From: Owenia fusiformis
Taxonomy: Eukaryota > Annelida > Polychaeta > Sabellida > Oweniidae
Direction: 5' to 3'
Assembly: GCA_903813345.2 (NCBI GenBank)
Contig: CAIIXF020000006.1
Coordinates: 36,410,436-36,474,435 of the forward strand
Length of the DNA: 64,000 bases
Shown here: positions 1 to 64,000 of the stretch, piece by piece
Position numbering within the stretch: the first letter of the stretch is position 1
How the letters are laid out: each line of letters begins with the position of its first letter
Program-made: the position numbers and the translations under genes
The notes under the pieces: generated by a model
What the model was told of the DNA's origin: nothing
The model's input: only the letters and a program-made list of their open reading frames with translations
The model's database searches: none

Positions 1-49
1 ATAGCCAAATTCATGGTTTAGATGTCAAAGTCAGGAAGATGTCGTAATT

Positions 50-385
50 CAAAATCTAAGTATATTTTTCAGTATAAATTTACACTTAAATATGCCCTTA
101 AATTTCAGTATATTTTTCAGTACATATTTGCACTTAAAATCACACTAAAATTTCAGTATATTTTTAAGTACATATTTGCACTTAAAATCACACTTAAAAT
201 TCAGTTTATTTTTCAGTATAAATATGTACTGAAAAATGTACTTAAAATTTCAGTACATTTTTCAGTACATATTTATACTGAAATTTGCACTGAAATTTTA
301 AGTATATTTTTCAGTACATATTTATACACTGACAAATATACTTAAAAATTCAGTACATTTTTCAGTACATATTTGTACTGAAAAC
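50..385. repeat. Degenerate ~48-bp minisatellite
   Basis: About seven imperfect units of roughly 48 bp are built from alternating blocks such as TTTCAGTACATATTT and CACTTAAAATCACAC. The spacing between successive TTTCAGTA blocks near 104, 152, 200, 248 and 296 is close to 48 bp. Some blocks occur in both orientations (CAGTACAAAT and ATTTGTACTG), so the strand could fold on itself. The frame open across 22-345 follows from the repeat and shows no sign of being a gene. Confidence 0.75.
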
Positions 386-845
386 GCTCCTTTCAGTACA
401 AATGCTCTGCCCTAGTGCTTGATTTTCATGAATATTACATTCATGTGTCACGAGAATCAAATATCATAAAAACATAGAAATGGTCTTATCAATATACCTT
501 ACTCTGAGTTGTTTCCTTTGTCTCGTGGTTTGAATACTTTGAATTTTGATGACCCAAGAAATTTATATTGACCATCTCCATGAGTGGGCGATAATACATT
601 GTAGAGTGCTTACCCTAAACTGCTGTAAACATGAAGCGTTTTATAATTCTATGCATCCTCTCGATAAATATCTATCGATGGGTGCTTCGAACACCATACT
701 ATGCTAATATTATCTCAGAATAGTACATAATGAATGAAGGAATTGTTCTTTATCACTCACTCACTTTTTAGTGCATTTTATGGTGGAATAACTATAAAGT
801 GGATACCATCATGGCCTGTATCATTTTCTAATCCTTTATTTTTAG
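386..845. other. Non-coding DNA upstream of zinc-finger gene A
   Basis: No gene or strong repeat is visible. A splice acceptor (TTTATTTTTAG) ends at 845, just before sequence shared with the equivalent exons at 11456 and 25163. An unseen upstream exon, probably non-coding, should therefore exist. Confidence 0.5.
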
Positions 846-930
846 GCAATTTCTGCGCAAAGAGCTTTGAGGAGCAATTCCAAGAGAAGCATAAGCAACT
901 AACATTAAAGTCATCATATCATAGCCACTG

Positions 931-2130
931 AATGAAAATACAAAGGTGGCCAACATGTAGCATGGTAATAGACAGGTGGCCAACATGGAGCATGGTAATT
1001 CACAGGTGACCAACATGGAGCATGGTAATTCACAGGTGACCAACATGGAGCATGGTAATTCAAAGGTGACCAACATGGAGCATGGTAATAAACAGGTGAC
1101 CAACATGGAGCATGGTAATTCACAGGTGACCAACATGGAGCATGGTAATTCACAGGTGACCAACATGAAGCATGGTAATACACAGGTGGCCAACATGGAG
1201 CATGGTAATTCACAGGTGACCAACATGGAGCATGGTTATAGACAGGTGGCCAACATGGAGCATGGTAATTCACAGGTGACCAACATGGAGCATGGTAATT
1301 CACAGGTGACCAACATGGAGCATGGTAATTCAAAGGTGACCAACATGGAGCATGGTAATAAACAGGTGACCAACATGGAGCATGGTAATTCACAGGTGAA
1401 CAACATGGAGCATGGTAATTCACAGGTGACCAACATGGAGCATGGTAATACACAGGTGGCCAACATGGAGCATGGTAATTCACAGGTGACCAACATGGAG
1501 CATGGTAATAGACAGGTGGCCAACATGGAGCATGGTAATTCACAGGTGACCAACATGGAGCATGGTAATTCACAGGTGACAAACATGGAGCATGGTAATT
1601 CAAAGGTGACCAACATGGAGCATGGTAATAAACAGGTGACCAACATGGAGCATGGTAGTTCACAGGTGACCAACATGGAGTATGGTAATTCACAGGTGAC
1701 CAAAATGGAGCATGGTAATTCACAGGTGACCAACATGGAGCATGGTAATACACAGATGGCCAACATGGAGCATCATAATAGACACATGTCCAACAAGGAG
1801 CGTAGTCATACACAGGTGGCCAACATGGAGCATGGTAATACACAGGTGGCCAACATGGAGCATTGTAATAGACACATGTCCAACAAGGAGTATGGTGATA
1901 CACAGGTGGCCAACATGGAGCATAGTAATAAACAGGTGACCAACATGGAGCATGGTAATTCACAGGTGACAAACATGGAGCATGGTAATTCACAGGTGAC
2001 CAACATGGAGCATGGTAATATACAGGTGGCCAACATGGAGCATGGTAATAGACAGGTGGCCAACATGGAGCACTATAATAGACACATGTCCAACAAGGAG
2101 CATGGTAATAGACAGGTGGCCAACATGGAG
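931..2130 (+). repeat. 30-bp coding minisatellite, about 40 units
   Basis: Forty head-to-tail copies of a 30-bp unit (type CATGGTAATTCACAGGTGAC then CAACATGGAG) run without a frame-breaking indel. Translated on + they give [10 protein letters not shown] and variants. A second unit type carrying GACACATGTCCAACAAGG recurs toward the 3' end, giving a higher-order pattern. Paralogs B (11560) and C (25263) have a single unit here, and exon 1 of A is longer by 1110 bp, exactly 37 units. Several minus-strand frames are also open, which follows from the periodicity. Confidence 0.95.
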
Positions 2131-4524
2131 CGTGGACTGCCCAAAGCAAGGATAATATTGACCAGATGTGACCAAGTGAGAGGTTAGTTTGTATATTTTC
2201 ATCATTCTAAAATAAGTCTACTGCAAAAACTGCCGTTTTCCAAAAAAATCTCATGCAAAACTCCTTTTTTTCAAAAATCTCACGCAAAAACTATCATTTT
2301 TTCAAAACTCTACAGCAAAAACTACCATTTTTTATAACATTTACAGCAAAAACTTTTTTTGAATTTAAAAAAAAAGATTTCTGTAAAACTACCGTTTTAT
2401 TTCAAATCTATGGTTAAAACTCCATTGTTTTAAAACTCTGCCGAAAAAAACTGCCATTTTTCAAAATCTTGACAATTTCTGACAATTTTTACTATTGTTG
2501 TGTTAATTGTTTTTCTTACTTACTTACTTTCAGGGATTGTTGGGAAAAGGTTAGAGGCATGCATTGAAGAAAAGAAAAAAGAGAAGATCAAATCGAAAAA
2601 CAAACGTAACGTAGTAAATGGGATCCCGATCGCAATCCCAACAGAATCCTCTTCCAAGGTAAACTCTTCTCCGGAGTTGGAATTTGTAAGAAAGTCATCT
2701 TTAAATAATGTAAACATTTGTATACTTGAACTCATAAAACAGGAAGATAATGATGGATCTACTGATATGGTAAAGGCTGATGTCAACCAGGACAATGTTC
2801 TTGATAGTAATCAACAGTCACCAACAATATATGAAAACAGAAAAACAAACAAGGCTTTAACCAAACCAACAAAGAACATGAGAGGTAGAAAGAACAAGGT
2901 CAACATCATTAGATGTGATGTTTGTTCAAAAGAATCAGGAAGCAAATCAAAACTTGTAAGACATATGAGAACTCATACTGGTGAGAAAACATTTAAATGT
3001 GATATCTGCTTGAAAGTGTTCTCAGTTAAGTCATCTCTTACTACACACAAACACATACACACTGGTGAGAGACCATATAAATGTGATGTCTGCTCTAAGG
3101 CATTTTCACGAAGGAGTCTTCTTGTGAAACACAATCTCATACACACAGATGAAAGACCATATAAATACGATGTCTGCTCTGAAGCATTTTCAGAAAATTC
3201 ATCTCTAACTAAACACAAACTTATACACACAAGTGAACGCCCATATAAATGTGAAATCTGCATGAAATCATTTTTAAAAAAATCCTCTCTAACTCAACAC
3301 AATCGCATACACACAGGTGAAAGACCACATAAATGTGATGTTTGTTCGAAAACATTTTCACGAAGGAGTGATCTTGTTACACACAAACGGATACACACAG
3401 GTGAAAGACCATATAAATGTGATGTCTGCATGAGATCATTTTCACAAAACTCATCTCTAACTCAACACAATCTCATACACACTGGTGAAAGACCACATAA
3501 ATGTGAAATCTGCATGAAATCATTTTTAGAAAACTCCTCTCTAACTCTACACAATCGAATACACACAGGTGAAAGACCACATAAATGTGATGTTTGTTCT
3601 AAGGCATTTTCACGAAGGAGTCATCTTGTGACACACAAACGGATACACACAGGTGAAAGACCATATAAATGTGATGTCTGCTCTAAGGCATTTTCACATA
3701 GGAGTCATCTTGTGAGACACAAACGGATACACACAGGTGAAAGACCATATAAATGTGATGTCTGCTCGAGTGCATTTCATGAAAAATCAGCTCTTGTGAA
3801 GCACAATCGCATACACACTGGTGAAAGACCATATAAATGCGATGTCTGCTCTAAAGCATTTTTAGAAAATTCATCTCTAACTAAACACAAACTTATACAC
3901 ACAAGTGAACGCCCATATAAATGTGAAATCTGCATGAAATCATTTCTAAAAAAATCCTCTCTAACTCAACACAATCGAATACACACAGGTGAAAGACCAC
4001 ATAAATGTGATGTTTGTTCTAAAGCATTTTCACAAAGGAGTTGTCTTGTGACACACTATCGCATACACACAGGTGAAAGACCACATAAATGTGATGTTTG
4101 TACTAAAGCATTTTCACAAAGGAGTTGTCTTGTGACACACTATCGCATACACACAGGTGAAAGACCACATAAATGTGATGTTTGTTCTAAGGCATTTTCA
4201 CGAAGGAGTCATCTTGTGACACACAAACGGATACACACAGGTGAAAGACCATATAAATGTGATGTCTGCTCTAAGGCATTTTCAGATAGGAGTCATCTTG
4301 TGACACACAAACGGATACACACAGGTGAAAGACCATATAAATGTGATGTCTGCTCTAAGGCATTTTCAGATAGGAGTCATCTTGTGACACACAAACGGAT
4401 ACACACTGGTGAAAGACCATATAAATGTGATGTCTGCTCTAAGGCATTTTCACAAAGTGGAACTCTAGCTCAACACAAACAAATTCATAATAATAAAAAG
4501 AGTTTACAGAAAACTCAACTCTAA
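985..4524 (+). CDS. C2H2 zinc-finger protein, paralog A (two coding exons)
   Basis: Probable nuclear DNA-binding protein. Coding exon 1 runs 985-2182 and exon 2 runs 2534-4524; donor GTTAGT and acceptor TTTCAG join in phase 1, giving about 1062 residues. The first ATG after an in-frame TAG in the same exon is at 985. Exon 1 is almost entirely a 10-residue repeat ([10 protein letters not shown] type), then a conserved [16 protein letters not shown]. Exon 2 opens with a lysine/glutamate-rich stretch and a conserved [11 protein letters not shown] segment, then 19 C2H2 fingers with TGERPYKC linkers. Finger 4 has Tyr for its first zinc-binding Cys and is probably dead. No KRAB, SCAN or BTB domain is visible. 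The same two-exon structure at B and C supports the splice sites. AATAAA at 4734 is a candidate poly(A) signal. No DNA target can be inferred. Confidence 0.8.
2220..2480. repeat. Degenerate ~35-bp repeat filling the intron of gene A
   Basis: Seven or so diverged units of the form TTTTTCAAAATCTCACGCAA followed by AAACTACCA fill most of the 351-bp intron (2183-2533). The introns of B (1416 bp) and C (2873 bp) lack this array and are longer. Confidence 0.6.
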
Positions 4525-7020
4525 TGGTTTAGGTATGCCCTTGCTTCCCACTGCCCCAAACATAACGTACTCAGTTTAAATATCAGCTGTGAGGCGTTTA
4601 CTTAAAACACAACCACAAACACATAAATACATGTACATGTTGAAAAGCAAGGTTTGTTATAAAAATATCTGCTATAAACGATTTTTAGAAGGATCTAACA
4701 TACCTCCAAAAACAACTACAAACTGATGCCCTAAATAAAGGTTAGTCCATTAGGCCATTTGAAAAGTTTGCTATAAGTAACCTTTACATACTGGTGATCT
4801 TATAATCTACGTAAGTGTTACATTTAACGGAAATTAAACGTTAATAAAAATAATGTTCATGGCTTCAGTCCCTAATAGTAAACATAAAAAAATATGTATA
4901 GATGAGTTATTTCATCTTCCTAGCTACATTTTGCATAATCTTTATTTCATCTCAAGCACTGTTATATATTATCTGTATCTCAAAATTGTTCTATAATCAA
5001 GCTAAAATAGTTCTTCCTTTTTAAACTGTGGTTGTCTGACCTTTCATCAACTATATTAGTTAAAGGAATCCTATGAAAACTGTGTCATTCGTTATGAAGC
5101 TAAAAGCTAAACTACAATGTGGAACTAAATGTCCATGAGCGCAAATATTTTCCTTAGAAAGCTATGTGTCACCCTTTAATAAAGCTACAAGCTACTATTT
5201 TCAAAATCACATCTTCATGATTATAACATTGTTCTAAGTTTGGATAACATTTTAAAAATAAACTTGTATGATATTTTTAAAAGCTAAAAGCTATTCTCCT
5301 ATTTAGAATCAAACAACAGTATATATACACTTCTTGCAATAAAGGCGGATCCTAGGATGAAGAGGACAGTTTAACTTATGGGGCACTACCCTTGCCTCTC
5401 CTGTAACCACGTGACTGCATTGGCAAACAAAGGAATGTGTTAGTGATCACTTTAATGGCTGCAGTGAGGTGGGGTGTGTGAATATAATATATTGCTATGG
5501 TCAGAAATAAATGTTTCTCCAGGAACTGTCGATACACATCAGATCAATGTTAGTTACAACATCTAATTACATTTAAATGATTCATAAACAATGCATATTC
5601 AAGCATTTAAAAATACATATTCAGTTGCACTTAACTACACCAATCATAAAAGATTCTTTGTCTGTAGGTGGGATGATCTCACCAAAGAGAGAATTCTCAA
5701 AGATGTATATGTATACCTGGGGACAATATCAGTATATTTGTCTTCCCATAAACAAAGGCTTTATAAATAAATATTTCAGTGTCATCCAAACTGATAAAGT
5801 TGATAGTGCATGAAATATGAAATGTCAGCCTAGTTTGATTTGTTGCAATTAATAAATTCAAGTAAAAGAGTAAATCTGAACAACATGCTACCAAGCGTGC
5901 AAGCTTAATTTACAACTCTGTACGACAAACATTCAAATTTTTATGACAAAGGGCTATAATGGCCAGAGCATTGAATTCAGATCTGAATGCAATTACTCAG
6001 ATGCGAGTAGGTAGTTACCAGTTTCGCCACCAGGTGGCTGATTCTGGGGAATTAACATGGCAGGGTATTACAAAATTCCCCTAAAGTTGAAATTGCATCA
6101 GTTTTAGTGGTTCACTTTTCATATTACCTTTATGTATCTGATAGTTATACAAATTAAAATATGAACAGTAAAAGAAAATATTATCTGCCCAACACAAGAA
6201 AAGATATTTCACTTTTTGTGGTTTTACAACATGGGGTCTATGGGGAATCTCCCCGACCTAAAAGTCACATTTTCAAAGAAAATTAAATTTTCAAAGTTGT
6301 TAAACTCTTTTCAAAACCACATTTCTAAATGTAATTTTACATGTAGATTCCAAATATGACATCGGTTTGACTGACGTAAATCAAGATTATTTCTACTCGC
6401 ATTTGGGATATTATTTATGAACTGGGAATTTCAAAGAATTAATGAAACCAACACTTGTATTTGACTCCACTAAAATAGTGTACATTTAAATATGACCCAG
6501 TCAAAATATTTTTGTCTTCCCTAAAATATAAATACAAAACAGAAATAGTGCATTTCTGTTACATAAGAATGGCGCTAATTATGCCATTATACCATTGGAA
6601 ACTTACTTATGAGTAAATGTCAATTTCAAGTTAAAAATAGCATGTAATTTAAAGATTTACTCAAAGTGTGTAAATCATGATCAAAATGAAAAAGTAAATC
6701 ATTGTTTAGATTAATTTATTCTAAAATTCATAAAAGTTTTGTAGAAATCCCATCTTGAATACATTTGTAAAAATCCTATGTACTCTTATATTAATTTCTT
6801 GTAAATACATGTATGTTATGTTGTGATAAAAAATCCTATTTTTCATTTAAAAACAGATAATACACTTCAATAGCATAAATTACATATTTAATTTACTGTC
6901 CATGGCTCATTGTAAGAGTGATCCCCAGACCCAGGAGATGTGTATGTGGGGGGGGGGTTCAGGAAAACTGGAGTATTTGTTCATTTTTAGATTTTTAGGA
7001 ACTCCAGCTTTATCACCATG
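4525..7020. other. Non-coding spacer between zinc-finger A and small gene copy 1
   Basis: The first 100 bp (about 4525-4620) resembles the decayed finger tail after gene C (31520-31610), so A once had more fingers. The rest is AT-rich with short unsupported ORFs, a poly-G run near 6948 and no recognisable gene. Confidence 0.5.
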
Positions 7021-7023
7021 GTT

Positions 7024-7290
7024 TGAAACTGTCCCATATTAAGGATCAAAGAATATATTTATGTTTTATGTTAGAAACTGTCCCATATTAAAGATCAAAT
7101 AATATATTTATGTTTAATGTTAGAAACTGTCCCATATTAAGGATCGAAGAACATATTTATGTTTAATGTTAGAAACTGTCCGTTATTAAGGATCAAAGAA
7201 TATACTGTATTTATGTTTAATGTTAGAAACTGTCCCATATTAAGGATCAAAGAATATATTTATGTTTTATGTTAGAAACTGTCTCATTAA
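7024..7290. repeat. 49-bp repeat (TTAGAAACTGTC type) upstream of small gene copy 1
   Basis: Five units of about 49 bp share GAAACTGTCCCATATTAAGG, then ATCAAAGAATATATTTATGT. The same family lies ahead of the other small-gene copies (20540-20930 and 33665-34050) and in the tails of the zinc-finger genes (16210-16320, 18190-18300, 31660-31820, 32610-32770). It is part of the duplicated unit. Confidence 0.8.
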
Positions 7291-7405
7291 AGGATTAAAG
7301 CTTATGATTAATTTTAAGCTTCAGCTTGGAATCTTTAAACTGTGTGATATCAAAATCCACTTGAAGATCTGAAAGCAAATTGGCTTCCCTAAGCGAAAAG
7401 ACTGA

Positions 7406-7413
7406 TATAAATA
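7406..7413 (+). promoter_or_regulatory. TATA box of small gene copy 1
   Basis: TATAAATA lies 86 bp before the ATG. The box and about 80 bp around it are conserved at copies 2 and 3, while sequence further upstream is variable repeat. Confidence 0.6.
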
Positions 7414-7491
7414 CTTGTTTCAGTCTAGTTGAAGTCATTACTGATCTGACTTGCCTAGCAATCACATCACAACTCTAAACACACAAGTAAA

Positions 7492-7755
7492 ATGGATTCC
7501 TCAGCGATGATAAAATCTGATGTCTGCAGAGTGGCAGAAGAAACACACCACATTGATCTGGATCAAGTGGCTGAACAACTCGATGTTGCATACAGAAAGT
7601 TTATAAGAGCTAAGAAGAACCACAAAGAGGCACATCTCTACTCTCTGCATCTACAGCTAAATATACTGAATAACATAAAGATGATGTACTACCACTATGC
7701 AACTGAGATGGCTGCTGTAGTAGAGGAGCTCAAGAGCAAAGTTGAACAGATATAG
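7492..7755 (+). CDS. Small intronless gene, copy 1 (87 residues, internally deleted)
   Basis: I do not recognise the family. The product starts MDSSAMIKSD and ends in a predicted helix, AAVVEELKSKVEQ; it is mixed-charge and not histone-like. Compared with copies 2 and 3 it lacks 63 bp (21 residues, the ACDQVLLIDDKVK segment) in frame, between short similar sequences around ATAAG. Its downstream histone-type hairpin (7907-7922) also has two broken stem positions. Both changes suggest that this copy is decaying. It sits between zinc-finger genes A and B on the same strand and has its own TATA box, so it is probably transcribed separately. Confidence 0.6.
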   Translation: MDSSAMIKSDVCRVAEETHHIDLDQVAEQLDVAYRKFIRAKKNHKEAHLYSLHLQLNILNNIKMMYYHYATEMAAVVEELKSKVEQI

Positions 7756-7906
7756 ATTCAAGGGGTTGACAATTCCCTCCATACTGATGATGAATATCAA
7801 AAAATGCTCGCATGTGGTATTTCTGGCTTCAACAATTTATCCAGCTTCTTTCATCTGAGTGATGCACTACAAGACCGAGCACAACACTTTGTCAGTTATT
7901 GCAAAC

Positions 7907-7922
7907 AGTCCCTTTAAGGACC
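7907..7922 (+). other. Degraded histone-type 3' stem-loop, copy 1
   Basis: AGTCCCTTTAAGGACC stands where copies 2 and 3 have a perfect 6-bp stem. The first stem pair and the loop-closing pair are lost. The following ATCAAATTCTTCACAAAAG is kept. Confidence 0.55.
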
Positions 7923-7960
7923 ATCAAATTCTTCACAAAAGAGAAATTTCATGATGAATA

Positions 7961-8238
7961 CAGGGGCGTAGCCAGCTTTTAGGGGGGGAGGTGTGATCGC
8001 CAAAAACAAATCTGGTTTTCAGTCAGGTAGGTGCAATCGTGGCATAAGAAATCCAAAATATTGAAGATTTGCTTTGGATTTTTAAAAAATTGATGCAATT
8101 TCCTTCAAAATTGAGCTAAAAGCTTCAACTAAAAAGCATTTTAAAGCTCATTTCTTCTTTCATCTACTGGATCTATTTTTTTTGGTTATGGGGAGGGGGT
8201 TGCAATCGCACCCTCGCACCCCCTCCTGGCTACGCCTG
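7961..8238. mobile_element. MITE with CAGGGGCGTAGCCAG inverted termini
   Basis: The left end CAGGGGCGTAGCCAGC, running into a G-rich stretch, mirrors the right end (G/C-rich, then CTGGCTACGCCTG). The element is 278 bp with no coding capacity. Unit B has the same element (about 21661-21921) with its left terminus eroded into poly-G. Unit C has what looks like the empty site near 34788. Confidence 0.7.
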
Positions 8239-8786
8239 TGGAATGTCATCTGGAGTCCAAGTGAGATCACTAAAATCATTAAAAATAACATGCAAAATGT
8301 CACCATCTGCCATTTGTTACAGACACTAAATGTTAAACACCAACTGCCATTGTCACTCAAATATCATCCCATAACAAAAATTTGAATCTTCCTCCCATTA
8401 AATCTGCAAGGGTTTATATGATACTGAAATATCTTTTGGATATTTGAAAGGGTTTATCAGTTCATATGATGGTAACTATTTGCAAGGGTGACCTCATTCA
8501 TTATAAATTCATGCTGGATCAGACTTCATTCCAGCAGTTCAACATGTATACTTGTTGCCTGTTTAGTATAGTAAGACAGTAAGTTAGACACACATCTCCA
8601 AAGCAATAAGTACATATGATAAGGAAGAAAGGAGTCTTTATGTTGCAATATTGGTATAACACATACAACAATCAGGTGAGCATATTTTGACAATTTTACT
8701 AGCCTGAGAGAGTATCCAATTTAGGAACAGGATATGGGGGAGGGGTACCTTTTTAAAGAAATTAGCCTGTAAATGCTTATCCCATG

Positions 8787-9263
8787 CCAGAACTATAGTC
8801 CTGAGAACGTCTCAATCTTTTGCCTGTACGATTACAATATGGGAGAATTTCCTACGCCTCTTACACTTAAGATACCTACTTCAATAAATTCCTTGGTATT
8901 TTGGCATTCTTTTTGATAGTTGAATCCACAATTATCTGGGTTTATCGGCAGAACAAAGAATTTTTGTTTTTGATCACAATAAATGTGTGTAATATTCAAC
9001 TTATTTCAACCGTCAAATTCCTCCATTTATTGGTACTTCCGGGCCAGTCAAATGGGGAATCCCCTTTTAAATCCAACTGCCATCTTGAAAAGTGATGGAA
9101 TCTCTCTCGACGATGAAAAATATAAAAATGTTCCTGTTCTGCTGATAAACCCAGATAATTGTGGATTCAACAACACGAAAAGAATGCTAAAATACCAAGG
9201 TATCTATTGAAGTAGGTATCTTAGTGTAAGAGGTGTAGAAAATTCTATAGTCCTGGCACGGAC
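8787..9263. repeat. Fold-back element
   Basis: The left arm (about 8787-8960, including TTATCTGGGTTTATCGGCAG-like sequence) recurs inverted at about 9130-9263, with both ends near a TATAGTCCTGGCA-like motif. Unit B keeps the left arm (22505-22680) but not the right. Confidence 0.65.
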
Positions 9264-9647
9264 GGAAACGGAAACACTGAAGTACATGTAAATGCATTTT
9301 TAACAATGGCATCATTTAGGAACAAGAGTTCCACCCACATCTTGATCCATCAAGGTATTTCATACACTGGTTTAACAGTATGTCGACCCACGACTCACTG
9401 TGCATCAAGGAGAAAAGATAAACATTGAGTGGGGGGGGGGGTAAACTCTTGTTCCAATGCCTCTGATTTGGTGCATTAGTTCAGACAATAGAAAGTTGTT
9501 ATCTGAAAATATTGTTGAAGGAAAGAAGGACAGCTGCAATGAAAACAGATTGCTGGATAGATGGACATACAGATGGTGGGTACTTCCATAGGATCGCCAT
9601 ATTAGCCAAAATGCAGAAATAATTTTGTCTACAATATTTATGCCTTA

Positions 9648-10240
9648 TAAGGCCCCATTTAAAGTTTAAACCACTTTTGCTCCTATTGTTGTCTTACCCA
9701 ATGTTATCAAAGTGTAATATGTGAAACTTTTTGTTTTAATTCAAAAAGTGATTTTTAAAGGACTTTTTGATCGAGAAATCATGAATTTGTTGAAAACTAA
9801 CTTTAAGAGGTCACACATAACTTTTATTAAGATATGATTATCTACACCAATGCATAGCATTCATTTTCACATGTTTTTGCCAACAATTAAGAAAATTGGT
9901 TCATAAATAATAGTCTATAAGCGGGAAATCAACTTATCCATACATGAAAATGGTTCAGAGAAAAACACATTTCAAAATTTTAGTTCTCATAGAAACCAAT
10001 GGTACAATAATATTTAAAACATGATATATTCATCCTCCTTTTAACCTGGTTATTCAATCAACATACTATTAGATATATTTTAAGTTTAGCATATTTAGAA
10101 AAAGATTGACATGGACATTTTTGCCAAATGAGTGATGTCACGATGTAGTCACTTAGGTTGCAAAATATTTTTGATCTGCTAAAACACTGAAGTGGCACAT
10201 TAAATATGTCATTTTATAATTGAAACAAGGTATCAACATG
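9648..10240. repeat. Dispersed ~600-bp repeat, + copy
   Basis: This segment recurs in opposite orientation at about 43078-43662. Shared landmarks include CCCAATGTTATCAAAGTGT and TTTTAACCTGGTTA. Parts also occur at 18300-18490 and 32770-32965. It is probably an old non-autonomous transposon; no ORF is visible. Confidence 0.65.
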
Positions 10241-10269
10241 ACAAAATGTCACCACCATATTGCTCATAA

Positions 10270-11240
10270 TATTATGAGTTCAATCTTAAGTCATGTTTGA
10301 ATTTCTGAGAACTTGAGATAGATGATTTTGAAAAAATAAATTGGTCAACTTGAAGCAAGTTGAAAAAATACCTTTTTTACCCTGAGAAGGTCATTGAAGG
10401 TGAAATCTCAAATCTAAATTCAGATGTGAACTTCTGAGAACTTGAAGATGATTTTGAAAAAAATTTGAAGCAAAATGAAAAAAGATCTTTTTGACCTTGA
10501 GAAGGTCAATGAAGGTCACATCTTTTTTGACCTTAAGAAGGTCATTGAAGGTCAAATTTATAGCCAGATGTGAACTTCTGAGAACTTGTAGATAATTATG
10601 AATAAATAAATTGGTCAAATTGAAGCAAGTTGTAAAAAGACCTTTAGACCTTTTTTACCTCAAGAAGGTCGTTGAAGGTCAAATCTCAAATCAAAAGTCA
10701 AATTTGAACTTATGATAACTTGAGAATGTCATTGAAAGTCAAATTTATAGCCAGATGTGAACTTCTGAGAACTTAGAGATAATTTTGAAAAAAATTGGTA
10801 AATTTGAAGCAAGTTGAAAAAAGACCTTTTGACCTCGAGAAGGTCGTTGAAGGTCAAATTTCAAATCATAAGCCAGATTTGAACTTCCGATAACTTATAG
10901 ATGATTTTGAAAAAAAAATTGGTCAATTTGAAACAAGTTGAAAAAAGACCTTTTGACCTTTTTTGACCTTGAGAAAGTCGTTGAAGGTTTACGTTTTTCA
11001 CAAAAAATGGCCGCCATTTTGAAATTTGGTGGCCATATTTATAACCTTTTCTTCAGTGAAGCTCATTTGTCCCTAGACATCAGCATATAAATTTGAAAAT
11101 AATCCATCCACTGGTAATTGAGTTACCAAAAAATGGCTGCCATTTTAAAATTTGGTTGCCATCTTGAATATCTCTTTTCTTCAGCGAAGCTCCTTTGACC
11201 CTTGGCATCAGCGTTTAAAATTTAACTAGATCCCTCAACT
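10270..11240. repeat. Tandem array of the GAAGGTCAAAT / GAACTTCTGAGAACTTG family
   Basis: Blocks containing GAACTTCTGAGAACTTG, TTGGTCAATTTGAAGCAAG and GAAGGTCATTGAAGGTC repeat about every 110-140 bp. The same family is part of the element at 34953-35774, the one running off the right edge of the window, and a piece in MIGA intron 2 (48130-48370). Confidence 0.7.
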
Positions 11241-11559
11241 GGTATTTGAGTTATTTTTAAATAAAAATGGAGACTATATATTGGAACTACAAAGCCTGCC
11301 TATGCTAACAATGATCTTTAACTAGCTTGTCTATGTGATCCTGTTATTCCTATGTACTAGATACAGAATCAATTTGACAAACTGACATACATGTAACTAT
11401 AAAGTCTTTACCAAAATGATCTGTATCCTTTTCTAATGTGATGCTTTATATTTAGGTAATTTCTGTGCTAACAGCTTTTGAGGAGCAAATTCAAAAGAAG
11501 CCTAGCAACAAGCACTGCAGTCATCATATCATCATCATAATAGATCCATAGACACTGAC

Positions 11560-13959
11560 ATGGAGCATGATAATACAAAGGTGGCTAACATGGAACATGG
11601 GCTTCCAAAAGCAAGGATAATATTGACTAGGTGTGACCAAGTGAGAGGTGAGTTTGTATTCATCATGGAATTAATTTTTTGAAACTTGAATCCAGTTCTC
11701 ATTTTAAAAATCAATTTCTAGCTGTCATGACGAGTTTAAAATGCAGGGCCCTAAAAGGATTGGTATCATTATGGTGAACTTTTTGAACACATGTTTCTCT
11801 TAAACAAGTCATCAAAAAATTATGTTAATATTACACATCATCAATTTAATGGTCATCTTTTGAATGGTAACAATTTAATTTGAAAAATATATACCTTTCT
11901 CTATATTGCTTTAGAAAATACATCAGACACTTCTTGTTCTTGGTATCATATGTTCGGAATGAAATGAAACATCTATCTGAACCTCATTTTAACAAAATCA
12001 AAAAAGCATCTTATTCATGAAATAAAAGGTTTAGTTTAATTTTTATCTATTTGGTTTTTTTTGAAAAATGTTGTATATGCTATTTTGGTCCAACAAGGTA
12101 CAGAAAGATATTTTATTTCATTCTCAAGAATTGATAGAAAGGAAAAACACAATTGCACTAGAAAAAAAAAGTTAACAAAAACAGTTATATAAAATATATA
12201 TAAAAATAATCCAATTGTTGTCAATCAGTCAATATTACATAAAGGGCCGTGTTTTTAAAGAATGTTTTCAATAATTTGTTTGAGAGAAAAGCATTGTTGA
12301 ATTCAGTTCACCATATCGATACCAATCTTTTCCAATTTTAGAAATGATATACTGTACCATGAAACAGTTGTTTTTACACCTGAACCCATCCTAATATAAA
12401 TGTGTGACTATTTTCTTCAACCAGATTGAAATCTCAAATTTTAGCCTCTATTATCTTGAAAACATGTTTTAAGATAGTAAAGGATTAATACTGAAACTCT
12501 GTCATGGTTGAATTCTTTAATACTTAAAATATGACCTTCACTTAAAACGCAATATGTGAACATATTTTATTTTTACATTATTCATACAACAGACAATATT
12601 ATAATTAGTTGAAGTAGTTATCAACTGTTTTTTCTGCATAATAAAAAAGCGCAAATGTAGTGTTAAAAAAAGTTGAACAAGGAATCGAACCACAGTCTTC
12701 GTCTTGGTCAGCCAGAATTCTCTACCCTAGAGCAGCAATCTAATCATGAAAATTAAGAGTAATTCTACGCTACTTATTCTAGTGTTAGTTAGAAGTCCAA
12801 TGATCACTTCGAACCAAGAAATGTTTTGGAAATAACTTGCAATCAAAGGAACAATACTCAAAATGAAATTTCCCCATTTGTTCATCATTATATATTTTCT
12901 CAAAATATCACTACCTCCCTCGGAACAACTTACAATGTTTCTATTGAAAGGTCATTGACAGCCTTAAACAGAATATTTTCTGATAATTTTGCTTTTGCAG
13001 AGTCACACTTTTAGGCTTTTACTATTGTTGCTTTATGTATTTTTATCACTTTTTCACTTTAAGGGATTGTCGGGGAAAAGTTTGAGGCATGCAATGAAGA
13101 AAAGATTGAAGAGAAGAACAAATGGAAAAAGAAAAAGGAAGAACAAAGGAAATGGAAGGAAACAAATGGAATCCCATTCCCAACAGCATCATCTTCCAAG
13201 GCCAACTCTTCTACTGAGTTGGAATCAGCTATAAAGCCATCTCTAAATGATGGAAGTGTTTGTATACTTGAACTCATAAAACAGGAAGATAATGATGGAT
13301 CTACCGATGTGGTTACGGTTGATGTCAACCAGGACAATGTTCTTAATAGCAATCAACAGTCACCAACAATATATGATAATAGAAATACAAACAAGGCTTT
13401 AACCAAATTAACAGAGAACAAGAGAGGTAGAAAGAACAAGGACAAAATCATTAATTGTGATGTTTGTTCAAAAATATTTAGCAGCAAATCTGGACTTGTA
13501 ACACATATGCGAACTCATATGAGTGAGAAACCATTTAAATGTGATATCTGCTTGAAAGTGTTCTCAGTTAAGTCATCTCTTACTACACATAAATACATAC
13601 ACACTGGTGAGAGACTATATAAATGTGATGTATGCATGAGATCATTTTCAAAAAACTCATCTCTAATGAATCACAATCGCATACACACTGGTGAAAGAGC
13701 ATATGAATGTGATGTATGCTCGAGGGCATTTTCACGAAGGAGTTCTCTTGTGAGACACAATCGCACACACACTGGTGAAAGACCATTTAAATGTGATGTA
13801 TGCTCGAGGGCATTTTCACTAAGAAGTCATCTTGTGAGACACAATCGCACACACACTGGTGACAGACCATATGAATGTGATGTTTGCTCTAAGGTATTTT
13901 CATATAAATCATCTCTAACTATACATAATTGCATACACAGTGGTGAAAGAGCATATTAG
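11560..13959 (+). pseudogene. C2H2 zinc-finger gene, paralog B, interrupted by a nonsense codon
   Basis: Exon 1 is 11560-11647 (88 nt: one copy of the repeat unit, then [15 protein letters not shown]). It joins in phase 1 to exon 2 at 13064, after TTTCACTTTAAG. The reading frame has six fingers and then TAG at 13957-13959. Homologous linkers in this family read TAT-CAG-TGT, so a C-to-T change made the stop. Beyond it the same frame stays open for 19 more fingers to 15540. As it stands the gene encodes 327 residues with six fingers. It could be a recent pseudogene, a truncated but working protein, a segregating allele or a sequencing error. Confidence 0.7.
12672..12740 (-). repeat. tRNA-like sequence in intron of B (also in C at 27827-27900)
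   Basis: On the - strand a B-box-like GGTTCGATTCC follows an A-box-like CTCTAGGGTAGAGA. No complete cloverleaf is visible, so this is a tRNA-derived repeat, not a tRNA gene. Its presence at the same place in C dates it before the B/C duplication. Confidence 0.4.
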
Positions 13960-15540
13960 TGTGAAATCTGCTCCAAGGTATTTTCAGATACTTCAACTCT
14001 AACTAAACATAAAGGCATACACACAGGTGATAGAGCATATCAGTGTGAAATCTGCTCCAAGGTATTTTCAGAGACTTCAACTCTAACTAAACACAAATGC
14101 ATACACACTGGTGAAAGACCATATAAATGCAAAATCTGCTCTCGGGCATTTTTGCAAAAGGGTAATCTTACTTTTCACAAATGTATACATACTGGGGAAA
14201 ACAAGTTCAAATGTGATATTTGCCACAAAGCATTTTCACAGAATTCACATCTTGTTATTCACAATCGCATACACACAGGTGAAAGACCATATAAATGTGA
14301 TGTCTGCTCTAAGGCATTTTCAGAAAGGAGTCATCTTGTGAAACACAATCTCATACACACTGGTGAAAGACCACATAAATGTGATGTTTGTTCTAAAGCA
14401 TTTTCACAAAGGAGTTGTCTTGTGACACACTATTGCATACACACAGGTGAAAGACCACATAAATGTGATGTTTGTTCTAAAGCATTTTCACGAAGGAGTC
14501 ATCTTGTGACACACAAACGGATACACACAGGTGAAAGACCATATAAATGTGTTGTCTGCTCGAGTGCATTTCATGAAAAATCAGCTCTTGTGACACACAA
14601 TCGCATACACACTGGTGAAAGACCATATAAATGTGATGTCTGCTTGAGTGCATTTCATGAAAAATCAGCTCTTGTGACACACAATCGCATACACACTGGT
14701 GAAAGACCATATAAATGCAATGTCTGCATGAGATCATTTTCACATAACTCATCTCTTACTATACACAATCGCATACACACTGGGGAAAGACCATATAAAT
14801 GTGATGTCTGCTCTGAAGCATTTTCAGAAAATTCATCTCTAACTCAACACAAACGTATACACACAGGTGAACGCCCATATAAATGTGATGTTTGCTCCAA
14901 GGCATTTTCACGAAGGAGTCATCTTGGGACACACAAACGGATACACACAGGTGAACGCCCATATAAATGTGATGTTTGCTCCAAGGCATTTTCACGAAGG
15001 AGTCATTTTGTGCGACACAATCTCATACACACAGATGAAAGACCATTTAAATGTGATGTATGCTCTGAAGCATTTTCAGAAAATTCATCTCTAACTCAAC
15101 ACAAACGTATACACACAGGTGAACACCCATATAAATGTGATGTTTGCTCCATTGCATTTTCACAAAGGAGTCATCTTGGGACACACAAACGGATACACAC
15201 AGGTGAACGCCCATATAAATGTGATGTTTGCTCCAAGGCATTTTCACAAATGAGTCATCTTGTGAGACACAAACGGATACACACAGGTGAAAGACCATAT
15301 AAATGTGATGTCTGCTCTAAGGCATTTTCAATAAGGAGTACTCTTGTGAGACACAATCGCATACACACAGGTGAAAGACCATTTAAATGCGATGTCTGCT
15401 CCAAGGCATTTTCACGAAGGAGTCATCTTGTGATACACAAACGGATACACACAGGTGAAAGACCATATAAATGCGATGTCTGCTCTAAGGCATTTTCAAT
15501 AAGGAGTACTCTTGTGACACACAATCGCATACATACATAA
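13960..15540 (+). pseudogene. Zinc-finger array of paralog B downstream of the stop (19 fingers)
   Basis: This is the in-frame continuation of gene B. Nineteen consecutive 84-bp C2H2 units have intact Cys and His ligands and TGERPYKC-type linkers, with no other stop or indel. It ends at TAA 15538-15540, which arose where about 16 bp of linker was lost. The intact ligands imply that the TAG upstream is young. Confidence 0.75.
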
Positions 15541-16160
<620 letters not shown>

Positions 16161-17240
16161 AAACAAATATATACTGGTGAATATATATTTTTGTTTGAGT
16201 TTGATGTTAAAAACCTTCTGATATTATGGCTCAAAGACAAAATTTATGTTGACATTAAAAATATTAATAGTTAAGGATCAAAGACTAGATTCATGTTTAA
16301 TGTTAGAAACTGATAACTAACAATCAATAAATAGAGGATATCCTTTGAATTTTGAGGGATACCATTTTTATCCATGAGTGGATATCGTCCATCTTCACGA
16401 GTGAGCGCAGCTTTTTATGAAGGTGTAGTCTTTAAGAAAAGTGTCTGAAAGTCCAAACTTCTTTGAGCCTTGTTCCTCCAAAAACCTTGAAATACTGGAA
16501 AATTTGCTTCTAGGTGAGGTTGGCTCATACTCACTGCCATCCTTTTTGAGAAGATTTGTAAAAAATCTTGAAAATAATTGTCCATATCCGTTGGGCATAT
16601 GTCCATTACTGCAAGCTTTTCACCTTTATTTCTTAAGAGAGAATCAGAAATAGCAAGCAGGCTAAACAATTTTTTTTTCAATTTTAGATTATTTTTGTCT
16701 CATTTAAAAAGTATAAGTATAAGGACTATTCTGTACTTTTTTCAAAAGTCTATACTTAAATGTTGTGAAAAGTTATAATCGAAAAACCATCTTTCGGAGT
16801 AAAGTCCATCTGCGCCGATTTCAATAACTTGATCAGAACTGGGTTCCAACAGAATTCCTACAAACTCATGAATGAAATAGTTATTGCATCGAATACTTAC
16901 TTTTGTCAAAATCAAAGTAGAACTCTAGTTAAAAAATATATTGTGCTAAATTATTGCCATTTCTTAGTAAAATGTCGTTCTCCGGTACGTTCCCAAAATT
17001 ATTCGATGGTACCCCGTGTGTTAGCGTTTTTCTGAGTGTCACGAAGATCTTTTTGGATCTCTGTTTAGATACCTGGAAGTTGGTCTGTCAATTTCACTAG
17101 AATTATTGTTGATATCATTACTACTTTGCTCTTAAAATTACTTTAAACTTTCCAATAATAAAGACTGACAACCTAACTACTTTGTGTGTTAATTTCATGG
17201 AGAAACGATATATTTTATGTAGTTTTCTTGATAGTTTTTA
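16161..17240. other. Spacer after zinc-finger B
   Basis: A 49-bp-family repeat (16210-16320) is followed by sequence with no counterpart in A or C. Overlapping short ORFs near 16395-16680 on both strands have no recognisable domain. I see no supported gene. Confidence 0.4.
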
Positions 17241-17245
17241 ATATA

Positions 17246-18003
17246 GGGACCCTGCCACCAGGAACGGTATTCGCACATAGCAACTTTCAGCCTTTAATGT
17301 TGCTGCCATTTGACGTTTCGCAAGTCTTGGCCACTATCTTTCTTTTAAATTTTGAATGTTAAACCTTGTTAGTTTACTTCCTTTGTTACTAGGCAATTTA
17401 TTAATTGTGTTTTAATTATAATGTCACAAATGACAATGGCCGTATGTGTCGAATTCTAAGAAAATGACATTAGATAAGCAACCCTCATTCTGGTATAATT
17501 TTTGCTCCAATATTGCTGCTGAAATGCAGAACATGAAGGAAATCAAAGTGGAACAAAGAATACTACAAGATACTCTCACTATTATTGACCTTTAGCAGCT
17601 ACCATTTGCACGATAAACTTAGATATGGCTCCGCGTGATTTTCTCCCTTTTCTCCAAGTTAAAAGGAGGGTTGAAAGAAACTGGTTTTTACTCATTGGAT
17701 GAGGTTTATAGTGGTATTCCAGGAACATATGTATCACATAAGCAATGGTGGTTTCATAGATGTCTTCATTCATTGGTAAAGAGGTATGAAAAATGTGTTC
17801 AAATTCGTGGAAAATATGTTGAAAAGTACGTCTTAAAATGTGAAGATGATGATGATGGCAGATGACACTCAGATTGAAAATCGGAAATTCTCTCATATCA
17901 TGACTGGTGTTAGGTTGTGCACCTGCACCTAAAGTATTTGCCATATTATAACAGTTGTGACGTGATTTGCTATATTTAAATACCGTTCTGGGTGGCAGGG
18001 ACT
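17246..18003. mobile_element. Decayed mariner-like element with inverted termini
   Basis: The termini GGGACCCTGCCACCAGGAAC at the left and GTTCTGGGTGGCAGGGACTC at the right are inverted copies. Inside, on + at about 17625-17830, lies a broken mariner transposase C-terminus: MAPRDF (third catalytic Asp region), then after a frameshift FSLFSKLKGGLKETGF and YEKCVQIRGKYVEK. The minus-strand ORF over the same stretch is a shadow. Confidence 0.7.
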
Positions 18004-18189
18004 CAGTATTAAAAAATATTTAGAAAAGTGTATAAACTATATTATTTCCTCTTGAAACGTATACACAAAGTTGTTTAGATGTTGATCTTTATTACATGTA
18101 TCTGAAAGTTTCGTGTAATTATATTAGAAAATAGCAAAGTAAGAGCAAGGCGTCCAAGACCTTTGCATCACCCCTCATATATGTATGTT

Positions 18190-20930
18190 TTGTTTAATAA
18201 CTGTCTCATATTTAAGATGAAAGAATATATTTATGTTTAATGTTAGAACTCGTCTGATATTGTATGATATTAAAGATCAAAGAATAATCTTTATGTTTGA
18301 ATTTTGTCGTTTAGGGTGCAAAAATGTTCGAAATTTTTTAAAACTAAATTTTTAAAATGCTTTTTTTCCCAGAGTCACTTTTGTGCATGGATGACTTCAT
18401 TTCTCTCTTATTTAGCAACCAATTTTCTTCATCTTTTTTGAAATAAATTTCATGTATCACATTTTGATAACATTGGGTAAGGCTACAATATATACCAAAT
18501 TTGGGCCTTTAAGTATAATGTATTATATGGAAATAACATTTTTTGTATAAACTGTATTGTATAATGATATCCTATAGTAGTGTTGAGTTAAGTGTAGTGT
18601 AGTGTAGTTATATATATTTTGTAATGAATAATACATTAGGTCATATCTAAATAGTCAATAAAAGATATATTTAGGATCAAAGAATATATTTAATATTATG
18701 TTGATGTTAATAACTTAGTCCACTACTAAAGATCAAAGAATATATTAAAGCTGTGCTAAACCAATTTCAGAATCTCTTGTTATATTGTATTTAGCATCAT
18801 GATAAACCATGACATCTCATATCTTCTCAGCCCTGAGATGCCATGATTAAATGAGCTTGATTTGGCGATCCGGGAGAGCCCAAAATTGAATTTTTTTGAG
18901 ATCTTTCATCCCAGCTCATATTTCATCTAATTGGGGTCATAAAGCTTGTGTTACTGTGCCTGTTGTAATATCTGCTGTTAAATACAATACCTATTATGTA
19001 ATGTATTGACATTAAGTTGATGATTACATGATAACAATCACACTTATTGACAGTTATAACTCTACCCATCTGATGTGCTCAGATCACAGAATATGCCTCA
19101 TAATATCAGGGCATGTTTCAGATGAAACAGAAAGATGCTATGAGTATCAGAATGTGTATTTAGCACAAATAACATCCCTTCTGTTCTTTTGACTACAAAG
19201 CTTGTGATATTTCCCCACACAACATGATTTATCAAGATAAGACTGTCAACCTCTAAAATGTTGCTATTTTTGCGCCCTTTTTTAGGTCACCTGACCATGA
19301 CGTACCATGTGCCAAGTTATTCTGGCGCTAAATCGAAAAGCTGTTGCTGCGAACTACTACGAAGGCTGGGCCAATATATATTATATACATTTAGTTTCAA
19401 ATTTGCAAGCATTCCAATAGCCAAATTAATATCTTGAATTGATTGAACTTCACAATAAGAAATTCTTGTGGAAAGAGCACTGCAATATCATTTATTACAT
19501 ATACAAGCAATTGATTGAAATGCATTTGTAAAACCTATTTATCGATACTGTACTCCGGGTAATGTTCGCGTGCGATTTAATTTCGCTTTGTTCGCGAATG
19601 TAGTAAAATAGCGAACATTTATCATCGCGAAATTTGTCTTAAATCCCCGGGCCTTTTGATATGTTTCGTTCGGTGTGAAACGTTTCTTCCAGTGTTGTTG
19701 GGCGAAGGCCTCAAAACATTTTGAATTGCCTTATTAGGCCAACAAAGGCAAGAACTGTTGACGACAATGATATCCTACAAATTGAAGTTAAAAAGCCATT
19801 CAAGAATATTCAAATAAATGCCTTAAACGTGGGAAATACAAACATTATTCGGATTCTGAACAGGCTAAAATAGCCCACATTGATTCACGGTAATAGGAAA
19901 AAAAATCAACTTGTACAATCTTCGAAACGTCATCAACTCAAATCCGCGAAATTAAATAGCAGCGAAATTGAAATTTTGAAAAATCGCGAAATTTTATAGC
20001 GTCGAAATTTACCCGGAGTACAGTAACTGAAAATGTTAACCCAATAGTTATATCTTGGCCTAACAGCATTACATTCGGGTTACAAAGTTTTAATCCCCAA
20101 ACAGTGGCAATGTTTGCTGTTATATAACTTACATGGTTTCAATAGCGTTTCAGCCCGATTGATTCCACACTCAATTGCAAGTGATATTATATCTTTGCAA
20201 AATTTATGAGAATTAATCATGCAAAAATTGACTCAACATAAGAGCGAATGACTCCTTTTTGAGGGCCAGGGTTTCATTTTTATTTACAAAATCATATTTC
20301 GCAGCAAATTGTTTCAACCACACACGTCATGTCAGGTGACTTAAAATTTCTGCTCTGAAAAATGAAATCAGTTTTGCCGCGAAAACAGACATGTGCTGAC
20401 TTTATATCCCCGATATCATAATAAAATGAACTTTTGGAACTGTTGATGGTTCACCATCGTGAAGTGTGGCCTTCATACTGTGAGATAAGCATAAATGTAT
20501 CTAAATTGAGTAAAATGGTTTGAGTACAACTTTAATGTTTAATGTTATAAACTGTCTCATATTAAAGATCAAATATTACATTAATGTTTAATGTTATAAA
20601 CTGTCTCATATTAAAGATCAAAGAATATATTTATGCTTTATGTTAGAAGCTGTATCATATTAAAAACAAAGAAAATATTTATGTTTGATGTGAGGAACTG
20701 CATCATATTAAAAAAATCAAAGATCATATTTATGTTTAACATTAGAAACTGCATCAATGATCAAAGAATATATTAATGTTTGATATTAAAGAATATTTAT
20801 GTTTAATTCTAGAAACTGTCGTATGTTAAGGATCAAAAGATTCATTGACGTTAATATTAGAAACTGTCCCAAGTTCAGGATTATATTAGTTAAGATCATA
20901 TTTTTGTTTAATGTTAGAAACTGTCTCATT
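18190..20930. other. Repeat-rich spacer before small gene copy 2
   Basis: It holds 49-bp-family repeats at both ends, part of the dispersed 600-bp repeat (18300-18490), a GTGTA microsatellite near 18595, a MITE (19546-20025) and a segment shared with unit C (20130-20450 against 33350-33665). No gene is supported. Confidence 0.5.
19546..20025. mobile_element. MITE with TACTGTACTCCGGGTAA termini
   Basis: TACTGTACTCCGGGTAA at the left is mirrored by TTACCCGGAGTACAGTA at the right, 480 bp apart. CpG-containing subterminal blocks (TTCGCG, CGCGAAAT) are also inverted. A second, more diverged copy is at 43766-44091. Confidence 0.75.
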
Positions 20931-21046
20931 AAAGGATTAAAGCTTATGATTAATTTAAAGCTTAAGTGTGAAGTCTTTAAACTGTGTGATATCAAAATCC
21001 ACTTGAAGATCTGAAGACAAATTGGCTTCCCTAAGTGAAAGACTGA

Positions 21047-21054
21047 TATAAATA
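21047..21054 (+). promoter_or_regulatory. TATA box of small gene copy 2
   Basis: TATAAATA lies 86 bp before the ATG at 21133 and is conserved in all three copies. TCAGT at 21061 resembles an initiator but is too close to the box to be a confident start site. Confidence 0.6.
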
Positions 21055-21132
21055 CTTGTTTCAGTCTAGTTGAAGTCATAACTGATCTGACTTGCCTAGC
21101 AATCACATCACAACTCTAAACACATTTATAAA

Positions 21133-21459
21133 ATGGATTCCTCAGCGATGATAAAATCTGATGTCCGCAGAGCGGCAGAAGAAACACACCACATTGATCT
21201 GGATCAAGTGGCTGAACAACTGGATGTTGCATACAGAAAGTTCATAAGGGCATGCGATCAGGTACTCTTGATTGACGACAAAGTAAAGATGGTGGAAATA
21301 CGATACAACAGAGCTAAGAAGAACCACAAAGAGGCACACTTGTACTCTCTGCATCTACAGCTAAATATACTGAATAACACGAAGATGATGTACTACCACT
21401 ATGCAACTGAGATGGCTGCTGTAGTAGAGGAGCTCAAGAGCAAAGTTGAACAGATATAG
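21133..21459 (+). CDS. Small intronless gene, copy 2 (108 residues, unknown family)
   Basis: Uninterrupted ORF with a conserved promoter and 3' end. The product is mostly predicted helix, with a heptad-like C-terminus (AAVVEELKSKVEQ) and a YSLHLQLNI / MMYYHYATEM core. No signal peptide, membrane segment or zinc ligands are visible, and it is far less basic than any histone. By eye it differs from copy 3 by four replacement and about seven silent changes, suggesting mild constraint. A histone-type stem-loop follows 151 bp after the stop, so the mRNA may be made without poly(A) and peak in S phase; this is inference from the 3' end alone. Function unknown. Confidence 0.75.
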   Translation: MDSSAMIKSDVRRAAEETHHIDLDQVAEQLDVAYRKFIRACDQVLLIDDKVKMVEIRYNRAKKNHKEAHLYSLHLQLNILNNTKMMYYHYATEMAAVVEELKSKVEQI

Positions 21460-21610
21460 ATTCAAGGGGTTGACAATTCCCTCCATACTGATGATGAATA
21501 TCAAAAAATGCTTGCGTGTGGCATTTCTGGCTTCAACAATTTATCCAGCTTCTTTCATCTGAGTGATGTTTTACAAGACCGAGCACAATGCTTCGACAGT
21601 CATTGTGAAC

Positions 21611-21626
21611 GGTCCTTTTAAGGACC
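21611..21626 (+). promoter_or_regulatory. Histone-type mRNA 3' stem-loop, copy 2
   Basis: GGTCCTTTTAAGGACC has a perfect 6-bp stem and a 4-nt loop, fitting the histone consensus GGYYYUUYUNARRRCC. It is preceded by GAAC and followed by ATCA and, after 13 nt, by the purine run AAAAGAGA, the place of a U7-binding downstream element. Confidence 0.7.
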
Positions 21627-23090
21627 ATCAAATTATTTACAAAAGAGAAATTTGATGATGTGGGGGGGGGGGGGGGTGATCGCCAAAAACAAATCTGATT
21701 TTCAGTCAGGTAGGTGCAAGCGTGGCATAAGAAACCCCAAATATTGAAGATTTGCTTTGGATTTTACAAAAATTGATGCAACTTCCTTCAAAATTGAGCT
21801 AAAAGCTTCAACTAAAAAGCATTTTAAATATCATTTCTTCTTGTATCTACTAGATCTATTTTTATTGGTTATGGGGAGGGGGTTGCAATCACACCCTCGC
21901 ACCCCCTCCTGGCTACGCCTGTGGAATATCATCTGGAGTCCCAGTGAGACCACCAAAATTATTTAAAATAACATGCAAAATGTCACCATTTACCATTTGT
22001 TACAGACACTAAATGTTTAACACCAACTGCCATTGTCACTGAAATATCATCCCATAACAAAAAATTGAATCTTCCTCCCATTAAATCTGCAAGGGTTTAT
22101 ATGATAATGAAATATCTTTTGGATATTAGCAAGGGTTTTTCAGTTCATATGATGGTAACTATTTGCAAGGGTGACCGCCATTCGCGGGACACTTGACAGC
22201 TCTGCTATTTGCAAGGGTGACCTCATTTATTACAAATTCATGCTGTATCAGATATCATTCCAGCAGTTCAACATGTATACTTGTTGCCTGTTAGTATAGT
22301 AAGACAGTAAGCTAGAGGCACATCTCCAACATAATAAGTACATATTATGAGGAAGAAAGGAGTCTTTTTGTTGCAATATTGGTACAACACATAATACAAT
22401 AATCAGGTGAGCATATTTTGACAATTTTACTAGCCTGAGAGAGTATCTAATTTAGGCAAAGGATATGGGGGAGGGGTACCTTTTTAAAGAAATTAGCCTG
22501 TAAATGCTTATAGTGTGCCAGGACTATAGTCCTGATAACATCTCAATACTATTACAACATGGGAGAATTTTTTACGCCTCTTACACTAAGATACCTACTT
22601 CAATAGATTCCTGGGTATTTTAGCATTCTTTTCTTGTAGCTGAATCTACAATTATCTGGGTTTATCGGCAGAATGAAGAAATTTTCACTTTTGATCGCAA
22701 ATATTTGCGTGTAATATTTAACTCATTTCAACCCTCAAATTCCTCCATTTATTGGTCATGCGGTACTATTACTCACCGTGACTAATCTACCAAAACATTT
22801 AAGAAAAAACGTTAATTTGAATTTTAAACCTACTCTTTCTAATGATTGTGATTCTCACACTACACTGTTTTTCTTCAAACTTGTTCCATTAAAGCCTTCA
22901 CAGAAATACCTTTCTTTCGAGATATTGCTTTTGTGTACAGAGTCGCTCGTTTTAGCGGCGTTTTGTCCCCAGATGTGAGAAGATGCATCAATAACTGTGA
23001 TCTTTAACTAGCTGGTCTATGTGATCCTATTATTCCTATGTACTATGATACAGAATCAATTTGACACACTGACATACATGTAACTATAAA

Positions 23091-25123
23091 GTCTTTTGCA
23101 CAATTTTTTTTTTTTTTTTTTTTCACAATTTATTTCATTTTTGTTCACATCATACATTCAATTATTGTTAAATCATATTGTAATCTGAAAAAGTATGCAC
23201 CTTAGAATGTTAACTTAAATAGTATTTTGTATCATTAGGTAATCCAGTACATATATAGTTGTATTATTTGTAACAGATTTATTTGTTTTGTGTTATATGT
23301 GTGGTATGAACAGAAGCAAAACAATTTAGCATTCATACCTCATTCATTCTGCCATTCATTTTCACTCATTCACACAAATTTTACTGAACAGTACCTACTT
23401 ATAGTTAAATCTTATAATATTTTATTTATTTCTTGTAATTTATAATTTCCCTTAAAAAATGTTGATTTTGTAATATAATCTTTAAAATATATTTTAAATC
23501 CAACAAAGGTTACATCTATCTTATCAATAAAACTTCTGTATATATAATGTTTCATCAAAATAATAGCTAAATTTAAAACATTAAATTCATCATCCTTAGG
23601 TTGATGGCCATATAATATATCTTTGTCACTTAGTTTAATTTTCTTATCACTTACCATAAGAGTTGTAAATTCTTTCCACAGTAATTGAGCTTTAATGCAA
23701 TCAACTAACATATGTTTGATTGTGTGTCTTTGTTGACAATATGGACAAAGATTTGTATCTGCTATATTCATTTTAAATAATTTATCTTGACACACTTAAA
23801 TATTGTGTAGAATTTTGAATTGAAAAATTTGAATATTTGAGTCCTTTGTAACTTTGTTTGCCAGTAGAAAATACCATTTTATCTCCTGCTCAGCTATGAA
23901 TTGTTTTATTTTAAACAAAGAGGTGGGTGCTTCGAATTCTCTCTGATTTAATATTGCATATGCCTTTTTACATGTTACATTCTCAACAGACACCGACTTT
24001 TGCTCACTACTTGCATTATTTGAATCACTTGGTTTTCTTAAAATATCTTTCCATTTTATTGGTATTGCCATTTTTATGCTGTTGTATTCCATATCTTTTA
24101 TCTTTAACTTATATGATTGTTCTATTTCATTTTTCTCAATAAACTGACCATTCATATCGACGAGATGTTTTATTTTATTAATGGACTTTGCATTCCACTG
24201 TTTGTAAAAAACTGGTTTATTTCCTATCAGGATGTTCCTGTTATTCCAAATTATTTGCTCTTTGACACTTGCTTTGTCAGTTGGTACTTTTTGGTCTACA
24301 ATTATACTCCATGTTTTTAAAATTTCTTGATAAAAGGTTGAAACATTTGATAAATCTAATGATTTATAATCATAATTTGATTCAAATATGATGTTGGTTC
24401 CAAAATTAGCAAACATTATGTTGGGTATGGTTTTCCACAGCCCTGCCTCTTTGTTGGTCAGTCTTTTTACCCATGCTGCTTTTAGGGCTTGATCCGTGAG
24501 CTTGAATTTAACCATTTTTAGCCCTCCATCACAAATATTTCCAATTAAAGTTTTCTTCTTGATTTTAGGAGGTTTATTCCTCCAAATAAATTTTTGAATA
24601 ACATCATCAATTTCCTTAATATATTTCTCTGGAATCACTGAAGTTGCTGAAATATAAGTAAGCTGGGATATACCAATAGATTTGACTAAAAGAATTCTGC
24701 CTTTTATACTTAGATCTCTTCCATTCCATGTATTAAGTTTTGACTTCATCACTTGTATTTTATCTAAAATGTTATTTTTGATGTGAATTTGTTCATTATA
24801 TGTAAAACAATATCCAAGGGCTTTAGCTTGTTTAACTGTTTTTAAGTCATTGATACTATCATTTTTGTTTTTTGCATTTCCTATCCACATCAGCTCAGTT
24901 TTATTTTTGTTCAATTTAAGGCCAGAACAAAAAGATTTTCATTATTTCTGTAACAGATTCTTCATTCTTAAGTATAACTGTAACATCATCGGCGTACTGA
25001 CATGCCTTTATTTCCTGATCTTGAATTGTAACACCCTGAACATTTGTATTTCGTTTCACTGCAAGGCAGAGAATCTCAATGACCATTATAAAAAGTAATC
25101 CTGACAGGGGGTCTTTTGCACAA
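23091..25123 (-). mobile_element. 5'-truncated LINE with 13-bp target duplication
   Basis: The 13-bp repeats GTCTTTTGCACAA at 23091-23103 and 25111-25123 flank a 2007-bp insert. A 20-nt poly-T directly after the left repeat is the poly(A) tail of a - strand element. The insert starts inside the reverse transcriptase, at the PLSG motif. Paralog B carries the uninterrupted site near 11403. Confidence 0.9.
23412..25110 (-). pseudogene. Reverse transcriptase C-terminal half of the LINE
   Basis: Reading on -: PLSGLLFIMVIEIL and CQYADDVTVIL (the YADD catalytic box), a frameshift near 24920, then a long thumb/connection region (LNTWNGRDLSIKGRILLVKS, FIWRNKPPKIKKKTL, GGLKMVKF). A stop at 23796 is followed in the same frame by a zinc-knuckle-like CPYCQQRHTIKHMLVDC. 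The layout suggests the L1/Tx1 group; clade assignment is tentative. It is dead because of truncation, frameshift and stop. Confidence 0.8.
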
Positions 25124-25262
25124 TGATCTGTATCCTTTTCTAATGTCATGCTTTATATTTAGGCCATTTCTGCACTAACAGCTTTTGAGGAGCAATTTCA
25201 AAAGAAGCCTAGCAACAAGCACCACAGTCATCATATCATCAGATAGATCCATAGACACTAAC

Positions 25263-28200
25263 ATGGAGCATGGTAATACAAAGGTGGCTAACATGCAACA
25301 TGGGCTTCCAAAAGCAAGGATAATATTGACTAGGTGTGACCAAGTGAGAGGTGAGTTTGTATTCATCATGGAATACAATTTTTGAAACTTGAATCCAGTT
25401 CTCATTTTAAAAATCAATTTCTGGCTGTCATGATAAGTTTAAAATGCAGGGCCCTAAAATGATTGGTATCAATATGGTGAACTTTTTGAACACATGTTTC
25501 TCTTAAACAAGTCATCAAAAAAATCTGAAAATTTTACAAATCATCAATTTAATGATCATCTTTTGAATGGTGACAATTTAATTTGAAAAATGTATACTTT
25601 TCTCTATATTGCTTTAGAAAATACATCAGACACTTCTTGTTCTTGGTATCATCAGTAATGGAGATAGGCAGTCGCCAAATCGCCAATGCGAGAATAACCA
25701 TGACTTAGTCGAGAATACGGCCAAAACATGTTGCCTTGTAGTCGAGATTGAATCCTATTCTTGATACCTGTCAGTTCAATTTGAGTATGGTCCAGTTATG
25801 AGGCCCAACACTTAGATTTAAGGGATATTTTTACCAAGTTACTTTTGTCAGTTTGTTATCTTGTGCTTGTAGTTAACACGCGAATCTAGCTTCGCAAATC
25901 AGTTGCGCACATCCCGGGTCAATTTGTTATGACGAATCACTCATAGGTTATGTCATCACGTGATTTCCAGGTCCGTATATGGTAAGGAGGGTTGGCCTTT
26001 GTCTTTATGATTGACATGGCCGCTATGCATTAAGAAGTACGAACGGTTGTCTCATTTGTAAATAAATGCGAACGGTTTATACTATTTGCACTAAATGCCT
26101 CAGAACGAACTTTACACTGTAAGAGGGATATTGTATATTTATTTCATAGCAATAAAATTGTTTATTATGATTTATTTAGAAATTACCAGTGATTGACGAT
26201 ACAATAGATTCTCTACAAAAATACGAACATCAACACTCTAAATCGTTCGTAGTTTTCATGTATCAAAACAACCATCGATGAATCAAAAAAATATATTCAA
26301 ATTTCAATTTTATCCTGATTTTATTGCATATTACCATGCATTAAACGTATATACACAATAGCATTTAATGCAGATATGTTCAATTGATTGAAAGCATATT
26401 AATATTCCACACCAGAAAGATGAATATTTGTTGTTTAGTAGCGGGAGTAGACAAAATATTTTTCAACTTCAGGCTGACTCCGAGTCCATTTTTGAACATA
26501 CGATTCAATTGATTTAATATTCTTTTGAACTCATCTAAAATGGATTCGATTCACCAATTGTTTAAAATCGATGGGATCACTAATGATTGCTGTATTTCCC
26601 GGGGGATACTGGTCTACTTTTTGTATAGGTCGGGGGTGCCTCTGAGAGGTTCACCCACTTCAGTAGGGTTTTTATTCAAAAAAGGAGACCCACAAGTAGG
26701 GATTTCTCAATGAAAAAGCAACCCACTTCATCCCCCATATAGCCATTATACAGAAGTACCCCCTGGGCTGTATTTACAGTGTATGTGTACTAGGGAAAGA
26801 AAGGTCCAGAATCCTGTATCTTTAGAATCAACTAAAAGTAAAAAAGACCCGGTGTTAAACAAGAGGAACATTACATGTATATCATAACTGAGTTTTCTTA
26901 TTAAGCTCATATATTCTCTAGTAGTCTTATTGTGTTATTTATGACATATTCACAATTGAATAACATTTAATTCATATAGCGTTATTAAAATTTAATACAT
27001 ACAGCAGTATTCAAATTGTCTAGTATTATTTCCTGCTAGTCAAGTATAAAATCATACCAAACTTGCCCATTTCAGTCTGGTATAGCAACTTTGTAGGCGA
27101 GAAAAAAATGAAGCTTACTTGCCTATAGTAGTCTAGTATTAAAAAAAACGTGTCTCCATGACTGTATCATATGTCGGGAATATAATGAAACATCTATCTG
27201 AACCTCATTTGAACAAAATCAAAAAAGAATCTTGTTAATGAAATAAAAGGTTTATTTTAATTTTTATCTATTCGTTTTTTTTTGAAAAATGTTGTATATG
27301 CTATTTTGGTCCAACAAGGTTCGGAAGGATATTTTATTTCATTCTCAAGAATTGATAGAAAGGAAAAAACAATTGCACTAGAAAAAAAATGTTAACAAAA
27401 ACAGTTATATAAAATATATATAAATAATCAAATTGTTGTCAATCAGTCAATATTACATAAAGGACCGTGTTTTTTACAGAATGTTTTCAATAATTGGTTT
27501 AAGAGAAAAGCATTGTTGAATTTAGTTCACCATATCGATACCAATCCTTTCCAATTTTCAACATGATATACTGTATCATGAAACAACTTGAAATCTCAAA
27601 TTTTACCCTCTATTATCTTGAAAACATGTTTTAAGATAGTAAAGGATCAATACTGAAACTCTGTCATGGTTGAATTCTTTAATACTTAAAATTTGACCTT
27701 CACTTAAAACGCAATATGTGAACATATTTTATTTTTACATTATTCATACAACAGACAATATTAGTAATACTATGAGAACTTTTTTTTGCATAATAAAAAA
27801 GCGCAAATGTAGTGTTAAAAAAAGTTGAACCAGGGATTGAACCACAGTCTTCGTCTTGGTCAGCAAGAATTCCCTACCCTAGAGCAGCAATCTAATCATG
27901 TCAATTAAGAGTAATTCTACGCTACTTATTCCAGTGTTCTTATTTAGAAGCCGAATGATCACTCCGAACCAAGAAATGTTTTGGAAATAATTCACAATCA
28001 AAGGAACAACACTCAAAATGAAATTTCCCCATTTGTTCATCATTGTTTATTTTCTCAAAATATCATATCACTACCTCCCTCGGAACAACTTACAATGTTT
28101 CTATCGAGAGGTCATTGACAGCCTTAAACATAATATTTTCTGATAATTTTGCTTTTGCAGAGTCACGCTTTTAGGCTTTTACTATTGTTGCTTTATGTAT

Positions 28201-30577
28201 TTTTATCACTTTTTCACTTTAAGGGATTGTCGGGAAAAAGTTTGAGGCATGCAATGAAGAAAAGATTGAAGGGAAGAACAAATGGAAAAAGAAAAAGGAA
28301 GAACAAAGGAAATGGAAGGAAACAAATGGAATCCCATTCCAAACAGCATCATCTTCCAAGGCCAACTCTTCTACTGAGTTGGAATCAGTCATAAATCCAC
28401 CTTTAAATGATGGAAGTGTTTGTATACTTGAACTCATAAAACAGGAAGACATTGATGGATCTACCAATGTGGTTAAGGTTGATGTCAACCAGGACAATGT
28501 TTTTAATAGTAACACACCAACAATATATCAAAATAAAAAAACAAACAAGGCTTTAACCAAACCAACAAAGAATATGAGAGGTAGAAAGAAGGTCAACATC
28601 ATTAAATGTGATGTTTGTTCAAAAATGTATAAAAGCAAATATGAACTTGTAGTACATATGAGAACTCATACAGGTGAGAAACCATTTAAATGTAATATCT
28701 GCTTAAAAGCATTTTCAGTAAACTCATATCTAACTATACATAAGCGCATACACACTGGTGAAAGACCACACAAATGTGATGTCTGCTTGAAGGCATTTTC
28801 ACGAAGGTGTCATCTTGTGAGACACAATCGCATACACACTGGTGAAAGAGCATATAAATGTGATGTCTGCTGTAAGGTATTTTCAGATAAATCATCTTTG
28901 ATTATACACAATCGCACACACACTGGTGAAAGAGCATATAAATGTGATGTATGCTCGAGGGCATTTTCACGAAGGATTACTCTTGTGAGACACAATCGCA
29001 CACACACTGGTGAAAGACCATTTAAATGTGATGTATGCTCGAGGGCATTTTCACTAAGGAGTAATCTTGTGATACACAATCGCACACACACTGGTGACAG
29101 ACCATATAAATGTGATGTTTGTTCTAAGGTATTTTCATATAAATCATCTCTAACTATGCATTATCGCATACACACTGGTGAAAGACCATATCAGTGTGAA
29201 ATCTGCTCCAAGGTATTTTCACAGACTTCAACTCTAACTAAACACAAACGCATACACACTGTGAAACACAATCTCATACACACTGGTAAAAGACCATATA
29301 AATGTGATGTCTGCTCGAGTGCATTTCATGAAAAATCAGCTCTTGTGAAGCACAATCGCATACACACTGGTGAAAGACCATATAGATGCAATGTCTGCAT
29401 GAGATCATTTTCACATAACTCATCTCTTACTAAACACAATCGCATACACACTGGTGAAAGACCATATAAATGTGATGTCTGCTTGAGTGCATTTCATGTA
29501 AAATCAGCTCTTGTGAGTCACAAACGGATACACACTGGTGAAAGACCATATAGATGCAATGTCTGCATGAGATCATTTTCACATAACTCATCTCTTACTA
29601 AACACAATCGCATACACACTGGTGAAAGACCATATAAATGTGATGTCTGCATGAGATCATTTTCAAGAAACTCATCCCTTACTATACATAAGCGCACACA
29701 CACAGGTGAAACACCACACAAATGTGATGTCTGCTCAAAGGCATTTTCAAAAAGGTGTCATCTTGTGAGACACAAACGCGTACACACTGGTGAAAGACCA
29801 TATCAGTGTGATTTCTGCGCTAAGGCATTTTCAGTAAAGAGTAATCTTGCTCAACACAAGCGCATACATACTGGTGAAAGACCATATAGATGCAATGTCT
29901 GCATGAGATCATTTTCACATAACTCATCTCTTACTAAACACAATCGCATACACACTGGTGAAAGACCATATAAATGTGATGTCTGCATGAGATCATTTTC
30001 AAGAAACTCATCCCTTACTATACATAAGCGCACACACACAGGTGAAACACCACACAAATGTGATGTCTGCTCAAAGGCATTTTCAAAAAGGTGTCATCTT
30101 GTGAGACACAAACGCGTACACACTGGTGAAAGACCATATCAGTGTGATTTCTGCGCTAAGGCATTTTCAGTAAAGAGTAATCTTGCTCAACACAAGCGCA
30201 TACATACTGGTGAAAATGAGTTTAATTGTGATATTTGTCACAAAGCATTTTCACGGAAATCCTACCTTTTTGATCACAATTTCATACATACTGGTGAAAT
30301 ACCATATAAATGTGATGTGTGCTCTAAGGCATTTTCAACAAGTCATAATCTTGTCAAACACAAGCATATACATACTGGTGAAAGACCATATAAATGTGAT
30401 GTCTGCTCAAGAGCATTTTATGCAAAATCAGATCTAACTATACACAATCTCAAACACACTGATGAAAGACCATATAAATGTGATGTCTGCTCGAGAGCAT
30501 TTCATGCAGAATCAGATCTAACTGACACAATTGCAAACATACAGGTGAAAGACCATATAAATGTGATATCTGCGTGA
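25263..30577 (+). CDS. C2H2 zinc-finger protein, paralog C (two coding exons)
   Basis: Exon 1 is 25263-25350 (88 nt; an in-frame TAA lies at 25176, so the ATG at 25263 is the likely start). It joins in phase 1 to exon 2 at 28224, giving about 813 residues to the stop at 30577. Exon 2 has the lysine-rich opening, [11 protein letters not shown], then 22 complete C2H2 fingers and a broken 23rd. Between fingers 8 and 9 a deleted finger leaves only VKHNLIH. Fingers 12-15 and 16-19 are a near-identical 336-bp duplication. In the 23rd finger a lost G (near 30519) shifts the frame, so the last residues ([17 protein letters not shown]) are out of frame. The gene may still work with 22 fingers. The intron carries a 1.5-kb transposon. 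Confidence 0.75.
25653..27164. mobile_element. 1512-bp DNA transposon in intron of C, 6-bp target duplication
   Basis: The intron of C matches that of B except for this insert. TATCAT occurs on both sides (25647-25652 and 27165-27170) and once in B (near 11945). The termini are inverted: left CAGTAATGGAGATA, right (reverse complement) CAGTCATGGAGACA. No transposase is visible inside, so it is non-autonomous. The superfamily is unclear; IS3EU and Dada are known for 6-bp duplications. Confidence 0.85.
29551..30222 (+). repeat. 336-bp tandem duplication of four fingers
   Basis: The segments starting TAGATGCAAT at 29551 and 29887 are 336 bp apart (4 x 84) and nearly identical, including silent positions. 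They encode finger sets 12-15 and 16-19 of paralog C. Confidence 0.9.
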
Positions 30578-31610
<1,033 letters not shown>

Positions 31611-31817
31611 TAACTATCAATCAATATGGTTTTGTTTGAGTTTTATGTTAAAAATTGTCTGATATTATGGCTCAAAGACAAAATTCATGTTGATATTAAA
31701 AATTGTCCATTGCTAACAGTTAAGGATCAAAGAATATTTTCATGTTTAATGTTAGAAACAGTCTGATATTAACACTCAATAAATACATGTATGTTTTATG
31801 TTAACAACTGTCTCATA

Positions 31818-32601
31818 CAGGGTGTCCCGAAAGTATGCACCCCCCCCCCTAGGCAGACATATTCCAGTGTCCTCATAGTATGTGTCATATATCATTTTAA
31901 AGTTTATCCAAAGTTACATTGATTTGCCAAGTATCATGGTTTGACTCCCAAATGGGAAAAAGTTACAGTCATTTTAAAAGTTAGTGTTTTGTCAAAATAA
32001 AGTTCAATTTTACACCACATTACTAGTCAATGAGTCCCCCCTTGGCCATGTTAACAGCAGCAATTATTTTCAGATATGACCTTAAAAGTCCTTTAAATAG
32101 GGGTGTGGAATTTTATAACCCTCTTAAAACTTGTTAAGGCCCTTAGAAGAGTTTCCTTAGAGTTTCTACCCTCACCGTTCTCTTTTTCGACTCTTTAGAT
32201 GTCATATCATGACATATTAGTCACTGAGGTAGAGCAGTTCTTCCCATTGTAGAGTTGAAGAACTGGTATCTTTATCCTGGCTAGAACCATAGACAATTCT
32301 AGCCAGCGCCAGCCTTTTATCGAGTTAGCAGCACTCTAGTAATCGCCGGTATAGGTCAGTAGTCATAGGTAAGATGGCCCGGAAGGACACATTGACTAGT
32401 GATTTGGTATAAAATTGAACTTAATTTTGACCAAACACTAAATTTTGAAATGCCTGTAATTTTTTACATTTAAGAGTTGAACCATGATACTTGGTGAATC
32501 AATGTAACTTTGGTTAAGTTTTAAAATGATAAATGACATATACTATGACGACACTGGTATATGTCTGGCTAGGGGGGGGGGCATACTTTCGCGACACCCT
32601 G
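31818..32601. mobile_element. Long-inverted-repeat MITE, CAGGGTGTCCCGAAAGTATG type
   Basis: The left end CAGGGTGTCCCGAAAGTATG followed by poly-C is mirrored at the right by poly-G and CATACTTTCGCGACACCCTG. Similarity of the arms extends about 220 bp (31818-32035 and 32380-32601). TA flanks both ends. The termini and TA duplication point to the Tc1/mariner superfamily. The centre has no intact ORF. Confidence 0.85.
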
Positions 32602-34170
32602 TATTTAAGAAGAAAGAATATGTTCATGTTTAATATTAGAAACTGTCTGATATTAATGATCAATAAATGAATGTATGTTTAATGTTAATAACTGTCCCAT
32701 ATTAAAGATGAAAGAATATACTTATGTTTCACGTTAGAAACTGTCTGATATGAAAGATCAATTAATGTTTGAATTTTGTCGCTAAGGGTTCAAAAATGTT
32801 TGAAATTTTTTTTAAATCAAATTTTTAAAATACATTTTCCTCTGAGTCACTTTCATGCATGGTTGACATCATTTCTCTTTTATTTAGCAACCAATTTTTT
32901 TCATCGTTTTTTGAAAGAAATTTCATGTATCACATTTTGATAACATTGGGTAAGGCTTCAATATATACCAAATTATTTGCATTTCCAAATGCTCCCTGAA
33001 CCAGTTCATAAGTCTCTTGCAAAGTCTCGCCATTTTGAACCATGCACTGTATCAGATTTCTATGCTTCCATTTCATCAATTTGGTTGGTGTGGAAACATC
33101 TGCCATTTTGAAAATTTTGGAAAAAAAATTCAAAATTTCCTCACTTTTCCATCAATTTTTCATGGTACCCACCACTCTGGTTACCATAGCAACCATATCT
33201 CAAGAACCAATCAAAATTGAGCTCCCAAATTTTAACATATAATGTATAAATGTATAACACATATGTGTACCAAGTTTTATTGTAAAAGTCCTATTTAACT
33301 TGAAGTTATGGCATCAACTGCAAAACTTTTTGAACCACCTAAGTAGCTTACATGCTTTCAATAGCGTTTCAGCCCGATTGATTCCACATTCAATTGCAAG
33401 TGATATTATATCTTTGCAAAATTTATGAGAATTAATCATGCAAAAATTGACTCAACATAAGAGCGAATGACTCCCTTTTGAGAGCCAGGGTTTCATTTTT
33501 ATAAACAAAATCATATTTCGCGGCAAATTGTTTCAACCACACACGTCATGTCAGGTGACGTAAAATTTCTGCTCTGAAAATGAAATTAGTTTTGCCGCGA
33601 AAACAGACATGTGCTGACTTTATATCCCCGATATCATAATAAAATGAACTTTTGGAACTGTTGATGGTCTCATATTAAAGATCAAATATTACATAAATTT
33701 TTATATTATAAACTGTCTCATATTAAAGATCAAAGAATATATTTATGCTAAATGTTAGACGCTGTATCATATTAAAAACAAAGAAAATATTTATGTTTGA
33801 TGTGAGGAAGTGCATCATATTACAAAAATCAAATATCATATTTATGTTTAATGTTAGAAACTGCATCAAAGATCAAAGAATACAGGGCCCTGTATACTAA
33901 TGTTTGATATTAAAGAATATTTATGTTTAATTCTAGAAACTGTCCTATGTTAAGGATCAAAAGATACATTGACGTTAATATTAGAAACTGTCCCATGTTC
34001 AGGATTATATTAGTTAAGATTATATTTTTGTTTAATGTTAGAAACTGTCTCATTAAAGGATTAAAGCTTATGATTAATTTAAAGCTTAAGTGTGAAGTCT
34101 TTAAACTGTGTGATATCAAAATCCACTTGAAGATCTGAAGACAAATTGGCTTCCCTAAGTGAAAGACTGA

Positions 34171-34178
34171 TATAAATA
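34171..34178 (+). promoter_or_regulatory. TATA box of small gene copy 3
   Basis: TATAAATA lies 82 bp before the ATG at 34253, in the same context as at copies 1 and 2. Confidence 0.6.
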
Positions 34179-34252
34179 CTTGTTCCAGTCTCGTTGAAGT
34201 CATAACTGATCTGACTTGCCTAGCAATCACATAAACTCTAAACGCAAGTAAA

Positions 34253-34579
34253 ATGGATTCCTCAGCGATGATAAAATCTGATGTCTGCAGAGCGGCAGAA
34301 GAAACACACCACATTGATCTGGATCAAGTGGCTGAACAACTCGATGTTGCATACAGAAAGTTTATAAGGGCATGCAATCAGGTACTCTTGATTGACGACA
34401 AAGTAAAGATGGTGGAGGTACGATACAACAGAGCTAAGAAGAACCACAAAGAGGCACATCTCTACTCTCTGCATCTACAGCTAAATATACTGAATAACAC
34501 AAAGATGATGTACTACCACTATGCAACTGAGATGGCTGCTGTAGTAGAGGAGCTCAAGAGCAAAGTTGAACAGATGTAG
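34253..34579 (+). CDS. Small intronless gene, copy 3 (108 residues, unknown family)
   Basis: Intact ORF nearly identical to copy 2: Arg to Cys near residue 12, Asp to Asn in the ACNQVLLIDDK segment, Ile to Val, and a terminal Met. Unrecognised, largely helical, without membrane or secretion signals. It has the best 3' stem-loop of the three copies. It stands last in the cluster, downstream of paralog C. Whether it is functionally tied to the zinc-finger genes or just travels with them is unknown. Confidence 0.75.
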   Translation: MDSSAMIKSDVCRAAEETHHIDLDQVAEQLDVAYRKFIRACNQVLLIDDKVKMVEVRYNRAKKNHKEAHLYSLHLQLNILNNTKMMYYHYATEMAAVVEELKSKVEQM

Positions 34580-34734
34580 ATTCAGAAGGCAGAATTCTCT
34601 CTCCATCCTGATGAAGAAGATTAAACAACGCTAGCAAGCAGCAGCAATCAACATCTGGATTCAAGAATTTCATCCAATATTCTTTTCTACTAGTGCACTG
34701 CTACATGACAGGATTAAGTGCAACTTCGTCAAAC

Positions 34735-34750
34735 GGTCCTTTTCAGGACC
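34735..34750 (+). promoter_or_regulatory. Histone-type mRNA 3' stem-loop, copy 3
   Basis: GGTCCTTTTCAGGACC is preceded by CAAAC and followed by ATCA. The stem is 6 bp, the loop TTTC, and every position fits GGYYYUUYUNARRRCC. AAAAGAGA at 34765-34772 sits 14 nt downstream, as expected for a U7 snRNA target. The hairpin is 155 bp past the stop codon, longer than in typical histone genes. Confidence 0.8.
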
Positions 34751-34952
34751 ATCAAATTCTTTACAAAAGAGATATTTGATGATGAATATCAGCTGCCAAG
34801 TCTCTGTCAGAACACTGATATTACCAAAACATTAAAAACACATGCAAAATGTCACCATCTGCTATTTGTTACAGAAGCTGAAGGCTGAACATCTGCTCAA
34901 TCCGAACACCATCAACTGAACACCTTTAAGAAACAAGACACACAGTGATAAA

Positions 34953-35774
34953 TATCGCACTTTGAAGAGCAAACTGGCCACCATGCAATTTACCCAGCAT
35001 GGCCAAAACCTAATCAGACCTTGGCACTAGTCTGCTCTTGCATCTGTAAACATTTCAAGTTGACAAGGTTAGCGGTTTTCCTGCAATTTTGATGACAAGA
35101 ATTTATTTGTAGTCTTGAACTTTGGGAAAATTTAGATAACATTGTTTGTGACCTAATTTGATGACCTTCGACTTCGAAAATTTCACTTTTTCAGACCTCA
35201 GTAGGTATTTTGTAATTAAGCTGACCTAAATTTAAATCTAAAATATCAATTTAGAAAATCAAATTTTGACCTTTTCAAGGTCACTGAAGGTCAACGAAAG
35301 GTCAAATCTGAAATCTAAGGTCAGATTTGAACTTCTGAGAACTTGTTGATGTTTTTAAAAAAAAATTTGGTCAATTTGGAGCAAGTTGAAAAATTCAAAA
35401 TGGCCGCCAAATTGAAAAATTCAAAATGGCCACCATGTAATTCAGCCAGCATACCCAAAACCTAATCAGATCTTGGCAATAGTCTGCTCTTGCATCTGTA
35501 AAAATTTCAAGTTGAACGGATAAGTAGTTTTCCTGGAATTTTGATGACAAGATTTGTTGAAAAATTCAAAATGGCCACCACGTAGTTTACCCAGCATGCC
35601 CTTAACCTAATCAGATCTTGGTACTAGTCTGCTCTTGCATCTATAAAAATTTCAAGTTGAACAGGTAAGCAGTTATCCTGGAAATTTGATGACAAGATTT
35701 GGTTTATGTGCCGCACGCCCGCCCGCCCAACAGCACAAGACGACGACAATATAGCACTTTTTCAAAGTGCGATA
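34953..35774. mobile_element. 822-bp non-autonomous element with TATCGCACTTTGAA termini
   Basis: The left end TATCGCACTTTGAA is mirrored by TTCAAAGTGCGATA at the right, where GCACTTTTTCAAAGTGC also forms a hairpin. A GC-rich CGCCCGCCCGCCC block precedes the right end. Internal blocks (CAGCATGCCCAAAACCTAAT type) repeat two or three times. A second copy in the opposite orientation starts at 63364. Confidence 0.75.
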
Positions 35775-35985
35775 AAAAACTGGAGACAATAAGCAATATG
35801 TCACCACTTCTGGTGGTGACATAACAAAAAAGTCACTATCTATTCTCTAGATGGAACCAATGATCTCTCCATCCTGGGTTCCTGACTAATGTTAAAACGT
35901 GATTGCAACAATTAAACATATTGGCATGCAATTAATCCATTATCCATTACAAGGCAACCAGTTTTCAAGTATAATGACATGACTT

Positions 35986-36262
35986 GGCTCCATGGCGTAA
36001 GGGATAAGGCATCTAACTTCTAATACCAAGGTCCAGGGTTCAATTCCAGGCTTTCGCATGGATATCAGACTCATCAAATGATACACCAGGGGAGGCATTG
36101 ACAGTCAGCCATCTGGCTCCTGAGCAGGGAGGCAACCAGTCACTTGATCCAGTCGAGTATTTGAAAATACTCGAACCTTACTGCAAATCTGTTTGCAACC
36201 AAACTATGCACTTCGCTTTCTTGTATATGTAACATGTACATGTAATATGTATGTATGTATGT
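35986..36262 (+). repeat. tRNA-Arg(UCU)-derived SINE
   Basis: The head GGCTCCATGGCGTAAGGGAT, with an anticodon loop reading CTTCTAA and a B box GGGTTCAATTCC, closely resembles tRNA-Arg(UCU). An unrelated body follows, ending in a (GTAT)n tail. The 3' half of the acceptor stem is missing, so it is a SINE, not a tRNA gene. Confidence 0.7.
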
Positions 36263-36345
36263 ATTATTTGTATTGTCTGCCTAAATGAAAGAGCGTTTTT
36301 TTGGTTAAGAACATATGCGTGTGATTATTTAAATATTGTACTTAC

Positions 36346-39300
36346 ATTGAGGCGAAGCACTGTGTTGAGATCTCCATGAGGAACTTTGTAGCGCTACAGC
36401 TCATCCAAAACTGCAGTTGTTCATTGAGGCTGTTTGAAGAGTGCTGGATGGCGCGTTTGGATGCATATTTACTGCTTATACCTCCTAGTAGTTCTATCGC
36501 CCACTGAATATACAAAAAAAAATGATCAACTTCTTAATAAGATTTTTTGATCAACAAGGCATTTATGTGCAAAATGTCACCACCTGCCATTTGTTACAAA
36601 TGATGACAACCGAACTCTGACCACAAATGCCAAACACAACTGAATGCTGAACACCAACTGCCAAACACCATCCACATTTGGAGACTATAACAATATGTCA
36701 CCATATGCAGGGCTCTCACCAGGAAATATTAAGGATGTGGTGCTAACATCTTCAGTATAACAATTCAATCGTGATAAATCATATTTATGTTATGTTTTAT
36801 CCTTTTTACATGCTATTATTGTATATTCAGTCAAGTTTAGACTGGAAACAGTCATGATTTGCCAATAGGGTGTGGAGGGAGCTAAATAGAGTGTGGTGCT
36901 GCGCCACAGTCTAAAAGCCTGGCGAGAGCCCTGATGTGTGTTATCAATAGTTAAAGACCATCTATCATCCTCTGAATACAGGGCTCCAGACATGGAAGGA
37001 ATAAAGGAGCCCTGTGATGGTAAGGTAGGACCAGTTACACATGCAGGCTATCAAAAGGACCCTGGATAACAAGTTGCTACTACAGTCTCAGCACTTATGG
37101 CTCAGGGGTAGATCTTCAGACTCTGCAACAAAGGACCTGAGTTCGATTTAGGCACGGACAATAAATTTGACACACATCCTTTTATGTCCAGCATTTGGCT
37201 TGTTACACTACAGCTCCCCGGACCAGCGTCCTTAGGATCGTTACACTATTGATTACCAGAAATCTTAAATGTCAAATAACAAAGAGAGTGACTGTGACTT
37301 TCTGCATGACATGATTGAAATCTTCACGTGTCTGAATTACAATGAGTACTGAAGTTTTGCAAAACAGGATATAGCAAAAACATATCTGCAACCACATCTC
37401 GTTTCAATTGTACTACCCATAAATCTGGTGAATGCGTCACAGATTTAAGATATGTTGAGCTAAAAAACATCATGCGAAACCTATCTAATATTGGTGATAC
37501 TGTAATACACTTATTTTGACGCTACTTAATTTGACGGATTTGATCAATTTCAAATATTGGTGGCTATGGCGGATTCAGGGCTGAAGTTTTAATTTTTGTA
37601 GATGTTTATAATGTCATAAGTACAGGTGTTTACTGAGATATTTTCTGTATTTCTTTTGGAATACTGTAGAATTAATGACATGTTGACAGGAAAAGGGGCC
37701 CCTTGAGTTTAATTTCTTAAAAGCAAATTCCAAACTGAAATTTCACAGATTTTTTTAATCTGGCAAATTTTCTGAATCCACCAATCCGTCAAATTAAAAA
37801 GGGAGCCAAATTAAGTGTATCTACAGTGAATGATACTTACAGTTGAGATTATGGGTGCCCAGTGTAAAGGAGAGGATTTAATATATGAGAGAAGCACTTC
37901 ATGGATATCTTGGAGTATCGCCTCTTCATTCTCAGTGTTGGTTTCTGGAAAGGAAATAAAAATAACACCAAAGCATTAACATGCAAAATGACACTGCCTG
38001 CCATTTGTTACAGATGCCGAATGCCAGATGCAAACCACCGTCAAAAAAAGATGGAGCCAATAACAATATGTCACTGCTTTTGGTAGTGACATAAAAATCA
38101 ACAAACAACTCCATTAGTTGTGATCCAAAGATTTTTATGATTATACCAAAAATTCTTGTCAATCAAGAATGCTAGAACCTGTATATCTGAAAACCTCTCA
38201 AAGTGGACACCTTTTTCTCAGTCCCAATTTTGAAATCTTTCATTGACTCACACATTAAAAATCATTAGATTTTCAAAAGATGTCATTGTACTAGACCTGT
38301 GTCTCAATATGAAATTCTATCATGAGGAAAATCATGAATTGTCACAAATGATACTTAGGAACCAAAGCACATTTTTTTCAAAACTGGTATATTATCAATA
38401 TTTTCATCATCCCTATTCAATATACAAGACTTTAATATAAAAATGATATTTTTAGTTAGTAATTAGAGGTTATGCCACTATCGTGGCATATATGCCCGAG
38501 GTCTCAGTGATATATGGCCCGACCTTGGGAGGGACATTGATCTCTGAGAACCGAGGGCATATGTGCCACGATAGTGACATAAACGATTTATAACATACCT
38601 ATGATGATGTAGACTGGTCAGAGAGTACCGTTTTCTTATAGAATTGACAAACAAATGGTTTGAAAATGCTTGAAATGAGTTTAGAAAAATTGCTCGCACA
38701 GTTTTATCTTCGATTGATTGGTTATGACGTCAGCGCCTTGACCAATCAGAAAGTTAGCGGGCGCAGGCTTTTCAAAACTTATATTGGCCCGCTGTCTTGT
38801 GTACACTTTGCACTATACATCATCATAGGTATGTTATAATGTTGTCTATTGATCTGTTACACTTACCGGTAACAGATGAACCAAGCTCTAACTGTATAAA
38901 ATGCCTGTTCACTGCTTCATCCAAGACGCCACTAAGGTGCTCCAATACACCATGTCTAGCTGATGGTACGGTACGCAACAGATAGAGGGCGCATGTTGTA
39001 ACATCATTACTGCTCAATTTGGAACCAGTACTCTCATCTGATCCTGTCACAAACTTATGGATCTCATTCCCAATTACCTACATACAAGTAAAATAAAATT
39101 CAATTTTGCACAATGTAAGATATGTTACAACCAGTTGAACCTAAGAATTAAGAAATTTAAAGATTATTGAGTATTCGAACATGACTGTATTCACACCTTC
39201 TTTAAACTGTAAACAAAGTCAACATTCCACCTGGGGCATATTTGCGAAGAATAACGCTGGTAATACGTGTAATGTGTGACATCATAACAGTGGGACGTAG

Positions 39301-39779
39301 TAATGGCGGACCATAATGAATATTCAAAACATTTTGGTGAGTTTTCATGTTCGAATTGGAATATAGACCTCGGAGCTAATATCATTAAATACACCCCTTA
39401 GGGCTAGGCACATTTTTAAAGGATTTCGAACAGAAAATGTTTGTGCCTAGCCCTGAGGGTGTATTCGAAAACATTACCCCTGCTCTTCGGTCTATATTTC
39501 TTAAATAATATATGGAAAAATACCCTTTGCATTCGTTCGACTTCACTTCTCAAAAGAGAGCTTCGTCTTCACTCTTTCAATTTTCAATACTTATAAATTG
39601 ACAAAAGTAACTCTGACTGGGCGATAATTGGTTTAGAATGAGGCCTGCGAGTTTTAGAATTATCTAAAGACGCAGTTCCTGCCAAAATAATCACCTAAAT
39701 TCCACTTGACTAGAATAACTGGATATTATCAATTAAATAACTGTTCAATTCTCACCTTGGGCACCGGATTTAAAGCCAT
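36346..39779 (-). CDS. INTS5: Integrator complex subunit 5, N-terminal exons only
   Basis: Four exons join in phase on -: 39756-39779 (MALNPVPK), 38867-39077, 37841-37944 and 36346-36503, with donors GTGAG, GTAAGT, GTAAGT and GTAAGTAC. The 164 residues run without a stop. Segments such as LYLLRTVPSARHGVLEHL, PLHWAPIIST-WAIELLG and SLNEQLQFWMSCSATKFLM resemble in order the N-terminus of INTS5, a subunit of the nuclear Integrator complex that cleaves snRNA and paused transcripts. The match is from memory, not a search. The last donor is good, but I find no following exon between 36345 and the left edge, where the zinc-finger cluster lies on the other strand. The remaining ~80% of the protein is thus beyond a very long intron, or lost, or misplaced by assembly. 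Confidence 0.7.
36708..36933. mobile_element. 226-bp MITE, CAGGGCTCTC termini
   Basis: CAGGGCTCTCACCAGG at the left is mirrored by CCTGGCGAGAGCCCTG at the right. A related, longer and more decayed copy lies at 60651-60974. Confidence 0.75.
37085..37230 (+). repeat. tRNA-derived SINE fragment
   Basis: An A-box-like TGGCTCAGGGGTAGATC and a B-box-like GAGTTCGATTTAGG lie 40 bp apart in a tRNA-like layout without a complete acceptor stem. It sits in intron 3 of the INTS5 fragment. Confidence 0.5.
37970..38095. repeat. Dispersed repeat: CCATTTGTTACAGA / TGTCAC...GTGACA hairpin family
   Basis: A block with ATGCAAAATGACACTGCCTG and CCATTTGTTACAGA ends in a hairpin around TGTCACTGCTTTTGGTAGTG. Related copies or pieces occur at 8289-8350, 21973-22035, 34842-34930, 35798-35821, 36560-36705, 48005-48115, 49310-49480 (inverted) and 57940-58040 (inverted). 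It is one of the commonest repeats here. Confidence 0.7.
38470..38839. repeat. Two adjacent palindromes in INTS5 intron 2
   Basis: Arms around TGCCACTATCGTGGCATA (38470-38497) recur inverted at about 38556-38583. Next to them a 24-bp arm (38588-38611, TTATAACATACCTATGATGA...) recurs perfectly inverted at 38816-38839. Both look like fold-back MITEs without coding capacity. Confidence 0.75.
39360..39498. mobile_element. ~139-bp fold-back element in INTS5 intron 1
   Basis: The ends AATATAGACC and GGTCTATATT are inverted, as are inner arms around ACACCCCTTAGGGCTAGGCA and TGCCTAGCCCTGAGGGTGT. Confidence 0.75.
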
Positions 39780-41977
39780 GTATCAGGTTTTATTGAATCC
39801 CGGCAAAATTTTACAAACTCTTTCTGACGCCTAACGAGGCTCAGCTTTTGTGCTTAAAAAACTTCCGGTTGAAATCTTTTTGAAATTATCTGCTGCGTTT
39901 TTGGCATTTTTTCCACCGAAAAAAGTATTTGGAAGTTCTTAAAAAGGGATAGCATGTGAAAGTACAGCGTAGATCTTGCCTGACCCCAGAAACCGGAGTT
40001 TTATCCGACGGAACACTGACGCTCGGAACGAAGTGAAGGTGAATATTTTTGACATTCAAAATCATCTGATGATGAAAGTCAGTTTTCTTTTTCTTAAGTC
40101 CATATATTTTTTAATCCTAGGTCTACTAGAGGAGCTTAATATCATCGAAAACTATGTAGAATTTGAAAAATATATTTATATTTGCAATGTTGTTTTGATT
40201 TACTCGAGTCTCTAGCTTACAGCTAGACGAAACTTCATTGATTTCGTATGTACTGTGCTACACGCACCTACACGCACCTACACGCACCTAGAACTCATTT
40301 TTAATAAATTTTATAAATATTTTTAAGAATATTAATCATATTTAGGATGGAGCGTTGCTTGTCTGGATTTAGATATTTCAAAATTTCATTTCGGAGTTTT
40401 GACACATGGTGAAATTTTCTCGCTGTAGCTAAAAATGGCTTCCGGTTCTGGACGTGAATAACATTTGAAATTATTCTCGCTTAAAGAAATCAAATATAAC
40501 AATAGATTCAGACGGGGATGTGAGCTGATGTTCTTCAAATCTATACATAAAGGTATATTTCATATTATTATGCCATATTTACTGTGCGTGTGACACAATG
40601 ATTTACAATATTTATAATACTAAGGCAGCTCAATCTTCCTCCTCAAAGCCGGAATATAGAGAAGGCTTTGGACCGAAGTAAGTTTTGATGTGTCATACAG
40701 ACCATGAATGATGCATGTTCAGTTTTCAGGAGTAAATATCAATGTACATGTACATGTCAGTAGACCCTAGATCTAGACGTCTACCCGATTCCTCCTGTTG
40801 ATCTTCTACACAAAATCTTTGGGAAATTATTATTTTCTTTGACTGTAGAGTCAGTTTTAATTAATATACATTAGTATTATGTCATACCTCAAAAGATACG
40901 TAGGGGAAAGTGTCCTTATTATCGCATGATTGTCCTAAATAGCTAAAATATGCTTTGTACATCTTTTAAATCAGTGTTTATAACACCAGCTCAACACCAT
41001 TACTCCTGATCTTCATTATTTATTTAACGTATACATAAAAATATTGGGCGAGACTTGAGATAATGTATGCGGCGCCAGTCAAAATTGAAACTTCTGATTG
41101 GGTTCGAAGCCGAGATGCCCGGATATGACCCAGCAAAAGCCGGAATTCACGTGATTTTTCACGGAGAAGGGGCGGAGTTTAAGCGAGATCCATCGAGACT
41201 TCTCCATTTAAGGAAAGTGTCAGTCCGCTTATAACTCCGCCTTTTTGCCCTTAATGGAGAATGCCATTTTTGAAGGGGTCCTTCTTAGGGGAGATGTTCA
41301 TCGGTTTTTCCTAGAATTTGAACGTTTATGGAGTTATTTCAACCATTCTTTGTCAGTGTACACCTCTCGCCAATATTCATCTTAATAACCTATTGCCGAG
41401 TAATTTATTTTTTTGATTTGACAAAAATTCGATCAGAAACTACCTATTACGAAAAACTCCAGTGACATATTTTAGCTAGGCTTGGTCCAAGGGGCCCGTC
41501 TTAAGTGCGTGTTGAATTAAATGGAGCCCGGGTGTCGTAGTGATGAGTTTGAATTATGTCGATTATTCGATTGTTATATATAAATAAACATCGATCTTCG
41601 GCGAAGAAAAGTAAGAACAACATATATATCCGAGAAACATGTTGGTAAGTACAGTATTTCATTTATAATGGCAGAAAATCAAATTGAATCGAAATCGAAT
41701 TTTCAACTTTTTCAATTTTTTTTCGTTCGATTATTTTGATTTTTACATTCTATCTTCTTCGTCCTGCGGGACTATACTAGGCATAGGCCCGAAACATGTA
41801 TAACATTAAGTCAAATTCACTTATAGAACATGCTGTAAGCTTTATTTCTTTACATTTTTACGGGCCTATGCCTGGGCTATGACTCTAGGCCTAGACTACT
41901 AGATCTATAGGACTTAGACTAGCCTAAAGCTAGAGCCTTAGATCTAGCTCTTTCAGAGGCTGTGACTGATATGTTAG

Positions 41978-42765
41978 AACAGCCTTTAGAGCCCCCTATC
42001 AACCGCTTCAAAATTGTGTTAGTGTCCTCCTTGCGAAAATCGAAAAAAATTAAAAGGTGCTTCTGTGCCGAACAGCAAATTTCATTATACATTGAGAAGA
42101 TACTCTTTATCAAGAAACCAAAAATGGAAGTTTTAACGGAAAGACATGACGTACAAGTCAAAATCTCTGAATCTTGCTAGGTACATGACAGATAAAAAGA
42201 ATTTAAATCCTGATCGACAAAGAAGCGGCTAATAACTTACATATTTTCTCAACAAAAAGCACTGATGTAGCTCACATTGGGAGATAGTAGTAAGCACTTG
42301 AAGTTGATTTCAGTAGATCAGTTACACCTGTCATGATTTCAAGGAAAGACACAAAGTATCCGTCAAAAGAGAAAAGCTTACATAAATGCGAGCAAAATCT
42401 GTAGATTTATTATAGCTATTGACTTCTCGAATATGTTGAACGCACAACTCTAAACAATACTTGAAATTGAATTAAATTGACAAAATATGAGAAGACAGTC
42501 TAAAACCTAACTGGGAGAGCTGCCATTGTTTGCCCGGAAATCTTCAGAGATTTTGACTGGTACGTTGTGTCTTTCCATCAAAATTGCCATTTTGGTTTCT
42601 CGCTGGGTAATTCACAGATGAAGAGAAATCTTGATTGACAAAAATACAGCTGATAGCTAACAGCTTTTCTTAAACAGAAGATAAAGGAAGATATAAAGGA
42701 ACCTGTTATGATTTTGAAGCGGGTGATAGCCGATAGGGGGCATGTTAAGGCTGTAAGTAGAGGGT
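41978..42765. repeat. Long inverted repeat, ~200-bp arms
   Basis: The left arm (41978-42180) is similar to the reverse complement of 42535-42765; shared landmarks include CCCCCTATC, CCGCTTCAAAAT and GTCAAAATCTCTGAA. The spacer is about 350 bp. Translated, one stretch of each arm gives a related peptide (TERHDVQVKISES and MERHNVPVKISE), so it may derive from an old coding element; both arms are broken or unsupported as genes. Confidence 0.6.
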
Positions 42766-43077
42766 GTAGCAATAAATCTAACCCAAATAGAGTTTAACAC
42801 ATCTCAGTATAGGCAAAATTAAAATTCATTAAAGTCCCCGTCTAAAGTTTGAAAATATTTTTTTATCATTCATTTACTATTTGTCAGGACTTAAAAAGTG
42901 GTTTTAGAGATTTTTGAACAAAAAAGTATTTTTGAAAAAAAAGTTGTGAGCATTTCATTTCTCAAATATTCAAATTTCCCGCCATTTTTCAAAAAAAGTT
43001 GAAATTTCTTAATCATCAAATATTTCTTAATGCATTTCAAAAAAGATTATCTTTTTAACACCAATGCAAAGGTTGAA

Positions 43078-43662
43078 CAAAGGACACACTATTTCAATAA
43101 TAAAATGCCATATTTAATGGGCCACTTCAATGTTTTAACATATCAAAAATATTTTGAAACATTAGTGATGTCACTAAGGTACCAAAAACTTTTTGAAAAA
43201 AATTGAAATTTTTTTTTCGATGTCAATCTTTTTTAAATATGTTAGACTTTCATAAAAAACAATGTTGATTGTCTAACCAGGTTAAAAGGAAGAATAAATT
43301 ATGTTTTAGATATCATTGTACCATTGATTTCTATGAGAACTAAAATTTTGAAATGCATTTTTCTCAGAACCATTTTCATGCACTAATAAGTTCATTTCTC
43401 GCTTATTTATGAACCGATTTTCTTATTTTTTCGGCAAAAAACATGGGAGGATGAATGCTATGCATTGGTTTGAATTGTGGCTAATTAGAAGATATGAGTG
43501 ACCTCTAAAAGTTGGTTTTAAATAAATTCACAAATTTTGGAACAACAAGTCTATCAAAAACCACTTTTTGAAATTTAAAAAAAAAGTTTCACATATCACA
43601 CTTTGATAACATTGGGTAAGACTACAATATAAGCCAAAGTGGTTTAAACTTTATATGGGGCC
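43078..43662. repeat. Dispersed ~600-bp repeat, inverted copy
   Basis: Reverse complement of the segment at 9648-10240, roughly 80% alike by eye. Part of the same family, starting near CAAAGTTTGAAAATAT, recurs at 56430-56600 within MIGA intron 8. Confidence 0.65.
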
Positions 43663-43765
43663 TTTAAAGTTTCAACACTTTAGCATGTGTACATTTGCTG
43701 GCCTTCTAATATTTTGCCAATAGATTTGTTAGGCTTGATTGCAATATGAGTGTATGGTTTCAATG

Positions 43766-44091
43766 TACTGTACTCCCGATATTTTTCGCGTGCAATTTAG
43801 TTTCGTGCTTTTCGCGATTGTGTAAAAATCACGAAAATTAATAGTCGCGAATATCGCCAATTAAAGGCTGAGGTGCAACATGCCATTGACTAAGATCTAG
43901 AGATTGTAAATCTTATCCAAAGTATATGATATTGGGTAGGTGTAATTACTGTAGATAAGGTAAATTAATTTTGAGGATTCAGAGAATAATGGAAGTTAAA
44001 CCTTTGATATCCGCAAAATTTAATGGCCGCAAAATTGGTATTTCTCAAAATTCATGAAATGAAAACTCGCAAATTAACCGGTAGTACAGTA
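43766..44091. mobile_element. MITE, TACTGTACTCC family, second copy
   Basis: TACTGTACTCCCGATATTTT at the left and a right end finishing GGTAGTACAGTA are inverted, with TTCGCG blocks inside. Related to 19546-20025. Confidence 0.6.
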
Positions 44092-45290
44092 TTTGCATGT
44101 GGAATAATTATGATATTGAGAGCATTGATGAAACAAATGCAATGAACTGATTTGATTGGCCAAGGGAGCATTGGAATTTTGACCTGAAGTTCACATGATT
44201 GTTGCTATAGGCCTTATGATTTTTTGGAATTCCAGTAATACTATTAATGTCTATTATACTTATACAGTAAAACCTGTCTAATCCAAATGCCACCGCTACC
44301 AATTAAAAACATTCAGATTTAAACGTCTGATTTCGAGGTTTTTGCATCCGAAAGATTCTTGATTCTGAAAAAATATTAATGCATTTTCACTTAATATTAC
44401 TTGCATTGTAGGCGTTATGATTTTTTGGAATTCCAGTAATACTATTATACTTATACAGTAATATCTGTCTAATACTTATACAATAATATCTATCTAATCC
44501 AAATGCCACCATGACCAGTTAAAACACCATGACCAGTTAAAAAAACAACATTCAAATGTGGAGGTGATCGGATTTCGAGGTTTTTGCATTCGCAAGATTC
44601 TGCATTTTAAAAATATTTATGCATTTTCACTAAAAAGTATTAAGATTACTTTTGACCGCATAGCTTTATGACATTCCAAAATCCAAATCGAATGCTTGAA
44701 AGGTAAAACAGAAGTGTGCAATCAGAGATGATAGATACTATTGCATGAGTATATGAAGGCCATGTGTCAACTCTTCGATTGATAATACGCCTCGAAATAA
44801 ACACCCACTGGCTTGGGAAAGCTATTTTCCCTCTTAATAAATGCCTGTTCCCTTGGAAAAATGTTTTCAATTTCCCTCTTAGTCTTAATAAAAGCCTATG
44901 GCAAAATTTCAAAATTGCAAAATTGTGAAAGATAACAGCATCAAATATTAGTGGCAGTACAGTATTTGCATGTGAAATAATTATGATATATTAATATAAT
45001 AATCTAATAATTGATGAAACAATTTCAATGAACTGTTTTGATTAGCCAAGGCCATTGGAATTTGAACTAAAGTTGAGTATAATGTTATTGTATAAATTAA
45101 AAAAATAATTATAGAGACTTCTTACAAAGTTGGTCTTCATTTCAAATAGCTGAGAATATTTCCCAAAATAGATTGACTAGGCCTTCAGATTTTTTTGAAT
45201 TTCAGTATTACTTTTACTGATACAGTAAAACCTGTCTAATCCAAATGCCACCGTGCAGTTAAAAGCATTCAGATTGGGAGGTGTTCGTTA
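44085..45290. repeat. Local duplication with pogo-like TIR fragments
   Basis: The stretch at 44085-44320 (CAGTACAGTATTTGCATGTG, then CCTGTCTAATCCAAATGCC) recurs at 44950-45270, and the latter motif also near 44490. ACAGTAAAACCTGTCTAATC resembles inverted termini of pogo/Tigger-type transposons; a further right terminus is near 60205-60230. Confidence 0.5.
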
Positions 45291-45619
45291 TCACAATAGA
45301 TTATAATTATATCATTGATAATTTAGAGTTTATTCAAAGATGGCAGCAGCATTCTCAGAACCTGACAATCAGAATCTCATTAATCTTTTGTTCACGTTAG
45401 TTATTTAAACTTTATATTCATATATAGATGGCAGTTCTTAAATATATGATAGACACCAATAATTCAACATCATAATTTAACCTTTTCCATTAAACACCCT
45501 GTATCAAGCACAAAAACGTATTTACACCCTTTACTAAAATGGCAACCCCTCTATCACGCACATGTAATATATTTAAAAATATCACTTCATTTTTTAAATT
45601 ATCTATTTCCGCTTTTGTC

Positions 45620-46025
45620 ATGAATGCGATTGAACCAATTATCTAAGATACAGTTTTAAAGTACAAGGTGAAATTATCTGGAACAAAATTCCTAATACTA
45701 TTAAACTTAACAATAATATTCATAATCTAAAAAGTCTTTTTAAAGATGACACATTTTCAAAATACTGATTTTGATGTTCAGCAAACGTAAGGTGATTCCA
45801 TCCTCTTTATTGTACATTATTTTTTACCAATGTCTTTAATTCATGAGACAAATTATGGTTCACCCAGTGTCATGTTGTGTTAAACTTTCAAGCATTTGAA
45901 AATTTTAGATTAATTATTTTAAATGTGGTCAATTATATACCTATGTAGGTGTCACGACCACAAATATGTAAAAATGTTATTATGTTTTAATGAAATAAAT
46001 AAATAAAAATAAATAAATAAAAAAA
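45620..46025 (+). mobile_element. LINE 3' end remnant
   Basis: About 45660-45767 reads IIWNKIPNTIKLNNNIHNLK then SLFKDDTFSKY-stop, the usual C-terminal end of many LINE ORF2 proteins. A 3' untranslated stretch ends in an (AAAT)n tail at 45998-46024. Confidence 0.55.
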
Positions 46026-46911
46026 TTGTGCAAGAAATGAAATTCTTCTGACAAAGTTTGACCCCCTCCAAATAAAGACAGAAAAAGTTTATGTTGATAT
46101 TTTACACTAAAACTGATAGTAAAATGATTATAGCAAATGTCTACATTTATTATTAACAGTGAAATATATCCAGTATCATGAAATAACAATCAAAACACAA
46201 CTGTGCGATAATTAAGACCACCACATATGCGAGTCTAAAGGGTCTTGAAGTGTTGGCGTTAGAAGATTGAGAAATGTCAAACATGATTTAAATTTTAGAA
46301 GAAAGGTTGATCTTTTGTTTCATACCCTGCTCAAAGTAAGTTGAAGTTATCCTTTTTGAAACTGTCAGTAGATTTCCAGTGTACTTGTGTGATGATAGGA
46401 CCATTCCCCCTACTGTTGTTAGCTTTATCTCCAATACATATGTGTATAAGCATCTGTTGATAAAAGCACAAAATAGCCAAGCGTAAAGATAATGTCCAGT
46501 TTCGTCTATTTCCAGTGATCATGATGTATATTTCGGAGATCATACGTCTATTCATAGAATGTAACACTACTTCAGATGACGTCACACCAGAGATTACCAA
46601 GAAACACCATGACTTCTTGAAATCCCGTAGAAACAATAACCATAATTTGTTTAGGCTACGTGATCATTTGCTTTCATTGGCTGTTCGTTGTGATGTGTCA
46701 TACAGATGAATATCATCAGACATTGCCAGAATCTTGCCGGAAACTACCTATTAAAACTGAACATTATCTTTACTTTGGTTTTGTGTCCGGTGTACTCATT
46801 ATTTCATTGAGCCTACTATCAATGGGGACTGGACCTGGCTATGGGTCTGTGGAGCAAGATCACAGACTCCTTTCCTTCAATCTTCAAATGTTAATCTTTG
46901 TTTGCAGAATA

Positions 46912-49900
46912 ATGCCTCGACTTACGATTACCCCTGCTGGTAAAACTGCTATCATCGGTCTGTCATTGGCAGTGTTTGCAGTGGGACTACTAGCTGCCTA
47001 TTTGAGACGACGTAAAAATAAATGGCCAAGGAAGAAAGAACTGACAGATGTGAAAAGCAATGGCCAAGTTAGACCAACACCAAATATAGATCTAAGGGAT
47101 GGTAAGTTAGTAACAGTTTTGGCCATAAATAATTAGTCATAGATTTGCTTGAATGATATAAATGCCTCGTTTTCATACCCCTTAACAGTCAGTCCTCTAG
47201 AGGCAATACATAACATTAGTTATTTTGGAAAGATTTAATTTAATCCAAGATATGTATACCTCGGAAAATATGTGTATCTCTTAAGTAACACATATTTGCC
47301 AATGGATAAACCCAGTATGTGCCAAACCCTGAAGAAAGTGATACAGAAAAAGCCATGACAATCCTTCGCCAATATGTATATTTCAGCATAGTATTTTCTT
47401 AGAACCTCAGTAAGTGTCACTGTGGGATACACAAGAGTTGTTTAATAAGGGGGAGATATCAGGAGACACAGAGGGAGATATATGTCAGTATCTCCCACTC
47501 ACCTCAGATATCAATTATATTCCTGCATGTTATTTACCTATAACACTACTAAGTATAGGATACATACAAAATTTGTACTGGCATATTTTCAGGCACAAGT
47601 ACGATTCTTCATCACTGGAGTAGAAGTTCAACTCCACGTCTCCATACAACATCGTTATCTCGCTCTCAGTCTGGCTCGGTAATCTCGGCACTGGCGGCCA
47701 GTGATCAATCCTCGGATGCCACTCTCATGAATGAGGAATGTGACGTTAATGTTATCAGCCCATACCAGCTTGTCAATTTAGGTAAGTTTTACACTTTATT
47801 ACACATCTCAACTTTGGAAGCAAAAAGTCTGTAATAGAGCATTTTACACTATTCTCGTGAATTTCATCAGCAAATACCAGCTTATCTGACAAGTTTAAGC
47901 CTCAAACGCTACAAAGCAGCATGACATTTGATTCTCATTACCATGCCATTTAGGCCCGGGCATTTAGGCTAATTGAAATACGGAAAATTTATTCCATATT
48001 TTGTTATGTTACCACCAAAAAGTGGTGACATATTGCTATGTATGGTCTCCGTTTTTTCTTACGGTGGTTGGTGGTTGGCGATGGGCGTCTGTAACAAATT
48101 CTTACAACTTACAACTTCCAATAACTTAACTTTCACGTTTTCAGAAGTTCAAATCTGACTTTATTTGAAGATTTGACCTTCAATGATTTTTTCAAGGTCA
48201 AAAAAATGTCAAAAAGGTCTTTTTCAACTTGCTCACATCTGAATATAGATTTGAGTCAATGACATTCTCAAGGTTAAAAAGGTATTATTTCATCTTGCTT
48301 CAAATTGACCAATTTTTTTCAAAATCATCTCAAAGTTCTCAAAAGTTCAAATCTAACTTTAGATTTTAGATTTTAGAAATTAAAGATGTAGTGCAAATGT
48401 CTAATTTTCACATAAACTCTCTTCTAGTGATCAATTTATGTTGTATGGTGAACCTAGAAAACTTTGTTGAACCAAAAAAGCAGTTTTAGCCCAAAAATAT
48501 TTGCCATTTTGATGCAGTGGAAAACATGTGTTAGTATAAGTAATTGCATCTTATTAAATTGTCTTGGACCATGCTGACTGTACTGGTCTATGTTTCACCA
48601 TGCTGTTTATATTCACTCTTTTTTATCACACCATCGGTAGGATATAGTCGTCTTTATGATCGTTGTTGTGATCATTATCATGACCGCGTTTATATTTACT
48701 CTTACTGTTTTTGTTATGTAGGAATGGATTCACTTATAACTACAATGGACTACTGGAGTGAAGCTCTTGAAATGATGTCAGCTGGTAACCATGGCAACCA
48801 CTTAGATCCACTTTTCCCAAATGTAAGTAGCTGTAGTAACCAGATTGGTTTACCTGTTTGAAGCATTAGCTGTCAATCTCTGATGGGAGAGTACATACTA
48901 TACTTCCTTGTGTGAAATTTGGATCAATTAAATCTGGATTTATTCTGACTTGTTTGATCCATTTTTGTCTGGTTTTCTCATCAGTTAGGAATAAATACAG
49001 ATTTTTATTATCTCCGGCTTTATTATGCTCTGGCTGCACATCACTACCTTTACGTTTATCATAGGGTCCCGATATGACATCAGGGCATGTTCACTGGAAA
49101 ACTTTCTTTCCGGGTCGGTACATCCTTGGCCCAAGAGTAATTCATTGCATTACATTATGATCTGCTATGAAAGCAGTGAAGGACCGATCTTGAAGGATGG
49201 GGTCCGTAGGGGGCAGGGATTTATTCCCAGATCTAATATTGAAATCACAAGGATTCCAACAGTATAAAGCCTCAATGAATACTGGATTATTAGTTTCACC
49301 ATAAGTGGTGTAATATTGTTATTGTCTCCAACATTTTTGTGAACAGTGTTTGGCATTTGGTGTTCAGCTTTCAGTGTCTGCAACAAATGCTGTTTGGTGG
49401 TTGAGGTCTGTAACAAATGGTGTTTGGTGTTAGACATTTGTAACAAATGGCAGGTGGTGGCATTTTACATGTTAATGCCTTGTTGACTTATCTGTGTTAG
49501 CATTCTTATTTCAGGCTACATTACATGTCCCTGATGATATGGTTGAACATTTAGAAGACTTACTTGCTAAGGCACAAGGCATCAAAGAAGATTATGAAAG
49601 GCAAATGTTACATAGGGTGAGTCACATTAAAGATTATGAAAGGCAGATGTTACATAGGGTGAGTCACATTAAAGATTATGAAAGGCAAATGTTACATAGG
49701 GTGAGCCATATTAAAGATTATGAAAGGCAGATGTTACATAGGGTGAGTCACATTAAAGATTATGAAAGGCAAATGTTACATAGGGTGAGTCACTTCAAAG
49801 ATTATGATAGGCAAATGTTACATAGGGTGAGTCACATTAAAGATTATGAAAGGCAAATGTTACATAGGGTGAGTCACATTAAAGATTGTGAAAGGCAAAT

Positions 49901-52900
49901 GTAACATAAGGTGAGTCACTTCAAAGATTATGATAGGCAAATGTTACATAGGGTAAGTCACATTAAAGATTATGAAAGGCAAATGTTACATAGGGTGAGT
50001 CACTTCAAAGATTATGAAAGGCAGATGTTACATAGGGTGAGTCACATTATAGATGGCATTAGAAAAAGGAATGTAAGTGTAAGTCAAAGCCAAAATAAAT
50101 CCTCATGATATTCAAATATTCAATGAATTTTCAACATATTTAACATACGTTTTTCTGAAGAAACTTTGATAAACAAAATTAATAGCTATCCTATGAAACA
50201 CAATATGAAACTAGAGATGGTTAAGAAATATTTCAATGGTATAATTGTAAAAAAAAATGAAATTAATGTATGGAAAATGAATTTTTAAAAACAAATGGAA
50301 CATGAAAAGGCTATAAGCAATTGAAATGATAAACTTAGTTGTACTGTAATATCTATAAATGAAATAAACTATATTTGAAAAGGAAAAAAGAAAAATTTAA
50401 ATTGCTCCATAGCCCTATAGTCTACTAGGCAATGCGATAAATGCTATAAGAGATATGGACCACTCCTCTATACAGAGTGCTAGGATATGTAACATAACAT
50501 GTAGCAATAGATGGTTAAATTTTTTTTTTAATTCTCCTCCTAGGTGAGCTCCATAGCCCTAGGTAATGCAATGAATGCCATAAGAGATATGGACCACTCC
50601 TCTATACAGAGTGCTAGGATATGTAACATAACATGTAACTATAAATGGTTAAGAAATATTTAAATTCTCCTAGGTGAGCTCCATAGCCCTAGGCAATGCA
50701 ATGAATGCCATAAGAGATATGGACCACTCCTCTATACAGAGTGCTAGGATATGTAACATAACATGTAACTATAAATGGTTAAGAAATATTTAAATTCTCC
50801 TAGGTGAGCTCCATAGCCCTAGGCAATGCAATGAATGCCATAAGAGATATGGACCACTCCTCTATACAGAGTGCTAGGATATGTAACATAACATGTAACT
50901 ATAAATGGTTAAGAAATATTTAAATGCTCCTAGGTGAGCTCCATAGCCCTAGGCAATGCAATGAATGCCATAAGAGATATGGACCACTCCTCTATACAGA
51001 GTGCTAGGATATGTAACATAACATGTAACTATAAATGGTTAAGAAATATTTAAATGCTCCTAGGTGAGCTCCATAGCCCTAGGCAATGCAATGAATGCCA
51101 TAAGAGATATGGACCACTCCTCTATACAGAATGCTAGGATATGTAACATAACATGTAACTATAAATGGTTAAGAAATATTTAAATGCTCCTAGGTGAGCT
51201 CCATAGCCCTAGGCAATGCAATGAATGCCATAAGAGATATGGACCACTCCTCTATACAGAGTGCTAGGATATGTAACATAACATGTAACTATAAATGGTT
51301 AAGAAATATTTAAATTCTCCTAGGTGAGCTCCATAGCCCTAGGCAATGCAATGAATGCCATAAGAGATATGGACCACTCCTCTATACAGAGTGCTAGGAT
51401 ATGTAACATAACATGTAACTATAAATGGTTAAGAAATATTTAAATTCTCCTAGGTGAGTTCCATAGCCCTAGGCAATGCAATGAATGCCATAAGAGATAT
51501 GGACCACTCCTCTATACAGAGTGCTAGGATATGTAACATAACATGTAACTATAAATGGTTAAGAAATATTTAAATTCTCCTAGGTGAGTTCCATAGCCCT
51601 AGGCAATGCAATGAATGCCATAAGAGATATGGACCACTCCTCTATACAGAGTGCTAGGATATGTAACATAACATGTAACTATAAATGGTTAAGAAATATT
51701 TAAATTCTCCTAGGTGAGCTCCATAGCCCTAGGCAATGCAATGAATGCCATAAGAGATATGGACCACTCCTCTATACAGAGTGCTAGGATATGTAACATA
51801 ACATGTAACTATAAATGGTTAAGAAATATTTAAATTCTCCTAGGTGAGCTCCATAGCCCTAGGCAATGCAATGAATGCCATAAGAGATATGGACCACTCC
51901 TCTATACAGAGTGCTAGGATATGTAACATAACATGTAACTATAAATGGTTAAGAAATATTTAAATTCTCCTAGGTGAGCTCCATAGCCCTAGGCAATGCA
52001 ATGAATGCCATAAGAGATATGGACCACTCCTCTATACAGAGTGCTAGGATATGTAACATAACATGTAACTATAAATGGTTAAGAAATATTTAAATTCTCC
52101 TAGGTGAGCTCCATAGCCCTAGGCAATGCAATGAATGCCATAAGAGATATGGACCACTCCTCTATACAGAGTGCTAGGATATGTAACATAACATGTAACT
52201 ATAAATGGTTAAGAAATATTTAAATTCTCCTAGGTGAGTTCCATAGCCCTAGGCAATGCAATGAATGCCATAAGAGATATGGACCACTCCTCTATACAGA
52301 GTGCTAGGATATGTAACATAACATGTAACTATAAATGGTTAAGAAATGTTTAAATTCTCCTAGGTGAGTTCCATAGCCCTAGGCAATGCAATGAATGCCA
52401 TAAGAGATATGGACCACTCCTCTATACAGAGTGCTAGGATATGTAACATAACATGTAACTATAAATGGTTAAGAAATATTTAAATTCTCCTAGGTGAGCT
52501 CCATAGCCCTAGGAAATGCAATGAATGCCATAAGAGATATGGACCACTCCTCTATACAGAGTGCTAGGATATGTAACATAACATGTAACTATAAATGGTT
52601 AAGAAATATTTAAATTCTCCTAGGTGAGCTCCATAGCCCTAGGCAATGCAATGAATGCCATAAGAGATATGGACCACTCCTCTATACAGAGTGCTAGGAT
52701 ATGTAACATAAGATGTAACTATAAATGGTTAAGAAATATTTAAATTCTCCTAGGTGAGTTCCATAGCCCTAGGCAATGCAATGAATGCCATAAGAGATAT
52801 GGACCACTCCTCTATACAGAGTGCTAGGATATGTAACATAACATGTAACTATAAATGGTTAAGAAATATTTAAATTCTCCTAGGTGAGTTCCATAGCCCT

Positions 52901-55900
52901 AGGCAATGCAATGAATGCCATAAGAGATATGGACCACTCCTCTATACAGAGTGCTAGGATATGTAACATAACATGTAACTATAAATGGTTAAGAAATATT
53001 TAAAAACTCCTAGGTGAGTTCCATAGCCCTAGGCAATGCAATGAATGCCATAAGAGATATGGACCAATCCTCTATACAGAGTGCTAGGATATGTAACATA
53101 ACATGTAACTATAAATGGTTAAGAAATATTTAAATTCTCCTAGGTGAGCTCCATAGCCCTAGGCAATGCAATGAATGCCATAAGAGATATGGACCACTCC
53201 TCTATACAGAGTGCTAGGATATGTAACATAACATGTAACTATAAATGGTTAAGAAATATTTAAATTCTCCTAGGTGAGTTCCATAGCCCTAGGCAATGCA
53301 ATGAATGCCATAAGAGATATGGACCACTCCTCTATACAGAGTGCTATGATATGTAACATAACATGTAACTATAAATGGTTAAGAAATATTTAAATTCTCC
53401 TAGGGGAGTTCCATAGCCCTAGGCAATGCAATGAATGCCATAAGAGATATGGACCACTCCTCTATACAGAGTGCTAGGATATGTAACGTAACATGTAACT
53501 ATAAATGGTTAAGAAATATTTAAATTCTCCTAGGTGAGTTCCATAGCCCTAGGCAATGCAATGAATGCCATAAGAGATATGGACCACTCCTCTATACAGA
53601 GTGCTAGGATATGTAACATAACATGTAACTATAAATGGTTAAGAAATATTTAAATTCTCCTAGGTGAGTTCCATAGCCCTAGGCAATGCAATGAATGCCA
53701 TAAGAGATATGGACCACTCCTCTATACAGAGTGCTAGGATATGTAACATAACATGTAACTATAAATGGTTAAGAAATATTTAAATTCTCCTAGGTGAGTT
53801 CCATAGCCCTAGGCAATGCAATGAATGCCATAAGAGATATGGACCACTCCTCTATACAGAGTGCTAGGATATGCAGACGAATGGTTATGTCAGATGATGA
53901 AAATAGTGAAGTCGACTCATTTGTCTCCGCAACTGATGAGGTAAGATAATGTTGAAGATAGAAATATAAATCTTTTTTATTTTTTTAATTAAGGTGGCCC
54001 ATAATGAGAAGAAATATTAATCTCATTGTAAACTCGTAAAGAAGCAATTTATTTTTTGCATTTTCTTCTATGTTTTGTATAGCTCTCTACTATGAATGTA
54101 TACATTTAGGTTGCCGACTGACTCTTTCAAATCAACATTGCATATATGGCATCACAGCCATGCATTACATGCCCAGTCTCCTGGACCCATTAAGAGTTTT
54201 TCCTGTCTTCCCAGGTTGTCAATCACACTATTCATGATGTCACATGGTCTTTCCCATGTGCCATCCCCCGAAGGAGAAATAATTAGGTAATCTGAAAACA
54301 TAAGATCAAATCCTATGCTAAGGGCTGATGTGAAAAAGACACTCCACCCTGGTGGGAATCAAACCCACAACCTCCCGATTAAATGTCAGGTGCTCTAGCA
54401 CTTGAGCTATGGAGCCGACTGACTCTTTCACAAATGTGAACACCACCTGGAAGTGACCCCCTTGGCAAAGGCTGGCTCACGCCTATAGGACTTTAATGTG
54501 TGTTTGGTTCATTGCTTTAAATAGTTCTAACCTAATAATTTTTGCATTCAGGTCGCTGATATAAGTGATATAGCAGAACAGAAGACGCAGTATCAGCACC
54601 TTGTTCTTTACAAAGCTGCCCTCTTAGAGGTTGAATATGGCAGTGTCCTTTGCCGTACACTCAGGCATGTAAATCATTATCCTTTAACCCCATATGCTTT
54701 TCATAGAAAACCCAGTACCAGCACCTTGTTCTTTACAAGCTGCCCTACTGGAGGTTGAATACGGCAGTGTCCTTTGCCGTACACTTAGGCATGTAAATCA
54801 TTATCCTTTTACCCCATATACTTTTCATAGCTGTAATCCACAAACAAGTTGTCTTTGTAATGTCTCTACATGATAGTATTGTGTTCATTTACAAAGAAAA
54901 AATTAAAGATGTAGACCATTAAAAACTAATTGTCGTTGTAAAACACATTAATTGCAGACATTTTGAATTTGCGTATATATTCCTGTGAATATGAAATCAT
55001 GAATTAAGGATTCTGCAAATTTTTTACTGACACAAATTTAGATACTCACAAAAATTGCAAAAATGAGAATCCAAGTAAAACAAATGCACAAATACGCAAA
55101 CATTGCTCCCATGAATTTTACAGTAATTCTCATGTATGTATTTTATTTTAGAACTAAGATGCTGGCCTGTGATTCTGATACAGAATTCCTTGCAAAGTTA
55201 CACTGTGTTAGATTGGCATTTGAGGTAAACATTCAACTCTGACCTTCTAAATACAGGGTGGGCCAAAAAAACGACACTTTTTTCAAGATACTACAACGTT
55301 TTTATTTTCCAACCTACATACCCCAAATTTTGCTGTTAAATAGTGCCAGGGGTTCTAAGTAATAATATAGTGTAACAAGTCCTTCAACTTGGATTATTTT
55401 TGATCTAAAAGAGGAGTTCAATTGGTCCGCCACACTATTTGATGAAATATTTTAGTTTTAGACGCCTTGCTGACATAGCAGTATCAATGAAATGTTAGCT
55501 AATTTTTTTTCAACTTGTCTTGATTGCCAGCTTTAGTTGGGTGCCTTCATACAATGTCCTGGAGACCTTCCCATACCCTATACTCACTGGGGTTTGCATC
55601 AGGGCTATTAGCTTGGCGATCATCAGGCCGTATCAGTTCAGGAACATTTTGCAAATTATGCTTATATCTCATGGCACACCACATGTTTAAGTGAGACGCT
55701 GATGACTTATTTTATTGAAGTAAAAGTGTATAATTCATGATCCATGGCTAGATAACAACCTCAAGTTTCATTTGGTATGCAAATTATGATTTTGTATCAA
55801 AATTTAAAAAAAAGTTATAGCATTTTGAAAAAAAGGGGTGTTTTTTTGGCCCACCCTGTATAAACATCAAGCTGTATATTTAAATTTTATTTTCACACTT

Positions 55901-58900
55901 TACATGATTCGAATGATGTCAATTTCAGAACATTATTTCAACTACACATAATATAACTCTTTGGTGTACTACAAACAATGAATTCTGAAACATACATACA
56001 TACTTTTAATGTGAACTTTTTTAATTAAGCAAAATATGGCAAAACCTTGTATCCAAATATCTACAGCCCACCCATTTCATGTGACAGCCTATAACCCTAT
56101 ATGTTACATTGCAGCAATTGTTCAAGGATGAGACCATCAGACAATGGTTTGCAAATACTGGGAAAACAATGATTGCTGATCTACTAAGAAAGGCAGAAAG
56201 GGTAAGCCATAGAAAATCTAGGATCGGAATTCTGAGGATCCGAATTGAAACCTGAAATTGTACAATGTGCAGTTCAACTTGATGGGCATCAAGCAGAATA
56301 TAGATTGAATTTCTAGTACTTCCTGTGTATTTGAGACAAATATCTTTGAAAAGTTATTAACTGTCAGAAAGGGAAAGATCTTTTTATGGTCCAATATAAA
56401 GCCCCAAGATGAATGGAATTTACACCCTGATTTAGCCTCTTAATTAAACGCCCTGTGCAAAGTTTGAAAATATAATCATGCAAATATTACTTTTTATGAC
56501 TTGAAAATCCATTTAAGACAATTTTTGAAAAATATGACTTTTGAAAAATAATTTTCAAATTTTTGAATTTTCCACCGTTTAAGAAATTTTTAGACCAAAT
56601 ACAACATTTAACACTTTATTCAAGGATCCTGAAGAGTTCAACGCAGCATTTGATGAAATGATCGACTACATTAAAGAGGAAGAAAACTGGGTTGACATCA
56701 AAACAGAACTGAAAGGAAGAGGGGTAAGTGTGGTCTTTGATTGGGCTAGAGTATTTCTTAATACAATGTCCTTGCATTTACATGTAAGGATTGCAATTTG
56801 TTTTAACACTGGTGATGTTTCGCCTTTTAAATAGATCTCACACCCTAAAAGGGTATCAGTCATATCAATCATAGAAAACTTTCCAGATTTTACCATTCCA
56901 TGCACCTATTCATATTTTCGATTGCTGGCCATGAGACTGAAGACTTTTGTGCTAAAAAATTCAAGGAATTCCAATACCGTTCCCTCTCTGGTAATACATT
57001 CTTCACATTTTGCAGGTCCTAACCTACACATTCTATGACATAGTATTAGACTTTATCCTTCTGGATGCTTTTGATGATCTGGAAAACCCACCCAGCTCTG
57101 TAACGACAGTCGTACAAAATAGATGGCTCTCTAATGGCTTCAAAGAGACTGTGAGTATATGTATCTGAATACATGCTAAGGCACCACAGAACCATTCTTG
57201 CTAGACTGAGAACAGGTAGCCTCCTACTTCACATTGAGACAGGTCGTTGGTCAAACGCAGCACTAAATGATCATACATGTAAATTATGTGATGGTAACTT
57301 TGTTGAAGATGAAATTCATTTTGCTGTCCAATGTAAACATTATTCCAACTTGAGAACACATTTTTATAGAACTGTAACTGATATTTTAACACCACATATG
57401 AGAACAAACACTGACAATGAGTTACTTTTATTTATAAGCCTAATGCATTCAAGATCAATTCAGAGACAGTGGGCTGCTCTGTTATACAAAATGTTCATGA
57501 AAAGGCAATTTGACCTGGAACGGTTGACTGCAGTCTAATAATTTGCCATATTATTCCTATGTACAGTATTCATTGCAATGAGGGCCAAACCTCCATACCA
57601 CCTTGTAGTCAATAATCTAGTCATCATCTTATAAGATAACATGTAAATCATTTATCATCATTTATAAATTGAATTATTGATATTTATCAATTTATGCATT
57701 ATTGTACTTGTAGATGAATTGTAGTTTTATTGTTGAATGTCATGTCTATATAAACACTGTTATTATTGATCTTTAAAGTCCAGTGTCTCATAAGCCGACA
57801 TCGGCTGGTGGTTTTTTTTAGAATATGTATGTATTTGTACCAAATGTAAACCACTGCCAGTGACACTATAATAAACTATTTTAATAAATAATTTAATAAA
57901 TAAATAAAAGTATTTTCATTTTGTACTTCTTTGTTGACGGTGTTCGGTGGTTTTGTGTTTGGCATTCAAATTTAAGAGTTCCTCTTCCTTAACAAATGTG
58001 ACAAATGGCAGGTGGTAGCAATTTGCATGTTAATACCTTGTAATGATACCTTGCCTTGTGTCATTCATTTAATTTCAAATTTTTAGTTGTAATTTTGTTG
58101 CACTTCTATGAGACTACAACCCATGTGTTAATGAGTTGGACAATACAAAAAGACATAAGGCTGGTGTGTTTTATATTTACAGGCTCTAGCAACTGCAGTA
58201 TGGTCAGTTCTAAAGGCAAAGAGAAGAATGTTGAAGGTAGGTAACTTCACACTTACGCCATTTGGCCTCATCTCACAGTTCACCCCCCTGTGTGAATACT
58301 TTGTGGTAGACAGTGGATGCATAGTACACAGCATGGATACACTTAATATCTGATTTGTGCTATAATGTACTCTTATCCATTTTAAATGTTTGTGAAGTTT
58401 AAAATAATAAAATTAAATTCATATCTGCATTCAAATGAACATTTCATTTTTTGAGGAATGGAAAATTAAAACGTTGGATATTTTGAATTTTATTTGTTGT
58501 TCCTCAAGTGAAATAGCCTAAATGTCTACATTTTCAGATTCGAGATGGTTTCATTGCCCACTTTTACTCAATATCTGAGCATGTGAGTCCAGTGTTAGCC
58601 TGGGGCTTTCTGGGACCAAATCCAGCTATGAACCAACTCTGCACATATTTCAAGGTACATTTTTACAAATGTGTTTTATAGTACTGCACCAATAGCAGTT
58701 TTTGGGGGGATTTTAATGTTGTTAATTTGTTTGAAATTGTGAACTTTGCCCAAGATTTTCAGTTTTGCACAGTTTTATAGCATTTTGATAAAACTACTGA
58801 TTTCACATAAAAAATCATAAAAACTTCATTCAATAAAACAATACATCTGTATCAGTTATGATGGATTTAAGCTGTTTGTTTTGATATATATATGAGCATG

Positions 58901-59329
58901 ATAAAACCATATTCTATGGCCACTGTATGTATTGTATGGTGGCCATACTTGATAAATACTGTAATACTCCATTTGTTTAACTATAAGACTTGACATTGTA
59001 GATATTTCATATTTTTAAGTTTAACAGTAAAAGACTTGGTCCAGATGGAATGTTTGCCAAATTATCCATTCTTCCTGACAAACTTAAAAATAATATTTTT
59101 AACAGAAATGATAAGGTATTTACTTTAGTTCAAAACGGCTTCATTTCAAGCAAACGTTTATTATTTGAAATAAGTTATCTATGTATATTTTCAGGACCAG
59201 ATTCTGGGCTTCGCTCAAGATATATTCAATTTCGACAAAGTTCGCTATGCAAGTATTGAACAATTAGCTGATGATATCCTCAATATTGCACGACACAGAC
59301 ACTCATTGGCTAGTCAGCATTTATTATGA
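46912..59329 (+). CDS. MIGA: Mitoguardin (MIGA/FAM73), 13 coding exons
   Basis: Outer-mitochondrial-membrane protein of the mitoguardin family, known to promote mitochondrial fusion and to tether mitochondria to ER or lipid droplets. Exons: 46912-47101, 47593-47781, 48722-48822, 49515-49616, 53794-53940, 54552-54664, 55152-55224, 56115-56201, 56625-56723, 57016-57150, 58183-58236, 58538-58654 and 59195-59329. They total 1542 nt (513 residues) and all phases match. Residues 12-31 form one membrane helix followed by RRRKNKWPRKK, a signal-anchor layout. Residues 236-242 (SFVSATD), after an acidic stretch, match a phospho-FFAT motif for VAP binding. The C-terminal domain is strongly conserved (FYDIVLDFILLDAFDDLENP, NRWLSNGFKET, DQILGFAQDIFNFDKVRY). 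Human paralogs are somewhat longer. Intron 6 has a GC donor (CAG|GCATGT); intron 4 carries two satellites built on its own splice sites. An acceptor at 46907 implies an upstream 5' exon. Confidence 0.9.
49590..50075 (+). repeat. 42-bp satellite that multiplies the exon-4 end and splice donor
   Basis: The real exon 4 ends ATGTTACATAGG with donor GTGAGT at 49617. The unit ATTATGAAAGGCAAATGTTA + CATAGGGTGAGTCACATTAAAG then repeats. Donor-like sites recur every 42 bp at 49659, 49701, 49743, 49785, 49827, 49869, 49911, 49953 (GTAAGT), 49995 and 50037. Units are 14 codons, and the frame (VSHIKDYERQMLHR) stays open until TAA at 49902. Confidence 0.95.
50402..53880 (+). repeat. 130-bp satellite that multiplies the exon-5 start and splice acceptor
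   Basis: Twenty-six acceptor-bearing copies start TAGGTGAG at 50541 and every 130 bp to 53791, preceded by one diverged copy at 50402. Each unit holds the acceptor (CTCCTAG), the first ~75 bp of exon 5 and about 55 bp of intron-like sequence beginning at GTAACATAACATG. The last copy runs into the true exon 5 (53794-53940). Copies are almost identical; a T/C variant (GTGAGTT or GTGAGCT) comes in blocks, as expected from unequal crossing-over or conversion. Confidence 0.95.
54113..54430 (-). mobile_element. tRNA-Lys-derived SINE with 17-bp target duplication
   Basis: GCCGACTGACTCTTTCA occurs at 54113-54129 and 54414-54430. On -, the insert starts with a tRNA-like head: A box ATAGCTCAAGTGC, anticodon stem CCTGA/TCGGG around loop CATTTAA (UUU, Lys), and B box GGGTTTGATTCCC. 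It lies in MIGA intron 5. Confidence 0.8.
54697..54830 (+). pseudogene. Decayed tandem duplicate of MIGA exon 6
   Basis: About 100 bp closely matches exon 6 (CAGCACCTTGTTCTTTACAA, GGCAGTGTCCTTTGCCGTAC) and the following intron start with its GC donor. One A is missing (ACAAGCTGCC against ACAAAGCTGCC), so inclusion would shift the frame. Confidence 0.85.
55254..55858 (-). mobile_element. Tc1/mariner-type element with transposase remnant, MIGA intron 7
   Basis: CAGGGTGGGCCAAAAAAACG at the left mirrors TTTTTTTGGCCCACCCTG at the right, with TA on both sides (605 bp). On - at about 55685-55535 a broken reading shows RPDDRQANSPDANPSEYRVW, resembling the SPDLNPIEY-W motif at the last catalytic residue of Tc1/mariner transposases. 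It is internally deleted and dead. Confidence 0.8.
57160..57907 (+). mobile_element. LINE 3' end in MIGA intron 10
   Basis: The ORF at 57173-57538 reads LARLRTGSLLLHIETGRWSN, CKLCDGNFVEDEIHFAVQC and further, the zinc-binding C-terminus of LINE ORF2 proteins (Cys-x2-Cys...His...Cys). A 3' untranslated region follows and ends in an AATAAATAAATAAA tail near 57875-57907. 5' truncated. Confidence 0.8.
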
Positions 59330-61110
59330 CACACAATGTAGTTAGACACATAATGGCCAGTAAATGGGGGATCTGTTGGAGTTGAAGGAATTTATTATGG
59401 TTCGTTTATGGGGTCCTAATGTACTTTATGGCTTGAGTATGGGGTCCTTAAATACCTCCTATGACAGACATGATTACTCATGAATATCACAACACCATTG
59501 TCATGTAAAATTATCCTATAAAATAGGTAATAACCATATAAAATTGGTAATTTTAATGTTGAAATTCACAGGTAGTCAAATTTACTATGAAAGCAAAATT
59601 GTTATAGTATTATTGTCCATATATGAGCTTTCAAGAGAATATGGTGTCATTGTAAGTCCATATAAGGAGTTACGAGCCACATACAATAATTTCTGGGTTA
59701 CCTCGATGGATTCCCCATATTTGGTGTAAAATTAGGCAAATATTTGTAATTTTATAATTTAATTTACACTTATTCTACTTAATGTACAGAAAGTAGAACA
59801 ATTTTAGTGGAACTTGTACAGAAGGAGATACATTGTATTTTATGAAAAATTCAAACTTGGTGCAATTTAAAGCTGTTTAAGTTGTATTTGTTGCAAAGCT
59901 AACATAATCAAAAATGGATACAGAACAATTTTTTGACAGATAAAAGAACAAAAACCTGAGATACAATATAAGTCACAATAATGAGAAGTTTTAGCAAACA
60001 TGGCAGTATTTGAATTTATATCAATGATTTGTTATTACTAAATCTAGTATGATAAAACGTGTATATGTCAACACCTCTCTAATCCAAACACCTCTCAATG
60101 TGAACACTTTTTCTCTTTCACAATTTTGTTATCACCCATTAGATATTAAGATACCTTGAAATGTGAATACCTGCTAATCTGAACACTTTTGGCTGACTGG
60201 TGTTCAGATTAGACAAGTTTTACTGTCTATGAACAAAATTGTATCAAAATTGCACAATAATTGCTCCTCTAAATTATGGAAAATATTTATTGTACATTTT
60301 CTAGTATATTTCATTCTTTATTAACCTCTTGAATCCCAGGTTCTAAAATTGCTTTGAAACCAGGGAATTTATCATTTTTGCAAGCTTTTTACATTACATA
60401 CATAAACAACAGGTGATGCTCAATTTAGTGAAATTAGTCGGTAGAAATCATTTCTACACATTTTAAAACATTTTTTGGTGTAAATTGGATGAAAATTGTC
60501 CAAATTAGAGTGATTTTAGTTTAAAATTTGGGGTTGATTTTCTTGTCACTCTGGGTAGTCAAAGGGTTAATATGGACAAGAAAGCATGGTATTTTAACAA
60601 AACTTTTCTAGATATGACTGAGCAGTAACAGTGAAATTTCACATCAAGATCAGGGCTCTCACAAGAAAATTTTTAGAACCTGGAAGAAAAAACTTGCTGC
60701 CATTTACGCAACTTCTTGAAATATTCTGTGATTATATAAAAATTGCTGATTTTCAGACATTATTTTAGAAAAATAAGAATTTGTATGGTAAGTCACACTT
60801 CATCTTAGGTTTTGAGGGTTTGTGGCTTAAAAAATGAAAGAGGAAAAATCCAAAATCAAAAAATTAGAACCTTGTGCAAATCATGGGACAGGCTAGAGAA
60901 TGGTGCAGCCAGGTTTGAACATGAGAGAGAATGGTGCTGCGCCAAGTTTTAAAAGCCTAGCGCCAGGTAGCCTGATCCAGATTGCAACGAATGGAGTCAT
61001 AAATATATAATTGCTTCATCTGAAACCCATTTGCTTCTTAACACAGCAGAATGGGGTTCGTGTATATAGTTGTTTTTAGTACATATTGACTATTGAGATC
61101 ATGTACAATA
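59330..61110. other. Intergenic region 3' of MIGA
   Basis: AT-rich without supported ORFs. It contains the right terminus of a pogo-like repeat (about 60065-60230) and the decayed CAGGGCTCTC MITE copy (60651-60974). No clear AATAAA close to the MIGA stop was found. Confidence 0.5.
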
Positions 61111-63057
61111 CAGGGTGATCCAGAAGTAACGTCAAAGATGTTGTAATTTCAAAAGTATTCATCAGATCTTCATGAAATTTGGTATACATGTACCCACAAC
61201 ATTTCTGAGTTACCATCTCAAAGATTGGAATTCAATCATTTCATTGGTTGAAATTATGGTTGCTATAGTAACCCGATATCGCATAACCCGGGGCAAATTA
61301 CTTAACGTGTAATGCGTAATCTCAAAATATCAACAAGATCTGAAATTGTTATATCCTCAACATTTTATTTCACAACAATATAAATCATACTATTGCACAG
61401 TTACTAATAATAGTTCATTCTACATAATTGCCACCATTTGCAACACATTTCTCATGTCTGGATACCCATTCCTTGAACACAGAATTAAATCCATTAGAAC
61501 TCATTCCTTGTAGGGCTAGTACTACGGCATTTTTCAATTCCTCACAGGATTGAAAATTATTTCCACTAAGGTTTCTTTTTAGTTCCCCATACAAATAAAA
61601 GTCACTGGGGGCAAGATCAGGTGAATAAGGGGCATGTTCAAGTTGTTGAAATCCAAGTGTTTGGACTGTGTTGCTGGTCAGGATTGCAGTGTGCGTAGGG
61701 GCATTGTCCCAATGCAAGATAAACTGCTGCAGATGTCCGGGACGCTTTTTCCTCAGGGAACGTTGAAGATCACGCTTCAGAACCTGAAAAACAAATGTTT
61801 AATGGTTGTTAAACCAGTTGTTTCATTGATTGGATTTGGATTTGAATCATGGCCATGGAGTTATAATTATATTGACAGTGAACAACATTTAAATACTTTA
61901 ATTTAAAAATAAAATTCACAGTATGATGTATTATTAGAACAAATGATATCTTACCTTTGCAATGTAAACGGCATTAATTCTCTGGCCAATGGGAACAAAA
62001 TGGGTTAACACCATTCCTCTAATGTCAAAGAATGTCACAACCATTTGTTTCTTTTGTGGAATTCCTGGTACTATTTTAGGCTTGGTTGGTGTTGGGGAGT
62101 TGTCATGTTTCCACGATGAACTTTGTTGCCTGGTCTCTGGGATGTAGAATGATAGCAATGATTCGTCACTCGTAATGATCTTGTTAAGAAAGTCATCTCC
62201 ATCTCTCCGATATTTTGCAAGAAAGTCCCTTGAAGCCTTAACACGCCGGTCTTTCTGCTCCTGTGTCAAGTCATGCGGCACCCATTTAGCAGACACCTTC
62301 TTTAACAGACAGTTCTTTGTCAGTATCCGTTGCACAGTCCCATAGCTCAGATCGTGTTTTTCAGAAATTTGCCTATTGTCCATAACATCAGCTTCAATTG
62401 CTTTGATGGTTTGATCATCGAATGACGACACTGGCCTGCCTCCTCGCTGCTTGTCTACCACTTCATCATATCCACTGGAATACTTGTTAAACCACCTGTA
62501 AATGTTTCTCTCAGCAATGGCAGCTTTACCATATGCCTTCTTTATCTGTCTTATAGTCTCTTTTACACCTTTCCCCAACTTTACACAGAACTTAATGTTT
62601 GTTCTTTGCTCTATTTTACTCTGACTTGGCGCCATCTTGAATTGGGTGGGTTAGTGTCCTTGGTCATGTTAGTATTTGTCATGGATGATGGAAGCAATTC
62701 AAAGAAATTGAAAGCTTTTTATGAATGCCTATTGTGACATCACAACTATTACATATTTGTTACCATGGCAACAAATATAAAAATCATAGAAAACAAACAA
62801 TGAACATTTTCAAATGTTACTGACTTTTTAAATTAGAGAAATTCACAAAAACGTTATGGTTTCTCTTCAATTTGCCCCGGGTTACGCGATATCAGGTTAC
62901 TATAGCAACCATAATTTCAACCAATGAAATGATTGAATTCCAATCTTTGAGATGGTAACTCAGAAATGTTGTGGGTACATGTATACCAAATTTCATGAAG
63001 ATCTGGTGAATACTTTTGAAATTACAATGTCTTTGACGTTACTTCTGGATCACCCTG
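61111..63057 (-). mobile_element. Complete mariner transposon with 189-bp inverted repeats
   Basis: The left end (61111-61299, starting CAGGGTGATCCAGAAGTAAC) and right end (62869-63057, ending GTTACTTCTGGATCACCCTG) are near-perfect inverted copies of 189 bp. TA lies outside both ends (61109-61110 and 63058-63059). The interior encodes one transposase on -. Few differences between the arms suggest recent activity. Confidence 0.95.
61415..62635 (-). CDS. Mariner transposase (DD34D), two exons
   Basis: Cut-and-paste transposase. Exon 1 is 62635-61955 (227 codons), exon 2 is 61783-61415; together 349 residues, the usual mariner length. The N-terminal part has paired helix-turn-helix regions (IRQIKKAYG, QISEKHDLSYGTVQRIL) around RGGRP, and WVPHDL is the family linker signature. 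Catalytic residues are Asp157 (TSDES), Asp253 (HWDNAPTH) and Asp288 (SPDLAPSD), with 34 residues between the last two. No stop or frameshift occurs. Unspliced, the frame ends at 61934 before the second Asp; donor AAG|GTAAGA and acceptor TTTTTCAG|GTT flank 171 bp whose removal restores YIAK-VLKRDLQ in phase 0. It is thus probably an intron, and the gene looks intact. Confidence 0.85.
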
Positions 63058-63363
63058 TACATGTACAATGCAAATAAAAGTTGAATTTATACATATGGTA
63101 CATCAAATTAATATTGTGTGTTACTATTATTTTTGGTACTATCTATGGTGGTAAATATTAGACTCTACAAAGCATTAACATGACAAAATGTCACTACCAA
63201 GTTAGTTATTCCAAATGGTAACAAAAGTGCAACAACATTGCCATGGTGACTGAAATTGCAAAAACTCGTAACATGTCTATATGTGTTGAGAATAAAAATT
63301 AAATTAAAATTAAATCACATGTATTTGCAATTTAAGTTCCAACTTATTTAAAATCATTTTTAT

Positions 63364-64000
63364 TATCGCACTTTGAAAAAGTGCTATATTGTCGTCGTCT
63401 TGTGCTGTTGGGCGGGCGTGCGGGCGGGCGGGACAAAACCAAATCTTGTCATCAAAATTCCAAGAAAACCGCTAACCTGTTCAACTTGAAATTTTTACAC
63501 ATGCAATAGCAGACTAGTGCTAAGATCTGATTAGGTTTAGGGCATGCTGGGTAAACTATGTTGCGGCCATCTTGAATTTTTCAACAAATCTTGTCATCAA
63601 AATTCCAGGAAAACCACTTATCCGTTCAACTTGAAATTTTTAGAGATGCAAGAGCAGACTATTGCCAAGATCTGATTAGGTTTTGGGTATGCTGGCTGAA
63701 TTACATGGTGGCCATTTTGAATTTTTCAATTTGGCGGCCATTTTGAATTTTTCAACTTGCTCCAAATTGACCAATTTTTTTTTTAAAAAACATCTACAAG
63801 TTCTCAGAAGCTCAAATCTGACCTTAGATTTCAGATTTGACCTTTCGTTCACTTTCAGTGGCCTTGAAAAGGTCAAAAAGTTGATTTTCTAAATTGATAT
63901 TTTCGATTTAAATTTAGGTCAGCTTAATTACAAAACACTTACTGAGGTCTGAAAAAGTTAAATTTTCAAGGTCGACGGTCATCAAATTAGGTCACAAACA
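63364..64000. mobile_element. Second copy of the TATCGCACTTTGAA element, inverted, cut by the window edge
   Basis: Starts TATCGCACTTTGAAAAAGTG and continues as the reverse complement of 34953-35774, including the GGGCGGGCG block. The other end is outside the window. Confidence 0.8.

Follow-up and report, generated by a model that had tools for sequence, protein, structure and literature searches.

The window, a stretch of 64,000 nucleotides, contains a mitoguardin gene (MIGA): joining exons 4 to 7 gives a protein that fits the Pfam family Miga (PF10265) with E = 1.3e-24. We placed the exon junctions by sequence and reading frame. This gene hosts two tandem arrays, one at each end of intron 4, and a third, shorter duplication at exon 6. 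The features are as follows, a slash marking the splice junction in sequence motifs:

49515-49616, plus strand: MIGA exon 4 (102 bp, phase 0), the last ~30 bp of which seed the 42-bp unit
49588-50054, plus strand: array of 42 bp x 11 found by TRF, carrying the exon-4 end and the 5' splice site AGG/GTGAGT
50055-50424, plus strand: non-repetitive middle of intron 4, 370 bp between the arrays
50425-50543, plus strand: leftmost 130-bp unit, divergent (89% identical, acceptor lost)
50544-53793, plus strand: 25 full 130-bp units, each with ~80 bp of exon-5 start and ~50 bp of intron end
53794-53940, plus strand: MIGA exon 5 (147 bp, phase 0), donor GAG/GTAAGA
54552-54664, plus strand: MIGA exon 6, ending CAG/GCATGT
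54580-54830, plus strand: duplication of 124 bp x 2 found by TRF, covering the exon-6 end and the donor side

Intron 4 extends over 49617-53793 (4177 bp) and about 91% of it is tandem array, with 438 bp in the 42-bp array, 3369 bp in the 130-bp array and 370 bp of unique sequence. Without the arrays only ~430 bp remain, and we put the ancestral length of the intron at about this value. The original prediction had described both ends of one MIGA intron as arrays carrying its splice sites, and TRF, Pfam and the sequences of the units confirm this. The two units are also unrelated, as had been stated, and resemble each other only at the consensus TAG(G)GTGAGT. We considered intron gain by duplication on the basis of a likeness between the start of the intron and the start of exon 5 (GTGAGTCACATTA versus GTGAGYTCCATAG) and rejected it, the similarity being too short.

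On the donor side, TRF reports 42 bp x 11.1 with a 92% match at 49588-50054, in agreement with the 11 copies counted previously. Each unit joins about 30 bp of the exon-4 end to about 12 bp of the intron start, and all 11 units scored have a well-scoring donor (AGG/GTRAGY in 10, AAG/GTGAGT in unit 8). The period is a multiple of 3 and the junction lies in phase 0, so each later donor would add 14 amino acids. The reading frame runs open across seven units until a TAA closes it in unit 8; by translation, this ladder stays open with 0-6 extra 14-amino-acid units.

On the acceptor side, TRF reports 130 bp x 26.5 with a 98% match at 50425-53873. The intron-derived part of the unit ends in TTCTCCTAG or a close variant, and TCCTAG/G stands at the exon-5 start in every full unit, giving 26 acceptors together with the real one. 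The previous description of this array as 130 bp x 26 acceptor copies holds for the number of copies, 25 of them full units, and fails for the leftmost unit (50425-50543), which has no acceptor. Reading through from an upstream acceptor leads to a stop after 39 codons in the three units checked, and the remaining units have the same 39-codon open frames. Exon 5 itself is the sole copy that runs on to a donor (GAG/GTAAGA). Some variants recur in adjacent units (123T>G in a run of three, 6C>T in blocks), the pattern expected of local block duplication.

The AG/G sites of the 130-bp array have a second property. Exon 5 starts with GTGAG, so in nearly every unit the acceptor is followed at once by a strong donor: 25 of the 26 sites, the real exon-5 acceptor included, read AG/GTGAGY and one unit has GGGAGT. 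Juxtaposed acceptors and donors are described as ratchet points of recursive splicing (PMC8605326), and the 130-bp array has this feature, an acceptor directly abutting a donor (AG/GT). The internal AG/GTGAGY sites could act as donors. It is conceivable that the intron would be removed in recursive steps of 130 nt while the donor array would yield a ladder of 14-amino-acid insertions, a reading prompted by the motifs themselves that we regard as unlikely.

The same sequences could also be read as the outcome of selection for many splice sites, with the donor array supplying a series of proteins extended by 0-6 units of 14 amino acids. The 42-bp period keeps the frame, donors score well in all units and the ladder is open over 0-6 units, as this explanation would have it. 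However, unit 8 of the 42-bp array contains a stop, a stop is likewise met when reading on from any upstream acceptor, and the density of substitutions does not differ significantly between exon- and intron-derived positions. By our own count, substitutions affect 5 of 30 exon-derived versus 5 of 12 intron-derived positions of the 42-bp unit (p = 0.12), and 7 of 80 versus 5 of 50 in the 130-bp unit (p = 1). With equal densities in its two parts, the 130-bp array gives no sign of constraint on its exon-derived part, which speaks against the selection that the original prediction had suggested. We consider selection for multiplicity highly unlikely.

We searched the whole genome (498 Mb in 525 contigs, C1-C12 being chromosome-sized) at the DNA level with each of the two units, the resulting counts being lower bounds, and found both at the MIGA locus only. 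The searches thus give no support to common satellites that are spread over the genome and came to lie here by chance, the observation that had been named as refuting the prediction. No second haplotype copy of either array was found in these searches of one assembly. The result supports two unrelated, locally born arrays, each containing one of the two junctions of intron 4.

Long arrays of near-identical units are prone to errors in copy number, and the number of copies, or the arrays as a whole, might have been mis-assembled. Against such an artefact stand the distinct and ordered variants among the units, the single-locus nature of both units, and the occurrence of the same architecture in unrelated genes as well as in an amphioxus case that has been published and resequenced. 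We consider an assembly error highly unlikely.

MIGA contains a third duplication across a junction, absent from the original prediction. It consists of two copies of 124 bp at 54580-54830 spanning the end of exon 6 and the beginning of the intron that follows, the second copy having a 1-bp deletion. The exon-6 donor CAG/GCATGT, as deduced from the frame, would probably define a GC-AG intron. Three junction duplications within one gene are unusual, and the short intron explains them only partly.

Further repeats occur in the window. An array of 30 bp x 40 at 937-2135 is open in frame as a 10-amino-acid repeat over ~400 codons and is not known as a gene. Related arrays of ~49 bp lie among C2H2 zinc-finger repeat regions at 7021-7300, 20535-20788, 32626-32767 and 33710-33868. 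An Rfam search of 46000-60000 returned a single match, tRNA-like (RF00005, 33.5 bits), at 54352-54409 on the minus strand, probably a tRNA-derived SINE.

Similar junction-centred arrays, which had been proposed as a genome-wide check, were found in other genes. We searched for eight Pfam families and obtained 699 matches, corresponding to ~678 distinct exons once array copies were removed. Acceptor-side arrays of partial exons are present at two of the ~678, in a kinesin and an ISWI-type SNF2 gene, and a LATS-type kinase has an array on the donor side; the names ISWI and LATS are our own reading of the translations.

C2:23266359-23269174, minus strand: kinesin exon start and acceptor (CCATAG/ATTCAC), 159 bp x 17.9
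C2:4915297-4916006, minus strand: ISWI-type SNF2 exon start and acceptor, 137 bp x 4.8
C11:19329697-19330146, minus strand: LATS-type kinase exon with an intron array of 23 bp x 35 seeded by the donor GTAAGTAATG

In the kinesin array each partial copy has an in-frame stop and the last copy alone continues. In the ISWI-type gene, as in the kinesin and MIGA acceptor arrays, the partial copies precede the complete exon.

Two other candidates were rejected as arrays. The kinase exon pair at C10:2256896/2257074 consists of diverged copies, each with an intron-like flank and a donor; these two exons (C10:2256896-2257205, plus strand, 178 bp apart) are likely to be mutually exclusive. At C9:37986009-37994334 (minus strand) myosin exons stand in tandem, at least 12 of them, each matching about positions 18-84 of the profile and spaced some 330-1800 bp apart; this is probably a large cluster of mutually exclusive exons rather than a satellite.

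How surprising is the occupation of both junctions of one intron? If a 42-bp and a 130-bp unit are placed at random on an intron of 4.2 kb, they straddle opposite junctions in 0.06% of cases, a figure that is inapplicable here because the intron is long on account of the arrays themselves. On the ancestral intron of ~430 bp the fraction is ~4%, so the arrangement is less improbable by chance than had been stated.

A mutational process might nevertheless favour splice junctions here, for example through transcription-coupled structures, so that arrays are born there more often. The occurrence of junction-spanning arrays in four genes, namely MIGA with its three duplications, the kinesin, the ISWI-type and the LATS-type gene, is in line with such a process. 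To estimate the background, we took 60 loci from the P450 and kinase models, counting as an array any repeat with a period of at least 15 and at least 2.5 copies. At distances of over 150 bp from the exon hits, 5.2% of the bases lie in arrays, a background that takes in dispersed families and some coding repeats. Junctions were predicted with a simple and rough score; an array covers 1 of the 64 predicted at these loci and none of the 34 at 20 further exon loci, where the sequence reaches only 190 bp beyond the hits. Pooled, 1 of 98 junctions lies under an array (the probability of one or fewer at a background of 5.2% is 0.033). Because the background includes dispersed repeat families, the sample is compatible with locally born arrays being modestly enriched. 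The one covered junction in 98 against 5.2% of flanking bases argues against the targeting mechanism put forward in the original prediction, as does the presence of partial-exon arrays at just 2 of ~678 distinct exon hits. We regard a process favouring junctions as very unlikely, and neither junction targeting nor selection for splice-site multiplicity is supported.

Taken together, we consider it likely that two independent, locally born minisatellites spanning the junctions of a short intron arose and expanded neutrally and are tolerated by splicing. The architecture, the single-locus units, the reading frames and the recurrence in other genes are direct observations. For the birth of the arrays and their normal splicing we infer the following course. 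A short tandem duplication of 42 bp would have arisen across the exon-4 donor and a second one, of 130 bp, across the exon-5 acceptor, and each would then have expanded by slippage or unequal exchange. The arrays would be tolerated because a productive donor and a productive acceptor remain available to splicing. The acceptor copies further upstream would amount to truncated exons running into a stop, and since the true exon-5 donor is reached from the last copy alone, exon definition should favour that copy. The extra donors would add just multiples of 42 nt.

Minisatellites of this kind are known in amphioxus as 'mirages', repeats spanning intron-exon boundaries in Adh3 (Canestro et al. 2002) and in the globins BflGb6 and BflGb9 (Ebner et al. 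2010) (PMC3087553). Their units measure 150-160 bp on the acceptor side, 157 bp on the donor side and 10-72 bp in Adh3; many carry AG/GT signals, and either boundary can be affected (PMC3087553). Splicing is reported to stay regular in amphioxus although mirages, 10-160 bp in unit length, occur at both 5' and 3' boundaries (PMC3087553; PMC3902484). Both MIGA units likewise span an exon-intron boundary, are local to the gene rather than a dispersed satellite, and carry splice signals (11 donors, 26 TCCTAG/G acceptors); the MIGA arrays thus have the mirage features that sequence can test. Unlike the amphioxus cases, the MIGA arrays affect the two ends of a single intron, reach at least 25 copies and belong to a host that is probably a protostome. 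The genome gives a match to the microRNA bantam (53.2 bits, E = 9.3e-8, under the family threshold of 61), which is not known outside protostomes and so suggests this placement; a search with the COX1 model (PF00115) returned nothing.

Other systems are less close. In lancelet PGBD5, repeats of 60 bp and 108 bp overlap splice sites and differ in copy number between assemblies (PMC3902484); in contrast to MIGA, they are at different exons, imperfect and present in 2-7 copies. In human segmental duplications, internal tandem repeats situated where exons and introns meet change splicing and can give rise to new introns (PMC2812944); unlike in MIGA, these belong to recent paralogs and half of them lie within coding exons. 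A minisatellite supplying multiple splice donor sites is described for IFI6 (6-16) by Turri et al. 1995, as cited in PMC2572611. Like MIGA, IFI6 has a minisatellite with multiple donors; unlike MIGA, it is human and affected on the donor side only. The units of the IFI6 donor minisatellite are reportedly short. Junction-spanning minisatellites are therefore already known as a kind, and what is new is the case of both ends and the host, probably a protostome.

These results extend splice-junction minisatellites, for which the only descriptions that we found concern amphioxus genes and a small number of human cases, to a probable protostome in which at least four genes are affected in a small sample. 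With about 11 donors and about 26 acceptors, an intron such as that of MIGA would allow a direct test of the way in which the spliceosome selects one of several near-identical sites. If the recursive and ladder reading were true, it would be a natural splicing-choice experiment inside one intron. Such introns would also allow a test of how arrays seed new introns, a role in intron gain that Ebner et al. suggested for the mirages of amphioxus globins (PMC3087553).
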